Positions 1 through 60,562 of a stretch of 60,562 nt of DNA are shown here, piece after piece (positions within the stretch are counted from its first letter, which is position 1; every line of letters starts with the position of its first letter). Source of the DNA: Elusimicrobiota bacterium (GTDB lineage Bacteria; Elusimicrobiota; Elusimicrobia; UBA1565; UBA9628); the NCBI GenBank assembly GCA_027327915.1, contig DAHVWT010000005.1:1-60562 (forward strand), given 5' to 3'. A program made the position numbers and the translations under genes. The notes below the pieces were generated by a model. The model worked only from the letters and a program-made list of their open reading frames with translations. It searched no databases and was not told where the DNA came from.

Positions 1-141
1 TGCCGCCGCGGCCTTGACCCCGCCGGCGATTCTCGAGAACCAGCCGCCGCCGGCCCTTTTTTTCTTGCGGCGCTTCGCGTTGGAACCGCCCCGCGACCAT
101 TGATCCTTCAGCTTATACGAAGGAACCTCTTCCAATTCCAT
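1..141 (-). CDS. N-terminal fragment of a CDS running off the left edge (basic, Lys/Arg-rich N-terminus MELEEVPSYKLKDQWSRGGSNAKRRKKKRAGGG...)
   Basis: ATG at 141-139 on the minus strand, open for 47 codons to the window edge, 24 nt after the preceding minus-strand stop. Absent from the ORF track because no stop lies in the window. Confidence 0.55.
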   Translation of the reverse strand, partial: MELEEVPSYKLKDQWSRGGSNAKRRKKKRAGGGWFSRIAGGVKAAAA

Positions 142-165
142 GTTTTTCTCCGGAACTCTTCCGAC

Positions 166-1749
166 TCACGGGGTCGGCCCACCACCGCTGCCCCCCATCA
201 AATTGCTGATGGGGCTCGGATTGGTGCCTATTGACGACTGCGGGAAGATATCCGGGCAACTGCCCCGAGCGGGGCACGTGGATTGCGTCGGCAAAAACAT
301 CGCCGCTATCGCGCCGGCGGCTCCAGCGATAAGCGCCGCGGTCGTGGAGGAGGCCCCGCCCTTGACCCAACTTGCTTTAAGTCTCGCAGTACCGGCTGGA
401 GTAGGCTTAGCATCCTTCAGGATGGATGACCTCGCCTTTGCGGCCGCGATGGCGATCGTGAAGCCGCTAAAGATAAACAGGGCGCCCTGGAGCGGCTGGC
501 CGTAATGTAATCCCGACTGCAAGCCGGCGCCGATATCGGCACCGATGCCCATGATGACTACTCCAAGAACCGCGGCCGCTAACAGCGCCATGCGCGCCGT
601 GACGGCCGTCTCCGGCGTCGGGACCTTCATCAACTTTCGGGCATACAATATCAGACCCAGGGCGCCGGCGATCATGCCCGCCGCCATCTCGATGGCGGTC
701 TGGTACGGACTGGCGGCAGTGGGGTTGTTCGCGGGAGGAACGACGGCCTCTCCGCCCCGCCAGGGATTCGTGTTGGAGAAGCTGGGATTCGAGCTGCCCC
801 CGCTTGAAGGGGATCCGGCGCTCGGGCCGCCACCGCCCGAGCCGCCGCCCGTGAGCTGAGTCCCCCCTCCTCCGCCGGCGGCGCCGTCATAGGTCGTGCC
901 GGCACCCTGGGAGGAGGTCCCGCCCCGGTTCTCGCTCAACTCGTGCATCCCCTGCTGGTAGGCGAGAGCGCCGCCGTCGCCGCCGCCCACGCCTCCGCCG
1001 AAGGCCCTCATGCCGCCCGCGCCCGCGGCGCCGGCGGGACTCATGGCGCCGGCCTGGTTTCCAAGCACCGCCTGGGCGCCGACGCCGCCTCCCTGGCCGG
1101 AGGCGGCGGGCGCCGCGACCGCCGTGCCTCCGGGCGACGCCGACGACTGCGGCGCCCCCGCGCCCCCCACGGACTTCGCGCCGCCGGACATAGAGGGGAT
1201 GAAGCTCGCATTGGCGGACGCGGCGTCCGCCAAGGAGCCCGCCGAGGCGGCGCTGGCCTGAGCCCCCGGAGACAGATACCCCGCCGGGAGCGCGGCGGGC
1301 TTGGCGGCCGCGACGGCGTTGGCTTGCTGGAATTCGGCGAGCGAACCCTGATTCGCCCCCGCGCCCGCAACTCCGGCCCCGCCCCCCGTCGCGGGGGCCT
1401 GAGCGGCCTGGCTCTGGGTCCGTTGTGGAAAAAGGGAAGAGTAGCTGTTGGCCGTCCCCAAGGATTGCGGCCCGAACATCTTATAGGTGGCGACGCCGAC
1501 GCCTCCGGCGACCGCGGTTCCCGCCGCGATCAAGCCGACGAGACCCGCCTTGGTCGCGAGAAGCCCGCCGCCCAGCCCCGCGCCAAGCCCCCCTCCGCCA
1601 AGAGCGCCTTCGCCCGCGATGGTTCCGGCCGCCGCCGCGCCGCTTCCGCCGCCGCCCAGCCCCAATAACGACAGCAGGCTCGACCATAGACCCTTGCCGG
1701 ACTCGGCAGGCTCGCCGCCTGAATTTGAATCCACCGGTTCTTCAGCCAT
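166..1749 (-). CDS. Gly/Ala/Ser-rich low-complexity membrane protein with several hydrophobic segments
   Basis: 527-aa ORF; long GGGGSGG-type tracts, N-terminal hydrophobic segment and C-terminal hydrophobic helices; collinear with neighbours. Confidence 0.7.
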   Translation of the reverse strand: MAEEPVDSNSGGEPAESGKGLWSSLLSLLGLGGGGSGAAAAGTIAGEGALGGGGLGAGLGGGLLATKAGLVGLIAAGTAVAGGVGVATYKMFGPQSLGTANSYSSLFPQRTQSQAAQAPATGGGAGVAGAGANQGSLAEFQQANAVAAAKPAALPAGYLSPGAQASAASAGSLADAASANASFIPSMSGGAKSVGGAGAPQSSASPGGTAVAAPAASGQGGGVGAQAVLGNQAGAMSPAGAAGAGGMRAFGGGVGGGDGGALAYQQGMHELSENRGGTSSQGAGTTYDGAAGGGGGTQLTGGGSGGGGPSAGSPSSGGSSNPSFSNTNPWRGGEAVVPPANNPTAASPYQTAIEMAAGMIAGALGLILYARKLMKVPTPETAVTARMALLAAAVLGVVIMGIGADIGAGLQSGLHYGQPLQGALFIFSGFTIAIAAAKARSSILKDAKPTPAGTARLKASWVKGGASSTTAALIAGAAGAIAAMFLPTQSTCPARGSCPDIFPQSSIGTNPSPISNLMGGSGGGPTP

Positions 1750-1790
1750 TGACTTTCTCCTCTATTCTTAGCCAAATCGTGTTAGCGCCA

Positions 1791-2840
1791 TTACATCATC
1801 CCCATACCGTAGCCGCCGCCGTAGCCTCCGGAGCCCTGCATCATCGAGCCCATCATCATGGGCATCATCTGCATGGCCATCATGGGCATCATCATCGATG
1901 CCGACCCGCCGGTCGCCGCCATCATAAGCCCCATCGCCCCCACCATCATGAGCATCATGAGCATCTCCTGCTGCTTGCTGGGACCGGCGGAGGAAGGAAC
2001 GGGCGGCATCGGCCCGCCGTTGACCTTCGACGACTCCGGGGCGGGAGCGGCCAGGCCCATGAGGCCCTGGGTGTCGAAGCCCGCTCCGCCGCCGCCGGAC
2101 GGGATCGCGACGCCGCCGGTCGCATTGCCGTCAAAGCCCGCTCCGCTGACGGCCTTCTGCGCGGCGCTCGCCGTCATGCCGTTGGAGACCGCGCCGCTGC
2201 CGGCGGCGGCCTGCAGCTGCGAGAGCGCGCCGCCGCTTTTGGGGGAGAGAGCCGCCAGGTCCTGCCCCAGGCCCTGCGCCGCCGACACCCCGGGCCGGGC
2301 ATTGACCGCGCCGAAGGCCCCGAGACCCGAGCCGCCCGTGAAAGAGCCGGCGGAAGAGCCACCGGAACCGGCGCCTCCCGTGATCGGGGCGAATGCGGCG
2401 GAGGGAATCGAGTAGGACGCCGCGGGAGCGGAGGCCGAGGACGCCGCCCCGGCACCGCCGGGACGGCGGCTGATGGCGCCCAAGGCGTCGGCCAAATTCC
2501 GCGGGGCGGTCGACGCGGAGGCGTTTCCGGCGCCGGGAGCCTGATAGAGCATGGCCCCCGGATCGGCCATGCCGCCCGAGCCGGCGCCGGCCGCGCCTGT
2601 CCCGATCGCGCTCCCGGGGGCCGATGCGCCCACGGCCGAGGCGTCGAGCACATCGAGGCTCTGGTCGAGAGGCTTCAAGGCCCCCGCGTCGAGAAGGAAT
2701 TGATTGGAGCCGGAAGCCGAACCCCCGCCGCCCAACGCCGGGAAAAAAGTCCAAGCGCCCATCAATAGAAAAACGAGCAACACCACCCACCAATATTTCT
2801 TGAAGGGGTCCGAACCTTTTCTCGTGATGGTGAGCGCCAT
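1791..2840 (-). CDS. Single-TM, Gly/Ala-rich protein with strongly Met-rich C-terminus
   Basis: 349-aa ORF; N-terminal TM (KKYWWVVLLVFLLMGAWTFF); last 58 residues contain 24 Met and end GGYGGGYGMGMM. Confidence 0.7.
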   Translation of the reverse strand: MALTITRKGSDPFKKYWWVVLLVFLLMGAWTFFPALGGGGSASGSNQFLLDAGALKPLDQSLDVLDASAVGASAPGSAIGTGAAGAGSGGMADPGAMLYQAPGAGNASASTAPRNLADALGAISRRPGGAGAASSASAPAASYSIPSAAFAPITGGAGSGGSSAGSFTGGSGLGAFGAVNARPGVSAAQGLGQDLAALSPKSGGALSQLQAAAGSGAVSNGMTASAAQKAVSGAGFDGNATGGVAIPSGGGGAGFDTQGLMGLAAPAPESSKVNGGPMPPVPSSAGPSKQQEMLMMLMMVGAMGLMMAATGGSASMMMPMMAMQMMPMMMGSMMQGSGGYGGGYGMGMM

Positions 2841-2901
2841 AGACTCTCAGTAGCTGAGTTTAATGCGCCCTCCCTCCTTTGTCAAGCGAAAGGGGCGAGA
2901 C

Positions 2902-4605
2902 TTACCCAGTTTTTACTGGAGCGCCGCCATTGCCGTCGAGTCGAGGCGGCGGCGGGGGGGTCGGCAAAGGCGCGAGCGGGACGGGCAAAGGCTTGGGCGG
3001 CTTGCCGTATTCGGTGAAAATCACGGCAATTTCATCATAATCGAGCTCTTCGCGTCGCACGAGCTCATCCGCGAAGCGCTCCAGGATTGGAAAATGCTCC
3101 TTTAAGAGGGCCTCCACTTCCTTTAGAGAATCCCGCAAGATAGCCTGGGTCGCGGCATTGAGGCGCTCTTTCAAGCTTTCCGAAAGCTGCTCTTTGGGGA
3201 TCAGCGTAAAATCCCCCACCAAGCCGTCCGTGCCCATTCCATACTGCCAGACCATCTTATGCGCGATCTCGACGGCATGGCCGAAATCGGCCGATACGCC
3301 GTCCGTTGTCACGCCGAACTTGAGCTTCTCCGCGGCGTAGCCTCCCAGGGCGACGTTGATGTGGGCGCGGAGGGTCTTGCTATCCGAGGAGAAAAGCTCC
3401 TCGCGGGGAATCGAATGGACGACGCCCAACGTCCCGCCGCGCTCGATAATCGAGGCCTTGAAGACGTCGTTTGTCGGGTGCGTCAAATACAAGACGATGA
3501 GATGCCCCGCCTCGTGATAGGCGGTCATCCGCTTCTCCCCGGGGGTCATGTTGAGGCGATGGGCCAGCCCCAGCTCGATCCGCTCGATCGCGGAGGAGAG
3601 GTCCTTGTAGCCCACGGACTCGCGACGGTCCCGGGTCGCGATCAGGGCCGCTTCCTTAAGGATGTTCTCGATCTCGGCCGGGGTCTTGTAAACCGCCTTG
3701 CGCGCCAAGCGCGCGAGATCGACGCCCGGCTCGACCTTGATCTTCTTCGAGTAATACTCGAAGATTTCCTGGCGCTCGGCAAGATTGGGGCGGCCGATCG
3801 TGATCGTCCGGTCGAAGCGCCCGGGCCTCAGGAGCGCGGGGTCCAGGACTTCCCGCTGGGCGTTCATCGCTCCGATGACGACCACCGGCGCGTCGATGTC
3901 GGTGAGCCCGTCCATCTCGACGAGGAGCTGGTTCAAGGTGCTGTTCGACTCCGAGGAGCCGCCGAAAGCGTCGAAGAAGACGCGCGACTTTCCCACGACC
4001 TCGAGTTCGTCGATGAAGATGATCGCGGCGCCGTAGGCCTGGGCGTATTGCCGCGCCTGCTTGAAGAGCTTGCGCACGCGCGAGGCTCCGACTCCCACGA
4101 AGATCTCGACGAACTCGGATCCCGCCGCGGAGAGAAACGGCACCCCGGCCTCGGTCGCGATCGCCTTGGCGAGCATGGTTTTGCCGCAGCCCGGGGGGCC
4201 GATCATGAGAAGGCCGTGGATGATCTTGCCGCCGACTTTCTTGAGCGCGGCGCGGTCCTTGATGAGCTCGACGACCTCCTGCGCCTCGCGCTTCGCCTCC
4301 GTGAGCCCGATGACGTCGGGAAAGCGCACGCGGACGGATTGGGCGTCGATGCGCGCCTTGCGAAAGCGCGTGAATCCCCCGCCGTATTGGATGAGATAGA
4401 GGAAGGCGACGAAGATGAGGGTCCCGATGATGGTCATGGGCAGCCCCGCCATGTTGATGCCGACGATATAGCGCCTCAGCGCCGGCTCCATGCCCGCCAA
4501 GTACCAAATGGGAAGGGCGATCGTGATCCCGAGGCCCACGACGATCGCGACGGCGAGCCACCACCGCTGCAGGAAGAGCCTGACGCGGCTCCACAGTTTT
4601 TTCAT
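2902..4605 (-). CDS. FtsH-like membrane AAA+ zinc metalloprotease
   Basis: Two N-terminal TM segments, Walker A GPPGCGKT, Walker [20 protein letters not shown] zinc motif. Confidence 0.9.
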
Positions 4606-4610
4606 GGTGA

Positions 4611-5093
4611 TCAGCTCCCGCCTCCCGGCAGCCTGAACAAGATGGGCCTGTCGCGATTCGGCACGTATTTGGTGACCGTCATGGTCGTGTTAAGAGTGTT
4701 GACCTTGAAAAAGAGGATCTTCTCGGAGATGGGAACGGTGAGGGTCACCACGTTCCAGACCTCGGTCGGCTGCACGGTCACCGTCGGCCCGGGATTGGCG
4801 AGGGCAAAAAGGTTCTGGAGTTCGGGGCTTCCCCAGCCGAGATAACCCTGGACCTTGTTTTGGATGTCGGTGAGAAGGGGACCCATGTCGAAACTGGCTT
4901 GGTATTGCGTATTGCGGTGCGACTCCAGCTGCCAGCGGCGCGCGGCGTAATAAGAGGCGATCTCCATGCGCTGGACGAGGATGAGAAGCCCGAAAATTTT
5001 AACAAAAGCGAACATGAAAAATATGAAAAGCGGTATGAGAAGAACGACCTCGGTCGTCGCCTGGCCGCTTCGGCCGCCGTGTCCAACGATCAT
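4611..5093 (-). CDS. TadE-like pseudopilin / pilus-assembly protein
   Basis: Starts MIVGHGGRSGQATTEVVLLIPLFIFFMF (TadE-type GQxxxE plus hydrophobic helix); ATGA overlap with upstream gene stop. Confidence 0.75.
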   Translation of the reverse strand: MIVGHGGRSGQATTEVVLLIPLFIFFMFAFVKIFGLLILVQRMEIASYYAARRWQLESHRNTQYQASFDMGPLLTDIQNKVQGYLGWGSPELQNLFALANPGPTVTVQPTEVWNVVTLTVPISEKILFFKVNTLNTTMTVTKYVPNRDRPILFRLPGGGS

Positions 5094-6484
5094 AGTCCGC
5101 CGGGCATGATATCGCACGGCCGCAGCCGCGTCTGGTATTTGGGGGTCGGATCGGGCCAGACGCTGGCGTAGGGCTCGTTTTCGCCCAACGTCACCTTGGC
5201 GCAGACGGCCGGAGTCTGAAAGGCGACGCCGAAGAAATTCTCCGCCCCCGACCCCCAAGCGATGGCGGAGTCCGTCTTGGGATTGACGATATGCCAGTCG
5301 GTTGCGGAATACCAGCCATGCTGTATCGCCCCCCCTCCGCCGGCGCCCCCCACGACCGCCGGGTCGGCATCCATGAATTGGAACAATCCGCTTCCGAGCC
5401 CGCCGCCGGCCTGCGGGCAGGAGCTCGTGCCGGCCAGGGAGATCGCCCCGTTGTTGCCTCGGATGATGCACATGGGGGCGGGGTCATAGGGTCCCCCGCC
5501 GCATTGGCTGAAAACGCCGGGGGGATCGCCGCCTTGATACGCTCGCGCGAAGCCCGTCACATAATCAAGGCAGTCGGGTTGGAGCGCGTCGGCGAAGCCC
5601 GACGCCTGGCCGCGATCGAACACCAGAGAGGCGCTCTGGGCGTCGGCGGCGTCAGGCCCCTGCCCCGAGGTGTTGAGCCAATAGGATTTCTGGAGGAAAT
5701 GATGGTTTTGGGCCAACCTTTCTAAAACCCCCAACTGGGCGCTCTCGACCTGGCCCAGAAGCGTGTAGACCTTGGCCCAAATGTCGATGAACGTATGCCC
5801 CGGCTGAAGGCAGAGAGGGCTCGCGCCGGCGCCGCCGGAAGTATAAGGCGCGATGCAGGTGTACTCGACGGGCCTGCCGCAAGCCTGGGCCGTCGCGTGA
5901 TTGATGAATTCATGGCAGCTGCCGCCCGGGACGACGCCTTTCGTGTTGAGGATCTGGCTCATGCATTGCCTATCAGAGGGAGGATAGGAGTCCAGTTGAT
6001 CGCCGTCGCCGCCCGGCGGCTCGCCGTCCGAGGTCCCGTTGAATTGGGTGAAGCAAGGAGGATTGGAGTTCTCGTTGCAAAACTCTATTTTCCATTGGGC
6101 CTTGGCCGTATAGGCTTGCTCCGATCCCTGGTTTTCCCAACTCAAGTCGTTGGAATCCATCGGGAAGTCGCCGTTCATGAACATGACGTCCATCATGGAG
6201 GCGGTGGGACAGCCCTCGCCGCGGTTCACTTGCAGAGGCGCGGAGAACTCCTTGAAGATGCGCATGGGAAAAGCGCCGTTGACGTAGGCGGAGCGGTTGA
6301 GGAAGTCGGAGTAGTTGCTCATCTCGATGAACGCCGCCGAGTCGATCGCGAATTGATGCCGGATCTTCTCGCGGGAGAGCTTGGCCGTCTCGTAGATGAG
6401 GTAGATGAAGAGGAAAAGGCTCGGGAAAACGAAAAGGGCGGGTATCAGAAGCTGCCCGCGGGAGGACTTGAGGGAAGATCGCAT
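5090..6484 (-). CDS. TadG-like (Flp pilus assembly) membrane-anchored protein
   Basis: MRSSLKSSRGQLLIPALFVFPSLFLFIYLIYE, then a long Cys-containing extracytoplasmic region; gene order and overlap with TadE-like gene. Confidence 0.65.
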   Translation of the reverse strand: MRSSLKSSRGQLLIPALFVFPSLFLFIYLIYETAKLSREKIRHQFAIDSAAFIEMSNYSDFLNRSAYVNGAFPMRIFKEFSAPLQVNRGEGCPTASMMDVMFMNGDFPMDSNDLSWENQGSEQAYTAKAQWKIEFCNENSNPPCFTQFNGTSDGEPPGGDGDQLDSYPPSDRQCMSQILNTKGVVPGGSCHEFINHATAQACGRPVEYTCIAPYTSGGAGASPLCLQPGHTFIDIWAKVYTLLGQVESAQLGVLERLAQNHHFLQKSYWLNTSGQGPDAADAQSASLVFDRGQASGFADALQPDCLDYVTGFARAYQGGDPPGVFSQCGGGPYDPAPMCIIRGNNGAISLAGTSSCPQAGGGLGSGLFQFMDADPAVVGGAGGGGAIQHGWYSATDWHIVNPKTDSAIAWGSGAENFFGVAFQTPAVCAKVTLGENEPYASVWPDPTPKYQTRLRPCDIMPGGL

Positions 6485-6499
6485 TGAACGCTGGAGCAT

Positions 6500-6528
6500 G
6501 TTATAACGCCCCCTCGTTTCAATTGCAA
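6500..6528 (-). promoter_or_regulatory. Candidate sigma70 promoter for the tad-like operon (TTGCAA-N17-TATAAC)
   Basis: Minus-strand hexamers at 6528-6523 and 6505-6500 with 17-bp spacing, 15 nt upstream of the ATG at 6484. Confidence 0.5.
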
Positions 6529-6531
6529 GTC

Positions 6532-6560
6532 TTGACAAAAGAAAGTTGGGGAGCTATCCT
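6532..6560 (+). promoter_or_regulatory. Candidate sigma70 promoter TTGACA-N17-TATCCT
   Basis: Consensus -35 at 6532-6537, -10 at 6555-6560, 17-bp spacer; RBS-like AAAGGA and ATG at 6583 follow. Confidence 0.6.
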
Positions 6561-6582
6561 GCGCCGCGAAAGGAATCAGGAC

Positions 6583-6774
6583 ATGCACAGATCAGCGATG
6601 CGAAAGAACGCGAACCGCGCCAAGGATGCACCCAAACGGGAATCCGCGAAAGTCCGGGAGCTTGAATTAGCGCGCGGCTGGGAAACACTCGAGGCCGACT
6701 ATCAGAGACTTCAGCCGGACTGGGGAAGCCTCGCCCAGCAGTTGGGCGTCAATTCCAGCGACCGGACTCTCTGA
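6583..6774 (+). CDS. Small basic hypothetical protein (63 aa)
   Basis: MHRSAMRKNANRAKDAPKRESAKVRELELARGWETLEADYQRLQPDWGSLAQQLG...; preceded by promoter-like and RBS-like sequences. Confidence 0.5.
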   Translation: MHRSAMRKNANRAKDAPKRESAKVRELELARGWETLEADYQRLQPDWGSLAQQLGVNSSDRTL

Positions 6775-6821
6775 TTTTCGTCGGCGGAGATCGGGTTGGC
6801 GGGCGGACGGGCGGAATGGAC

Positions 6822-8081
6822 TCACTCCTCCGCTTCCTGTTTGACCGGGTGGAAGCGGAGGATCCGTGTCGTCTCTCTCGTCGCGTAGCGAAGCAAAAGC
6901 TCCTCGACGAGCCTTTTCGACGGTTCGTCCCAATTCCCTTCCTTAAGCCCCTCGACGAGCCTGTGTCCATCGAGCTTTGAAACCCGCGGCCACAGGGGGC
7001 TCGCCTTGAGCTCTTCCTCCATGCGGTCGTGGTTTTCCGGGGAGTTCGTTTTGGTGGGAAGGTGGATTTCCTCTTTTTCAGAGACCGTCACATGGCCCCG
7101 TCGGCCCTGGACCGCGAGCAGCCGCCGGCTCCCCGCATAGAGCAACAGCTCCGCCTCCAGCGCCCGCTCCTCCTCTTCCATGCCCTTGAGCGCCGCTTTG
7201 GCGTCTTTTTTTCGCGCGACCACATCGGCGAGCCTGTCGACAAGCAGGGATCCCTCCTCAAGCCGGGCTTGCGCGGCCGGCATCCGCGATATTTCCTCGG
7301 CGTGCTTGAAGAGCGGACAGATGGCCCGGTACTCGCAACGGGGACAGAGGGCGTTTTTTTCGGGGTCGAAACGCCGGTCGCTCTTGATCTTGAGGATGAA
7401 CTCCGCCACATCCTTCTTGAGCGCCGACAATTGGGAGTCCGTCTTGGCCACGCTCAAGGTCTTTCCGAAGCGCAGATAGTGCCAGCGCAGCCGCACGGCC
7501 TTCGTGTCCGGCCAGGCATGGCGCACCGCCGCGTCATAGAGCGCCAACTGCCAATCCTCATCGAGATCCGCCTGCTCCGGCAGGCTTCGGCCCGTCTTGT
7601 AGTCGTGGATCTCGAAGGCGCCGTCCGGCGCCAAGGCCAGCCGGTCAACGAAGCCCTCGATCCGGTAGGACTCCCCGCCGGCCTCGAGAGGAAAGCCCAC
7701 GCGGCACTCGACCGCCACCGTTTTGTCGGCGTCAAAGGGACGGTGCGCGGCATCATAGAGGGAGATCGCGTCCCGTCCGACGCCGCGGTAATGCTCTCCC
7801 GAAAGCCCCGGCTCGTGGATCACGACTTTCTCGCTCTTCCAGCGCTTCTCCCACTCGGCGTCGTAGGCCCCGAGAAGCTCCGCGAGCGTCAGGAGCCGGC
7901 CGTTCTGGAGGTTCTTATAGAGCGACTCGAGGGCCGCGTGCACGCAGACGCCCAGCAACGCCTCGACGGACGTGCCCTCGCGGGGGACCTTTTCGATGTA
8001 ATGGAAAGCGTAGCGGCGCGGGCAAATCTGGTATTCCTTGAGCTTGGAGGGAGAGAACTTTTTAGACGAATCGACGTCCAT
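6822..8081 (-). CDS. PD-(D/E)XK nuclease, RecB/AddB/Cas4-type with Cys cluster
   Basis: FSPSKLKEYQICPRRYAFHY, EIHDYKTG nuclease motif, C-terminal CPRCEYRAICP. Confidence 0.85.
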   Translation of the reverse strand: MDVDSSKKFSPSKLKEYQICPRRYAFHYIEKVPREGTSVEALLGVCVHAALESLYKNLQNGRLLTLAELLGAYDAEWEKRWKSEKVVIHEPGLSGEHYRGVGRDAISLYDAAHRPFDADKTVAVECRVGFPLEAGGESYRIEGFVDRLALAPDGAFEIHDYKTGRSLPEQADLDEDWQLALYDAAVRHAWPDTKAVRLRWHYLRFGKTLSVAKTDSQLSALKKDVAEFILKIKSDRRFDPEKNALCPRCEYRAICPLFKHAEEISRMPAAQARLEEGSLLVDRLADVVARKKDAKAALKGMEEEERALEAELLLYAGSRRLLAVQGRRGHVTVSEKEEIHLPTKTNSPENHDRMEEELKASPLWPRVSKLDGHRLVEGLKEGNWDEPSKRLVEELLLRYATRETTRILRFHPVKQEAEE

Positions 8082-8091
8082 GAGAGCCGCG

Positions 8092-9318
8092 TCAAACCAC
8101 CGCCAGAAGGGCGAAATGGAGATACTCCGTCTCCGGCATCGCGAGAAGAATGGGATGGTCCGGGGACTGGGTCCGAAGAGCCTCGATCCTCGTGGGCCGA
8201 CCCGCCTTGGCCTGCGCCGCGCGCAGCATGTCGACAAAGAGCTCGCGGCTGACGTGATGGGAACAGCTCGAGGTCGCGAGCAAGCCGCCCTCCGCAAGCG
8301 CCTCCAGCGCCCGGGCGTTCATCGCCGCGTACGCCCGGAGGGCGCGGCCCAGGTCCTTTTTGGAAGGGCAGAGATTAGGCGGGTCCATCATGATGAAATC
8401 AGGCTTGAAGTCCGCGCTCCCTTCCTTGAGGCCGCGAAGAAACTCCAGGGAGTCTCCCTCGACCCATCGGATTTTCGCGTCGACCCCGTTCAACACGGCG
8501 TTCTCCCGCGCCAGGCGAACCGCCTCGCCGGAGCTCTCGACGCCGAGCACCTCCAGGGCGCCGAATTTGGCCGCGTTCAGGGCGAAGCCGCCCGAGTAGG
8601 AGTACAGATCGAGCACGCGCCGTCCCCGTGCGTAGCGCCGTATGAAGGAACGGTTCTCCCTTTGGTCGAAGTAATAGCCCGTCTTCTGCCCGCGCCCCAA
8701 CGCCACTTTGAAACGGATGCCGTCGTGGACGATCTCGACCTCTTCGGGCGCCGAGCCCAGAAGGACGCGGTCCTCCATGGAAAGCCCCTCCAAGGCCCGC
8801 ATCCTGTGGGAATTCCTCAGATAAATCGCCGAGACCGGCGCCAAGGCCCCGAGCGCCGCGGCGAGACGGTCCAGGCGCGCATCGATCCCGGCGCAAAGAG
8901 CCTCGATGACGAGGACGCCGCCGAAACGGTCGATCACAAGCCCCGGAAGACCGTCCGACTCCCCGAAGCACCAGCGATAGGCGGACTCTCCGGGAAAAAG
9001 GCTCTCCCTTCTCGCGAGAGCCTGACCGAGCCGCTGCCGGAAAAGCTCATCGAGCGCCCCCTCGGAGAGAGGTCCGCGGGAAAGCAGCCGCACGGCGATC
9101 AGGCTGCGGGGATGGTAGAATCCGCAGCCCAGGAATCGCCCTCCCGCTGAAAAGACCTCGGCCAGGGAGCCCGCCCCCGCCTCTCCCTCGACGGAGGATA
9201 TCTCGTTGGAAAAGACCCACAGATGCCCGGCGAGGAGGCGGTCTTCCTCGCGGGCCTTGAGCCGGACGCGCGGCAACTTCCCGCCGGCAGGCAGGGCCAC
9301 GGCCGCCTCAGCAGCCAT
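8092..9318 (-). CDS. rlmI: Class I SAM-dependent rRNA methyltransferase (RlmI-like, PUA + Rossmann)
   Basis: GHLWVFSNEI, VLDLYSYSGGFALNAAKFGA, MMDPPNLCPSKKDL. Confidence 0.85.
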   Translation of the reverse strand: MAAEAAVALPAGGKLPRVRLKAREEDRLLAGHLWVFSNEISSVEGEAGAGSLAEVFSAGGRFLGCGFYHPRSLIAVRLLSRGPLSEGALDELFRQRLGQALARRESLFPGESAYRWCFGESDGLPGLVIDRFGGVLVIEALCAGIDARLDRLAAALGALAPVSAIYLRNSHRMRALEGLSMEDRVLLGSAPEEVEIVHDGIRFKVALGRGQKTGYYFDQRENRSFIRRYARGRRVLDLYSYSGGFALNAAKFGALEVLGVESSGEAVRLARENAVLNGVDAKIRWVEGDSLEFLRGLKEGSADFKPDFIMMDPPNLCPSKKDLGRALRAYAAMNARALEALAEGGLLATSSCSHHVSRELFVDMLRAAQAKAGRPTRIEALRTQSPDHPILLAMPETEYLHFALLAVV

Positions 9319-10072
9319 GGACTTCGACGGCTTCTCCGATCCGGACACGATGTTCCTCGGCAAAATTCGCCTCCTTTATCGCCAATTCCACGTAGCCGCT
9401 CGAGGCGGCAAGCGCGACGGCGCGGTTATCAGGCGCCTCGCAGTAAGCGCGCAGCAGGCGGCCCGCGTCCTTGCCCCGGAATAGGACGCGCGCTTCGCCC
9501 CCGACTGCGGCGGCCTCGATATTGGTCACGGCGTTCCCGAATCCATCCACGTAGACGATCTCGCCGGTGAGGCGCCCGCGGCTCCGGCGAGGCGGCGGGA
9601 ACGGCTCCGTCCGCGCGGGCTTGACGGCGGGGCCGAGGCGCGAGGGCGCCGCGCCCAACCAAAGCCTGGCCGCGGCCGGAGCGAAAACATCCCGGCCGTG
9701 AAAGGTGCCGCTGACGCGCGACAGGCCCCAGCGCGAGACATCCACCTCGCGGAACTCCCGCGGCGGCTTTTCAAGCCACGCCAAGGCGCCGTTGTCCGGC
9801 GCCAGATATTGCCGGCCGTCGCTTCGCGCCCACAGGATCCTGCGCGCGCCGCCCACTCCCGGGTCCACGACGACGACGAAGATGGAGCGCGGCGGAAAAA
9901 AGCTCGCGCTCGTGCGCAGGCAGAAAGCCGCGGCGCGAATGTCGTGGCGCGCGATGCCGTGGCTGAGATCGATCACCGGCGCTCCTGGAGCGATGCCGGC
10001 GATCACGCCCTTCATGACGCCGACGTAGGGGTCCTTCGACCCGAAATCCGTAAGAAGAACGATCGGTCCCAT
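9308..10072 (-). CDS. SAM hydroxide adenosyltransferase / chlorinase-fluorinase family protein (DUF62)
   Basis: MGPIVLLTDFGSKDPYVGVMKGVI, VVVDPGVGG, VYVDGFGNAVTNI. Confidence 0.9.
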   Translation of the reverse strand: MGPIVLLTDFGSKDPYVGVMKGVIAGIAPGAPVIDLSHGIARHDIRAAAFCLRTSASFFPPRSIFVVVVDPGVGGARRILWARSDGRQYLAPDNGALAWLEKPPREFREVDVSRWGLSRVSGTFHGRDVFAPAAARLWLGAAPSRLGPAVKPARTEPFPPPRRSRGRLTGEIVYVDGFGNAVTNIEAAAVGGEARVLFRGKDAGRLLRAYCEAPDNRAVALAASSGYVELAIKEANFAEEHRVRIGEAVEVHGC

Positions 10073-10100
10073 GCGATCAAAGCCTCCGGCCGGAGTCGGG

Positions 10101-10697
10101 CTAATAGCCCTCTTGGCCGCCGGAGGAGAGCCTGCTCAAATCCGTCAGCGGCACGCCCAAGCGGCATTGGGCGCAGACGCCCTGGGGACAAGCTTCGAGG
10201 GGATAATTGACCAGCGCGCGCGCGGGCACCGCGAGCGCGAGACCGGAGTTCGACCTGTCGACAAGGGCGCCGACGCCGACCACTTTCGCCCCATACGCGA
10301 GCGCGAGGCCCGCCAATTCCCCCGTCAAGCGCCCGGTCGTGAGGACGTCCACCGCGACGAGCACGCGCTCGCCCCGCTCGATCTTGAAGTCGCGCCTGAA
10401 GGCCATCGAGCCGTCGGAGCGCTCGGCGAAAATCGCGCGGCATTTCTTGATCCGCGCCAGCTCCTGGCCCAGGACCAAGGACGCCGCCCCGGGCGTCACG
10501 ACGACGTCCAAGGGCTGGGGGAATTTGGCCGCCAGGGCCTTCGAGAGCTTCTGGGCCACATGCGGGTATTGAAGGACAAGCGCCGCTTGGATATAGATCG
10601 GCGTGTGGAGGCCGCCGGCAAGCTGAAAATGTCCCGACACGATGGCGCCGTGCTCCTCGAGGAGACCCAGCGCGTCGGTCTTGTTCATGGCCGGCAT
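10101..10697 (-). CDS. pyrE: Orotate phosphoribosyltransferase
   Basis: AIVSGHFQLAGGLHTPIYIQAALVLQYP, VLVAVDVLTTGRLTGEL (PRPP loop region). Confidence 0.8.
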   Translation of the reverse strand: MPAMNKTDALGLLEEHGAIVSGHFQLAGGLHTPIYIQAALVLQYPHVAQKLSKALAAKFPQPLDVVVTPGAASLVLGQELARIKKCRAIFAERSDGSMAFRRDFKIERGERVLVAVDVLTTGRLTGELAGLALAYGAKVVGVGALVDRSNSGLALAVPARALVNYPLEACPQGVCAQCRLGVPLTDLSRLSSGGQEGY

Positions 10698-10704
10698 GGT
10701 CGGC

Positions 10705-12924
10705 TCATGATCGCGCGGCGGCCCGGGCGCCGCGCCGGGCGCGCAGGATCGCCGCCTCGACTTCGTGGGCGCCCATCTTTCGCAAATCCAGGTCGATATT
10801 AGGATGGTTGAGATTCCCTCGGACATGAAAGGAGATCGCTGGGCGCCCCGCCTCGTCCACGAGATATTCCGGCAAAGGAGCCCGATAATGCGCCAGATGG
10901 GTCAGCACCCGCAAGTCGACGGTCTCGTCGGCGAAATCGGCGCTGCCGTCCGCGAAAGCGGAGAATTCGGGGCTCCTGACATAAAAGTAGCGGCTGTCGA
11001 CGCGGCCGCGCTTGACGATATAATTCGCGCCGATGCGGCTGAAGCCGAAGCTGCGCGGGTACGCGGTCGCGGCGTTGAAGATGGCAAGGTGATTCAAACG
11101 GTACATATAGATATACGGGAGAAACAGTATTTTAAGAATTTTGCTCGACTTTTGGACACTTTTGATGTCTCCCACGCGCCCCGGCCCCAAGGTCGCGGCG
11201 AGGGAGCCGTTCAAGGCGCGCAGGGCGGGCGTCAGGCCGTCCATCGACCATCGGAGAGCCGCCCGGTCGATAGAAAAATCCTTCCCGACGATTCCGAAAA
11301 TTTTGAGATTTCCGGACAAGGCCGGGAAGCTCCTCGGAAGGCTGTACTTCAGGGTTTTGACCCACGCCTCATCCCCGTCCCCGGATGACGCATAGGGATG
11401 CTCGCGCGGAGATCCGTAATGCTCCACGATTTTCTCGAACAAGGACGCCGACCTCTCCCAATCGGCGCGGTTGATCGATCCCGCCACCGAGAGGCGTTTT
11501 AAGCGGGGGAGGCCGTCGAGGCGGCCGCTCAACCGCGCCGCCAACTTGCCCCATCCGAAAAAAAGTTTTTCGATGGAGAGCGTCCTTCCCGCGAGAGTCG
11601 CCGTGCCCTTGATCCCGCGGAAAAACTCGTCAAGCCACCGGACCGTTCCGCGCGAGACCGCCCAGTCGATGGTGGAAAGATTTTCCCGCGCCTGGGCCAG
11701 CACATCCGCGCCAAGAACGTCGAAATCGGGCGTCGACAGCCGCGCCTTGTCCCATTGGATCCGGGCGGAAGGAACTCTCCATTTTCCCCCTTCTCCCGAC
11801 ATGGAGACACTCGCCTTCACGTCCCCATCGGCGGCAAATTTCATCGGTGGAGAAACCAAGGCCTCCAAACGCTTGAGCGAGGGCGCCTGAGCCTCGATAT
11901 CCGCGTGCCACAGGACATCGGGACCCGAATCGTCGAAAACGCCGCCGCCCTGAAGACGCGCCTCGGGCAAGAGCGCCGTCAAGGAATCAACGCGCAGGGC
12001 CTTTCCGCTCCACCGCGCCCGGCCGCTCCAACGGGCGGCCGGCAACGTCGCGCGGCTGGGCTTGCCGATCCATTTCCGAGGAATGTCCAGAGAGACCGCG
12101 GGAGACTCGACATCGATGCTTATATCCGGCTCCGGAAAGCCGCCGATCCTAACACGGCCCTTGATATCCCCAAGGCCGGCGACATGAAGTCCCAGGTCTG
12201 AATTCTCGACCGTCGCGCGGCGCCAATCCAACATCCGCGCGCTGATGGCTCCCTTGCCGCGTCCGGAGCCGTTGAAGCGCGTTCCCGCCACGATCCAATC
12301 CCAATCCGCCTTCCATTCGAACGGCAAGGACCCGGAGGAGCGCCATGGCCCCGCCCCAACGCGAAGGTTCTCGAGGCGCAGGTCGGATCCCCCTTCCCGG
12401 CTCCTGAACCGGGCAGCGCCGTTGTCGATGCGGATTCGCTCGACGGACCAGGCGACGGGAAGGCCCATGAGCCGCTCCGGAACCGCCTGGGCGGCAGCCC
12501 TGACCCTGGGGCGGCCGGGAGGGCTCCAACCCGCGGAGGGCCATTCGAGCTCAGGGCCGTCGAGGGCCAGCGTCACGAAGCGGATCCGGCGCTCACGAAG
12601 AAGAGAGGCGATACTGACGGTCAAGAGGGCCGAACGACACTGGAAAGCGGGCGGCGAACCCTCCTTGTCGTAAACGGCGAGCCCGCGGATGCGAAGTCCG
12701 CGGGGCGTCACGAAGACCCTTCGGATCGACACGGGCCTCCCCGTAGCCACGCCTAAGCCCTCCGTGATAGCCGCCTTGAGGCGCTCCGGATTCTTCGCCC
12801 GCTCCAGATACCCGAAGGCCGCGACAAGGGCGATGCTGGCAAGGACGGCGAGCCCCATAAGAATTCCCCCCGCGATTTTGAACGCGAGGAGAAGGCGGCG
12901 GAGCGCCCGGCGGGAAGGCGCCAT
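10705..12924 (-). CDS. AsmA/TamB-like inner-membrane-anchored envelope protein
   Basis: 739 aa; N-terminal TM, long beta-rich region, AsmA-type C-terminus (LTHLAHYRAPLPEYLVDEAGRPAISFHVRGNLNHPNIDLDL). Confidence 0.65.
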   Translation of the reverse strand: MAPSRRALRRLLLAFKIAGGILMGLAVLASIALVAAFGYLERAKNPERLKAAITEGLGVATGRPVSIRRVFVTPRGLRIRGLAVYDKEGSPPAFQCRSALLTVSIASLLRERRIRFVTLALDGPELEWPSAGWSPPGRPRVRAAAQAVPERLMGLPVAWSVERIRIDNGAARFRSREGGSDLRLENLRVGAGPWRSSGSLPFEWKADWDWIVAGTRFNGSGRGKGAISARMLDWRRATVENSDLGLHVAGLGDIKGRVRIGGFPEPDISIDVESPAVSLDIPRKWIGKPSRATLPAARWSGRARWSGKALRVDSLTALLPEARLQGGGVFDDSGPDVLWHADIEAQAPSLKRLEALVSPPMKFAADGDVKASVSMSGEGGKWRVPSARIQWDKARLSTPDFDVLGADVLAQARENLSTIDWAVSRGTVRWLDEFFRGIKGTATLAGRTLSIEKLFFGWGKLAARLSGRLDGLPRLKRLSVAGSINRADWERSASLFEKIVEHYGSPREHPYASSGDGDEAWVKTLKYSLPRSFPALSGNLKIFGIVGKDFSIDRAALRWSMDGLTPALRALNGSLAATLGPGRVGDIKSVQKSSKILKILFLPYIYMYRLNHLAIFNAATAYPRSFGFSRIGANYIVKRGRVDSRYFYVRSPEFSAFADGSADFADETVDLRVLTHLAHYRAPLPEYLVDEAGRPAISFHVRGNLNHPNIDLDLRKMGAHEVEAAILRARRGARAAARS

Positions 12925-12933
12925 GGCGGAGCC

Positions 12934-13659
12934 TTACTTCGCCGGCGCGGGCGCCGCGCTCCCTTGCGAGGCGACGAACGTCCATAAGCCGGCGATATCC
13001 AGAGCGCAGCGGCGCAGGACGTCGAGGAACGCCACCGAGTGGGGGAAAAAAGCCTTCAGGGCGGCGAGCGTCATGACCGCGTTGCCGAGACCGATGAGGG
13101 AGATCGAGAAGAGAACCCCTCCCGCCATATGAAGGTCGGGCTGGGAAACGTCTCCCACGGACGCCAGGGTTTCCAGGAGATGAAAAGCGAGCCCCACGCC
13201 CATCATCCCGGCAACGGCGCCCAGGGAATTCCAACCCGGGCGAATCCAGACCGCGACTCGAAAAACCAAGAGCGCCGCCAGGGCCGGCACTGGCGCGAGA
13301 TACGGCGCCAAGGCGACGAAGGCGTTCGACTTGGAAAGCTTCACGTGCCCTCCCTCGGGACTCGCCTTGAATTCATAAATATGGCCGCCGAAGGCCCAGG
13401 CGGCGGCCGCGTGGGCCGACTCATGTCCCAAGACGTAAAGCCCGCGCAGCATCGAGGCGGTCCGCCTTGCGGCCGGACCACGCCCCGCGCGGCTCCACAG
13501 CCAAAGCAGAGCGTACCCCAAGAAACCGCCGAAAAAGGGAAGGGCGGCGGCCTTTTGCGCCGCGGCCGCCCCGGAGGCGGCGCGCAGGAGCTCCCACCAA
13601 AGCGCGACCACGACCGGAAAAAGCAAAAGCCCGACGGCGAATTTGAGGATATTTTTCAA
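12934..13659 (-). CDS. Polytopic membrane protein with HExxH, M50-like metalloprotease candidate
   Basis: GHESAHAAAAWAFGGHIYEF (HESAH) between TM helices. Confidence 0.6.
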   Translation of the reverse strand: MKNILKFAVGLLLFPVVVALWWELLRAASGAAAAQKAAALPFFGGFLGYALLWLWSRAGRGPAARRTASMLRGLYVLGHESAHAAAAWAFGGHIYEFKASPEGGHVKLSKSNAFVALAPYLAPVPALAALLVFRVAVWIRPGWNSLGAVAGMMGVGLAFHLLETLASVGDVSQPDLHMAGGVLFSISLIGLGNAVMTLAALKAFFPHSVAFLDVLRRCALDIAGLWTFVASQGSAAPAPAK

Positions 13660-13671
13660 GGGAAGACTCCT

Positions 13672-14130
13672 CTACTCAACCATGTCGTCTTCATAGGATA
13701 CGCGCCGCGCCTTGAGTTCGGTTTTCCACCGGCCCAAGACTCCCGGCATCCTCTCGCAGCAGAGCCTAGCCCAACGGCCTCGGGGAGGGGAAAAAAGATC
13801 GCAGCCCGTCTGGAACCAGACGTAAGCGTATTTCAGCGAGCTTTCGGAGACCCGCTCGTCGCGCTCGAAGCGCAAAAGGGTGGATTGAGCCTTGTAGGCG
13901 TCGGGCGCCAAACGGCCGGCCTTGAGTTCCCCGTCAAGCTTCATCTGGCGCCGACGGAGCGCCGCGTCGTAATGAGCCGCTTTGCTCTCGGGATGCTCCT
14001 GCCAGTCCAGATACTTGAGGCCTTCCGCGTAGGCTTGCCTCGCGCGCAGACTCAAGTCCGTCCAGGCCAAAACGAAAGCCAGGGCCCATCCCCCCAACAC
14101 GACAAGAAGCGCTTTTCCGTACAACTTCAT
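13672..14130 (-). CDS. Single-TM hypothetical protein
   Basis: N-terminal TM MKLYGKALLVVLGGWALAFVLAW; ATGA overlap with the upstream response regulator. Confidence 0.65.
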   Translation of the reverse strand: MKLYGKALLVVLGGWALAFVLAWTDLSLRARQAYAEGLKYLDWQEHPESKAAHYDAALRRRQMKLDGELKAGRLAPDAYKAQSTLLRFERDERVSESSLKYAYVWFQTGCDLFSPPRGRWARLCCERMPGVLGRWKTELKARRVSYEDDMVE

Positions 14131-14522
14131 CGGGAATCCAAAATACGGTGCAGCGCCGCCTTGAACTCCTCCTGAGGAACGGGCTTGGCGAAGACGTCCT
14201 TGACATTGGGCTCCTGGCGGATGATCTCCACCGTCGTCGTCTCGGTATAGCGGCCGCTGACGACGATGATCGGGATGCGGGAGGCCTCCCGATCCTGCTG
14301 CATGCGCCGAAGAACCTCGAAGCCGCCGTAGCGCGGGAGCATCAGGTCGAGAATGAGCAAGTCGGGTTTAAGGGTCTTGACCTTTTCCAGGGCGGTCGCC
14401 CCGTCCCCCGCTGTTTGCGCCAGAAAACCCTCGTTTTTGACGAGAAGCTCCAGAAGATCGAGGGACCCCTCGTCGTCATCAACGATCAAGACGAGTTTGC
14501 TGAAGGAGACGGGGCCTGCCAT
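14127..14522 (-). CDS. Single-domain response regulator (receiver)
   Basis: VLIVDDDEGSLDLLELL, PDLLILDLMLPRYGG, FAKPV. Confidence 0.9.
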   Translation of the reverse strand: MAGPVSFSKLVLIVDDDEGSLDLLELLVKNEGFLAQTAGDGATALEKVKTLKPDLLILDLMLPRYGGFEVLRRMQQDREASRIPIIVVSGRYTETTTVEIIRQEPNVKDVFAKPVPQEEFKAALHRILDSR

Positions 14523-14542
14523 GGGCGTTTTCTAACCTGGGA

Positions 14543-17437
14543 TCAATTCCACGGAGGGCAGGCGCAGACGAGATTGCGGTCTCCGTAGGCATTGTCGATG
14601 CGCCCCACGAAAGGCCAGAACTTGCGTTCCCGCGTCCACGGCGCCGGAAACGCCGCCTTGTCGCGGCCGTAGGGATGGCGCCAGTCGTCGGAGGCGATCA
14701 TCAGGGCCGTGTGAGGGGCGTTTTTCAAAGGGTTGTCGGTTCGGTCGGATCGTCCCGCCTCGATGTCCCGGATCTCGCCGCGGATCAAGATCATCGCGTC
14801 CACGAAACGGTCGATCTCCTCCTTGGACTCGCTCTCGGTCGGTTCGATCATGAGCGTTCCGGCGACCGGCCAGGAGACGGTCGGCGCGTGAAAGCCGTAA
14901 TCCATAAGCCGCTTGGCCACGTCCTCGACCGTGACGCCCGCGCTGTCCTTGAACGCCCTCAAATCCAGCAGGCACTCATGGGCGATCAAGCCTCCCCGTC
15001 CGCGGTAGAGCAGGGGATAATGGCTCGAAAGCCGTCGCGCGACGTAATTGGCGCTCAAAATGGCGGCTTGAGTGGCCCTCGTGAGGCCCTCGCCGCCCAA
15101 CTGCCTGATATAGAGCCACGCAATCGGCAGGATGGACGCTGAACCGAACGGCGCGGCGGACACGGCTCCGAGATCCCGGGCTCCGACGCGGGCGAGGGGA
15201 TGGCGCGGCATGAAGGGCGCCAGGTGCTTGTCCGCGGCGATGGGACCCATCCCAGGACCGCCGCCGCCGTGAGGGATGCAGAAGGTCTTGTGGAGGTTGA
15301 GGTGGCAAACGTCCGCGCCAACCTCCCCCACCCGGCAGAGCCCGACGAGGGCGTTTAAGTTCGCGCCGTCAAGATAGACTTGGCCGCCTGCCTCGTGGAC
15401 GAGCCGGCAGATCTCCTTGAGGCCCTCCTCGAACACGCCGTGAGTGGAGGGATAGGTGATCATGATCGCGGCCAGCTCCCGTGAATTCGCCGCGATTTTC
15501 CGTTTGAGATCCTCCCTGTCGATCGAGCCGTCCGATGTCGTCTCGACCGGAACGGCCGAGAAGCCGGCCGCCGCGGCCGAGGCGGGATTCGTGCCGTGAG
15601 CCGATCGTGGAATCAGACAGACGCGGCGGCGCCCCTCCCCCCGCGACTCGTGATAGCGCCGAATCGCCATGAGCCCCGTGTATTCCCCCTGGGAGCCGGC
15701 GTTGGGCTGGAAGGAAACGGCATCGAACCCCGTGATCTCCTTGATCGCATCCGCGAGGCCCTCCAGGATCTTTGCCCATCCCTTGGCCTGCGCCGCGGGG
15801 ACGAAAGGATGGAGGCCCGTCACCGAGGGGATATCCAACGAGCGCATCTCGGAGGCGCTGTTGAGCTTCATCGTGCAGGATCCCAGTGGAATCATGGAGT
15901 GAACGAGCGAGACGTCCCGATTCTCAAGGCGCTTCATGTAGCGCATGAGCTCGGTCTCGGAACGAAAGCTGTTGAAAACGGGGTGGGTAAGATACGCGCC
16001 CGCGCGGCGCAGGGCCGGCTCGAACTCCCCGGAGGCCGCTCGCAGGAGCTTCGCGACATCGAGATGAGCGCGCTTGCCGGCGGCGAAAACGCGCAACAGC
16101 CTCTCGACATCCGCCTCCGAGGCGGCTTCGTCCATGGAAACGCAAAATCCTTCATCCACCTCGCGGAGATTCACGCGAGCCCTCTCAGCCGCGGCGAGGA
16201 TGCGCTTTTGGGCCGAAGGACTGGCCTCGACCAAGACCGTGTCGAAGAAAGGCTCCGGTCCGGTGCGGTAGCCGAGTTTTTGAAGGCCCAGGGCAAGAGC
16301 CGAGGCGAGGCGTCGGATCCTCAACGCGATGCGCTTGAGGCCCTCGGGCCCATGGTAGACGGCGTAAAACGAGGCGATGACCGCGAGGAGGGCCTGCGCC
16401 GTGCAGATATTCGACGTCGCCTTCTCCCGGCGTATGTGCTGCTCGCGCGTCTGGAGCGCGAGCCTCAAGGCCGGCCTCCCCGAGCCGTCTTTCGAGACTC
16501 CCACGATTCTCCCGGGGATGAGCCGTTGGTGTTCCTTGCGCGTCGCGAAGAACGCGGCGTGGGGCCCGCCGTAGCCCAGAGGGACGCCGAAACGCTGTGC
16601 CGAGCCCAGCGCGATGTCGGCGCCGAGATCTCCCGGCGGCTTCAAAAGGGTCAAGGCGAGCAAATCGCAGGCCACCGCCGTCAGGGCTCCCGCTTCGTGG
16701 GCTTTGCGCGAGACTTCCGCGATGTTCGGCGGGATGCCTCCCCGCGTCTCCGGGTACTGGATCAAGACGCCCACGGGCTTGCGCCCGAAGTCCCACGACT
16801 CCGGATCCGAAACCACGAGCTCGATTCCAAGGGCCGCGGCGCGGGTGCGCAGGACGGCCAGAGTCTGCGGATGACAGCGGTCGCCGGCGAAAAAGGGCCC
16901 CGGCGCCTCCGGACCCTGATGGGCGGCCAGGCACAGCGTCATCGACTCGGCCGCAGCCGTCGCCTCATCGAGGAGCGAGGCGTTCGACACCGGCAGGCCG
17001 GTCAAATCCTCGATCATGGTCTGGAAGTTGAGGAGGGCCTCGAGACGGCCTTGCGATATTTCAGCCTGGTAGGGCGTATAGGGCGTATACCAACCAGGAT
17101 TTTCAAGGATCCCGCGCCGTATGGCGGCGGGAAGGATCGTCTCGTAATAACCCATCCCGATGTAGGATCTGTAAATTTCGTTTTGAGCCGCCAGAGCCTC
17201 AAGCTCCCGGAAGGCCTCCTCCTCGCCCAAGGCCGGCCCGAGCTTGAGCGGCCGGCTCAGACGCAGCTCCTCCGGAACGGCCGCGGCCGCGAGGGCCTCC
17301 AGGGAGCCGTGCCCGACCGCCTCCAGCATCGATCGGATCGATTTCGAATCGAGGCCGATATGGCGTGACGAGAAGCCGGAAGACTCCGCGGACTCGGTTT
17401 CGCCCGCGCGCTTAGCCGCCGCGTCAGTGGCCCGCAT
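14543..17437 (-). CDS. gcvP: Glycine dehydrogenase (decarboxylating), full-length P protein
   Basis: SRHIGLDSKSIRSML, NASLLDEATAAAE, PLGSCTMKLN, NLHKTFCIPHGGGGPGMGPI. Confidence 0.97.
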   Translation of the reverse strand: MRATDAAAKRAGETESAESSGFSSRHIGLDSKSIRSMLEAVGHGSLEALAAAAVPEELRLSRPLKLGPALGEEEAFRELEALAAQNEIYRSYIGMGYYETILPAAIRRGILENPGWYTPYTPYQAEISQGRLEALLNFQTMIEDLTGLPVSNASLLDEATAAAESMTLCLAAHQGPEAPGPFFAGDRCHPQTLAVLRTRAAALGIELVVSDPESWDFGRKPVGVLIQYPETRGGIPPNIAEVSRKAHEAGALTAVACDLLALTLLKPPGDLGADIALGSAQRFGVPLGYGGPHAAFFATRKEHQRLIPGRIVGVSKDGSGRPALRLALQTREQHIRREKATSNICTAQALLAVIASFYAVYHGPEGLKRIALRIRRLASALALGLQKLGYRTGPEPFFDTVLVEASPSAQKRILAAAERARVNLREVDEGFCVSMDEAASEADVERLLRVFAAGKRAHLDVAKLLRAASGEFEPALRRAGAYLTHPVFNSFRSETELMRYMKRLENRDVSLVHSMIPLGSCTMKLNSASEMRSLDIPSVTGLHPFVPAAQAKGWAKILEGLADAIKEITGFDAVSFQPNAGSQGEYTGLMAIRRYHESRGEGRRRVCLIPRSAHGTNPASAAAAGFSAVPVETTSDGSIDREDLKRKIAANSRELAAIMITYPSTHGVFEEGLKEICRLVHEAGGQVYLDGANLNALVGLCRVGEVGADVCHLNLHKTFCIPHGGGGPGMGPIAADKHLAPFMPRHPLARVGARDLGAVSAAPFGSASILPIAWLYIRQLGGEGLTRATQAAILSANYVARRLSSHYPLLYRGRGGLIAHECLLDLRAFKDSAGVTVEDVAKRLMDYGFHAPTVSWPVAGTLMIEPTESESKEEIDRFVDAMILIRGEIRDIEAGRSDRTDNPLKNAPHTALMIASDDWRHPYGRDKAAFPAPWTRERKFWPFVGRIDNAYGDRNLVCACPPWN

Positions 17438-17834
17438 GAGCCGCGGCATCCGTCTTGAGGAAGGCCTCATAGGCGGCCTGATCAAGGAGCTTTTTCATCT
17501 GCGCCGGATCGGAGGGCTTGAGCTTGAAGAGCCAGCCCTCGTCGTATGGAGACCGGTTGGGAAGAGCGGGATCCTTCGCGATCTCGACGTTGACGGCCGC
17601 GACCTCGCCCGCAACGGGAGCATAGATGTCGAACGCCGCCTTGACGGACTCGACGACGCCGACCGCCTGGCCGGCGGAAACCTTGCTTCCGATCTTGGGC
17701 GTATCGACGAAGACGATGTCGCCGATCTCCTTTTGGGCGTGGTCCGAAAGCCCGACCCAAACGAGGCCATCGGATTCGGAGGACCAGGCCCACTCGTGCG
17801 TCCGCGCGTACCGGCAGGAAGCGGGATTAGGCAT
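17424..17834 (-). CDS. gcvH: Glycine cleavage system H protein
   Basis: YARTHEWAW, VGVVESVKAAFDIYAPVAGEV (lipoyl-lysine site). Confidence 0.96.
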   Translation of the reverse strand: MPNPASCRYARTHEWAWSSESDGLVWVGLSDHAQKEIGDIVFVDTPKIGSKVSAGQAVGVVESVKAAFDIYAPVAGEVAAVNVEIAKDPALPNRSPYDEGWLFKLKPSDPAQMKKLLDQAAYEAFLKTDAAAHAGH

Positions 17835-18936
17835 GGGAGTAGAAGGGGAGCTTGACGATCTCGGCGGCCGCGGAGCGGCCCCGAATGTCGACAGCGGCGG
17901 CGTCCCCGGGCTTGAGGCCCGGCCGGTCCAGATAACCGAGGCCGATGCCGGCCTTGAGAGTGGGGGAGAAGCCCGCGCTCGTCAAGGACCCGGCGGCCCT
18001 TCCCCCGATCGATACCGCGGCGCCGGCGCGGGGTATCCCCGCCTCCTTAAGCCGCAGCCCATAAAGCTTCCTCGCCAATCCCTCCTTTTTTTGCCGCATC
18101 AGGGCCTCCTTGCCGATGAATTCGCCTTTGTCCCAATCCACGAGCCAGCCGTAGCCCGCCTCCAGGCTCGAGTGATCGTCGTCCGCGTCCTGCCCGTAGA
18201 GAAGATAGCCCGCCTCGAGCCGCAGCGTGTCGCGAGCGCCCAGCCCGCAGGGCTTAACGCCCAGGGCCGCGCCGCGATCAAGCAACGCGTCCCATATCCG
18301 CGGAAGATCCGGGGCGGGGGCCATGATCTCGAAGCCCTCCTCTCCCGTATAGCCCGTCGTGCTGACGAAAAGATCCGTCCCGAAGACCCGCCCCTCCCAG
18401 GCCTCGAAACGCCCCATGCGGGAGACGGCTTCGAGCCCCTGCTCCTTAGCGAGCAATGCGCGGGAGTTGGGACCCTGGACCGCGATGATGCCGCGCTCGG
18501 GGCTGCGCCGGCGCAAATCGACGCGGAGTTTGCCGCGATGCGCCTCGATCCACGTCCAGTCCTTTTCCGTCGTGGCCGCGTTGACGACCGCGAAGGTGCG
18601 GTCCAGCGCCAGGCCGCTCACGATCAGGTCGTCCACGATGCCGCCGCGCTCGTTGAGAAGATGGGTATAGACGGCCTTGCCTGGCCGGAGCTTCGCGACG
18701 TCGGTCGGGATCAGGTTTTGCCAGAATGCGACAGCATCCGGCCCCGAAACTTCGATCTGGGCCATATGAGACACGTCGAAAAGCCCGCAGGCTCTCCGAA
18801 CCGTCTCGTGCTCGGCCAGGATGCCGCTGTAGTAGATAGGCAGCGTCCAGCCGTGAAAATCCACCATCTTGGCGCCCAGGGCTTTATGCCGCGCGACGAG
18901 GGGGGTCTCGCGAAGAACGGCCGCCGAGTCCATCAT
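17827..18936 (-). CDS. gcvT: Glycine cleavage system T protein (aminomethyltransferase)
   Basis: LFDVSHMAQIEVSGPDA, GYTGEEGFEI, CGLGARDTLRLEAGYLLYGQD. Confidence 0.96.
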   Translation of the reverse strand: MMDSAAVLRETPLVARHKALGAKMVDFHGWTLPIYYSGILAEHETVRRACGLFDVSHMAQIEVSGPDAVAFWQNLIPTDVAKLRPGKAVYTHLLNERGGIVDDLIVSGLALDRTFAVVNAATTEKDWTWIEAHRGKLRVDLRRRSPERGIIAVQGPNSRALLAKEQGLEAVSRMGRFEAWEGRVFGTDLFVSTTGYTGEEGFEIMAPAPDLPRIWDALLDRGAALGVKPCGLGARDTLRLEAGYLLYGQDADDDHSSLEAGYGWLVDWDKGEFIGKEALMRQKKEGLARKLYGLRLKEAGIPRAGAAVSIGGRAAGSLTSAGFSPTLKAGIGLGYLDRPGLKPGDAAAVDIRGRSAAAEIVKLPFYSHA

Positions 18937-19006
18937 GGCTCATACGATAGAAAATTTAAGGGCAGCAACGGAAAGCAACGGAAGGCCCTGGAAGGCTCCG
19001 GTGCCG

Positions 19007-19318
19007 CTATCGCGACAGGATCTCCCACAGAAGTTTCGCCAAGCGGCGGCGCTCGGCCTCGTCGCGGAACTCGATCTCCGCTTGAAAATAGCCGTCCTCG
19101 TCCTTCCACGCGTCGGCCGCCTCGCAAGCCAGCTCCCGAAAGGAGTCCCCCCACAGCTGGAAGCTCAACCGGAGCCGCTCCCCATAAGCGATCGGCGCCA
19201 AGGTCGCCAAGCTCGCCCCTTCGTGGGAAAGCCTTTCGATGCGTCCCCAGGCCTCGCGCTTAAAAAGCCCCGGCTCGAACTCAATTAAGACGGGAAGCGA
19301 AATGCATGTTTTCGGCAT
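19007..19318 (-). CDS. Small PilZ-like domain protein (non-canonical)
   Basis: WGRIERLSHEGASLATLAPIAYGERLRLSF resembles the PilZ core; no RxxxR motif; starts 2 nt after upstream stop. Confidence 0.6.
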   Translation of the reverse strand: MPKTCISLPVLIEFEPGLFKREAWGRIERLSHEGASLATLAPIAYGERLRLSFQLWGDSFRELACEAADAWKDEDGYFQAEIEFRDEAERRRLAKLLWEILSR

Positions 19319-19320
19319 CG

Positions 19321-20526
19321 CTACTCGATTCCCATGGCCGCGTGGCGGAAAATCCGAGCCGCCGGGGCGCCGGCCCCGATCCGGCCGTCCGAACGGCGCG
19401 CGGCGACGCTCCAAAAGCGCGCGCCGTCCCAGGCGAGCCCCACGGGCTCGTAGTTCCCGTCCTTGTACTCCGGCAAAGGAACTCGCGCCGCCGCCTCCCC
19501 GGGCCGGTCGAGCCGATGACGGATCAGTTCCCCCGTCCCCGAATCCAAAGACCAGAGGGATTCACCGTTGAAAGCCAAGGCCGCCGCCTTCCGGCCGGGA
19601 TACGGCCAACTCTCGACGACGCTCAAATCCGCGTCGAGGATGCGCTTATAGAGCGTGTGCCTCGAGACGGTCCATAGGAAAAGCCCGTCGTAAGCGATTC
19701 CAACCGTGTCGTAGGCATCCTGGCGGTAGACGCCCAAGGTCGTGAAGGAGGCGTCCTTCATGTGCCGCGCGATCGCTCCACGAGCCTCCGAGGTGAAGAG
19801 AAAACCTCCGCCAAAGCCGATCCCGATGGGCGTTTCGCGAGTCAGCGGAACCACGCGCGCCAGGCTCATGTCGGCACGGCGATGGAAATTGAGAGTCCTC
19901 GTGTACCAATCGGAAATCCAGAAGCCCCCGCCGTCAAAGGCGAGCGATGAGGGATGGCTGTAGGGCAGGTCCCAATGGGCCGCCGCACGCGAAGCCGTCT
20001 CGCGGCGAAGTTGGGCGCGCCGCACGGAGAGCACCCCCAAGGCAAGGCCCAGCAGGGCGGCCAGCGTCAGCCCCCAGAGCACGGCCCGGCTCGAGGGCTC
20101 GCGAGGAGGAGGAGCGACGGAAAGGCTCGTTCCCTCGAACCGGATCGCGCGGGCGAGCGCCGATTTGAGGGCGGACTGGCTTTGAGGCCAGGGCAGAACC
20201 TCCCAGGCGCCCAGCCTTAAAAGCTCGATCGCCCGCGACGCGTCCCTGCGCGCCGGCGTCACGATGACGGGAAGAAGCGGGCAGGCGGCCATGATTTCCC
20301 TCACGGCGGACGCCGTCTTGTCGTCCCCCTCCTCTTCCGTCGGCATCCAGACAAGGACCTTGGCTCTCTCCTCGGCCAGCATCTCGATCGTCGATTTCAA
20401 ATCGACGGCTTGCCGCACGCCGTAACCCCACTCGCCCAAAAGAAGGGCCCATTCCCGGCGCAGCCCCGCCTCCCCTCCCGCAAGGAGGACGGCCGCCGCC
20501 GATACTCCGGCGTTATGGGCCGCCAT
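19321..20526 (-). CDS. Pseudo-receiver + TM + extracytoplasmic beta-propeller-like protein
   Basis: Receiver-like N-terminus without the acceptor Asp, TM AVLWGLTLAALLGLALGVL, then five (G/A)-(I/L)-A-(F/Y/W)-(D/N)-G-x3-W-like repeats. Confidence 0.65.
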   Translation of the reverse strand: MAAHNAGVSAAAVLLAGGEAGLRREWALLLGEWGYGVRQAVDLKSTIEMLAEERAKVLVWMPTEEEGDDKTASAVREIMAACPLLPVIVTPARRDASRAIELLRLGAWEVLPWPQSQSALKSALARAIRFEGTSLSVAPPPREPSSRAVLWGLTLAALLGLALGVLSVRRAQLRRETASRAAAHWDLPYSHPSSLAFDGGGFWISDWYTRTLNFHRRADMSLARVVPLTRETPIGIGFGGGFLFTSEARGAIARHMKDASFTTLGVYRQDAYDTVGIAYDGLFLWTVSRHTLYKRILDADLSVVESWPYPGRKAAALAFNGESLWSLDSGTGELIRHRLDRPGEAAARVPLPEYKDGNYEPVGLAWDGARFWSVAARRSDGRIGAGAPAARIFRHAAMGIE

Positions 20527-21934
20527 CGCCGCCTCCTTGCGTCTCCCGCCCCGTGGGCGACGGCTTCCGAGGCGCCGGGATCGTCAAGACGCTGCCCAGA
20601 TGGGGCAGGCCGCGATCAATCGCATCGGGATTGGCATCATAGATCCGCTCCCAGAGGGTTTCGTCGCCGTAATACTTCTTCGCCAACGACCGGAGCGTAT
20701 CCCCTTCCACGACGACGTGCTTCTTGGGCCAAGCGGGAGCCGCTTTTTGGGGAGGCGTCGGGATCTTGGGGCCGGGCCCGGAAGGAAGCAGAAGCGCGGC
20801 CTTGCGGTTCCGCAGGGATTGAAGGTCGAAGTTCGTGCGCTCGATCGCCTGGGTCAGGGCCTTGTAACGGGCCTCAAGCTCCTTGATGCGCGCCTCCAGC
20901 ACCGAGAGTTGGCCGCTCGCGGCTTCGGAGTCCGTGCGGGTACGGCCTAATTTCAGCTCCAAATCATTTTTCTGGGCTTGGAGCGCCTGAATGCGGGCCG
21001 CGAGTTCGTCCGCCTCGCGCGCGGCCTCGCCGACGAATTTCGCCTCGTAGGTCGGGGCGCCGAAACGGTAGCTCAGGGACATCTGGTAGCCGCCGCCCGA
21101 ACGATAGACGCCTCCCGTCGGGAAGGTGGAGGCCGCGTCCAGGACAAAGGGCGAAAAATCGACGCCGAAGCCGAAGGCGAGTTGGTTGACGCCTTCCAAG
21201 GGCAGGCCCTTGCCGATCCTGGCATCCAAGAGGCCCTGATCGAAGGACGCCTCGAGCCCGGGATAAAACGCGGTCAGTCCGGGCCGTATATGAAGGTCCA
21301 CCGCCGCGGTCAGCCAATGGTCGTAGTCGTAGGAATTGCCCCAAATAAACGTCGGGTGCGGAAAACCGGGGTCGGTCGTGAGATTGAGCAGCGACATGCC
21401 GCTGTTCCATCCGAAATCCGACCGGGCGAGCACGCCGCCGTCGAAACCCAAAGCGGCCGTCCCCCCCGCCCCCGGCGCCACGGCCGTGTCCAGGACCTTG
21501 AAATTGCCGCCGACTTGGAGCGGCTTTGACAGATGATATTTCGACAGGTCGATATCCTGGGCGTAGTTGAAAAGGAAGTCCTGCTCGTAGAGATTCTCGG
21601 TCTGCCACTGCCCGTCGTAGGAGAATCCGACCGTGGCCGAGTGGATGGAAGGGTACGGCCTGATGTAGCTCATATCCCACCACGAGAGGTTTCCCGTCGG
21701 ATCCGGCATCCGTCCGATCGAGGTTCCCATTTCCGGAAGGGGGGCGTTCGCCGTGCCGGCGGGATTGAAGAACATGCCGAACGCATCGTTGGCGATCGAA
21801 CTGTAGGCCATGCCCATGCCCATGGCCCTCGCGCCAGGCAGGAGATCGTAGAATTGATCAGCCCAGGCCGAAGCCAAGCCGAGGCCCAGACACAAAAATG
21901 CCGCGAAATACGCCGAAACCGCTCGGCGAAACAC
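20513..21934 (-). CDS. Outer-membrane barrel (PorV/FadL-like) with coiled coil and C-terminal LysM domain
   Basis: Signal peptide; ARAMGMGMAYSSIANDAFGMFFNPAGTANA; heptad-rich segment; HVVVEGDTLRSLAKKYYGDETLWERIYDANPD (LysM). Confidence 0.8.
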   Translation of the reverse strand: MFRRAVSAYFAAFLCLGLGLASAWADQFYDLLPGARAMGMGMAYSSIANDAFGMFFNPAGTANAPLPEMGTSIGRMPDPTGNLSWWDMSYIRPYPSIHSATVGFSYDGQWQTENLYEQDFLFNYAQDIDLSKYHLSKPLQVGGNFKVLDTAVAPGAGGTAALGFDGGVLARSDFGWNSGMSLLNLTTDPGFPHPTFIWGNSYDYDHWLTAAVDLHIRPGLTAFYPGLEASFDQGLLDARIGKGLPLEGVNQLAFGFGVDFSPFVLDAASTFPTGGVYRSGGGYQMSLSYRFGAPTYEAKFVGEAAREADELAARIQALQAQKNDLELKLGRTRTDSEAASGQLSVLEARIKELEARYKALTQAIERTNFDLQSLRNRKAALLLPSGPGPKIPTPPQKAAPAWPKKHVVVEGDTLRSLAKKYYGDETLWERIYDANPDAIDRGLPHLGSVLTIPAPRKPSPTGRETQGGGDGGP

Positions 21935-21964
21935 GGCGCATTATAATATCCCGAGAATCAAAAT

Positions 21965-22999
21965 CTATTTCGTATTTGTTGCTTTTCTTAAGGCAAAGGC
22001 AAACATCGCGGCCGCGGCGGCGACAGCGGCAATGCCCGATGCCCACGGGATGTGGCTCGCACGACGGCCTCGGCCGCCGGCGCTCCCATTGAGATGCCGA
22101 GCGAACTCCTTTTCCACGTAGCCGGGAAGCCAGGTCATATGAAGCATGGAGCTGTAATGCCCCAATGGGACCCAAATTTGCCGGGACGAGGGGAAAGCCT
22201 CCCGCAGAAGTTCGGCATTTTCCTTCGGGATCACATCGTCCCAGGAGGCGTTGACGAGCAATGCCTTCTTGCCGCGATTCCGCTCCCTGTAGGCGAGGGG
22301 GTCGAGACCGGCGAAAGCCTCGCGAAGCTCCGATTCCGCGATCCCCCATTGACGCACGAATTTTCCCGTCATCGCGCTATGTTCGACGAGGCTCGGAAAA
22401 TCGGCGCCGCCCAGGAGAAAAACGGCGTAGGACGGCGTCTTGTCGACGGAGTAGAGGCTCGACCCGGCCAAGGCGCCGAGGCTGACCCCCAAAATGCCGA
22501 TGTGCTTTTTCAGGACTTGGGGATTCCCGCGCAGCCAGGCGAGGGCGCGCTTCCCGTCGAGCACCGACTGGCGGAAGTTGAAGGCCAAGTGCTTGGCCGT
22601 TCGCGCGAGAAAGACTTGGCCGCTTGGAATTCCTTCCCTCGGACGCCGATGGAACTGGTAGGGAGTCTCAAGAAGAAGAACCGCGAAGCCGCCGCCCAGC
22701 AACCGTTTCATGAACTGGCTTTCAATCCACTGATTGGGCGCGGCCATGATCGGAAGAATCAACACCGCCGGATAGGGGCCGGGAACTCCCCGCGGAACGG
22801 CCCAACGCCCCCAAACGATATCGTTGGCCGGGAAGGGGCTCTTAACCGGAGATGGGAATTTGAGAATGTATTCCGTCGAATCCTTCGACGAGCATTTCCC
22901 CGTCAGCGTCGCCTTGAACGGGGCCGATTGGCAGCCCGGCGCGCCCGCGGAGACCGCGCGGACAAAGAGAAGAGCCGCGACGGCCAAACACCCCGCCAT
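21965..22999 (-). CDS. Exported alpha/beta-hydrolase
   Basis: Signal peptide MAGCLAVAALLFVRAVSA; GVSLGALAGS nucleophile elbow; HYSSML; C-terminal TM. Confidence 0.7.
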   Translation of the reverse strand: MAGCLAVAALLFVRAVSAGAPGCQSAPFKATLTGKCSSKDSTEYILKFPSPVKSPFPANDIVWGRWAVPRGVPGPYPAVLILPIMAAPNQWIESQFMKRLLGGGFAVLLLETPYQFHRRPREGIPSGQVFLARTAKHLAFNFRQSVLDGKRALAWLRGNPQVLKKHIGILGVSLGALAGSSLYSVDKTPSYAVFLLGGADFPSLVEHSAMTGKFVRQWGIAESELREAFAGLDPLAYRERNRGKKALLVNASWDDVIPKENAELLREAFPSSRQIWVPLGHYSSMLHMTWLPGYVEKEFARHLNGSAGGRGRRASHIPWASGIAAVAAAAAMFAFALRKATNTK

Positions 23000-24540
23000 C
23001 AAAATCCCATCACGAGCGCCAGCACGGTCTGGTAGATGTTCGTCGAGCCGTGTTGCGGGGCGTTCGTGAAGTCGGGGGTCGGCGTCGTGGCGTCCCCCAT
23101 CACCCAATAGGAATATTCGGCTTTCAACTGGAAATGCCTCGTCAGTTCGTAGTCCACGGCCGCGGTGTATTTATCCATGCGCGTGGAAGCCCGAGCGCCG
23201 CTTGGATCCAACGCCTCGATGGAGGAGTACGTCGTCCCTCCTATCGTCACGCCGGAAAAAAGATCCAGGGCGGGCCCGCGGTGGAACAATTGATTAAACA
23301 CGAGAGCCCCCATGAGACGCTTCCCCCACCAAGGTTTTCGAATCAGGGGCCACGCGGCCTGGACGTAATAACCCTGGTTGATTTGAAAATCCTCCCCGCA
23401 CGCCACGCCGCCGGCGAGGTTGCAGGCGTTCACCGTAGCCGCAGACCATTGCGGTTGGTTCGACGGATTGGCTCCATTATCGATGGGAGCGATGAACTGG
23501 TTGTACCCGTAGACGTATTCCGAGGATATACTGAAGCCCTCCCAAAGGAAGTTCAGGGCCGAGTCGTAGATCTGGTAGTTGAGATTCCCTTCCAGGTTGT
23601 AGTCGCTGTCCATCATGGAGGCGCTCCAAGTCACCCCTTTCAAATCCGTAAACTCCCCGCCTGGGAGAGGCACTCGGATATCCCCCAACGACCAGGAAAC
23701 CCGGCCGCCGCCGGCCTTGGGGTTATTGTTGTCGGCCAAGTTATTGTCCTGATGCCCGAAGTCGATGTTCGTCCCTCCCGCCCCGATCGGCGGCACGCCC
23801 AACTGAGCGGGATTGGGGAATGTCCTCGACCGGTTGGGTATTTCTCCCAGGCCGTTGACCACGTAAACCGTCAATTCCTTCGGGACGAGCGCCGAGCGTG
23901 CCTTCGGATAATAGCTCGCCCGGCCGCCGATATCGGTATAGCCCACGCTCAAAGGCGGCGTCGGGGAATTGACGCGGCTGACCAGGTCGAGATCGTCGGG
24001 AGAGGCGAAGGCGAGGGGACGGGTGACGGTGAGGTAATCGTCCGGCCGGTAGAGCTCGTTATAGTAGCCGAAGGGGACCAGGAATTTTCCAGCCTGGAGC
24101 TTGACGTTCGGAATCCGGTCATAAGCGAAGTAGAGCTGATAGAGATTCATCACGCCCTGGTCCGAAGTCGGCATATTGAACTCGACCTTGAAGGGCACGC
24201 TGTCCACGAACGGCCCCTCGAATCCGACGTACGTGTCGCTCAAGAAGATCTCGTCTTGCACCTGGGTTTCATAATCGGGGTAGCGCGGGCCGACGTTGCG
24301 CCAATCAAGGGAAAAAGCCCCCGTGAAACGCGTTCCGTGGAGAAAGGCGGCGCCGAATCCGTCGTGGAAGGGAGGAGCCGTCGAGGAGTCGATGGAATAA
24401 ACGGCTCCGGCGTCGGGCATGCCTAGGCCCGGGACAGCCGCGCCCAAAACAAAAAGGCCTGCCGCCAACCAGCCCCGCGGGGCGCGTTGACAGCCCCGGG
24501 CAAAATGTCTATGATCATTTCGACAGCGCGCGTGGTCCAT
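22999..24540 (-). CDS. Outer-membrane porin-like beta-barrel protein
   Basis: Aromatic-rich alternating pattern, LQAGKFLVPFGYYNELYRPDDY, C-terminus ending in Phe; N-terminal hydrophobic segment. Start uncertain. Confidence 0.65.
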   Translation of the reverse strand: MDHARCRNDHRHFARGCQRAPRGWLAAGLFVLGAAVPGLGMPDAGAVYSIDSSTAPPFHDGFGAAFLHGTRFTGAFSLDWRNVGPRYPDYETQVQDEIFLSDTYVGFEGPFVDSVPFKVEFNMPTSDQGVMNLYQLYFAYDRIPNVKLQAGKFLVPFGYYNELYRPDDYLTVTRPLAFASPDDLDLVSRVNSPTPPLSVGYTDIGGRASYYPKARSALVPKELTVYVVNGLGEIPNRSRTFPNPAQLGVPPIGAGGTNIDFGHQDNNLADNNNPKAGGGRVSWSLGDIRVPLPGGEFTDLKGVTWSASMMDSDYNLEGNLNYQIYDSALNFLWEGFSISSEYVYGYNQFIAPIDNGANPSNQPQWSAATVNACNLAGGVACGEDFQINQGYYVQAAWPLIRKPWWGKRLMGALVFNQLFHRGPALDLFSGVTIGGTTYSSIEALDPSGARASTRMDKYTAAVDYELTRHFQLKAEYSYWVMGDATTPTPDFTNAPQHGSTNIYQTVLALVMGF

Positions 24541-24588
24541 TTCCGTCGAGAGCGCGAATAATCACAGTGTAACGGAAGAAAGAGGAAT

Positions 24589-24903
24589 ATGCCACACGTC
24601 ATCACCGAGAAGTGCCTGGGCGAAGTCTACGCCTCCTGCCAGGAGGTCTGTCCCGTCGAGTGCATCCATCCCGGGACCTATAAGGGCGAGGCTTTCATGA
24701 TCATCGACCCCGAGGTGTGCATCGACTGCGGGGTCTGCCTTCCGGAGTGTCCCATCGGCGCCATCGTGGGCTCCGTGGACGAGAGCCCCGATTGGGCGAA
24801 GACGAACGCCGAGCTGACGCCCCAATTCAAGGGCAATCCCAAGCCCCCGGTCCGGCCGGCCAACGATCCGCCCCGCAAATCAACGAATACGCTGGTCAAG
24901 TAA
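24589..24903 (+). CDS. 4Fe-4S ferredoxin
   Basis: CQEVCPVECIHP and CIDCGVCLPECPIGAI clusters. Confidence 0.93.
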   Translation: MPHVITEKCLGEVYASCQEVCPVECIHPGTYKGEAFMIIDPEVCIDCGVCLPECPIGAIVGSVDESPDWAKTNAELTPQFKGNPKPPVRPANDPPRKSTNTLVK

Positions 24904-24929
24904 TCACGAGGTTTTCCGCGCGGCTCGGA

Positions 24930-26879
24930 ATGCTCCTCGCGGGGTTATTTTTCGCGGTTAGCCCCGCTGAGACATCGGCGATGTCCTTCAACATCATCCA
25001 TCGCACGCCGCACGACGCCAGGACCCTCTTTGCGCCCGCGCTCAAGAGAGTCCCTTTCGAGAAGGGGCTTTTCGAGGCCGCCTCCGGCTCCGGGACCGTC
25101 ACGTCGGATGTTCTCCAGCCGCCGGCGCCCTTCACGAGCGTGGTGCCCTCCTGGAACGCGGTGGTCCCGGCAGGCAGCGCCCTCGGCTTCCAAGCGCGGG
25201 CGCGGCTCGGAGGGCGATGGTCGCGCTGGTATGACATGGGGGAAAGCCGGGGCGGCCTTTTTTATTCGCCGCCCTCCCAGGAGGACGCCGACGGGCTCGT
25301 CGACATCGACACCTTGAAGCTCAAGCGGCCCGCCGACGCCGTCCGCTATCGCGCCATTTTAAAGCCGGACGGAGGGCCCGTGACCCTCAAGCTTGCCGCG
25401 CTCGCGTTCTGGGACGGAAAGGCCGCGCCGCCGAGCCCCTATCGCCCGGGGCCCTGGGTGCGCGAGATCAGGGTCCGGCCCCGCTCCCAGAAGGAGGAGC
25501 GGGAAAAATACAAGCACGACATCTGCAGCCCCACGACGCTCGCCATGCTCCTCTCCTATTGGGGGCGCGAGCGGCCCACGGCGCTCGTCGCCGAGAAAGT
25601 CCGGGACCAAACGACGCGGCTTTTCGGGGATTGGAGCGCCAATACGTATTACGCCGGCTCGCAAAATCTCCTCTCCTTCGCCGCGCGCCTGGATTCCATG
25701 GCGGCGCTCGAACGGTTGATCGCCGCAGGACGGCCGGTCGCCGCGAGCCTGACCTTCGACCCCGGCGAACTCGACGGCGCTCCCCTGAAAAAAACCAAGG
25801 GGCATTTCGTCCTGGTCGTGGGATTTTCCCGGACGGGAGACGTCATCTGCCTCGACCCCGCGGCGGAAAGCCGCGCGGCGGCGCGCCGCGTCTACCGCCG
25901 CGATCAATTTTATGAGGCCTGGCTCGCCAACAAAGGCGGACTCGCCTATATCGCCTGGCCTCTCCAGGGCTCCCTCGTGGAGGCGGCCGACGCGACGGTC
26001 GACATCTGGAGCAAGCCTCGGAAATCCGGCGGCGAGACGCTGCGCCGCCTCCACGATCCCAGCCATCTCACCCAATTGCTCTACGCCGAGCCGGCCAGGC
26101 TGAAGAGGGCCCGGGGGGATTGGGCCGACATCGAAGCCCTTGAACAGCGCCAATTCCGGAAGGGACGCGGTTGGTCGGGATACGCCGGATGGGTCCAGGC
26201 CGGGGGGATCGTTCTGAGGCTCCCCGCCGAACCCCCCGACGCCGTCATCCTCGCCAAGCAATCCTCGCCCCGGGGCTCCTCCTCGTCGCCCCGGCTCCTT
26301 TCCGTGAGCACCTGCCTCTCCAAAGTCTCGTTCAATCGCTCCGGACGCTCGCTGCGTCTCCTGGACGGCTCGGCCGCGGCTTTCGCGCCGGAGGCCGTCG
26401 GCTCCCTGGAAAATCTCGACGAGAAGACGCGCCGGCGCCGCATTATCCAAAGCGCCCGCCTCTTCCTCGGCGAACGCTACTATTGGGGCGGACGCTCCGG
26501 CGTCCAGTTCGCGCCCGACGTCGGCGTCGACTGCTCGGGCCTCGTCGAGCTCGCCTATCGCGCCGCCGGCATGAACATCCCGCGAAACGCCCGGGATCAA
26601 AGGCGCGCGGCGCATCCCGCGCGCCGCGAGGACCTGCGAGAGGGAGACCTGGTCTTCCTGACCGCCTCGGAGCGCTCGCGCAGGATCAACCACGTCATGA
26701 TCTACGCCGGAGGAGACCAGCTCCTCGAAAGCAGCCGGGGCGCGGGCCGGGCTCTCGAAACCACCTTCAAGGAGCGCTTCCGCCAGACGCTGGCCGAGCT
26801 CGAGTCGGGCGTGCTCGTCATGGACTTCTCCGCCGAGAAGCCCCGCCGCCGCCGTCTCTTTTTCGGGACTTTTTTCTAA
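24930..26879 (+). CDS. Exported fusion: C39-like peptidase domain + NlpC/P60 endopeptidase
   Basis: ICSPTTLAMLLSYWG...GHFVLVVGFSRTGDVICLDP (C39-like) and YYWGGRSG...GVDCSGLVELAYRAAG...INHVMIYAGG (NlpC/P60). Confidence 0.8.
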   Translation: MLLAGLFFAVSPAETSAMSFNIIHRTPHDARTLFAPALKRVPFEKGLFEAASGSGTVTSDVLQPPAPFTSVVPSWNAVVPAGSALGFQARARLGGRWSRWYDMGESRGGLFYSPPSQEDADGLVDIDTLKLKRPADAVRYRAILKPDGGPVTLKLAALAFWDGKAAPPSPYRPGPWVREIRVRPRSQKEEREKYKHDICSPTTLAMLLSYWGRERPTALVAEKVRDQTTRLFGDWSANTYYAGSQNLLSFAARLDSMAALERLIAAGRPVAASLTFDPGELDGAPLKKTKGHFVLVVGFSRTGDVICLDPAAESRAAARRVYRRDQFYEAWLANKGGLAYIAWPLQGSLVEAADATVDIWSKPRKSGGETLRRLHDPSHLTQLLYAEPARLKRARGDWADIEALEQRQFRKGRGWSGYAGWVQAGGIVLRLPAEPPDAVILAKQSSPRGSSSSPRLLSVSTCLSKVSFNRSGRSLRLLDGSAAAFAPEAVGSLENLDEKTRRRRIIQSARLFLGERYYWGGRSGVQFAPDVGVDCSGLVELAYRAAGMNIPRNARDQRRAAHPARREDLREGDLVFLTASERSRRINHVMIYAGGDQLLESSRGAGRALETTFKERFRQTLAELESGVLVMDFSAEKPRRRRLFFGTFF

Positions 26880-26960
26880 CGCTCGGCATTCAGCATGAAC
26901 CTTGTTCTGGGTTGATGGCTGATTGCTGAGCGGGGAAAGCCAAAATTGTAGAATCCGCGA

Positions 26961-28919
26961 GTGTTAGGATCCATTTTCTTCGCGTTCTTGTTCGCCTCCT
27001 TCTCGCGCGCCGCGAACGTCCCCGTGAAGCCGGCGTCCCCGCCGGTCGTCATCCCTTCGAGCGCCCCTTGGATCACGGTCGTCCGGCCGGCGGAGGGCGC
27101 CGTCCTTCCCGCGACCGCCGGGGACTTCATCATCGGCGCCGTCTCCGATCCTCAAGCGGTCCTCGCGATCAACGGAACGAGCGTCCCGGTCGCCTCGGAT
27201 GGCGCGTACCTCGCGTGGCTTCCGATCAGGCCCGGGCCCTTCACGTTCGACCTAAGCCTCTCGCGCCCGGGGCAGAAGCCGTTTACGGCGCGGCGGCAAG
27301 TCGTCGTTTCGACGCCTCCCGCTCCCCTCCCGGAATCCCCTCCCTCCATTGATCCGGCGTCCCTGTCTCCCAACCGCCCCCTCGGCCTGCGCGCCGGCGA
27401 CTGGCTGCGGCTTCGCATGAAGGCTTCGCGCCATCGCCGGGCCTTCGCCAGGATCCCCGGCGGGCCTTGGCTGGCCATGCAGGAGGCGGACCCCGTCCTT
27501 GGGATCTACGAAACGGACTATCTCGTCCGGCCCGGGGAGGATCTTCCTCCCTCGAAAATCCAGTACCGCCTCGGAAACCATTGGTGGGACAAGACGGCGT
27601 GGAGCCGCGGGACGGTCTCTTTCGCCTCGCGAACGCCGGTTATCGGGCGGGTCAAAACCGCCGACTCCGTGCTGTTCACCCAAACTCCGGCCTGGGGCAA
27701 CCTCTTTTACGTCGCGCCGGGCGTCGCGCTCCCCATCTGGGGTCAGGACGGCCGCCGGTTGAAGCTGCGCATTGATCCGGGATTTTACGGCTGGCTGCCG
27801 GCCTCCGACCTCGAGATCTTGCCCTCGGGCTTTCCGATTCACCGCGCCGTGACCGGCGTCATCACCGAAAAAGCCGTTCCCGCGGGAACGGAGGTTCATA
27901 TCCCCCTGCGGACCCGGGTCCCCTTCCAAGCGATCGAATCGCCCTCCGGCGACTCCCTTTCCCTCATCCTCTACGGCGCCGTTTCCCACACGAACTGGAT
28001 CGTTTACGATTCCTCCGACACGTTTCTCGACTCGATCCGTTTCGGTCGGGAAAGTCCGCAAGGGCTTCGTCTTGAAATCAAGCTGCGGGCGGGACGCTCC
28101 CTCTGGGGCTACCACGCGGAATATTCCCAAAACGGCTCGACGCTTAAGGTCCTCCTTATCCGGCCGCCTTCGATCAAGGGCGCGGGATCGCCTCTCGCCG
28201 GCCTGAGGATTTTCCTCGATCCAGGGCACAATCCGGATCACCCCGGCGCCATCGGCCCCCTGGGGACCCGCGAGATGGACGTCAATATGGCCATCGCGAA
28301 CGCCGTCGCCAAGCGCCTGACCAGCGAGGGGGCGATTCCGATCTTGAGCCGCCAGAACGCCGAAGAGGAGGTTGATCTCGCGGCGAGGCCCAAGCTCGCC
28401 TGGGAATCCCGCTCCGACGCCTTCGTCAGCATCCACAACAACGATATGGCGGACGGCGAAAACCCCCTCGCCTCGCCGCATGGATATTCGATCTACTATT
28501 ACCAGCCGGGAAGCCTGCCGCTCGCCCGCGCGGTCCACTCGGCCTATGAAACCCTTGTTCCCCTGGCGGACGAAGGAGTGAGGCTAGGAAACTATCTCGT
28601 CCTACGCCCCACGGAAATGCCGGAGATCCTCATCGAGTCGGCCTATCTGATCCTTCCCGACCAGGAAATGGATCTGCTGTCGCCCCAATTCCAGAACCTG
28701 CTGGCCAAGGCCATCGTGAGCGGGCTGCGGCGATACTTCAAAACGCTGCGCCCCGCTCCATCCCCCGCCGGTCGCGCGCCCACGAGGATGCGCCTCACGC
28801 CCAAGCCCCACACCGCCGCCAAGAAACCGTCGGCGCCGAAGCGGCGCTCTTCCGCCCGCAAGCCGGCCAAGCATCCTTCCTTGATCCAGCGGGCGCGAAC
28901 GAGGCGCAAGACGCGATGA
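26961..28919 (+). CDS. N-acetylmuramoyl-L-alanine amidase (Amidase_3) with large N-terminal region
   Basis: IFLDPGHNPDHPGAIGPLGTREMDVNMAIA, FVSIHNND, EILIESAYL; basic C-terminal tail; GTG start. Confidence 0.88.
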   Translation: MLGSIFFAFLFASFSRAANVPVKPASPPVVIPSSAPWITVVRPAEGAVLPATAGDFIIGAVSDPQAVLAINGTSVPVASDGAYLAWLPIRPGPFTFDLSLSRPGQKPFTARRQVVVSTPPAPLPESPPSIDPASLSPNRPLGLRAGDWLRLRMKASRHRRAFARIPGGPWLAMQEADPVLGIYETDYLVRPGEDLPPSKIQYRLGNHWWDKTAWSRGTVSFASRTPVIGRVKTADSVLFTQTPAWGNLFYVAPGVALPIWGQDGRRLKLRIDPGFYGWLPASDLEILPSGFPIHRAVTGVITEKAVPAGTEVHIPLRTRVPFQAIESPSGDSLSLILYGAVSHTNWIVYDSSDTFLDSIRFGRESPQGLRLEIKLRAGRSLWGYHAEYSQNGSTLKVLLIRPPSIKGAGSPLAGLRIFLDPGHNPDHPGAIGPLGTREMDVNMAIANAVAKRLTSEGAIPILSRQNAEEEVDLAARPKLAWESRSDAFVSIHNNDMADGENPLASPHGYSIYYYQPGSLPLARAVHSAYETLVPLADEGVRLGNYLVLRPTEMPEILIESAYLILPDQEMDLLSPQFQNLLAKAIVSGLRRYFKTLRPAPSPAGRAPTRMRLTPKPHTAAKKPSAPKRRSSARKPAKHPSLIQRARTRRKTR

Positions 28920-29818
28920 CCGCCAACGGCATGAATCACGAGTCCTCTCTGCGCGCCCTCTACGCCATCATCGAGCTCTTGGCCCAAACCAAGGAAGTCG
29001 ACGAGGAAAAAGTCTGGGAGCGTATCGTGCAGAAGCTGGCTCTGGCGCTCAACGCCGAGTCCGGCGCCTACTATGCCTTCCAGCCCTCGGACGGCTCCCT
29101 CGTCCTGCGCTATGTCCTTGGGGAGCCCTCGGCCGCCGCGAAGTCGCCGGGGGCGGGATTGCGCGTCGAGTCCGGCAAGGGGCTCGTCGGATGGTCCATC
29201 CTCTATAAGGAGCCCCTCGTGGTTCAGGACGCCGCCGCGGACTCCCGATTCGCCGCCGACGCCGACTCGCCCGCGGGGCTCGCGGCCAAGTCCGCCCTGG
29301 TCCTCCCTCTGATGGACCGACTCGACCTCAAGGGCGCCGTGACCCTCGTCAACAAGCGCGGGGGCGTCTTCGGGGAGGAGGATTTGGCCCTCGTCCGCGC
29401 GGCCTGCCAGGCCGCGGCGACCGCCGTGCGGGCCCACAAGCTCGAGCTCATGATGGACAAGGTCGCGATGAGAAACGCGAGCGTTCTCGAGAACCTCACG
29501 GGAGGCTTTATCGCCGTCGACACGCACGGCCGCATGATCCTCGCCAACCCCGCGGCCCGGCGCATCCTGTCGATCGCTCCCGAGATCGCGCTCAACACGC
29601 CCGTCTCCGAGGCGCTCTGGAACGCCCCCCAGGTCGCCAACATCCTCTTGGACGCCCTGGCAACGCGCAAGACCGTGCGGCGCCAGGAAGTTTCCTGGAC
29701 CTTCCGGGGCCAGACGAAGCTTATCGGCTACAGCACGATCATCATCCAAGACCCCCAGGGTCAGGTCGGGGGAGCCGGAATCAATTTCCAGGATATCACC
29801 CAAGGAGGAACGCCATGA
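28916..29818 (+). CDS. GAF + PAS domain sensory protein (no kinase domain)
   Basis: GAF-like fold [27 protein letters not shown]...[13 protein letters not shown]-like [27 protein letters not shown]. Confidence 0.75.
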
Positions 29819-30342
29819 AATTAGGGGACAAGGCGCCCGACTTTTCCCTTCCGGGAACCGACGGCAAAACTTACGCTCTCGCCGACTTCGTAGAGGCAAA
29901 GGCCCTCGTCGTCATCTTCTCGTGCAACCACTGCCCGTACGTCAAAGCCTACGAGGACCGCATCATCCAGGCGCAAAAGGACTATGCGGAAAAGGGCGCG
30001 CGCTTCGTCGCCATCAACGCCAACGACGCATCGAAATACCACGAGGACGGCTTCGAGGAAATGAAAAAACGCGCCCGGGAGAAGGGATTCAACTTCCCCT
30101 ACCTGCGAGACGACTCCCAGGCAACCGCGAGGCGCTACGGCGCGACGCACACGCCGCACCTTTTCGTCTTCGACGCCGAGCGCCGGCTCGCCTACACGGG
30201 CAAGATCGACGACAACTGGGAGCATCCGGAAAAGGTCCGGGAACGCTACCTGGCCGCCGCCCTCGACGACCTCGTGTCCGGCCGCGCCCCCCGGACGCCC
30301 GAGACCTTCGCCATCGGCTGCACGATCAAGTGGAAGAAGTGA
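29815..30342 (+). CDS. AhpC/TSA-type thioredoxin-fold redox protein
   Basis: [51 protein letters not shown]. Confidence 0.9.
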
Positions 30343-31541
30343 AGTCCCCGACAGAATGCCTCCGGTTCGAGACCCCGCGCAGAAAGGAACTCGCCAACAT
30401 CACCAAGAGGCTGGCCGTCGGACTCGCGGCGCTCATCCTCCTGGCGTCGATCGCCTGGCGCTACAACGGGCGGCGCGCCGAGGACTTCGTCTACTACTAC
30501 TGCGCGGGCCTGAGTCTCAAGCTCGGTTTCTCCCCCTACGCGCCGCACAGCCTCTATCAGGCCTGCCTCGCCAAGGCCCTGGGGCCGCGCAGCCTCGCGG
30601 CCCGGTGGGGACTGGGCTGCGCCTACCCGCCGCAGGCCGTCCTGCTCTTGCGTCGTCTGGCCGACGCGTCTTACTTTGCGGCCTTCCATGCCTGGAGCGC
30701 CCTTTTAGGCGCGGCTTCCGTCCTTCTGGCCGCGGCCCTGTACGGCGCCCAGTTCTCCCAATGGCCGCTCCTGTTCACATGGCCCGGTTTCATTCTTTGC
30801 TGGGCCTATCACAAGGCGGCCCTGCCCGTATTCCTCGCGTTTTGGGCGGGGCTTAAGTTCGCGGACGGCAAGCGCCCGTTGCTAGGCGGCGTTCTTCTCG
30901 GCATCTCCGGCATCGAGCCCCAGTGGCTCGCCGCGGGACTCCTTTATTTAGCCCTCCGGAAAAACGTCCGCGCTCTCGGAACGGCCCTCGCCGTGGGCGT
31001 GATTCCCGTTTTTTCATCCCCCGGAGCTCTCTCGGGAATCGAGTGGCTCCATAGCGCCGCGACTCACATCCACATCGCGACCCTCGACAATCAGGGCCTC
31101 CTCTGGCTCCTCTATAAAAACTTCGGGCCCTGGCCGCGGCTGGGGGACTCGGGCCTGCTCGTCCTGCGCGCGGCTCTTTTCATGGCGCTCATGGCGCCCG
31201 CCGCCTTCCTCTTATGGAAAAAAGGGCGCCAAGCCCTGCCGCTCTACCTGGCGCTCTATCTTCTCGCCTCTCCCTACTCGCACGGGTCGGATCTGCTTTG
31301 GGTGTTCCCGCTATTCGCGACGGTTGTTAACGGCGTCGCTGAACGCTGGGCGCTCTCGAAGCCGCGGGAACTATTCCTCGGTCTCTCCGTCAATGGGGCG
31401 ATCGCGGCCCTGTCGGCGGGCTATGCCCCGGCGATGATCGCCGACCCCGTCATCCAGGGCCGACAGGGCCCGCTGACGCTGATCCTCGCTGGGGCCTGGG
31501 CCCTCAGCTCTGCTTTTGCTTCGCGGCTTCCTCGGGAGTGA
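30339..31541 (+). CDS. Polytopic membrane protein, GT87/DUF2029-like
   Basis: GTG start overlapping previous [31 protein letters not shown] followed by about 9 hydrophobic helices. Confidence 0.65.
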
Positions 31542-32697
31542 GAAGGCTGTCGACCTGCATGACGCGACAGAGTTGATTCGCCAGCACCGGCGGGTTGATC
31601 TGTTTTTTCCCGTCGCTCCAAGAATTGTAGGTATGGAAAACAGGATGGCCGTCCTTCGACGCATAGCCGGTCAGGAGGAAGGCGTGTCCGTAGGTGTCCT
31701 TGGCCGGGCTCTCGGGCGACGGGTCGACGCCCACCCAGGCCTTCACATCCCGCAAGGCGAAGCCGACCATCACGGGGCGGCCCTGGTTGAGTTCGGACAC
31801 GATGTATCGGCCTTGCTCGGCGCCCGCCGCCTCGCACTGGGCCGGGGTCATGGCGCGCAGCTGGTCGTAGAAGCGCTGGTCGAAGCCGTTTCTCTTAACC
31901 CCCTTGTAATAGTATCGAGTCACCTGCTTGAAGCCTTTCAAGGATTGTTTGACCGCCAACCGCCGCTGATCCGCGTCCGGGGCGGCGCCCTCGAGTTGGG
32001 CCGCCAGGATCTTCATTCTTTCGCGCGCCTTCTTGCCCTTGGCCTTCTGGACGAGATTGCCTTGATCTGAAACTTGAAGGAATCCGGTGACCGCGCCAAC
32101 CTTCATCGAATCCTGCACCGGCTGCTGGACCTGCTTCTCGTAGCAAGCCGCCATCTTGGCGTACGGATAACAGGACATGTTCGTCAAAGGGAGTATCCCA
32201 TGACGGAGGATAAAGGCGACATCCTGGTCCTCCCAGCCTCCCTCGCCCAGGGCGCATTGAAGCCCGCCGCCGGCGCCTTGGTAGACCGAAGCCTGGTTGT
32301 AGATTTTGCCGCTCGCGATCTGCCCCTGGGCGAACATGTCCGCCTCGGAAAGGGGGAGGTGGACCTTGTAGCGGCGATAATAGGCCGCCTCGACCAAGGC
32401 GACCGCCGCGAAATCATGGCAGGAGCCGATCGAGCCTTGGTCGTGGGGCTTGCCGGGAACGAATTGCCCCTGGAGGTTGACGCCGCCGCGGACCGTCGCG
32501 TACGCCGGCGCCTGGGCGGGGGCCATGGGAGCGAGACGAAGCCCCTGGGTCGCGGCGCTCATCCCCGAGAGAGCGGCCTGCGCCGCGGAGAAATCCGACT
32601 CCGCCGAATTCGACGCCCAGACGGCTCCGGCCGTCAGCGCCAAAGCCGCGACCGCCGCCGCCATTTTCGCTCCCGACCGCTTCGGCGAAAGTTCCAT
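31504..32697 (-). CDS. Exported papain-like (C1-type) cysteine protease
   Basis: Signal peptide; DQGSIGSCHDFAAVALVEA (Cys), YGHAFLLTGY (His), YNSWSD (Asn). Confidence 0.8.
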   Translation of the reverse strand: MELSPKRSGAKMAAAVAALALTAGAVWASNSAESDFSAAQAALSGMSAATQGLRLAPMAPAQAPAYATVRGGVNLQGQFVPGKPHDQGSIGSCHDFAAVALVEAAYYRRYKVHLPLSEADMFAQGQIASGKIYNQASVYQGAGGGLQCALGEGGWEDQDVAFILRHGILPLTNMSCYPYAKMAACYEKQVQQPVQDSMKVGAVTGFLQVSDQGNLVQKAKGKKARERMKILAAQLEGAAPDADQRRLAVKQSLKGFKQVTRYYYKGVKRNGFDQRFYDQLRAMTPAQCEAAGAEQGRYIVSELNQGRPVMVGFALRDVKAWVGVDPSPESPAKDTYGHAFLLTGYASKDGHPVFHTYNSWSDGKKQINPPVLANQLCRVMQVDSLLTPEEAAKQKQS

Positions 32698-32742
32698 GTC
32701 TCGATCTCCCTTTTCGTGCGGAATTTCCGGCGACCGCGCCTT

Positions 32743-32771
32743 AGTCTAGCCCTGGTCCTCGAAATCCGCAA
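32743..32771 (-). promoter_or_regulatory. Candidate promoter TTGCGG-N17-TAGACT for the C1-type protease
   Basis: Minus-strand -35 at 32771-32766, -10 at 32748-32743, 17-bp spacer. Confidence 0.5.
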
Positions 32772-32808
32772 GGCCCCCCGGTCCCAGACGCCGGGGACCG
32801 AAAGGCCC
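32772..32808 (-). promoter_or_regulatory. GC-rich TTCGG element abutting the -35
   Basis: GGGCCTTTCGGTCCCCGGCGTCTGGGACCGGGGGGCC; similar to 40936-40972. Confidence 0.45.
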
Positions 32809-32821
32809 AAGGCGTTCGCGC

Positions 32822-33466
32822 TTAAACCCCGCGGCGGGGACAGAAGGCGCGCATGGGGCAGGCGGGGCAACGGGGAGCTCGCGCGACGCAGAGCCTGCGG
32901 CCGTGCCAGATCATCGCGTGGCCGAAGAAGATCCAATCCTTATTTGGGACCAGAGCCATCAAGTCCTTCTCGATCTTCTCCGGGTTCTCTTCGTTGGAAA
33001 GGCCGAGGCGATGGGAGAGTCTCTTGACGTGCGTGTCCACGACCACTCCGGCGGCGATCCCGAAGGCGGTTCCGAGGATCACGTTCGCCGTCTTGCGCGC
33101 CACCCCGCGCAGTCGCAGGAGATCCTCCATGCGCTCCGGCACCCGTCCGCCAAAGTCCCGCGCGAGAGCGGCGGCCATCTCGCGGATGGAGCGGGCCTTC
33201 GCGCGATAAAAGCCGGTCGAGCGGATCGCGGCCTCGATCTCGGAGGATTCGGCCTCGGCGTAGTCGCGGGCGCTTCGATACTTCTTGAAAAGATCCTTCG
33301 TCACGAGATTGACCCTCTTATCCGTGCACTGGGCGGACAGGATCGTCGCGACGAGGAGTTCCAGGGGATTGCCGAAGTCGAGTTCGCAGTGCGCGTCCGG
33401 GTAGAGCTTCTTTAGCTCGCGCAGCGTCGACTTCGCGCGCCCCGCCGCGCCGCTGGGCAGGCTCAT
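32822..33466 (-). CDS. nth: Endonuclease III
   Basis: LLVATILSAQCTDKRVN, LRGVARKTANVILG, VVVDTHVKRLSHRLGL, C-terminal [4Fe-4S] cysteines. Confidence 0.96.
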   Translation of the reverse strand: MSLPSGAAGRAKSTLRELKKLYPDAHCELDFGNPLELLVATILSAQCTDKRVNLVTKDLFKKYRSARDYAEAESSEIEAAIRSTGFYRAKARSIREMAAALARDFGGRVPERMEDLLRLRGVARKTANVILGTAFGIAAGVVVDTHVKRLSHRLGLSNEENPEKIEKDLMALVPNKDWIFFGHAMIWHGRRLCVARAPRCPACPMRAFCPRRGV

Positions 33467-34956
33467 GCGGCCTCCCGTCCCGCCTCGGGGACCCGGATCC
33501 AGCGCTTAAAAACCACGAGGCCCGCGGGGGTCGCGAGCGCCATGATCCCCACGATAAGCCACAGAAGACCGGGGTCGCGCGGACCCCGAGCGGGGCAAAA
33601 ATCCTGGAGCAGCTTCCCCGAAAGGCCCCCGGCGAAGAACTTCGCGACGAAAAACGGCAGCATGGAAAGAGCCATATAGGAGGCCTCTTGCCCCTTCGGC
33701 GCGATGGCGGCGGGATACTCGTAGAGCCGGGGCGACCAAAAGGCCTCGCCGATCGAGTAAACCACGGCCATGAGCGTGATCGAAACATAGTACGGGTTAA
33801 TCGTCGCGGAGTTGACGCCCAGCCAGCGCCTCGCGATGAGATCCCCCAGCAAGCCGTTGGCCCAGGGAGCAAACCACGTTGGCGGCAATGCCAGCAGGAA
33901 GACGGAGCCGGCGGCGATGGCGCTTCCGATGACGACGGCGCTGTAGGCCGAGACCTTCTGCGTCAAGGCTCCGATGACAGGAGCCAAGATAATGATGAGG
34001 ACCGGATTGACGACAAGAAAAAGCCTTCCGACCGGCGCCCCGGGCCCCAATTCCCGGATCGCGAACTTCGGGAAGGTGTAGTACATATGATAAAGGATCA
34101 GGCGCACGCCGACGGCCAGCGTCAGGAAGAGAAGGAAACGATAAAACGCCGGTTGCCCCCACAGGCCGGAGAAGATGCGCCACCACTCCTTCCCCGCCCG
34201 CTGGACCGATGCGGCCGCCGCTTGGCCGCCCCGATGGCCGACGGAGGGCGGAGGGGCCACCCACACGCCCTCGTCCGTCACTTCCACGCCGGGACGCAGG
34301 CCGAAATACGCCAAAAGCCACGCCGGAATCGTGCAGAGGCAGCCAAGGAGTATGAGAACTTGGTAGGTGCTCAGCCGCGTTCCCAACACCGGCAATGAAA
34401 AGCGCCCGTACTCCCCCAGCACCCCGCGAACTCGGTCGAAGCTCCATCCCGACAGGGCAAAGCCCACGTTCATCGCCGCGTAATAGACGGAAAAGGCCAT
34501 CGAGCGCTGGGCGGTGGTCGAGAAGCGCTTGACCGCAGCGACAAGAACCGGGGTTTGCAGGGCTTCGCCGACGGCCAACGGCAACAGCCCCAAAACAAAA
34601 GCCGGCCAGAGAGACGTCGCGAACGCCATCACGCCCCGCGAAATGGCGCATAGCGTTACGCCCAGGAGAAAGGCCGCGCGGATGCCCACCGCGTCGGCGA
34701 GGGAGCCCACGAGAACGGTGGACAGGGTCATCACCGCCGACCAGGAGGCCACGACAAATCCCGCCTTGACGTCGCTGAAGCCCAAGTCCGAGGATAACCA
34801 TAGGACCAACGTCGAGTTCACGAGCCCGTAGGCCAGGATGGCTAGGATTTTGGCCCCAAAAACGACCCACAGCTCCCGCACGGCGCCCCTCAGGATGAGA
34901 AGTTTCGAGAGGACCGAGGACGTCGCCTCGCGATTCATGGCCATGTGAGGGGCCAT
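33463..34956 (-). CDS. MFS/POT-like transporter
   Basis: About 12 TM helices; VVASWSAVMTLSTVLVGSLADAVGIRAAFLLGV. Confidence 0.85.
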   Translation of the reverse strand: MAPHMAMNREATSSVLSKLLILRGAVRELWVVFGAKILAILAYGLVNSTLVLWLSSDLGFSDVKAGFVVASWSAVMTLSTVLVGSLADAVGIRAAFLLGVTLCAISRGVMAFATSLWPAFVLGLLPLAVGEALQTPVLVAAVKRFSTTAQRSMAFSVYYAAMNVGFALSGWSFDRVRGVLGEYGRFSLPVLGTRLSTYQVLILLGCLCTIPAWLLAYFGLRPGVEVTDEGVWVAPPPSVGHRGGQAAAASVQRAGKEWWRIFSGLWGQPAFYRFLLFLTLAVGVRLILYHMYYTFPKFAIRELGPGAPVGRLFLVVNPVLIIILAPVIGALTQKVSAYSAVVIGSAIAAGSVFLLALPPTWFAPWANGLLGDLIARRWLGVNSATINPYYVSITLMAVVYSIGEAFWSPRLYEYPAAIAPKGQEASYMALSMLPFFVAKFFAGGLSGKLLQDFCPARGPRDPGLLWLIVGIMALATPAGLVVFKRWIRVPEAGREAA

Positions 34957-35057
34957 TCTATATAAAGGAGAGCCGCCCTAGGGGTCAGGCTTTCGGTTTT
35001 TTCAATTTCAATCGATGCCTGCCTGGGGAAAATCCAAGAATCCGCTTCGGCCTTGTA

Positions 35058-35071
35058 TTGATATAAATCAA
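35058..35071. promoter_or_regulatory. Exact FNR-type consensus site TTGAT-ATAA-ATCAA
   Basis: TTGATNNNNATCAA in an AT-rich intergenic region between divergent genes. Confidence 0.6.
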
Positions 35072-35081
35072 CTTATTTTAT

Positions 35082-35093
35082 TGACCATGGTCA
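35082..35093. promoter_or_regulatory. Perfect 12-bp palindrome TGACCATGGTCA
   Basis: Self-complementary; centre 23 bp from the FNR-type site; upstream of TATACT (35117-35122). Confidence 0.5.
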
Positions 35094-35158
35094 TAGGCCG
35101 TCGGCTGCCGCAACAATATACTAGTTAGAGATTTTAACGGAGATCATTGGAGGACGAC

Positions 35159-35734
35159 ATGAACATCACGATCAAAGCGGCCGCTGCGGCGGCCTTCATT
35201 GCGACTTTCGGAATTTCGTCTTGGGCGGTTTCGACGGACGATCAGTTCACGGCCTCGCTCAACGGCGCGCACGCCTTGGCGAAAAGCTTCGCCAAGACCT
35301 ATTCCACGTCCGCGTCAGCTCCCGCGAACATGGTCAATCCGGCCGCCAGCCGTTGCGCGGCCCTGGGCGGAAAGGTCAAGACCTTCTCGACCCAGGCAGG
35401 CGTGATGGGCGCGTGCGCGTTCGGCCAGGCACTGATCGAGGAGTGGAGCCTTTTTAGAGCCCCGGGGCTGCAGAACAACGGGCGCGCGAACATCGCCGTG
35501 CAAAGCTTCATCGACCATTCCTCCACGAACCCTCCCGGCTCGATCGAGGGCAATCCCGCGTCGACCTACTGCGTCCATTCCTCCGGCGCCCTGCTGATGG
35601 TCGCGGACGCCGAGGGGAACGCCGACGGCTTCTGCCGGTTCAAGGACGGCTCCATGATCGAGGAGTGGACTCTCCTGCGCGGCCCGAAGGATACGGACGG
35701 CAAAAAGCTCGCCGCCGCTGTCAAGGGCCGGTAA
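35159..35734 (+). CDS. Exported protein with two tandem DUF333-like domains
   Basis: Signal peptide; NPAASRCAALGGK...GACAFGQALIEEWSLFR and NPASTYCVHSSGAL...GFCRFKDGSMIEEWTLLRG; GGAGG RBS. Confidence 0.8.
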   Translation: MNITIKAAAAAAFIATFGISSWAVSTDDQFTASLNGAHALAKSFAKTYSTSASAPANMVNPAASRCAALGGKVKTFSTQAGVMGACAFGQALIEEWSLFRAPGLQNNGRANIAVQSFIDHSSTNPPGSIEGNPASTYCVHSSGALLMVADAEGNADGFCRFKDGSMIEEWTLLRGPKDTDGKKLAAAVKGR

Positions 35735-35756
35735 TTTTTTTATAGAATCGGCGCGG

Positions 35757-36385
35757 GTGAATCTCCTGCGCCTTATCTTCAACTCCTCGGTCGGCAAGAA
35801 GGCGCTCGTCGCCGTCGCGGGTCTTCTTCTTTGCGGCTTCCTGGTCGTCCATCTGGGCGGCAACCTCATCCTTTTTTCCGGCGAGACCGCCTTCAACGGC
35901 TATGCCGCCTCGCTCGACAAGAACCCTCTCATCCCCTTGGCCGAGATCATTCTTGCCGTCCTCTTCATCGGCCATATCGCCCTTGCTCTAGGGATGAAGG
36001 CGGAGAATGTCCGCGCCCGCCCCGAAAACTATAAGCTCAAAAGATGGAAGCGGGATCGATGGTACGGCTCGAAGACCGCCTTCTATTCGGGCCTGATCAT
36101 CCTCGTCTTTCTCGTCATCCACCTCAAGGATTTCCGCTTCGCAACAGCGCCCCACGGGCTCTACCGGCTCGTCCTAGGGTCATTTAAGAGCGCGCCCTAC
36201 GCGGGCTTCTACGCGGTCGCGATGGGAGCTTTGGGCCTTCACCTGGGCCATGGTTTCCAAGCCGCCTTCCAGAGCCTGGGCCTAAGGCACCCCCGCGTTC
36301 GTCCCGCAGTCGACGCTTTTGGAGCCGCCTTCGCCTTTATCGTCGCCGGAGGCTTCGCGATCATTCCCATCTGGGCCTATTGCAA

Positions 36386-36389
<4 letters not shown>
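35757..36389 (+). CDS. sdhC: Succinate dehydrogenase cytochrome b subunit
   Basis: [27 protein letters not shown]...GHIALAL; precedes sdhA and sdhB. Confidence 0.9.
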
Positions 36390-38295
<1,906 letters not shown>

Positions 38296-38299
<4 letters not shown>

Positions 38300-39069
38300 A
38301 CTTCAAGCTTCGCGTCTGGCGCCAGAAAGGCCCCGGGGACGCCGGACGCTTCGCGAACTACGAGGTGGACGGCGTCGCCCCCGAGATGTCGATCCTGGAC
38401 GTCCTTGATCTCCTCAACGAGCGCCTCCTCCAAAAAGAAGAGGAACCCGTCGCTTTCGAGTCCGATTGCCGGGAAGGCATCTGCGGCGCCTGCGGGCTTC
38501 TCGTCAACGGCTATCCCCACGGGCCCCGGAAGGGCCATACCACCTGCGAGCTCCGCATGCGCGTGTTTAAGGACGGGGAGACGATCACGATCGAGCCGTT
38601 CCGGGCGAAGGCTTTCCCCGTCATCAAGGATCTCGTGGTGGACCGCTCCTCCCTCGACCGGATCATCGCCGCCGGGGGCTTTGTCTCGGTCAACACCGGC
38701 AACGCCCGGGACGCGAACTCCATCCTCATCGGCAAGGACCGCGCGGCCAAGGCGATGGATGCGGCCGCCTGCATCGGCTGCGGGGCCTGCGTCGCGGCCT
38801 GCCCCAACGCGGCCGCCATGCTTTTCACGGGCGCCAAGGTGACTCAGTTGGCGCTTCTGGCGCAGGGCGCTCCCGAGCGAGAGCGGCGGGCGCTCGCCAT
38901 GCGCGAGCGCATGGACCTCGAGGGCTTCGGCAATTGCTCGAATGAATACGAGTGCGAGGCCGCCTGCCCCAAGAAAATCAGCGTCTCCCACATCGCTCGG
39001 TTTAACTGGGAATATCTCCGCGCCTCCCTGCTTCAGGAGCCGGAAAAAACCGAAGTCGGCCCGGGATAG
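38296..39069 (+). CDS. sdhB: Succinate dehydrogenase iron-sulfur subunit
   Basis: [34 protein letters not shown]. Confidence 0.96.
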
Positions 39070-39079
39070 AAGGTCGCCG

Positions 39080-39484
39080 TTGAAATATTTTAACCGGGCC
39101 GAGGCCGAGGCCCTGATCCCGGAGATCGAACGCATCCTGGGCTACGTGCTGCCCGTCCTTGAGAGCATCAAGGAGAAGTCGCGGCTCATCTCGGAGCTCG
39201 AGGCCGCGCCGGGAAAGCATCCCGCCGAGATCGCCCTTGAAAAGGCTCAGATTCAATTCCTCATCGCTGGAATCGACGAGTGGCTCGCAAAGATCGTCGA
39301 ACTGGGGGCCATCCCCAAGGGACTCGAACCGGCCTTGGTTGATTTCCCCTCCCGCATCGGCGGGCAAGAGATCTACCTCTGCTGGAAGGCCGGGGAAAAG
39401 CGCATCGCCTATTACCACGGCATCACCGACGGCTTCGCCGGCCGCAAACCCCTCCTCTCCGAGGGCTCCTCGGCGACGGCTTGA
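39080..39484 (+). CDS. DUF2203-family protein
   Basis: KYFNRAEAEALIPEIERIL...LGAIPKGLEPALVDFPSRIGGQEIYLCWKAGEKRIAYYHGITDGFAGRKPL; TTG start. Confidence 0.85.
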   Translation: MKYFNRAEAEALIPEIERILGYVLPVLESIKEKSRLISELEAAPGKHPAEIALEKAQIQFLIAGIDEWLAKIVELGAIPKGLEPALVDFPSRIGGQEIYLCWKAGEKRIAYYHGITDGFAGRKPLLSEGSSATA

Positions 39485-39485
39485 A

Positions 39486-40910
39486 TTACTTAAGAGGGAC
39501 GGGAAGCGGCGAGCCCTCGGCGCCCTTTAAATCCAGGCCGAGCCACCCCGCGATCGTCGGAGCAAGATCGATGACGCGAGGTTTTTTGATCTCGCCCTTG
39601 CCGACCATCGGGCCATAAACCAGAAACGACGCGAGCATCCGGGGATCATCCGGGGAATAGCCGTGCATCCCCTTGAGGCTCGCGGGACTACGATAATCTC
39701 CGCGGTATCCGCCCGAGATCATATATCCCCGCGCGGCTTCAATCGCCAGAAACGCCTTCGGATCGCCGCCCAGGGCCTTGATTTCCGCGGCGTTGTATAT
39801 TCTCTTGATTCCGCTGTTCGGGGCCCCTACAAGGGGCTTAAAAAGCGATAAAACTTTGTTTTCAACCTCCCGACCCTCCCCTTCCTTAGTATAGATATAC
39901 CCCATTCCCCCGGACGCCAGGATAACGGCTTTCCAATCGCTGATCCTAGCGCGGTTTCGCAGCGCCGTGATCATGCCGGCCCGGGACCCGGCGCCGGATT
40001 CGAAATCGACAAGCCCGGCTTCGGCCATCAGCACTCCGGGATGGATCGTCCACGAGGTCCGCGCGAAACCGTGGTCCGAGACGATGATCATGGCTGTTTC
40101 TCCCCACGTCCCGGCTTTCCGGGAGGCGTCGTACAAGCGCGCCAGCTGGGCATCCGCATTCTCGATCGAATGAAACACGGGCGGCGTGAAGGGGCCCGCC
40201 TCATGCTCTTCGTGGTCCACGTCCTCGAGATGTAGAAGAAGAAGCCGCGGCCTGAGCGTTTCCACCATAGAGACCGCCGCGTCGCCCAGCGTGTCGTTGT
40301 GATTCGTGGGCGGCGTCAGTCCCCGATAAAAATCCGGGAACCGCGCCGCGATCTTATCGAGAAGCCCGCGCGTCGAGAGCGCCCGCATGAGCTTGACGTC
40401 GTCCGGGGTCCCCGCGCGCCAGATCTCCGGAATCCGTTCCGTGGCTTGAGCGCCAACCGTCACCGGCCAGGCGACCATGCCCACCCGCAATCCCTTCCTG
40501 GCGGCCAAGTCCCAGAGCGTCGGACGCCGGATGTCCTCTGAATACCAGCGCCAGCCGCCCATGTTGCGCTCGAGCGGGTCCCACGCCGCGTTCGTCACGA
40601 TGCCGTGCACGCCCGGATTAACACCCGTCACCATCGAGGTGTGCGTGGGATAGGTCACCGTCGGGAAAACGCCGCGCATCCCGCGGCTCCAGGCGCCCTC
40701 GCGCAAGACCCGGCGGATGAAGGGGATCTTGAGCCCGTACTTGTCGGCGTTCAGGTAATACTCGGGTTTCAAACCGTCAATCGAGACCATGATCACGCGC
40801 CGAGGCGTGACTGGGGCGGCCGCGGCGGCAAAGACGGCCACGGCGGCAAAGACGGCTATGGAATAAATGAAAATACTTTTTAATTGCCGTCTTTGCCGGG
40901 CGATTTTCAC
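39486..40910 (-). CDS. Exported type I phosphodiesterase / nucleotide pyrophosphatase
   Basis: MVSIDGLKPEYY, FPTVTYPTHTSMVTGVNPGVHGI, SDHGFA; N-terminal signal peptide from GTG start. Confidence 0.85.
   Translation of the reverse strand: MKIARQRRQLKSIFIYSIAVFAAVAVFAAAAAPVTPRRVIMVSIDGLKPEYYLNADKYGLKIPFIRRVLREGAWSRGMRGVFPTVTYPTHTSMVTGVNPGVHGIVTNAAWDPLERNMGGWRWYSEDIRRPTLWDLAARKGLRVGMVAWPVTVGAQATERIPEIWRAGTPDDVKLMRALSTRGLLDKIAARFPDFYRGLTPPTNHNDTLGDAAVSMVETLRPRLLLLHLEDVDHEEHEAGPFTPPVFHSIENADAQLARLYDASRKAGTWGETAMIIVSDHGFARTSWTIHPGVLMAEAGLVDFESGAGSRAGMITALRNRARISDWKAVILASGGMGYIYTKEGEGREVENKVLSLFKPLVGAPNSGIKRIYNAAEIKALGGDPKAFLAIEAARGYMISGGYRGDYRSPASLKGMHGYSPDDPRMLASFLVYGPMVGKGEIKKPRVIDLAPTIAGWLGLDLKGAEGSPLPVPLK
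40823..40898. repeat. 18-bp-period direct repeat CGGCGGCAAAGACGGC x2 plus inverted copy GCCGTCTTTGCCG
   Basis: Copies 40823-40838 and 40841-40856; inverted copy 40886-40898. Confidence 0.85.
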
Positions 40911-40935
40911 GACCCCTACGATATCAAATAAGGCA

Positions 40936-40972
40936 GGACCTTCGGTCCCCGGACATCTAGGCCGCTGGTCCC
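40936..40972 (+). promoter_or_regulatory. GC-rich TTCGG-hairpin element abutting the -35
   Basis: GGACCTTCGGTCCCCGGACATCTAGGCCGCTGGTCCC; contains stem GGACC-TTC-GGTCC. Confidence 0.45.
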
Positions 40973-41002
40973 TTGATTTTTTTGAAGATCCCCTGGTATG
41001 GT
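40973..41002 (+). promoter_or_regulatory. Candidate promoter TTGATT-N18-TATGGT
   Basis: -35 at 40973-40978, -10 at 40997-41002, upstream of ATG 41059 with AAGGAG RBS. Confidence 0.45.
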
Positions 41003-41058
41003 TATGTGTCTGAAAATGCGGATACGCCGTGATTTCAAGAATTTTTAAGGAGAACGAT

Positions 41059-42273
41059 ATGAAAACCCGGCAAGGAAACTCCAAAGGATTGGCGGCGACG
41101 ATGGCGGCCTTGGGATGCGCGTTGGCGCTGGCCTCGGGACCCGCGTTGGCCGTGGGCGACTCCTCGTGGGACTCCCAGCACGGCGGCCCCCTCCAGGGCC
41201 TCGACCCTAAGAGCGTCGCTTCTCTCATGCAACAAATGCGGAACGCGAACTCCGCCCAGGCCCCAGCAAGCGGACCATCGGTCTTCCAAAGCTTCGACCA
41301 GGCCCGAGCGAACCTTTATAAGAAGGTTTCTCCCGCCGTGCTCCGGATTCTCACGATCGACGTGGGACAAACCTCTCTGGACGGATTCGAGCCGGGCGCC
41401 TCCCCGGAGTCAAAGATCGCCGCGCACCCCGTCTCGGGAGGCTCCGGCTTCATCATCCGGGAAGACGGCATCGTCGTGACCAACTACCACGTGGTCGCGC
41501 GCGATGTCGGCATCGACGCCGCGAAAAATCCCCTGGATCGCACGCACCGATTCATCGGGGAGTTCCTCAACGGCCAGAGAGTTCCCTTGGTCCCCATTGC
41601 CACCAACCGTGTCCTGGACTTGGCGCTTCTCAAGGCCGTCGTCGTCGACAAGACCGGACGCCCGGTCGACAGCCGATCCGTGCGATTCCCGACAGTCGCC
41701 CTCGGTGACGCCGCCAAGACCAAGATCGGGGAGACGGTCTTCGCCTTGGGCGCCCCGAGCATGCTCGCCGGCACGTTCACGATGGGAACCGTGACCTCGC
41801 AGCCGAGGCCGGAGCCCGAGGCCTGGAACGGCTGGGTTTCCCTCAGCAGCATGCCGCCGCAAGACGCCCTCAAGTATTTGAAGAACTTCAACAAATACAA
41901 CATGGGGGTCGAGGCGATTGTCCTTCAAGTTTCCGCGGCGAGCGATCACGGCAGCTCCGGAGGCCCTCTCTTCAACTCCCGCGGGGAAGTGATCGGCGTC
42001 GTCAACTCCGGGAACGTCCGGTCGACCCCCGTGAGCGTCGAGGACCTGGACAATCCCGACCATCGCTTGGCCGGAGTCACGGGCATCGCGACGAACGGCG
42101 TCAATTTCGCGATCGTCGCCAATCAAGTCAGCGGCTTCGTGAACGCGGTCCTCCCGAAGCTGGCCGGCGCTCCGGCCGGCGCCGTCATCGTGACGGGCAC
42201 GGGGATGGACCTCCAAAATCTGACCGCCCAGCAAATCGAAGAGGCCGCCGGCCGCATGGACTCCGCGCGGTAA
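41059..42273 (+). CDS. Exported trypsin-like (S1/HtrA-type) serine protease
   Basis: Signal peptide; GSGFIIREDGIVVTNYHVVARDVG, SDHGSSGGPLFNSRGEVIGVV. Confidence 0.85.
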   Translation: MKTRQGNSKGLAATMAALGCALALASGPALAVGDSSWDSQHGGPLQGLDPKSVASLMQQMRNANSAQAPASGPSVFQSFDQARANLYKKVSPAVLRILTIDVGQTSLDGFEPGASPESKIAAHPVSGGSGFIIREDGIVVTNYHVVARDVGIDAAKNPLDRTHRFIGEFLNGQRVPLVPIATNRVLDLALLKAVVVDKTGRPVDSRSVRFPTVALGDAAKTKIGETVFALGAPSMLAGTFTMGTVTSQPRPEPEAWNGWVSLSSMPPQDALKYLKNFNKYNMGVEAIVLQVSAASDHGSSGGPLFNSRGEVIGVVNSGNVRSTPVSVEDLDNPDHRLAGVTGIATNGVNFAIVANQVSGFVNAVLPKLAGAPAGAVIVTGTGMDLQNLTAQQIEEAAGRMDSAR

Positions 42274-42358
42274 ACTTCTCCGCCAGTTCGAGACTCGATG
42301 CTCCTCGTGTTCGAACGAGGGGCCTCGGACATTTCCAGGTTGGAAGGTGGAAGAATCG

Positions 42359-42799
42359 ATGAACAAGGGGGTTCTGCTTGCGCTGGCCATCTCAGCCGGG
42401 GCTTGCTTCTCCGTGCAGCCGCCGATCAACGCGGCCCTGGGGCGCTCCGTTGGCGTCCTTGAATCGGCCCTTATCTCCTTCGTCATCGGCGCCCTAGTCC
42501 TGGCCGCGGCGGCTTGGGCGGCCGGGACGGGAAGCCTCGCGGCCGTCCGCCATGTCCCCTTGTGGCAGCTCGTGGGAGGCTTCATCGGAGCCTACTTTGT
42601 CACCGTTGCTCTCTTTTGCGCCGCGCGCATCGGGATGACGGCGCTTATGGTGGCGATCGTCGCCGGGCAATTGGCGGGGGCTCTTCTGCTCGACCACTTC
42701 GGCCTGCTGGGATTGCAGGCGAGGCCCATCGGTCCCGCGCAGACCGCCGCCGCTCTCCTGATCGTCGCGGCCGTCTGGCTCGTCCAAAGCCGCGGTTAG
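42359..42799 (+). CDS. DMT-family DUF606/YdcZ-type membrane transporter
   Basis: ACFSVQPPINAALGRSVGVLESALISFVIGALVL and further helices. Confidence 0.85.
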   Translation: MNKGVLLALAISAGACFSVQPPINAALGRSVGVLESALISFVIGALVLAAAAWAAGTGSLAAVRHVPLWQLVGGFIGAYFVTVALFCAARIGMTALMVAIVAGQLAGALLLDHFGLLGLQARPIGPAQTAAALLIVAAVWLVQSRG

Positions 42800-42819
42800 C
42801 GCGAGCTCCGGCGGAAATT

Positions 42820-42893
42820 TCGGGGCACTCAGGCTCGAACTGAGAACCTCCTGGTCCCAAACCAGGCGCTCTAGCCAATTGAGCTATGCCCCG
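42820..42893 (-). tRNA. tRNA-Pro (anticodon TGG)
   Basis: Cloverleaf CGGGGCA TA GCTC..GAGC CCTGG-TTTGGGA-CCAGG CTCAG-TTCGAGC-CTGAG TGCCCCG A, 74 nt. Confidence 0.97.
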
Positions 42894-42940
42894 CAGGACG
42901 CCGTTATTATATCTTTTGCCTCCGGCTTGGACGCTCGCCG

Positions 42941-45001
42941 TCAGGGATTCGCGATCGTGCTCAAGAGCCGCAACGGCATGCGGCAGTAGTCGGCGAAGTA
43001 GGGAAGAAGCGCCTTGATCCGCCCCGCCTGCTCCTCCGCGGCGCGCTCCCCGACGGCGATAAGCTCCTTGGCGCGGTGAAGATCCGCCCAGGAAAATCCC
43101 TTCAAGTTCGGCCAGATGATGACGTCCGCCAGATGCGCTCTCTTCTGGGCGATCTCATACTCCATCGTGTAGATCATTTGGAAAAAGACGTTGACGATGC
43201 CCGGGGGCGCCGGCTCCTCGGGGAAGCCCAGCTCCTTGAGCCTCCCGGACCCCTTGGCCCGCGCGGCCTGGCGCTCCGACTCCAGCCTCGCGAAGACGCG
43301 CTCCGGAGGAGGCACCGTGAGGTCCACGGACAGCAAAATGTCCGCTCCCAACGCAGAGGTCACGCTCGTCGGCACGGGATTGACGAGGCCGCCGTCGACG
43401 AGGAAGCGGCCTCCGAGGCTCATGGAGCGAAAAAAGATGGGCAGCCCGCAGCTCGCGCGCACGGCGTCGGCCACCTCTCCTTCCCGTAGAACGACCTCCT
43501 CCCCCGTCTGAATGTCGCAGGCGACGCAGGCGAAGGGGATATCCATATCCGAGAACCGCTTCGTGCCGAGGTGCGTGCGCAGGAAAGCCAAAAGAGTGTC
43601 TCCCCTAAAAATGCCCGCGCGCAGCCAAGCGAGGTCGAGGCCCAGGTTCTTATAGACCCACTGCTTGTCGATCGCGAGCGCCACCTGCTCGATCTCCTCG
43701 GGCTCCATCCCACTTGCCGCGAAGCCCGCGATCAGGGCTCCCATCGAAGTCCCCGCCAGGATATCCACGGGGATGCCCTCGCGCTTGAACACCTTGAGGA
43801 CGCCGATCAAGGTATAGCCCAGCGCCGCGCCCGCGCTCATGGCGAGGCCGACTTTCAGCCCGCCGATGCGCCGGGCCAATCGCCCGATCCCCTGCTCGCT
43901 TTTCGGGCTCGGGCGCATGGCCTCGAACGCGTTGTCCGTCTGAAGGAACCTGCGGTGGATCGCCGTCGGCCACGGGATCACCTGCCGCGGGAGGCTCGGC
44001 GAGAGCGCCCACTCCTCCCACTCGGCGTCGCCCAGGAACACCTCGAAAAGGTTCTCGCGGATGCCGGCCGAAAGGACGTCGGCCTCGATCTGCCTGAACT
44101 GCGGGCGGGCTCCCTCGCTCGCGACCAGAAACACCTCGTCCGCCTCGGAGACAACCGTCCTTTCCAGGGACCCGAAGCCCGCCCCCATCAGGACGAAGGC
44201 GAAGTCGTAGGCGCCGCGCAGCGCGTTGAGGAAAAGAAAGACGCCCGTCTCGGGGAAACCGCCCAGGGCGTCGGGGCTCAAGGAGAGGATGGAGAGACCC
44301 GAGGGATGCGGCTCGGCCAAGCCCCGCATCGAGAGAGGATCCCGGGTGTTGAGAGAGCGCAGATCCTCCTTGCCGATCCGCTTTCCCTGAAGCTTCAGGG
44401 CCTTCGCCATCTCCCCCGCGTCCTCGGAGAGATCGACGATCAACACTCGGCGGCGCGTCTGCTCGAGCGTCTGGAAAGCGAGATGGAGGCCGAAAAGGAC
44501 GCGGTCCGTGCGGCCCAGCCCGCAGACGAGCGCCAGCAGCCGGTTGAGCCGGGCGGAACGGCGGGCCGTCAGCCTGTTCATCGCGACAAGACGCTTGGTG
44601 AGCATCTGCGAAAGATGCAGCGCGATCTCCGGAATGTCCCTAAGAAGGGACTCGAAGTCCTGGCGCGAGAGCCTCAAGAATTCGCAGCTCGTGTCGAGCT
44701 TGACGGTCATGCTGCGGGGCTCCCCGGTCAGAAGGCCCCCCTCCCCGAGAACCTCGCCGTAGCCCAGGCGGGCGGCGACACGCTCCCCCCCGAGCTCGTC
44801 ATGCGTCACGCGGACCTGCCCGGAGGCGACGATATAGAGCGCGTCCGGCTCCGCCCCCTGCTTAAAGAGCGTCGAGCCCTTGGGGAGCGAGACGACGGAA
44901 AAGCGCAGCGCGATCCGCGCGATGTCCTGGGATGACATCCCCTCGAAAAGAGGCGCCCTTCTCAGGAATGGCTCCCACGCCGGTATTTCCTCGGGACGCA
45001 T
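42941..45001 (-). CDS. Cyclic-nucleotide-binding domain + patatin-like phospholipase (NTE-like)
   Basis: N-terminal cNMP fold; patatin GALIAGFAASG preceded by GTSMG; VDGGLVNPVPTSV. Confidence 0.88.
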   Translation of the reverse strand: MRPEEIPAWEPFLRRAPLFEGMSSQDIARIALRFSVVSLPKGSTLFKQGAEPDALYIVASGQVRVTHDELGGERVAARLGYGEVLGEGGLLTGEPRSMTVKLDTSCEFLRLSRQDFESLLRDIPEIALHLSQMLTKRLVAMNRLTARRSARLNRLLALVCGLGRTDRVLFGLHLAFQTLEQTRRRVLIVDLSEDAGEMAKALKLQGKRIGKEDLRSLNTRDPLSMRGLAEPHPSGLSILSLSPDALGGFPETGVFLFLNALRGAYDFAFVLMGAGFGSLERTVVSEADEVFLVASEGARPQFRQIEADVLSAGIRENLFEVFLGDAEWEEWALSPSLPRQVIPWPTAIHRRFLQTDNAFEAMRPSPKSEQGIGRLARRIGGLKVGLAMSAGAALGYTLIGVLKVFKREGIPVDILAGTSMGALIAGFAASGMEPEEIEQVALAIDKQWVYKNLGLDLAWLRAGIFRGDTLLAFLRTHLGTKRFSDMDIPFACVACDIQTGEEVVLREGEVADAVRASCGLPIFFRSMSLGGRFLVDGGLVNPVPTSVTSALGADILLSVDLTVPPPERVFARLESERQAARAKGSGRLKELGFPEEPAPPGIVNVFFQMIYTMEYEIAQKRAHLADVIIWPNLKGFSWADLHRAKELIAVGERAAEEQAGRIKALLPYFADYCRMPLRLLSTIANP

Positions 45002-45012
45002 CTCTCTTGATC

Positions 45013-45594
45013 CTATTTGGTAAAATCAGGTCCTGCCGCGCGTTTCATGGCGCACAGCAGAAGTCCGATGACGGTCTTGGAGTCGCGAATTTTCCCGGAA
45101 AGGACGAGCCCCAAGGCCTTCTCGAACCCCATGGCCACGACCTCCAGGAATTCGTCCTCGTCGGGATGCCGCCGGCCGGCGCGGAGCTCTCGGGCCTCGT
45201 AGACATGAAGAACCTCGTTGGCGAAGGCGGGGGTTGGCCAGTAGGTGATGAGCGGCGCCAAGCGCCCCGCCGAATACCCCGTCTCCTCCCGCAGCTCGCG
45301 TCTCAGGCAGGCGACGGGGGTCTCGCCCTTCGCGAGCTTTCCGGCCGGTATCTCAAGGGTCGCGCGTCGCACGGGGAATCGGTATTGGCGCACGAGGATG
45401 ATCGTATCAGGCGAGACAAAGGGAACGACCGCCGCGGCGCCTGGATGATCGATATATTCGCGCACCGCCCGGCGCCCGTTGGGAAGAACGATCTCGTCGG
45501 CGCGAAAATCGACTGAATTGCCGCGATATACGGTGTTTTCCTTGACCAGCCTCTCCAGAAGCCCGCGGCTCGACGTGGGCTTCGGATGGCTCAT
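45013..45594 (-). CDS. NUDIX hydrolase (ADP-ribose pyrophosphatase-like)
   Basis: EIPAGKLAKGETPVACLRRELREETGY NUDIX box. Confidence 0.92.
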   Translation of the reverse strand: MSHPKPTSSRGLLERLVKENTVYRGNSVDFRADEIVLPNGRRAVREYIDHPGAAAVVPFVSPDTIILVRQYRFPVRRATLEIPAGKLAKGETPVACLRRELREETGYSAGRLAPLITYWPTPAFANEVLHVYEARELRAGRRHPDEDEFLEVVAMGFEKALGLVLSGKIRDSKTVIGLLLCAMKRAAGPDFTK

Positions 45595-45625
45595 GGTGGT
45601 TTTGGGATTATAACAAAAGGGTTCC

Positions 45626-48600
45626 ATGGCCGATTCCAAAGCATCCCACGCCGGCTTCGTCCACCTCCACAACCATTCGGAATATTCCCTGCTCGACGGG
45701 ATGATCCGCCTTTCCGATAAGACCGGGAAGAAGCCCTCGGAAACCTTGAAGCTCCTCGCCCAGGAGGGCGCCAAGGGCGTCGCCCTCACCGACCACGGCA
45801 ACATGTTCGGCGTCATCGAATTTTACAGCCGCTGCAAGGATGCGGGCCTCTCCCCCATCGTCGGCTGCGAGCTTTATTTCGCCAAGGGCTCCCGGCGCGA
45901 GAAATCGGGAAGCCAGAAAGAGACCTGCCACCTCACCGTGCTGGCGCGCGACTACACGGGCTACCAGAATCTCATGGAGCTGGCGACCCAGGGCTACGCC
46001 GAAGGCTACTATTACGACCCGCGCATCGACCGCGAACTCCTGGCAAAGCATGCCAAAGGCCTCATCGTCCTCTCGGGCTGCCTCAAATCGGAGGTCTGCC
46101 AACTCATCGCCGCAGGCGACATCGCGGGCGCGGAGAAGGCCGCCGTGGCGCTGCGCGACATGCTCGAGCCCGGCTCCTTGTATCTCGAGATCATGGATCA
46201 CGGGATCGCGGCCCAGCAGCAGGCCACGAAGGCCCTCCTCGAGATCCACCGCCGCACCGGCATCCCTCTTGTCGCGACGAACGACTGCCATTACGCCCGG
46301 GCCGACGAGGCCGAGGCGCAGGACGCCAGGGTCGCGATCGCGACGGGAAGCAAGCTCGCGGACAAGGCCCGTCTCAAGTTTGAAAGCCGGGATTTCTACC
46401 TTAAGACCGCCGACCAGATGTCGCGTCTTTTCTCCTTCGCCCCGGAGGCCGTCTCGAACACGCTCGCCATCGCCGAGCGATGCCGTCTCGAGATCCCGAT
46501 GGGCCGGATGCTCCTCCCGGAGTTCGCCGTCCCCGAGGGCCGGACACAGGATTCCTATCTCGCCCAGCTCTGTTTGAAGGGCCTCTCCGAACGCCTGGGG
46601 GACATCCCTCCTTCCTACAAGGAGCGCCTCGACTTCGAGCTTTCGGTCATCCGCAAGATGGGCTTCGCGGGCTACTTCCTCATCGTCTGGGACTTCATCG
46701 CCTACGCCCGCCGCGAGGGCATCCCCGTGGGACCCGGCCGGGGCTCCGGCGCCGGAGCCCTCGTCGCCTACTCCCTCCGGATCACCGATATCGACCCTCT
46801 GCGTCACCGCCTCCTTTTCGAGCGCTTCCTCAATCCGGACCGCAAGGCGATGCCGGATCTCGACATCGACCTTTCCGACACGGGCCGCGAGCGCGTGATC
46901 GAATACGTGCGCGGCAAATACGGCTCGGCGAACGTCGCCCAGATCATCACCTTCGGGGCCATGGCGGCCAGGCTCGTCGTGCGCGACGTCGGGCGTGTGC
47001 TGGGAGTGCCTCTCGCGGCCGTCGACCGCTTGGCCAAGCTCATCCCCGCGACGCCGGGGGCCGAACTGAGCAAGGCGATCCAGGACAATCCCGAGATCAA
47101 GGAGGCCGCCCGCGACCCCCAGATTAAAAAACTCCTCGAGCTCTCCCTCAAGCTCGAGGGCTTGAAGCGCCACTCCTCCACCCACGCGGCGGGAACGGTC
47201 ATCACGAAGGAGCCCGTCGCGCGCTACGCCCCCCTCTCCCGGACCAGCCGCTCCGAGACCATGACGACGCAGTACGACGGCGAGAGCCTGGGGGCCCTGG
47301 GCCTGCTCAAGGTCGATTTCCTGGGCCTGCGCACCCTGCGGATCATCGACGACGCCGTCCGTCTCGTCAACCGCCGCCTGGGCCGCCCCTTCGACATAGC
47401 CGCCATCCCTTCCGACGACCCCAAGACCTTCGAGCTTCTGCGCCAGGGACACGCCCTCGCGGTCTTCCAACTCGACAGCTCCGGCATCCGCGACCTTCTG
47501 ACGCGGCTCAAGCCCACGGATTTCGGGGACATCGTCGCCGTCATCGCCCTCTACCGCCCCGGCCCCATGAAGGCCGGCATGCTCGACGATTTCGTGGAGC
47601 GCAAGCACGGCCGCAAGCGCGTCGCCTACCTCCATAAACTCCTCGAGCCCATCTTGAAGGACACCTTCGGATGCTTCGTCTACCAGGAGCAGGTCATGGA
47701 GACCGCGAAGAGCCTCGCGGGATTCACTCCCGGCCAAGCCGACGGCCTGCGCAAGGCGATGAGCAAAAAAATCCCGGCGGAACTTGAGAAGCTGCGCGCC
47801 GCCTTCGTCGCGGGCTCCGTCAAAAACGGAATCGCCGAGAAACTCGCCAACAAGGTCTACGACCAACTGACCGAATTCGGCGGCTACGGGTTCAACCGCT
47901 CGCACTCGGCCGCCTACGGGCTCCTCGCCTATCAGACGGCCTACCTCAAGGCCAACTACCCTCTCGAATTCATGTGCGCGGTCCTCACCTCGGAGATCGG
48001 ACATTCCTCGGTCTCCTCCGAGGAAAAGGAAAACAAGCTCGCGACCTACCTCGACGAGGCCCGGCGCATGGGGCTCAAGGTGCTTCCCCCCGACGTCCAG
48101 CGCTCGGAGCCCGCCTTCTCGATCGAGGAGCCCTCCGCCGTCCGTTTCGGCCTCTCCGCCGTCAAAAACGTCGGAGAGGGAGCGGCCCGCCTGATCATGG
48201 AGGAGCGGCTGAAGGGCCTCTTCAAGGATTACGCCGACTTCCAATCCCGCGTCGACCCCCGCGCGATCAACAAGAAAGTCGCCGAGTCCCTGGCCAAGGC
48301 CGGAGCCCTCGACGCCCTCTGGAGTTCTCCGCCCGCGGCCGCGAGAGCCTCGGCGCTCAAGGCCATCGAAAGCTCCTGGGGGAAATCCGGCAAGTCCCTG
48401 TCCGATCTGGACCGCGGCCAGGAACTCCTCTTCGAGCTCCCGCCGCCGTCTTCCGAGCCCGGCAGCATCGAGACGGCCCGCCCCTTGGAGGCCAAGGAGA
48501 TCCTCGATTGGGAAAAGGAGGTGCTCGGCGTCTACTTTTCGGGCCACCCCCTCGACGGACTTGAACCTCATCTGCGAGCGCTCCGATCCCACGCGATCTC

Positions 48601-49189
48601 GGAACTCTCCGCCCAGGCGACCGCCAACCCCGTGAGGGTCTGCGGCCTCATCCGCCAAATCAAGAGGATGACGACCAAGGACCGGGGGGCGCCGTGGGCG
48701 CGCGCCGTCATCGAAGACGCGACGGGTGAAATGCCGATTCTCGTCTTTCCGAAGGCCTACGCCGCCGGCCTGGGACAGAAGCTCAAGGGCGGCGCGATCG
48801 TCGCCGTCTCGGGACGCCTGAGCCTGCGCAACTCCGCGGAGGATTCCCCGCCCGAGCTCATCGCCGAGGATCTCTGCGAGATCGACGAGGCCATGTCGCG
48901 CTTCGCCCGGAAGCTGCGGATTCTTCTTGAGGGCCCCGCCCCGGACGCGGACGCCTTCGCGAGGCTTAAATCTCTCTTCGAGTCCCACCCCGGATCCTGC
49001 GCGGTCATCTTGGAACGGGAGCTCGGCCCCGAGCGCCTGCGTCTCGACCTCGAGGAAGGCGTGCGCTTGACCCCTAATTTGTTAAAATCCGTCGAGTCCC
49101 TCTTCGGGAAAAATTCATGGCGGATCGAAAGCGCATTCTCATCGCCGACGACGACCCCGATCTCCTCGACCTCCTCAAATTCGACCTGA
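45626..49189 (+). CDS. dnaE: DNA polymerase III subunit alpha
   Basis: PHP domain [87 protein letters not shown]. Confidence 0.98.
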   Translation: [1187 protein letters not shown]

Positions 49190-49530
49190 GCCACCAGGGC
49201 TACGAGGTTCTCGTCGCCACCAACGGCAAGGACGCCCTCGCCATCTCGCTGTCCGACCACGAAATCGACGTCGCCCTCCTCGACGTGATGATGCCCTACA
49301 TCGACGGCTACCACGTCGCCTACGAGATCACCTCGAAACTGGGCCCCAAGGCCCCGCGGATCGTCATCATGACGAGCCGCGACACCGAACGGGAAAAGGG
49401 CGTCGCCGCCATGAGCGGAGCCATCGACTTCATCCAAAAACCCTTCGACATCGCCGATCTTCACAAGCGGCTGGCTAACGAGTTCGAGCAGCGCCCCCAG
49501 GACGCGACTGGAGGCTCCGGCTCCGAATGA
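49117..49530 (+). CDS. Single-domain response regulator
   Basis: ILIADDDPDLLDLL, VALLDVMMPYIDG, IQKPFD. Confidence 0.92.
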   Translation: MADRKRILIADDDPDLLDLLKFDLSHQGYEVLVATNGKDALAISLSDHEIDVALLDVMMPYIDGYHVAYEITSKLGPKAPRIVIMTSRDTEREKGVAAMSGAIDFIQKPFDIADLHKRLANEFEQRPQDATGGSGSE

Positions 49531-49572
49531 TTTGTTATAATTTTCAAGCATTTTAACTTAGCCGGAGGCCTC

Positions 49573-49983
49573 ATGACGGACCGAAAGCGCATCCTTGTGG
49601 CGGACGACGACGCTGACCTGCTTGATTTCCTCAAAGCCGACTTGACCCGCGCCGGCTATGATGTTGCGACGGTCGACAACGGGCGCGACGCCTTGGCCGC
49701 CATTTTGTCCGAGAGCGCGCCTGATCTTGTCTTATTGGACGTGATGCTCCCCTATGTCGACGGCTACCATGTCTCGCAGGAAGCGGTTTCGAAGCTCGGG
49801 GACAAGACGCCCCCCATCATGATCCTGAGCTGCCGTGATGCCGGCCGGGAAAAAGGAATCGCCCTCATGAGCGGCGCGAGCGACTTCGTTCAGAAGCCCT
49901 TCGACATCGACGAGCTTCGAGAGCGGGTCGCGCGCCTCCTGGACGGGGCAGAGGACGGCCAAGGGGGCCGCCCTTCCGAGTGA
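49573..49983 (+). CDS. Single-domain response regulator (paralogue of 49117-49530)
   Basis: ILVADDDADLLDFL, LVLLDVMLPYVDG, VQKPFD. Confidence 0.92.
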   Translation: MTDRKRILVADDDADLLDFLKADLTRAGYDVATVDNGRDALAAILSESAPDLVLLDVMLPYVDGYHVSQEAVSKLGDKTPPIMILSCRDAGREKGIALMSGASDFVQKPFDIDELRERVARLLDGAEDGQGGRPSE

Positions 49984-50777
49984 CTCCTTCCTTCATCGCC
50001 CTTATGTGCCATCTTGCTCCTCTTCCGGCCCACGCCGCCGCTTTGGGTTCAAACGCCTCCTCGCAGTCCACGATCAAGATCAGCCCTAAGGAGAGCCCCG
50101 AAGACGAATCGAACTCCCTTTTCGACGCCCCCCTCTACGTCATCGACGCTCCGACCGGCCACGCCCTGGAGGCGGGGGACTTCGAGGTCCGGAGCCGCTT
50201 TTTTTCCGGCGGCGGCCTTCTCGAGTACGCCTACTTCGGCGTCCTCGACCGCCTCGACGTCGGCGCCTCTCTCAACGCCGACGGCGTCATCGGCGGAGGT
50301 CCGGCCCATCTGCAACCCCCCGAGGCCGAGCTCAAATGGGAGTTCTTCCAGGGGCGGCGCTACTGGCCTTCCATGGCGGTCGGCTACGACGGGCAGGGCT
50401 ACGACTACAATCTCAAGACGCAAAGCTACAACGAGCCCCGCCGCGGCGCCTATTTCGCTTTTTCCCAGATGCTTGGCCTTCCGGAATTGGTCCTCCACCC
50501 GTCCATCAGCGTCTCGGATTTCAACCAGAACGACGTCTCGGGCGCCCTGCCTCTGACGCTCGCCCTGGGGCATGTCGCCACCCTGATGGCGGAGTGGGAT
50601 CAGCTCGGCCCGGTCGACGAGAGCCGGTTCAACGCGGGGGTCCGCTTCCATATCACGCACGGCTTCGCCCTCGATTTCGACACGCGGGCCATCGGCCAAG
50701 GCGGAACCTTCTCGGACGGGACGTCCCGAGGCCCCGAGCGCATCGTCCAGCTTTTTTACAGGGGGGAATTGTTTTAA
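49980..50777 (+). CDS. Exported/outer-membrane hypothetical protein
   Basis: Short signal-like N-terminus; alternating aromatic pattern; overlaps RR stop by ATGA-type junction. Confidence 0.65.
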   Translation: MTPSFIALMCHLAPLPAHAAALGSNASSQSTIKISPKESPEDESNSLFDAPLYVIDAPTGHALEAGDFEVRSRFFSGGGLLEYAYFGVLDRLDVGASLNADGVIGGGPAHLQPPEAELKWEFFQGRRYWPSMAVGYDGQGYDYNLKTQSYNEPRRGAYFAFSQMLGLPELVLHPSISVSDFNQNDVSGALPLTLALGHVATLMAEWDQLGPVDESRFNAGVRFHITHGFALDFDTRAIGQGGTFSDGTSRGPERIVQLFYRGELF

Positions 50778-50794
50778 AACAAGGAGAATCCCGT

Positions 50795-51898
50795 ATGACG
50801 AAAACAGCGACGGCGGGCCCCAAGACCGATGCGCGGACGGCGGAGCGCGAGCATTTCCTGAATCTCACCCCGGGCAAGCTTTCGGGGCTTCGGCATGTCA
50901 CGGACGGCGGGCACCGCTTCAGGGTGCTGGCGCTCGACCAGTCGAATTCCTTCAAGAAAGCCCTGCGCAAGATGCACGAGCGGGCGGGCAAGCCCGCCGA
51001 ACCCTCTTATGAGGAGATCCGGGACGCCAAGCTCGCGATGGTCACGGCCCTGGGACCCGAGGCGAGCGCCGTGCTCCTGGACGTCAACTTCGGCGCCCGG
51101 CAGGCGCTCAACTCCCTGGCCCTCCCCCGAGAGGCGGGCCTCATCGTGCGCCTGGAGGCGTCGAAAGAGGCGGGACTTCCCTCCGACTACGAGCCCGGCT
51201 GGTCCGTCGAGAAGATCAAGCGCATGGGAGCCGCCGCCGTCAAGCTCCTCGTCTATCTCGATACCGAGGACCCCGCGAACGTCAAGCCTCAGATGGCTTT
51301 CGTCGAGCGGGTTTCTCGGGAATGCGCGGCCGCGGACATTCTTCTGATGACCGAGGAGCTCTCCTTCCCGCGCAAGGGGGAGGAAAAGTCATCGCCGAGC
51401 TACAAGGCCCGCAAGGTCAAGAACATCGTCGAGGCGACCCGGCTCATCGGCCCCTACACCGACATCCTCAAGCTCGAATTCCCGGGCTTCATGGGCGAGG
51501 AGAGCGCGTCGGCGGTCCAAGAGCGCCTGGCGCTCCTCAACGAGACCGCCATCCGGCCGTGGGTCCTCCTCTCGGCCGGAGAGAAGTTCGATCTCTTCGT
51601 CAAACAGACGGAGCTCGCCATGAAGGCCGGGGCCTCCGGCTACATGGCCGGACGCGCGATCTTCAACGAATACTTCGAGCAGGACACGCCGCAGAAGCGC
51701 GAGCTTTTCCTCGCGAAGGAAGCGACCGCGCGCATCCGGGCCCTCAACCGCATCGTGGACGAGAACGCCGCTCCGTGGATTCGCCGCGAGTCGATCGCCT
51801 CCCGGGATCTCGCCGCGCGCGTCTCGCCGGACTGGTATGGGGACGGCAAGGCCCGCCGCGCCCCCGAGCCGGCGACCTCGTCGTCGGCCGAGTATTGA
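50795..51898 (+). CDS. Tagatose-1,6-bisphosphate aldolase-like (LacD family) enzyme
   Basis: FRVLALDQSNSFKKAL, ADILLMTEELSFP, DILKLEFPG, SGYMAGRAIF; AAGGAG RBS. Confidence 0.8.
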   Translation: MTKTATAGPKTDARTAEREHFLNLTPGKLSGLRHVTDGGHRFRVLALDQSNSFKKALRKMHERAGKPAEPSYEEIRDAKLAMVTALGPEASAVLLDVNFGARQALNSLALPREAGLIVRLEASKEAGLPSDYEPGWSVEKIKRMGAAAVKLLVYLDTEDPANVKPQMAFVERVSRECAAADILLMTEELSFPRKGEEKSSPSYKARKVKNIVEATRLIGPYTDILKLEFPGFMGEESASAVQERLALLNETAIRPWVLLSAGEKFDLFVKQTELAMKAGASGYMAGRAIFNEYFEQDTPQKRELFLAKEATARIRALNRIVDENAAPWIRRESIASRDLAARVSPDWYGDGKARRAPEPATSSSAEY

Positions 51899-51900
51899 GG

Positions 51901-52956
51901 ATGCCTCGCCTCCTAGGCATCCTCACCGGGGGAGGAGACTGCCCCGGGCTCAACCCGGCCATCCGGGCCGTGGTTCTTCGCGCCGCGCGCCTGGGCTACG
52001 AATGCCTGGGGATCAAGGACGGCTGGAAAGGAATGATCGAGGGCGCGTCCGTCCCTCTCGGCCTCGCGGAGGTCGAAAACATCGTCGGGGCCGGCGGGAC
52101 GATCCTGGGGACCTCCCGGACGAACCCCTACAAGAAAGAAGGAGGCGTCGAGTCCGTCCTCGCGAATTTCCGCCAGCTGAACCTTGCGGCCGTGGTCGCC
52201 ATGGGCGGCGAGGACACCCTCGGCGTCGCCGCGCGGCTCCACGCCGAGAAAAAATTCCCCGTGGTGGGCGTCCCCAAAACCATGGACAACGACCTTTCCT
52301 CGACCGACTACACCTTCGGCTTCGACTCCGCGGCTTCCGTCGCCATGGACGCGGCGGAACGGCTCAAGGACACGGGACGCAGCCACCATCGCGTCATGGT
52401 TCTCGAGGTCATGGGACGCCACGCGGGCTGGGTGGCTCTCTACGCCGGCCTCGCCGCCGGCGCGGACGCCGTCTTGATCCCGGAGAAGCCCTACGACAAG
52501 GCGGCCCTCATCTCGGCGGTCAAGGCCGCCCACGACCGGAAAAGCTACGCCCTCGTCGTCACCTCGGAGGCGATCGACATGGGCCACGACGAGTCGGAAA
52601 AGCTCGATGAGTTCGGGCACATGATCCTGCGCGAGCGCGGGGTCGGCGAGAAGATCGCGAGGATCATCGAGGCGGCCACCGGCCTTGAAACCCGCGCCGC
52701 CGTCATCGGCCACATCCAGCGCGGCGGCCCCCCGACTCTTTTTGATCGCATCCTGGCGAGCCGCGCCGGCGCCGCGGCCGTCGACTTCGTCCACCATCAG
52801 AAATTCGGCCTGATGGCCTCCTTGCGAGGCGAGAAGATCGTGGGCGTCCCCCTCAAGGAAGCCTCCGGCGCCCTCAAGACGATTCCCCCCGATCTCGCGG
52901 GGCTTTTGGACACCTTCTGCCCCGCGGGCGCGGAAGCGGCGAGCGCCCATGTCTGA
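51901..52956 (+). CDS. 6-phosphofructokinase with PPi-type signature
   Basis: GILTGGGDCPGLNPAIR, AMGGEDTLG, GVPKTMDNDL, VMGRHAGWVAL. Confidence 0.93.
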   Translation: MPRLLGILTGGGDCPGLNPAIRAVVLRAARLGYECLGIKDGWKGMIEGASVPLGLAEVENIVGAGGTILGTSRTNPYKKEGGVESVLANFRQLNLAAVVAMGGEDTLGVAARLHAEKKFPVVGVPKTMDNDLSSTDYTFGFDSAASVAMDAAERLKDTGRSHHRVMVLEVMGRHAGWVALYAGLAAGADAVLIPEKPYDKAALISAVKAAHDRKSYALVVTSEAIDMGHDESEKLDEFGHMILRERGVGEKIARIIEAATGLETRAAVIGHIQRGGPPTLFDRILASRAGAAAVDFVHHQKFGLMASLRGEKIVGVPLKEASGALKTIPPDLAGLLDTFCPAGAEAASAHV

Positions 52957-53515
52957 CAACCGCTCCTTCGAACGCCGCACCGTCCTCGTCAAGCATGGGA
53001 TCCAGTTCAAATACATCGCCCTCATCTTCCTGAGCGTCCTCTGCGCGGCGCTTCTCGTGGGCTTCGAGGTCTATCACGCCTTCGCGAGCGTCCTCATGAG
53101 CGCGAGCCCGGAACTCCTCGTTCAAACGGACGCCTTCCAGTCGGTCCTGGTCGTCAAGATCGCGCTCTACCTGGCCCTCATCCTGTTCATCGCCCTCATG
53201 GTTTCCCATCGCATCGCGGGCCCCATCTACCGCTTCGAGAAAAGCGCCCAGATCATCTCGACGGGCGACCTGACTCACCGCGTGAGCCTGCGCACGGGAG
53301 ACGAGCTCACCGAGCTTCAAGAGGAGTTCAACGGCATGCTCGCGGGACTTCAAAGCCTCCTGCGTCGCGACCGGACTCTGGCCGCCGACTGCGCCCGCCG
53401 GGCCGCTCAACTATTGGAAGAGATCCCGCAAGGAGAGGACCAGCGCCGCCTGCGCGACGAGATCGCCGCTCTGCGGGACGACATCGGCCGGCTCACGCAG
53501 TCCTTTAAAATTTGA
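52949..53515 (+). CDS. Two-TM HAMP-domain protein without effector domain
   Basis: SHRIAGPIYRFEKSAQIISTGDLTHRVSLRTGDELTELQEEFNGML. Confidence 0.8.
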   Translation: MSDNRSFERRTVLVKHGIQFKYIALIFLSVLCAALLVGFEVYHAFASVLMSASPELLVQTDAFQSVLVVKIALYLALILFIALMVSHRIAGPIYRFEKSAQIISTGDLTHRVSLRTGDELTELQEEFNGMLAGLQSLLRRDRTLAADCARRAAQLLEEIPQGEDQRRLRDEIAALRDDIGRLTQSFKI

Positions 53516-54825
53516 GCTTCTCCACGGTCCGGTCCCGCTCCTTGCGCGCCGGAGCGGCCGGGGTTATCCTTTGTCTATCGTTGGCGGTTGTATGGGCCCA
53601 AATTCCGATCCGCATCATCACCCTCGAGGAAGCCGAGAAGCTCGCCCTCCTCAACGACTCCAAGCTCCTCTCGGCGGAACAAGACGAGCGGATCGCCGAG
53701 GAGCGCGTCAAGCAAGCCAAGTATCTCTTCCTGCCGGAATTGGGCATGCGAGGCGCGGCCACCAGCTATTCCTCCCAGTATCCCTTCGCGACCTCCGCCG
53801 AGTCCGGAAGCCTGCTGCTGTTTCCCAGGGGCTCCGCCTACGGGAACTCGGACGCCCTTTTCGCCGGGATGGGCTATCTCCACATGTCCCTCTATGAAGG
53901 CGGCCGGACCCTCAACACCTTGAAGCTCGCCGAAGCGGCCCTCAAGCAGGCCAAGACCAGGCTCGAATCGTCCCGCCGAGACATTGTTCTGGCCGTGCGC
54001 AGGGGCTTTTACCGGCTGCTGGCTCTCGAGGAAAAAGCGCGCGCGGCGCGGGAGGCCCTCAAGGAAGCGGAGACCATCGACAAGCGTGCGGCGATGGGGC
54101 CCGCGGATGAAATCGACGCGGAAGGGACCATCGAGCGCCTGCGCGAAAAGACGGAGGACGCCGCCCACCAGGAACGCCTGGAGCGCCTGTCTTTTCTCAA
54201 GGTTCTCAACCTCGAACTCGACACCCCCTTCGAGCTCAAGGGCCGACTCCAGGAGAATCCCGCCCCGCCCGAGATCAGCAAGGCCCTTCTCTGGGCGCTC
54301 GAATCCCGTCCGGAACTCCAGGCCGAAAGCTACAAAGCCCAGATGGACGTCATTTCGGTCAATCTCGCTCAGGCCCGCCGCAGCCCCACCGTCTTCCTAG
54401 ACGGCGATTACGGCGTCGTCAATCAATCCAACCAAATTCAAGCCATCACCCAGACCAACTGGGACGCGACCTTGGGCGTCAAAATCCCCATCGCCTACGA
54501 CTACCTAAGCCAGCTCAGCCAGAAAAGGGCCGAGCAGCGGCAAGGGGAGCTCAAGCGCTCGGAGCTCGAGGACCAAGTCCGGCTCGAGGTCCGCAACACT
54601 CACGAGAGCTTCTCCTATTGGCAAAAAGAAGTCCCGCGGATACGCGCCCGCTACGAGAAGATCGCCGCGGCCCTGCGCGCGCTCGCGCCGAAGCTCGGAG
54701 CTCTTCGCAGGCTTAAGGCGGTGGAAAGTCTCCTCGATCTCAAATTCTCGCTTCTTGACGCCCTGGCGGCGGCGACGACGGCGCGGGCGGAGCTGGCGCG
54801 GGCCGTCGGCCGGGAGATTCAATGA
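53512..54825 (+). CDS. TolC-family outer membrane efflux protein
   Basis: Signal peptide; ITLEEAEKLALLNDSKLLSAEQDERIAEERVKQAKYLFLPELG; helical OEP repeat structure. Confidence 0.82.
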   Translation: MSFSTVRSRSLRAGAAGVILCLSLAVVWAQIPIRIITLEEAEKLALLNDSKLLSAEQDERIAEERVKQAKYLFLPELGMRGAATSYSSQYPFATSAESGSLLLFPRGSAYGNSDALFAGMGYLHMSLYEGGRTLNTLKLAEAALKQAKTRLESSRRDIVLAVRRGFYRLLALEEKARAAREALKEAETIDKRAAMGPADEIDAEGTIERLREKTEDAAHQERLERLSFLKVLNLELDTPFELKGRLQENPAPPEISKALLWALESRPELQAESYKAQMDVISVNLAQARRSPTVFLDGDYGVVNQSNQIQAITQTNWDATLGVKIPIAYDYLSQLSQKRAEQRQGELKRSELEDQVRLEVRNTHESFSYWQKEVPRIRARYEKIAAALRALAPKLGALRRLKAVESLLDLKFSLLDALAAATTARAELARAVGREIQ

Positions 54826-55826
54826 GAGCCCCCGGCCGACGTCTCGCCGCCTTGGCCGCCGCGGCCGCTTTTGCAGCCCTTGCCGTCTCCGCCCCGGCCC
54901 AGCCGGACCTTTCCTCGGACGGCCTCCTTCGCGATCATCTCTGGTCGGAGCTCACGGCCCTTCCCAAAGGCCGCCGCCCCGTCGTGGGCCTGGCTCTCTC
55001 CGGAGGCGCGGCGCGGGCCGCGGCCCATACGGGAGTGCTCACCGTGCTGACCCGAGCCCGATTTCCGATCGACGTCGTCGCCGGGACGTCCATGGGGGCC
55101 ATCATCGGCGCGCTCTACGCGGCGGGGGATCCGCCGAGCCGGCTGCGGGCGATCATGCGGTCGATAACCATCGAGACCGGCACCAATTGGGGCGCCATGA
55201 GCCTGTTGCGGCTCGTCCTGGGGCAAAAGCCCCTGACCAACCGGAAAACCGAGGAGGCTCTTATCCGGGAGTTCGGCCCCAAGCGCTTCGAGGACCTCGC
55301 CAAGCCCTTCGCCTGCGTCGCGATGGACCTCGACTCGGGCGAGAAGATCATCTTCCGCGACGGCCCCGTCACGAGAGCCGTGCGCGCGAGTTCGAGCCTC
55401 CCCGGCATCATCGAGCCGGTCGAATATCGACAGCGCTTTCTCGTGGACGGCGGCGTCATCGACGATGTTCCCGTGGACGCCGCGAAGCTGCTCGGCGCCC
55501 AGTGGGTCCTGGCGAGCGTCACCGAGAGCGATTTCACCCGCTCCCGGCCTCGCACCGCCCTCCAGAGCCTTCAGCAGGTTCTCGACATACGCGGCTCGAT
55601 CCTCGCGCGCGAGCAGATCCAGGAGGCGAACTTCGTCATCGATTCCGCCGTGGGAGCCATCCCCTTTTACGACGCCTCCAAAATTCCCGAGGCGATCGAC
55701 GCCGGCATCGTCGCGGCCCAACAGCGGCTTCCGGCCGCCGAGGAGCGGCTCATCCTGTCGTCCTTGCCATGGCTCCTCAAGGACGCCGGCTCGGCGCCGC
55801 CGGCCGCCGAGATCGTCAGGAAATAG
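54822..55826 (+). CDS. Exported patatin-like phospholipase
   Basis: VGLALSGGAARAAAHTGVLTVL, VVAGTSMGAIIGALYAAG, VDGGVIDDVPVDAA. Confidence 0.9.
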   Translation: MRAPGRRLAALAAAAAFAALAVSAPAQPDLSSDGLLRDHLWSELTALPKGRRPVVGLALSGGAARAAAHTGVLTVLTRARFPIDVVAGTSMGAIIGALYAAGDPPSRLRAIMRSITIETGTNWGAMSLLRLVLGQKPLTNRKTEEALIREFGPKRFEDLAKPFACVAMDLDSGEKIIFRDGPVTRAVRASSSLPGIIEPVEYRQRFLVDGGVIDDVPVDAAKLLGAQWVLASVTESDFTRSRPRTALQSLQQVLDIRGSILAREQIQEANFVIDSAVGAIPFYDASKIPEAIDAGIVAAQQRLPAAEERLILSSLPWLLKDAGSAPPAAEIVRK

Positions 55827-55828
55827 AA

Positions 55829-56842
55829 ATGCGGACTTCCCTCGCCGATCAATCCCGCCCTTCCCTCCCTCCTCGAGGAGGCGCGTGGGGGTGGGGGGCG
55901 ATCGCGGCGATTGTCCTTTTATTCAACGCTTCCCCGGCCGCCGCGTTCTGGCCGCGGCGCGCGAGAGATCCCTTGAAGGACGTTGCCGCCCTTTTTGCCG
56001 CGAAGGACTACGAAGACGTCCTCAAGATCGTCACTCCCGGATTCATCGACAATCTCAAATCCAGGGATGCCGCCAAGGCGCAATGGTTTCGGGCCGAAAG
56101 CTTTGCGGAGTTGGGACGCTCCGCCCGGGCGCTGAGCGTCTTCGAGCTCGCCACCAAGCTCTACCCTCGCGATCAGAGGCTTCAACTCGGCTTCGCCGAG
56201 CTTCTGCGCGGCTCGGATCTCCCGGATCTGGCCCGGCCCGTGTTTGAAGGCGTCCTCAAGAACGCCCCCAACTCCGCCGAGGCGCGCCTGGGGCTGGCGA
56301 AAACGCAGCAGGCCCTTGGATATTACGGTCGCAGCGCCGACAATTGCCGCCTCGCCCTCAAAGACCCCTCCCAGGCTCGAAACCCCGATGTCTGGAGGCT
56401 CTACGCCGAGGTTCTCTCGGAATCGGGACGTTTCGATGAGGCGAAAGCGGCCGTTGAAAAGGCCCTGGCTCTCCGCCAGGACGCCTCCACGCTCCTCGAC
56501 CTGGCGCTCATCCAGCGCTCCCGCGGCCGCCTCCAAGAGGCCATCGCCGCCCTGCGGGAAGCCCGCGGGCGCCGGAACGCCGACCCCGCCCTGGGTCGGG
56601 CCCTGGGTCTCTGGCTGCTCGAGGACCACAAGGCGCCCGAGGCCCTCCGGGAAGCGCGAAAACTCCTCAAAACGGATCCGCGCGACTCCTTGGCCCTCTG
56701 GGTCGCCGCCATGGCGGATAAAAGCCTCGGACATCTCGGGGCGGCGCGCCGGGAGCTCCAGCTCGCCGCGTCCTTCGGCAAAAAGACGCCCTTTGTGGCC
56801 TCCATATCCAAAAAGATTCTTAAGGAGTGGGGCGACCGTTGA
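55829..56842 (+). CDS. Exported TPR-repeat protein
   Basis: Signal peptide; repeated helical TPR-like units. Confidence 0.82.
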   Translation: MRTSLADQSRPSLPPRGGAWGWGAIAAIVLLFNASPAAAFWPRRARDPLKDVAALFAAKDYEDVLKIVTPGFIDNLKSRDAAKAQWFRAESFAELGRSARALSVFELATKLYPRDQRLQLGFAELLRGSDLPDLARPVFEGVLKNAPNSAEARLGLAKTQQALGYYGRSADNCRLALKDPSQARNPDVWRLYAEVLSESGRFDEAKAAVEKALALRQDASTLLDLALIQRSRGRLQEAIAALREARGRRNADPALGRALGLWLLEDHKAPEALREARKLLKTDPRDSLALWVAAMADKSLGHLGAARRELQLAASFGKKTPFVASISKKILKEWGDR

Positions 56843-57660
56843 CACTGCGATTCGCCAAGATGTCCGGGGCCGGCAACGACTTCATCCTCCTCGACGCCGC
56901 CCTCCGGCAAAACGGACACCCCATTCCGGCGCGGTTGGGGCTCGCGGCCCTGGCGAAGCGGCTTTGCGACCGGCGCGAGGGAATCGGCGGGGATGGACTC
57001 ATCCATTTAAGCCTCAGCGGGCGCGGCGCGCCGCGCATGCGTTATTTCAACGCCGACGGCTCCGAGGCCTTCTGCGGCAACGGCGCGCGCTGCTCGGCGT
57101 GGTGGGCGCGCCAAAGCGGCCGCACGAAGACCCGCGAATTCACCCTGCTCACCCTGGCCGGAGAGCTGCGGGCCCGGATCGTGGGGCGCGAGCGCGTCGC
57201 GATCCGGATGCCCGTTGTCGGCGCCGTGTCCGGACCGCGCAACCTCTTGATCGGCGGCCGCCGCCTCGCGGTCTACTCGGTCAACACGGGAGTCCCCCAC
57301 GCGGTCGTCGAAGCCGCCGATTTGAGCCGGTTTCCCGTCCATGAGATCGGCCGCGCCCTCAGGCGCCATCCCCTGTTCAAGCCGGAGGGAACGAACGCCG
57401 ACTTCGTCGCCTTCGGACGCCGGGAAATCGCCTTGCGCACCTACGAGCGGGGCGTCGAGGACGAGACGCTCGCCTGCGGGACGGGCGCGGCCGCCGCGGC
57501 GCTGGTCGGTCTCCATCTCGAAAAATGCCGCCCCCCCGTCTCCGTCCGCGTCAAAAGCGGGGCCCGTCTTCGGGTCCATTTCGGGACAGAGGGCGATCCC
57601 GCCGCGTTGTGGCTTGAAGGCCCGGCGCGGACCGTTTATCAAGGAAGCATCCGCCTGTGA
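56827..57660 (+). CDS. dapF: Diaminopimelate epimerase
   Basis: FAKMSGAGNDFILLD, GGDGLIHL, YFNADGSEAFCGNGARC, VEDETLACGTGAAAAAL. Confidence 0.95.
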   Translation: MGRPLTLRFAKMSGAGNDFILLDAALRQNGHPIPARLGLAALAKRLCDRREGIGGDGLIHLSLSGRGAPRMRYFNADGSEAFCGNGARCSAWWARQSGRTKTREFTLLTLAGELRARIVGRERVAIRMPVVGAVSGPRNLLIGGRRLAVYSVNTGVPHAVVEAADLSRFPVHEIGRALRRHPLFKPEGTNADFVAFGRREIALRTYERGVEDETLACGTGAAAAALVGLHLEKCRPPVSVRVKSGARLRVHFGTEGDPAALWLEGPARTVYQGSIRL

Positions 57661-58607
57661 GCGCCCGCCGGATGCCCACGCCCCTCGCCGGCGTCTTTAC
57701 CGCGCTCGCGACGCCGTTTCGATCCGACTTCTCCCTCGACCTCCCCGCTTTCCGCCGGCTGATGCGCCGGCAGGCCGCCGGAGGCGTGGCGGGAGTCGTG
57801 ATCGGCGGCTCGACGGGAGAGGGGAGCGCGCTTGAACCCGAGGAGCTGTCGGCCCTCATCCGCGCCGCCGTCGCGCAAGCCGGAGACAGGCTCCTCGTGA
57901 TCGCCGGGGTGGGCGTCAACAACACGGCGGCGGCCGTCCGGCTCGCGAAAAGAGCCCAGTCCGCGGGAGCGCGGGCGCTTCTTGTCACCGCTCCTTCCTA
58001 TAATAAGCCGCCCCAGCGCGGCATCGTCGCCCATTACTCCTCCATCTCCAGGGCCACTCGGATTCCGATCATCGTCTACAACATTCCAGGCCGGACGGCG
58101 GTCAACATCGAGCCCGAGACGGCGGCCCGCATGGCCCGGGAGATTCCCCGCATCGTCGCCGTCAAGGAATCCTCGGGAAGCCTCGATCAGGCAAGCGAGA
58201 TCCTGCGCCTCGCGCCGCCCGGCTTTTCCCTGCTCGCGGGAGACGACTCCCTGATCCTCCCCATGCTCTCCATCGGCGCCCGCGGGGCGGTGAGCGTCCT
58301 GTCCAATCTCGCGCCGGAAAGCGTCGTGGAGCTTTATCGGGCGGCGCTCGGCGACGACTTCAGGCGGGCGCGCGAGCTCCATCTCGGGATGCTTCCCGCC
58401 GTCAAGGCCCTCTATTTGGAGTCAAACCCAATCCCTCTCAAGGCCGCCCTGGCCTTGAGGGGTCTTTCCAGGGACGTCCTGCGTCCGCCGCTCGTCCCCC
58501 TCTCCGCCGAGAAGCGCGCGCTTCTCAAGGCGCTTGGATCTGGGCCCTTCGGCCCATACATCCTCCACCCGAAAGACACTTACGCTTCGGAGAAGTCCGT
58601 GATATGA
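57657..58607 (+). CDS. dapA: 4-hydroxy-tetrahydrodipicolinate synthase
   Basis: GVFTALATPF, GGSTGEGSALEPEE, PSYNKPPQRGIVAHY, IIVYNIPGRTAVNI, IVAVKESSG. Confidence 0.94.
   Translation: MSARRMPTPLAGVFTALATPFRSDFSLDLPAFRRLMRRQAAGGVAGVVIGGSTGEGSALEPEELSALIRAAVAQAGDRLLVIAGVGVNNTAAAVRLAKRAQSAGARALLVTAPSYNKPPQRGIVAHYSSISRATRIPIIVYNIPGRTAVNIEPETAARMAREIPRIVAVKESSGSLDQASEILRLAPPGFSLLAGDDSLILPMLSIGARGAVSVLSNLAPESVVELYRAALGDDFRRARELHLGMLPAVKALYLESNPIPLKAALALRGLSRDVLRPPLVPLSAEKRALLKALGSGPFGPYILHPKDTYASEKSVI
58542..58579 (+). promoter_or_regulatory. TTCGG-hairpin element, possible third copy, overlapping the dapA 3' end
   Basis: GGGCCCTTCGGCCCATACATCC...; stem TGGGCC-CTTC-GGCCCA; 38 nt before -35-like TTACGC. 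Confidence 0.3.
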
Positions 58608-58608
58608 T
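58580..58608 (+). promoter_or_regulatory. Candidate promoter TTACGC-N17-TATGAT
   Basis: -10 at 58603-58608; 17-bp spacer; overlaps dapA stop. Confidence 0.4.
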
Positions 58609-58662
58609 ACATGCGGTTGTGGTGGAAATAAGCGAAGTCGATTCAGCGTGGAGACAATCGGA

Positions 58663-59289
58663 ATGAAAAAGGCTCTCTTGACGGTTCTGGCGGTGACGAT
58701 CAACGCGAGTTTCGGCTGGGCGGGCGGCAGCCTGGAAAGCGCTGCGGTAGGCGCCTCGGACGCGATGCGCGCGGCGGCTCGGGCCAAAATCACGCCCCCC
58801 GCCGGCCTCATTTCCGCCTCGCCGGCGCCAACAAACCCGGTCGTCCCCCTCCCGCCACGGCGGGACGCGTTGATTAGCGCCGCCCAACTCCGGCGGCTCG
58901 CCACCGTCGCGGCTGAGATCTATAACAAGCAAGGCCGCCCGCGGTCTGCCGGCTGGTATTGCGTGAACGCCGACGACGTCGAGATGACGGGCCGAGCGAC
59001 CGACGCGCAGCACTGCATCAGGGTCACCGGCGACGTGGAAGGAAATAATTATAGATTCTCAACCGCCGAAATAAAGTTCGAAGTCTATGGCGACGGCGTT
59101 ACCCGCTTCTTCGGCATTCCGACAGGCCAGGAAAGAGTCCTCCTTGCCGCCGACTCCTGCGTTGTTCACGGGAACGGCTCGATTGACGGCATCGCCGGCC
59201 AAAAGACGTTTGATAACGTATCCATGCCCGATCTGAACAGCGTCCTCGCCAACGAAATCAACTTTTGGCTCAATTACAACAAAAGCTGA
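58663..59289 (+). CDS. Exported hypothetical protein
   Basis: Signal peptide MKKALLTVLAVTINASFGWAG; 208 aa from ATG 58663. Confidence 0.65.
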   Translation: MKKALLTVLAVTINASFGWAGGSLESAAVGASDAMRAAARAKITPPAGLISASPAPTNPVVPLPPRRDALISAAQLRRLATVAAEIYNKQGRPRSAGWYCVNADDVEMTGRATDAQHCIRVTGDVEGNNYRFSTAEIKFEVYGDGVTRFFGIPTGQERVLLAADSCVVHGNGSIDGIAGQKTFDNVSMPDLNSVLANEINFWLNYNKS

Positions 59290-59394
59290 TATAGACGAGC
59301 CTGTCAATTAACCCGTCACGAGGAGCCAGGCCTTAAAGGGCCGTCCCTGGAAAATCGGTGACACCATGCCTATTTCCGACGGCCGCGGGGTAGT

Positions 59395-60261
59395 TCAACT
59401 GCCGCGCGGGGCGCCCGGAGGAACCGCGAGGGCACGGTCCAGGAATCGAATGAGGCGGGGACGGAACTTCGCGCCGTGGACCGTGAAAGCCTGGACGTGG
59501 CGTCCCCCAGGGACGGTCCAGAGCTCCTTGGGGGACCGCGCCGCCTCATAAAGCCTGGCCCCCTCCGCGTAGGGGACGATTTTGTCGGAACTGCCGTGGA
59601 CGATGAGCACCGGCACGTGCGGCAGGAGCCGGATCATCCGGGAGGGGCGGTAGCGGTCGGAGACAAGAAAAGACAGCGGCCAGCGGATGGGACAGGTGAG
59701 CCAAAACTCGGAAAGCTTCTCTCTGGCGATCGAACGGTAGGAAGCGAATGGGGATTCAAGGACGACGGCCCGGACGCCATTGGGCGAAAGGGCCGCCGCC
59801 GCGACCGCGATTGCGGCCCCCAAGCTTTGGCCGAAGACGATGATTTTCTCCGGATTCACGTCGGGCCGCCCTCGGACATAACGCAGGGAGGCGACGGCGT
59901 CTTCGACGGCACCCGACTCGGACGGCCTTCCCTTAGAAGCGCCGTAGCCGCGGTAATCCAGAATAAAAACGTTGAAGCCTTCCCGCGCGAGCCACGCGGA
60001 AAACCCCCATTGCGAGGTTATGTTGCCGCCGTTTCCGTGGAAGTGAACGACCGTCGCCTTGGCGGGATGGATCGGAGAATGAAAAAAGATGCCCGTGATG
60101 AGCGTCCCATCCGCGGACTTAAGCCGCGGCGTATCGTAGGCAAGCCCGAACCTCTCCGGCCGGTCATGGATTCTTCGGTCGGGATAAAAAAAGAGACGGG
60201 TGCACCCCGAAACAAAGATAGCGCTGACGGAAACGGCCGCCACGGAGCGCGTCAAGTTCAT
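59395..60261 (-). CDS. Alpha/beta-hydrolase lipoprotein
   Basis: Lipobox-like AIFVSGC; HFHGNGGN, FGQSLGAAIAVAAA (nucleophile elbow), VLIVHGSSDKIVP. Confidence 0.88.
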   Translation of the reverse strand: MNLTRSVAAVSVSAIFVSGCTRLFFYPDRRIHDRPERFGLAYDTPRLKSADGTLITGIFFHSPIHPAKATVVHFHGNGGNITSQWGFSAWLAREGFNVFILDYRGYGASKGRPSESGAVEDAVASLRYVRGRPDVNPEKIIVFGQSLGAAIAVAAAALSPNGVRAVVLESPFASYRSIAREKLSEFWLTCPIRWPLSFLVSDRYRPSRMIRLLPHVPVLIVHGSSDKIVPYAEGARLYEAARSPKELWTVPGGRHVQAFTVHGAKFRPRLIRFLDRALAVPPGAPRGS

Positions 60262-60545
60262 CTGAAGGGGTTGAGGTAGCGCAAAAAACTCAGCTTGACT
60301 TCCCTGTAGAGCCCACGGCGGTCGACCATGACCCTCAGGGCGCTATTCGTGTTTAATTCATAGGAACTCTCGAAGAGGGCTTTCCAGTCGGGGCGTCGGT
60401 CGCCAGCGACGTAGCCAAAATCGTCGCCCTCGATTTTCACGCGCAGCCTTCCGCCCAGGCTCGCGACAATCCCGGCCTTGCCACCAAAGCCCAGCCGAAA
60501 GGAATCCATGAAAACTTCGCCGACGCCGGCATCCGGCTCAGCCAT
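60258..60545 (-). CDS. Small hypothetical protein (95 aa)
   Basis: ATG at 60545; ATGA overlap with downstream hydrolase start. Confidence 0.55.
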   Translation of the reverse strand: MAEPDAGVGEVFMDSFRLGFGGKAGIVASLGGRLRVKIEGDDFGYVAGDRRPDWKALFESSYELNTNSALRVMVDRRGLYREVKLSFLRYLNPFR

Positions 60546-60562
60546 GGCATAAAATACTTCCC

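Follow-up and report, generated by a model that had tools for sequence, protein, structure and literature searches.

METP, an undescribed Elusimicrobiota protein family with a methionine-rich, probably membrane-associated C-terminal tail

Introduction

What does a protein do with a tail in which 24 of the last 58 residues (41%) are methionine? The question is raised by a reading frame on contig C120, the whole of which, 60,562 nucleotides, was analysed and is called the window here. The contig belongs to a 1.99 Mb Elusimicrobiota MAG (G000) that is estimated to be 91% complete. The product, named METP in this work, represents a family not described before, which is spread through a class and accompanied by a conserved partner gene. 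Its tail indicates that membrane segments, too, can be selected for extreme Met density, a property not confined to soluble chaperone and copper sites. As SRP also seems to be missing from the phylum, METP becomes a concrete candidate in a lineage whose membrane-protein handling is unexplained.

The methionine-rich tail

The protein and its tail are laid out as follows.

1791..2840, minus strand: METP, a reading frame of 349 aa, described from the ORF, hydropathy, the family alignment and AF2.
METP, residues ~17-37: N-terminal membrane helix, followed by a Gly/Ala/Ser/Pro-rich linker and the Met-rich C-terminal tail.
1791..1967, minus strand: Met-rich tail, predicted to be helical at residues 288-309 and again at 318-334, then the GGYGGGYGMGMM end.

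The translated C terminus reads ...EMLMMLMMVGAMGLMMAATGGSASMMMPMMAMQMMPMMMGSMMQGSGGYGGGYGMGMM*. A preliminary description of this DNA had counted 24 Met in the last 58 residues, and the translation of the reading frame gives the same number. The location given there, 1791-1970, is right except for one codon too many, as 58 residues and the stop occupy 1791-1967. The density had also been called rare, and it is. It is the highest among the 51 genes picked in the window, where the runner-up has 7 Met in 58 residues, and the 63-residue tail has no second match elsewhere in the 1.99 Mb genome. Against the Met frequency of 2.0% in the picked window genes, the binomial probability of the tail is about 2e-25.

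The same tail, in frame, is carried by METP of two congeners, one 90% identical overall (G191) and the other about 68% identical (L055/G305), and the frame is therefore not an artefact. Close relatives with a frameshifted or absent tail, which the preliminary description had regarded as decisive against it, were not encountered. Third-position G+C is high in the METP reading frame of the congener. Identity to L055 is 85% in the tail and 65% in the body, with dN values of 0.107 and 0.286, respectively. Counting positions with Met in either protein, Met is kept in both at 19 of 23 in the tail and 4 of 13 in the body; a single tail Met has changed to Ile, and the core is without indels. The comparison with G191 has the same direction: identity is 97% in the tail and 87% in the body, dN is 0.026 and 0.075, and Met is kept at 22 of 23 and 6 of 11 positions. 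Constraint within the genus is thus stronger on the tail than on the linker and body. Because it is conserved above the body in both congeners, the tail is not only real and unusual but also selected.

The METP family

METP has no significant match in Pfam, NCBIfam or the PDB. Searches of PDB sequences with the tail and with the family profile found nothing, the Pfam scan of all METP members returned insignificant matches only, and a Foldseek search with the low-confidence METP model gave no match. The literature on Elusimicrobia combined with Met-rich proteins or Tad pili contained nothing relevant to METP. Homologues are present in 45 of the 56 genomes of the order, and the class adds lower-scoring ones in its families f5 and f13. 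METP is thus an undescribed, class-wide family that extends across one order and includes more divergent members of its class.

Complete members from the order share an N-terminal DP[FY]KKYWW motif, or a close variant of it, and a membrane helix, followed by a Gly/Ala/Ser/Pro-rich linker bearing FDG and LK ((N)LK) motifs. Every one of them has a C-terminal hydrophobic segment, whose best 19-residue Kyte-Doolittle mean lies between 1.2 and 2.4. The METP of the window possesses the N-terminal motif and helix, FDG, (N)LK and the C-terminal segment, and has P527 downstream.

Orthologues have between 0 and 13 Met per 19 residues of the C-terminal segment. Genera differ in the Met of this segment but retain its hydrophobicity and its glycines, and in many orthologues Met is replaced by Val, Ile, Leu or Ala with hydrophobicity maintained. 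Among those with high counts are genus g1, g9 and genera of f2; several f2 and f1 genera have 5-13 Met per 19 residues, and runs of up to ten consecutive Met occur in f2. In family f5 the C terminus is shorter and amphipathic and retains several Met, e.g. EEMKNQIKMMIIKMVLQMALGAVFQGM. As a share of M+L+I+V+F, Met makes up 38% of the METP C-terminal segment, 11% of METP's own N-terminal helix and 9% of 350 control hydrophobic segments, an enrichment whose Fisher P value overstates the evidence because the METP sequences are related and the counts are not phylogenetically independent. There is no enrichment relative to the first helix in 10 of 39 members. The extreme density in the window lies at one end of the range that the family covers and is no isolated case.

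Topology and predicted structure

Hydropathy identifies two hydrophobic segments only, and METP contains neither Cys nor His. Summed over 36 members, 121 positive and 64 negative charges precede helix 1. The linker side is acidic, with 58 positive and 127 negative charges after helix 1 and 53 positive and 94 negative before the tail segment, and 93 positive and 64 negative charges follow the tail segment. These flanking charges support a predicted topology with both the N and C termini inside. For METP of genus g1 the topology is taken from the relatives, because almost no charged residue follows its tail segment.

Structure prediction had been proposed as a check on the tail. AF2 does place helices there, at low confidence. 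The model of the whole protein has a mean pLDDT of 47 and a confident helix at residues 17-31 only. The tail modelled alone has the same two helices with a mean pLDDT of 61 (about 50-80 in the helices), and because of this low confidence the helical hairpin is only suggestive. A crude Hessa sum is close to zero for the first tail segment, so that its predicted insertion into the membrane is marginal; the second segment contains two Pro and one Gln. The linker is likely disordered and the tail likely membrane-associated.

P527 and the neighbouring genes

The gene order is TadG-like, TadE-like, FtsH2, METP, P527 and further P527-type genes.

5090..6499, minus strand: TadG-like protein, with an N-terminal membrane helix and a Cys-containing periplasmic part.
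4611..5093, minus strand: TadE-like protein, with one strong membrane helix (Pfam TadE E = 0.0011, under the gathering score).
2902..4605, minus strand: FtsH2, an FtsH-like AAA and M41 zinc protease (Pfam M41 6e-36, AAA 8e-35).
166..1749, minus strand: P527, the next gene, 41 nt past METP, with an N-terminal helix, a low-complexity linker and four C-terminal membrane helices.
1..141, minus strand: start of a P527-type gene, cut by the contig end; its homologue in a congener (L031:9431-10906) is complete and has 491 aa.

The name 'TadG-like' is a reading of a product that has no library match and whose gene adjoins TadE in the loci holding both.

P527 is the closest companion of METP. It follows METP directly in 31 of 32 assessed loci, with a gap of -29 to +52 nt, and family f5 also has the two together, apart from FtsH2. 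P527 has no significant Pfam or NCBIfam family. Across loci it has one N-terminal and usually three or four C-terminal membrane helices, and Met makes up 19% of the C-terminal helices and 7% of the N-terminal helix. The Met contents of METP and of the P527 helices are not correlated across loci (rho = -0.02). Homology between METP and the P527 paralogues was considered and rejected: one gave only a 30-column match around an FDG motif (61% probability) and the others gave none. Tandem P527-type proteins are encoded at L031:6262-12505, L050:10511-13421 and L138:3793-6817; they too have an N-terminal helix, a low-complexity linker and C-terminal membrane helices, the last of which are somewhat Met-rich, and are without a known family.

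FtsH2 is a distinct, divergent paralogue; the canonical FtsH is a separate copy on contig C55. The FtsH_fam score of FtsH2 is under the equivalog cut-off, and HEAGH is present in its translation. Relatives with 53-77% identity are spread over many of the phylum's families, and in several of these families TadG/TadE-like genes precede them. In the order of METP, the TadG-like and TadE-like genes and the FtsH paralogue usually lie upstream of METP. In some relatives (L041:179-4410; L035:154-3247) the TadG-TadE-FtsH2-METP cluster is immediately preceded by genes that, read from their translations, are response-regulator-like and membrane sensor-like.

The preliminary description had connected the tail with the adjacent protease. 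TadE-like and FtsH-like genes do adjoin METP, but a dedicated role with the protease is weakened by several observations. FtsH2 extends to further families and classes of the phylum where METP was not found, it lies elsewhere in the genome in genus g2, and P527 is the tighter partner. Since FtsH2 occurs without METP and is unlinked from it in g2 and f5, METP and P527 constitute the core unit, and the linkage to the protease and Tad genes is a feature of the order. METP as a dedicated FtsH2 adaptor is likewise weakened by the distribution of FtsH2.

Possible roles of the tail

Sequence, conservation, architecture, charge pattern and the linkage of METP with P527 are observed directly; the membrane insertion, topology, docking partner and function of METP we infer from its anatomy and gene linkage. 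The leading reading, tentative and given somewhat less than even weight, is that the tail serves for packing in the membrane, as a Met/Gly segment that holds METP to P527 and its neighbours. METP would belong, as a subunit, to an envelope complex of Elusimicrobiota. The N terminus of METP would lie in the cytoplasm, one helix would run through the inner membrane, and the flexible linker of about 250 residues would occupy the periplasm. The hydrophobic Gly/Met-rich C-terminal segment would re-enter the membrane with its end toward the cytoplasm. There it would present a soft surface for helix packing, on which small Gly and flexible, unbranched Met residues dock other hydrophobic helices, most likely those of the C-terminal membrane bundle of P527. 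In METP's order this METP-P527 unit would also be coupled to the TadG/TadE-like proteins and the FtsH paralogue. The strongest points against packing are the missing co-variation of Met between METP and P527 and the marginal predicted insertion.

The main rival, which we consider unlikely, treats the tail as a holdase, i.e. a hydrophobic-binding surface of low specificity resembling the SRP54 M domain or the Met-rich EMC3 loop. It would capture TadE/TadG-type or P527 helices, which would then go to the FtsH paralogue or to an insertase. Flexible hydrophobic side chains are indeed very dense here, beside TadE/TadG-like and FtsH-like genes, and a Met-rich cytosolic loop is required for EMC insertase activity (PMC10803268). 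On the other hand, the FtsH paralogue is widespread without METP, METP also occurs unlinked from it, and many METP orthologues have few Met.

The domain that Ffh and FtsY have in common, PF00448, finds no match in the genome studied, and in 43 genomes of the family it gives only short P-loop matches of about 25 bits or less. At E <= 1e-20 it is found in none of 257 Elusimicrobiota genomes, with 14 of 14 controls positive; the SRP RNA (RF00169) is found in none of the order's 56 genomes, with 11 of 14 controls positive. That few Elusimicrobia have SRP homologues was remarked in 2021 (PMC7987157). With SRP undetectable in the phylum, some other handling of helices must exist, which favours a holdase. 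METP as a substitute for SRP was nevertheless rejected: the absence of SRP is phylum-wide whereas METP is limited to a class, a distribution too narrow for a general replacement. A broader and quite improbable proposal is that METP is part of an unknown Elusimicrobiota helix-handling or assembly machine, in which a membrane-tethered Met-rich segment, in place of an SRP M domain, would receive P527 and TadE/TadG-like helices for assembly or for quality control by the FtsH paralogue.

The remaining explanations are less likely than the holdase. Compositional drift, only slightly less probable, holds that any hydrophobic residue would serve and that Met accumulated neutrally, e.g. by expansion of ATG runs. 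The strong differences in Met number among genera at stable hydrophobicity, and the ten-Met runs of f2, agree with this. It is difficult to reconcile with the tail Met positions kept within the genus at ~68% overall identity, with the lone Ile change and indel-free core, and with the rarity of more than three Met in hydrophobic segments elsewhere.

Metal binding is doubtful to a greater degree. In proteins like SilE and Ctr1, Cu(I)/Ag(I) is bound at sites made of thioethers only, and periplasmic thioether clusters in METP could act as a sink for such soft metals, which would be an advantage where the habitat is metal-rich or acidic. The dense MxM and MxxM spacing of the tail fits this proposal. 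Some related MAG names (FK5, DBS1-2, YF2) may resemble mine-site codes; a literature search found nothing. Against a sink, METP has no Cys or His, the context of the tail is hydrophobic rather than hydrophilic with burial in the membrane predicted, aliphatic residues replace Met in orthologues, and no metal or copper gene was present among the ten neighbours scanned or seen among the window translations. Of the preliminary suggestion of hydrophobic-substrate or metal binding at the membrane, the first half is thus compatible with a hydrophobic tail on a membrane-anchored protein, and the second half is not borne out. A sink for oxidants, with surface Met quenching reactive oxygen and being recycled by Met sulfoxide reductases, draws on general Met chemistry only and is very improbable given the hydrophobic, probably buried context, the variable Met count and no Msr gene noticed next to METP.

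Comparison with known systems

The preliminary description had compared the tail with the SRP54 M domain and the tail of GroEL; the defining features of both families are missing. Like the METP tail, the M domain of SRP54/Ffh is Met-rich and helical and has hydrophobic-binding character, but METP lacks the NG GTPase domain (PF00448; no Pfam match) and is membrane-anchored. The Gly-Gly-Met tail of GroEL is likewise C-terminal and Gly/Met-rich, and its hydrophobicity and flexibility are thought to matter (PMC11978752). METP, in contrast, has no chaperonin match in Pfam or NCBIfam, and its tail is longer, is predicted to be helical and has a linker and a membrane helix in front of it.

In the EMC3/YidC-Oxa1 insertases a Met-rich loop is found at the membrane beside hydrophobic clients (PMC10803268), and the METP tail is also a Met-rich segment, probably at the membrane. 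METP differs from YidC, Oxa1 and EMC3 in having no multi-helix insertase core (60KD_IMP), only its two hydrophobic segments and no family match. Met motifs of the SilE/Ctr1 type share the repeated MxM/MxxM spacing, but they sit in hydrophilic, often His-containing disordered regions, whereas the METP tail is hydrophobic. The other marks of periplasmic Cu/Ag Met motifs, His or Cys in the protein and metal-resistance genes among the scanned neighbours, are absent as well. Glycine-zipper segments, including the C19orf12-like ones (PF20721), resemble METP in the GG-x-x-GG pattern of the C-terminal segment, and PF20721 gives a weak Pfam match, under significance, in 2 of 26 METP members (best E = 0.012). 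For a segment of that kind, however, the Met density of METP is atypical.

Follow-up and report, generated by a model that had tools for sequence, protein, structure and literature searches.

The targets of VraR and LiaR are cell-envelope stress genes, and the sites of DegU in Bacillus are AT-rich boxes of the GNCATTTA type. DegU belongs to the NarL family and governs degradative enzymes that are secreted, proteases among them (PMC9263151, PMC10464342). Its recognition helix carries the motif KTVKN (PMC9263151), with the same three residues as K179, K182 and N183 of DosR, which are reported as base contacts in the DosR-DNA complex (PMC4082495). The regulator DosR, or DevR, of Mycobacterium tuberculosis reads a dyad with the geometry GGGAC-N4-GTCCC and the consensus GGGACTTNNGNCCCT (PMC6448022), and its promoters contain closely packed, cooperatively bound sites, the proximal one situated at the -35 hexamer (PMC3029386). 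Here we describe protease promoters from a 60,562-nt stretch of an Elusimicrobiota genome (the window) as part of a system that resembles DegU by the class of its targets and DosR by its operator, and that is assigned to neither. A search of the open-access literature turned up no description of such a regulon.

Paired boxes ahead of protease promoters

The initial annotation placed a GC-rich TTCGG hairpin at a fixed distance ahead of the -35 hexamers of two protease genes. The placement is borne out by the coordinates and by conservation in orthologues, while the supposed hairpin of 37 nt resolves into a tandem pair of 14-bp dyads, or boxes, of the form RGGMC-N4-GGYCC, with a separation of 23-24 bp.

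In copy A, which faces the gene of an exported S1 (Trypsin_2) protease (product P0001; 41059-42273, forward strand, ATG at 41059; signal peptide by rule), the element first described spans 40936-40972, and its last base directly adjoins the -35 hexamer TTGATT (40973-40978). The order read from the sequence at 40935-41002 is AGGACCTTCGGTCC-CCGGACATCT-AGGCCGCTGGTCCC-TTGATT-N18-TATGGT. Box 1, the distal box (AGGACCTTCGGTCC, 40935-40948, forward strand), is kept in the same-genus genome G001 as GGGACCTTTGGCCC and matches the profile described below; box 2, the proximal box (AGGCCGCTGGTCCC, 40959-40972, forward strand), lies 24 bp from box 1 at the paired spacing peak, adjoins the -35 hexamer and has AGGCCGTTGATCCC as its G001 counterpart. 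The predicted promoter occupies 40973-41002 on the forward strand, with 18 nt between the -35 hexamer and the -10 hexamer TATGGT (40997-41002), and both hexamers are identical in G001. The genes neighbouring copy A are divergent.

Copy B lies on the reverse strand ahead of the gene of an exported C1 (papain-like) protease (product P0002; 31504-32697, reverse strand; signal peptide by rule). Its 37-nt element, 32808-32772, directly adjoins TTGCGG (32771-32766), which is followed after 17 nt by TAGACT, and the strand reads GGGCCTTTCGGTCC-CCGGCGTCT-GGGACCGGGGGGCC-TTGCGG-N17-TAGACT from 32808 to 32743. Box 1 (GGGCCTTTCGGTCC, 32795-32808), which is also a profile match, box 2 (GGGACCGGGGGGCC, 32772-32785), which is 23 bp from box 1 and adjoins the -35 hexamer, and the predicted promoter (32743-32771) are all kept in the two same-genus genomes G001 and G002. 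Within the 2-Mb genome the 12-mer CCTTTCGGTCCC has just two occurrences, one in copy B and one in a third full copy, copy C (contig C44, position 28547), ahead of an exported subtilase (S8).

For copies A, B and C, the boxes, their spacing and the -35 and -10 hexamers are kept in the same-genus orthologues while the spacers between the boxes drift. The inter-box spacer is 9-10 nt, the proximal box of copies A and B ends where the -35 hexamer begins, and the -10 hexamer comes 37-38 bp after the proximal box starts; the separation of the boxes is about two helical turns, and box 2 is more degenerate than box 1. Copies A and B exceed what chance would produce, as judged by the 12-mer found only twice in the genome, the profile E-values and the conservation in orthologues, the last of which does not depend on the choice of profile seeds.

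A one-box pattern run on three same-genus genomes yielded further paired promoters. The flanks of 27 sites picked by that pattern alone were then probed with the published DosR consensus GGGACTTNNGNCCC (PMC6448022), which is independent of these promoters, and second boxes fell at +24 (six sites), -24 (three), +23 (two) and -25 bp (one), against 0.09 per offset elsewhere. Within 23-25 bp on either side, 12 second boxes were seen and about 0.6 were expected (Poisson P ~1e-12), and since some of the 27 sites are orthologue pairs and not independent, the true P is weaker, though the peak is sharp. The -10 scores of these sites showed modest peaks 61 nt (z 2.4) and 37 nt (z 1.9) from the box start, where the -10 hexamer should fall when the pattern has picked out box 1 or box 2, respectively. 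With one mismatch allowed, the one-box pattern showed no enrichment over a reversed control, so single boxes are not diagnostic, and pairing and phase are. The exact 12-mer CCTTTCGGTCCC was too restrictive a probe outside its own genome, where it likewise showed no enrichment over a reversed control and most matches in relatives looked unrelated to promoters.

A weaker copy had also been annotated at 58542, and this claim stood in part: a box is present at the right phase to a -10 hexamer, with no second box beside it and a profile E-value of 0.14. The possible single box, GGGCCCTTCGGCCC (58542-58555, forward strand; unconfirmed), lies 61 nt ahead of TATGAT (58603-58608), as compared with 62 nt for box 1 of copy A and 60 nt for box 1 of copy B; no partner box can be read in the sequence. 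It falls within the 3'-terminal part of a DapA-like open reading frame (57657-58607), and behind it is the gene of an exported protein with no Pfam match (P0003; 58663-59289, forward strand; signal peptide by rule). Homology to G001 ends 13 nt upstream of the box, within the end of the DapA-like gene, and at the place corresponding to 58529-58607 of the window the box and the exported gene are absent from G001, as if the two had entered one lineage together or disappeared from the other. The site may be a lineage-specific single-box promoter. In other genera, S8 protease genes have a single box directly ahead of an extended -10 element (TGC-TANNNT), which by its sequence appears to be an alternative promoter arrangement; it was seen at loci L072, L075, L076, L078, L083 and L084.

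Targets in the genome and the family

A profile, R1, of 71 positions was made from 17 such promoters as seeds, copies A, B and C among them; its E-values are rough. Within the window it matched copy A at E 1.6e-11 and copy B at E 7e-12, and nothing further below E 0.037. The genome as a whole, a metagenome-assembled genome of 164 contigs and 91% completeness, has nine matches at E < 0.01, copies A and B and seven more. The predicted targets are the S1 protease (A), the C1 protease (B), the S8 protease (C), two PLD-domain proteins (E and F, the latter identified via its G001 orthologue, its own copy being interrupted by a contig end), an RNase T2 (I), two exported proteins without a Pfam match (H and J) and a HIT-family protein (K). 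Eight of the nine matches lie ahead of proteins that are exported according to a crude signal-peptide rule, for which the background in the window is 4 to 16 of 47 genes, varying with the permissiveness of start choice. Looser box matches precede the genes of a further S1 protease (M) and a metallopeptidase of the MA clan (N), both exported, and of one more exported protein.

Target K is not exported and has a conserved box pair at odd spacing. The locus is at positions 20001-20098 of contig C74 in the genome studied here (G000; locus L172) and at positions 6665-6761 of contig C30 in G001 (L173), and it is the only clear non-exported target in the genus. One of the best paired-box promoters, found in all three same-genus genomes (L139, L120 and L156), stands ahead of the gene of an exported protein of at least about 490 amino acids with no Pfam match, and this conserved protein is possibly a new exported enzyme.

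Across the host family, R1 matches (E <= 0.01) were present in 40 of 44 genomes and in 12 of 12 genera. Twenty of the 27 family loci that were read lead to proteins with signal peptides by rule, and four further loci (L212, L217, L218 and L233) were judged by eye to encode exported proteins. The products include Endonuclease I, a protein with an alpha-amylase domain, a lytic transglycosylase, an M48 peptidase, and TPR and ankyrin proteins, and many have no Pfam match. Among the targets that can be recognised, degradative enzymes are the majority. These counts, together with the eight of nine matches in the genome itself, agree with the exported-protein regulon predicted in the initial annotation, and of the two alternatives offered there, "binding site" and structured upstream element, the former fits; instead of a random spread, coding or 3' positions, or a loss of -35 phase, the paired matches were phased and upstream of signal-peptide genes.

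At loci L209, L210, L211, L215, L225, L226 and L227 of family relatives the ATG follows the -10 hexamer of a paired-box promoter by only about 5-8 nt. With so short a distance, the transcripts for many of these exported proteins are expected to have no leader or almost none.

Candidate regulator

P0005 is a two-domain response regulator with a receiver domain (PF00072) and a GerE domain (PF00196), both above cut-off. Exactly one GerE-domain protein is encoded in each of the three genomes of the host genus (G000, G001 and G002), and in the family's other genera the number ranges from one to eight. The recognition helix of P0005, IKTVKNHLNSVFQKL, aligns without gaps to that of DevR (3c3w), with K179, K182 and N183 identical, and all of the P0005 orthologues that were read retain KTVKN or KTIKN. 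These contacts do not fix site specificity, as DegU has them too. Over the whole length of the protein, VraR and LiaR are the closest solved relatives, with VraR first (E 8e-39), but they have KTVKT in the recognition helix where P0005 has KTVKN. The agreement of box geometry, promoter position and contact residues makes P0005 the best candidate reader of the boxes.

No box was found within 250 bp upstream of the P0005 gene in G000, G001 or G002, and G004 has one weak candidate. A search for HisKA_3 kinases (PF07730; the NarX, DosS and DegS type) found none in six genomes (G000, G001, G002, G004, G006 and G036), five of which, all but G036, have GerE response regulators, while control genomes matched. 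In G000 this absence could be an assembly gap, though the five other genomes agree.

Comparison with described systems

The operator resembles that of DosR. The dyad geometry is the same, and the boxes fit the DosR-type dyad, for which GGGACTTNNGNCCCT or the weak RRGNCYWNNGNMM is the pattern: box 1 of copy D in G002 reads GGGACTTTTGGCCC, and the consensus used as probe picks up the partner boxes; as in DevR promoters, two sites are closely packed, here 23-24 bp apart, with the proximal one at the -35 hexamer, and the base-contact residues are identical in P0005. The systems differ in that the proximal DevR site overlaps the -35 hexamer whereas box 2 in the host genus adjoins it and other genera have a lone box just ahead of an extended -10, and in that the targets here are exported hydrolases, exported proteins without assigned function and one HIT protein rather than hypoxia or dormancy genes. 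Furthermore, the host, which is no mycobacterium, has no box at the regulator's own gene through which autoregulation could act in this genus, and no partner kinase of the DosS/DosT type was detected.

With DegS-DegU the system shares its target class, secreted degradative enzymes, whose control by P0005 is predicted here, as well as K, K and N at the same positions of the recognition helix. It differs in the GC-rich dyads that take the place of AT-rich sites, and in that no DegS-type (HisKA_3) kinase was detected.

Alternative explanations and proposed mechanism

We consider it probable, from the sequence evidence assembled above, that the boxes are an operator pair through which P0005, the sole NarL/FixJ-type regulator, activates a regulon of exported enzymes. 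Dimers of P0005 would most likely occupy the two boxes from the same side of the helix, and the bound protein would recruit a sigma-70-type RNA polymerase and thereby switch on a regulon of exported proteins, which in the host genus would comprise the S1, C1 and S8 proteases, PLD-type enzymes, RNase T2 and exported proteins of unassigned role. We infer all three of the parts given to P0005, namely binding, activation and control by phosphorylation.

The alternative that survives best, although we think it improbable, is that some DNA-binding protein other than the GerE regulator, possibly a repressor, reads the pair. Dyads of this sort might serve other dimeric regulators as well, specificity is not settled by contact residues alone, and the missing box at the P0005 gene in the host genus and the lack of a detectable HisKA_3 kinase would both fit a reader other than P0005. 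Against this, the dyad geometry is identical to that of DosR and the single GerE protein carries the DosR contact residues; moreover, a proximal site that ends at the -35 hexamer and leaves the -10 hexamer uncovered would, going by established promoter architecture, be typical of activators.

That the boxes are instead an intrinsic promoter feature, an upstream element contacted by RNA polymerase or by an alternative sigma factor, seems very unlikely. Their strict phase to the -35 and -10 hexamers is also compatible with polymerase contacts, but a GC-rich dyadic sequence does not resemble AT-rich UP elements, and the -10 boxes are ordinary TATAAT-like ones. The single boxes directly before an extended -10 in some family promoters further indicate that the position of the box moves relative to the promoter.

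We give still less credence to a structured RNA, whether hairpin, attenuator or terminator with a TTCG loop. The sequence GGACC-TTC-GGTCC of copy A could fold as a short perfect stem, but the element is upstream of the -35 hexamer and so would not be transcribed from the phased promoter, and the genes flanking copy A diverge. Across 17 sequences, the stem of box 1, the only stem covered by this count, had 0 compensatory changes and its fourth pair was unpaired in nine of the 17; there was also no Rfam match, and the RNA hairpin was rejected on the lack of stem covariation and of an Rfam match. Least credible of all is a dispersed repeat, REP-like or mobile, that came to lie near genes by accident, as the copies, numerous as they are per genome and across genomes, have freely varying spacers between constant boxes, strict orientation and phase to promoters, and targets from unrelated protein families.

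Returning to the operator pair read by P0005, a broader proposal goes with it, which we put forward tentatively and rate at slightly less than an even chance: a DosR-type operator code might serve, outside the Actinobacteria, as a family-wide master switch for exported, mainly degradative proteins, read in the host genus by the sole NarL-type regulator, which would lack a HisKA_3 kinase and thus have an unconventional input.

Significance

The analysis supplies an unstudied bacterial family with a predicted regulon whose operator and target class are defined and for which there is one candidate regulator; its predictions are testable in vitro starting from sequence. The predicted target class includes exported proteases, nucleases, an RNase, an amylase, a cell-wall lytic enzyme and proteins without assigned function, so that the promoter alone may offer a route to finding new exported enzymes. 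The findings suggest that outside its mycobacterial setting, where it is known from dormancy, this operator has been connected to the secretion of degradative enzymes.
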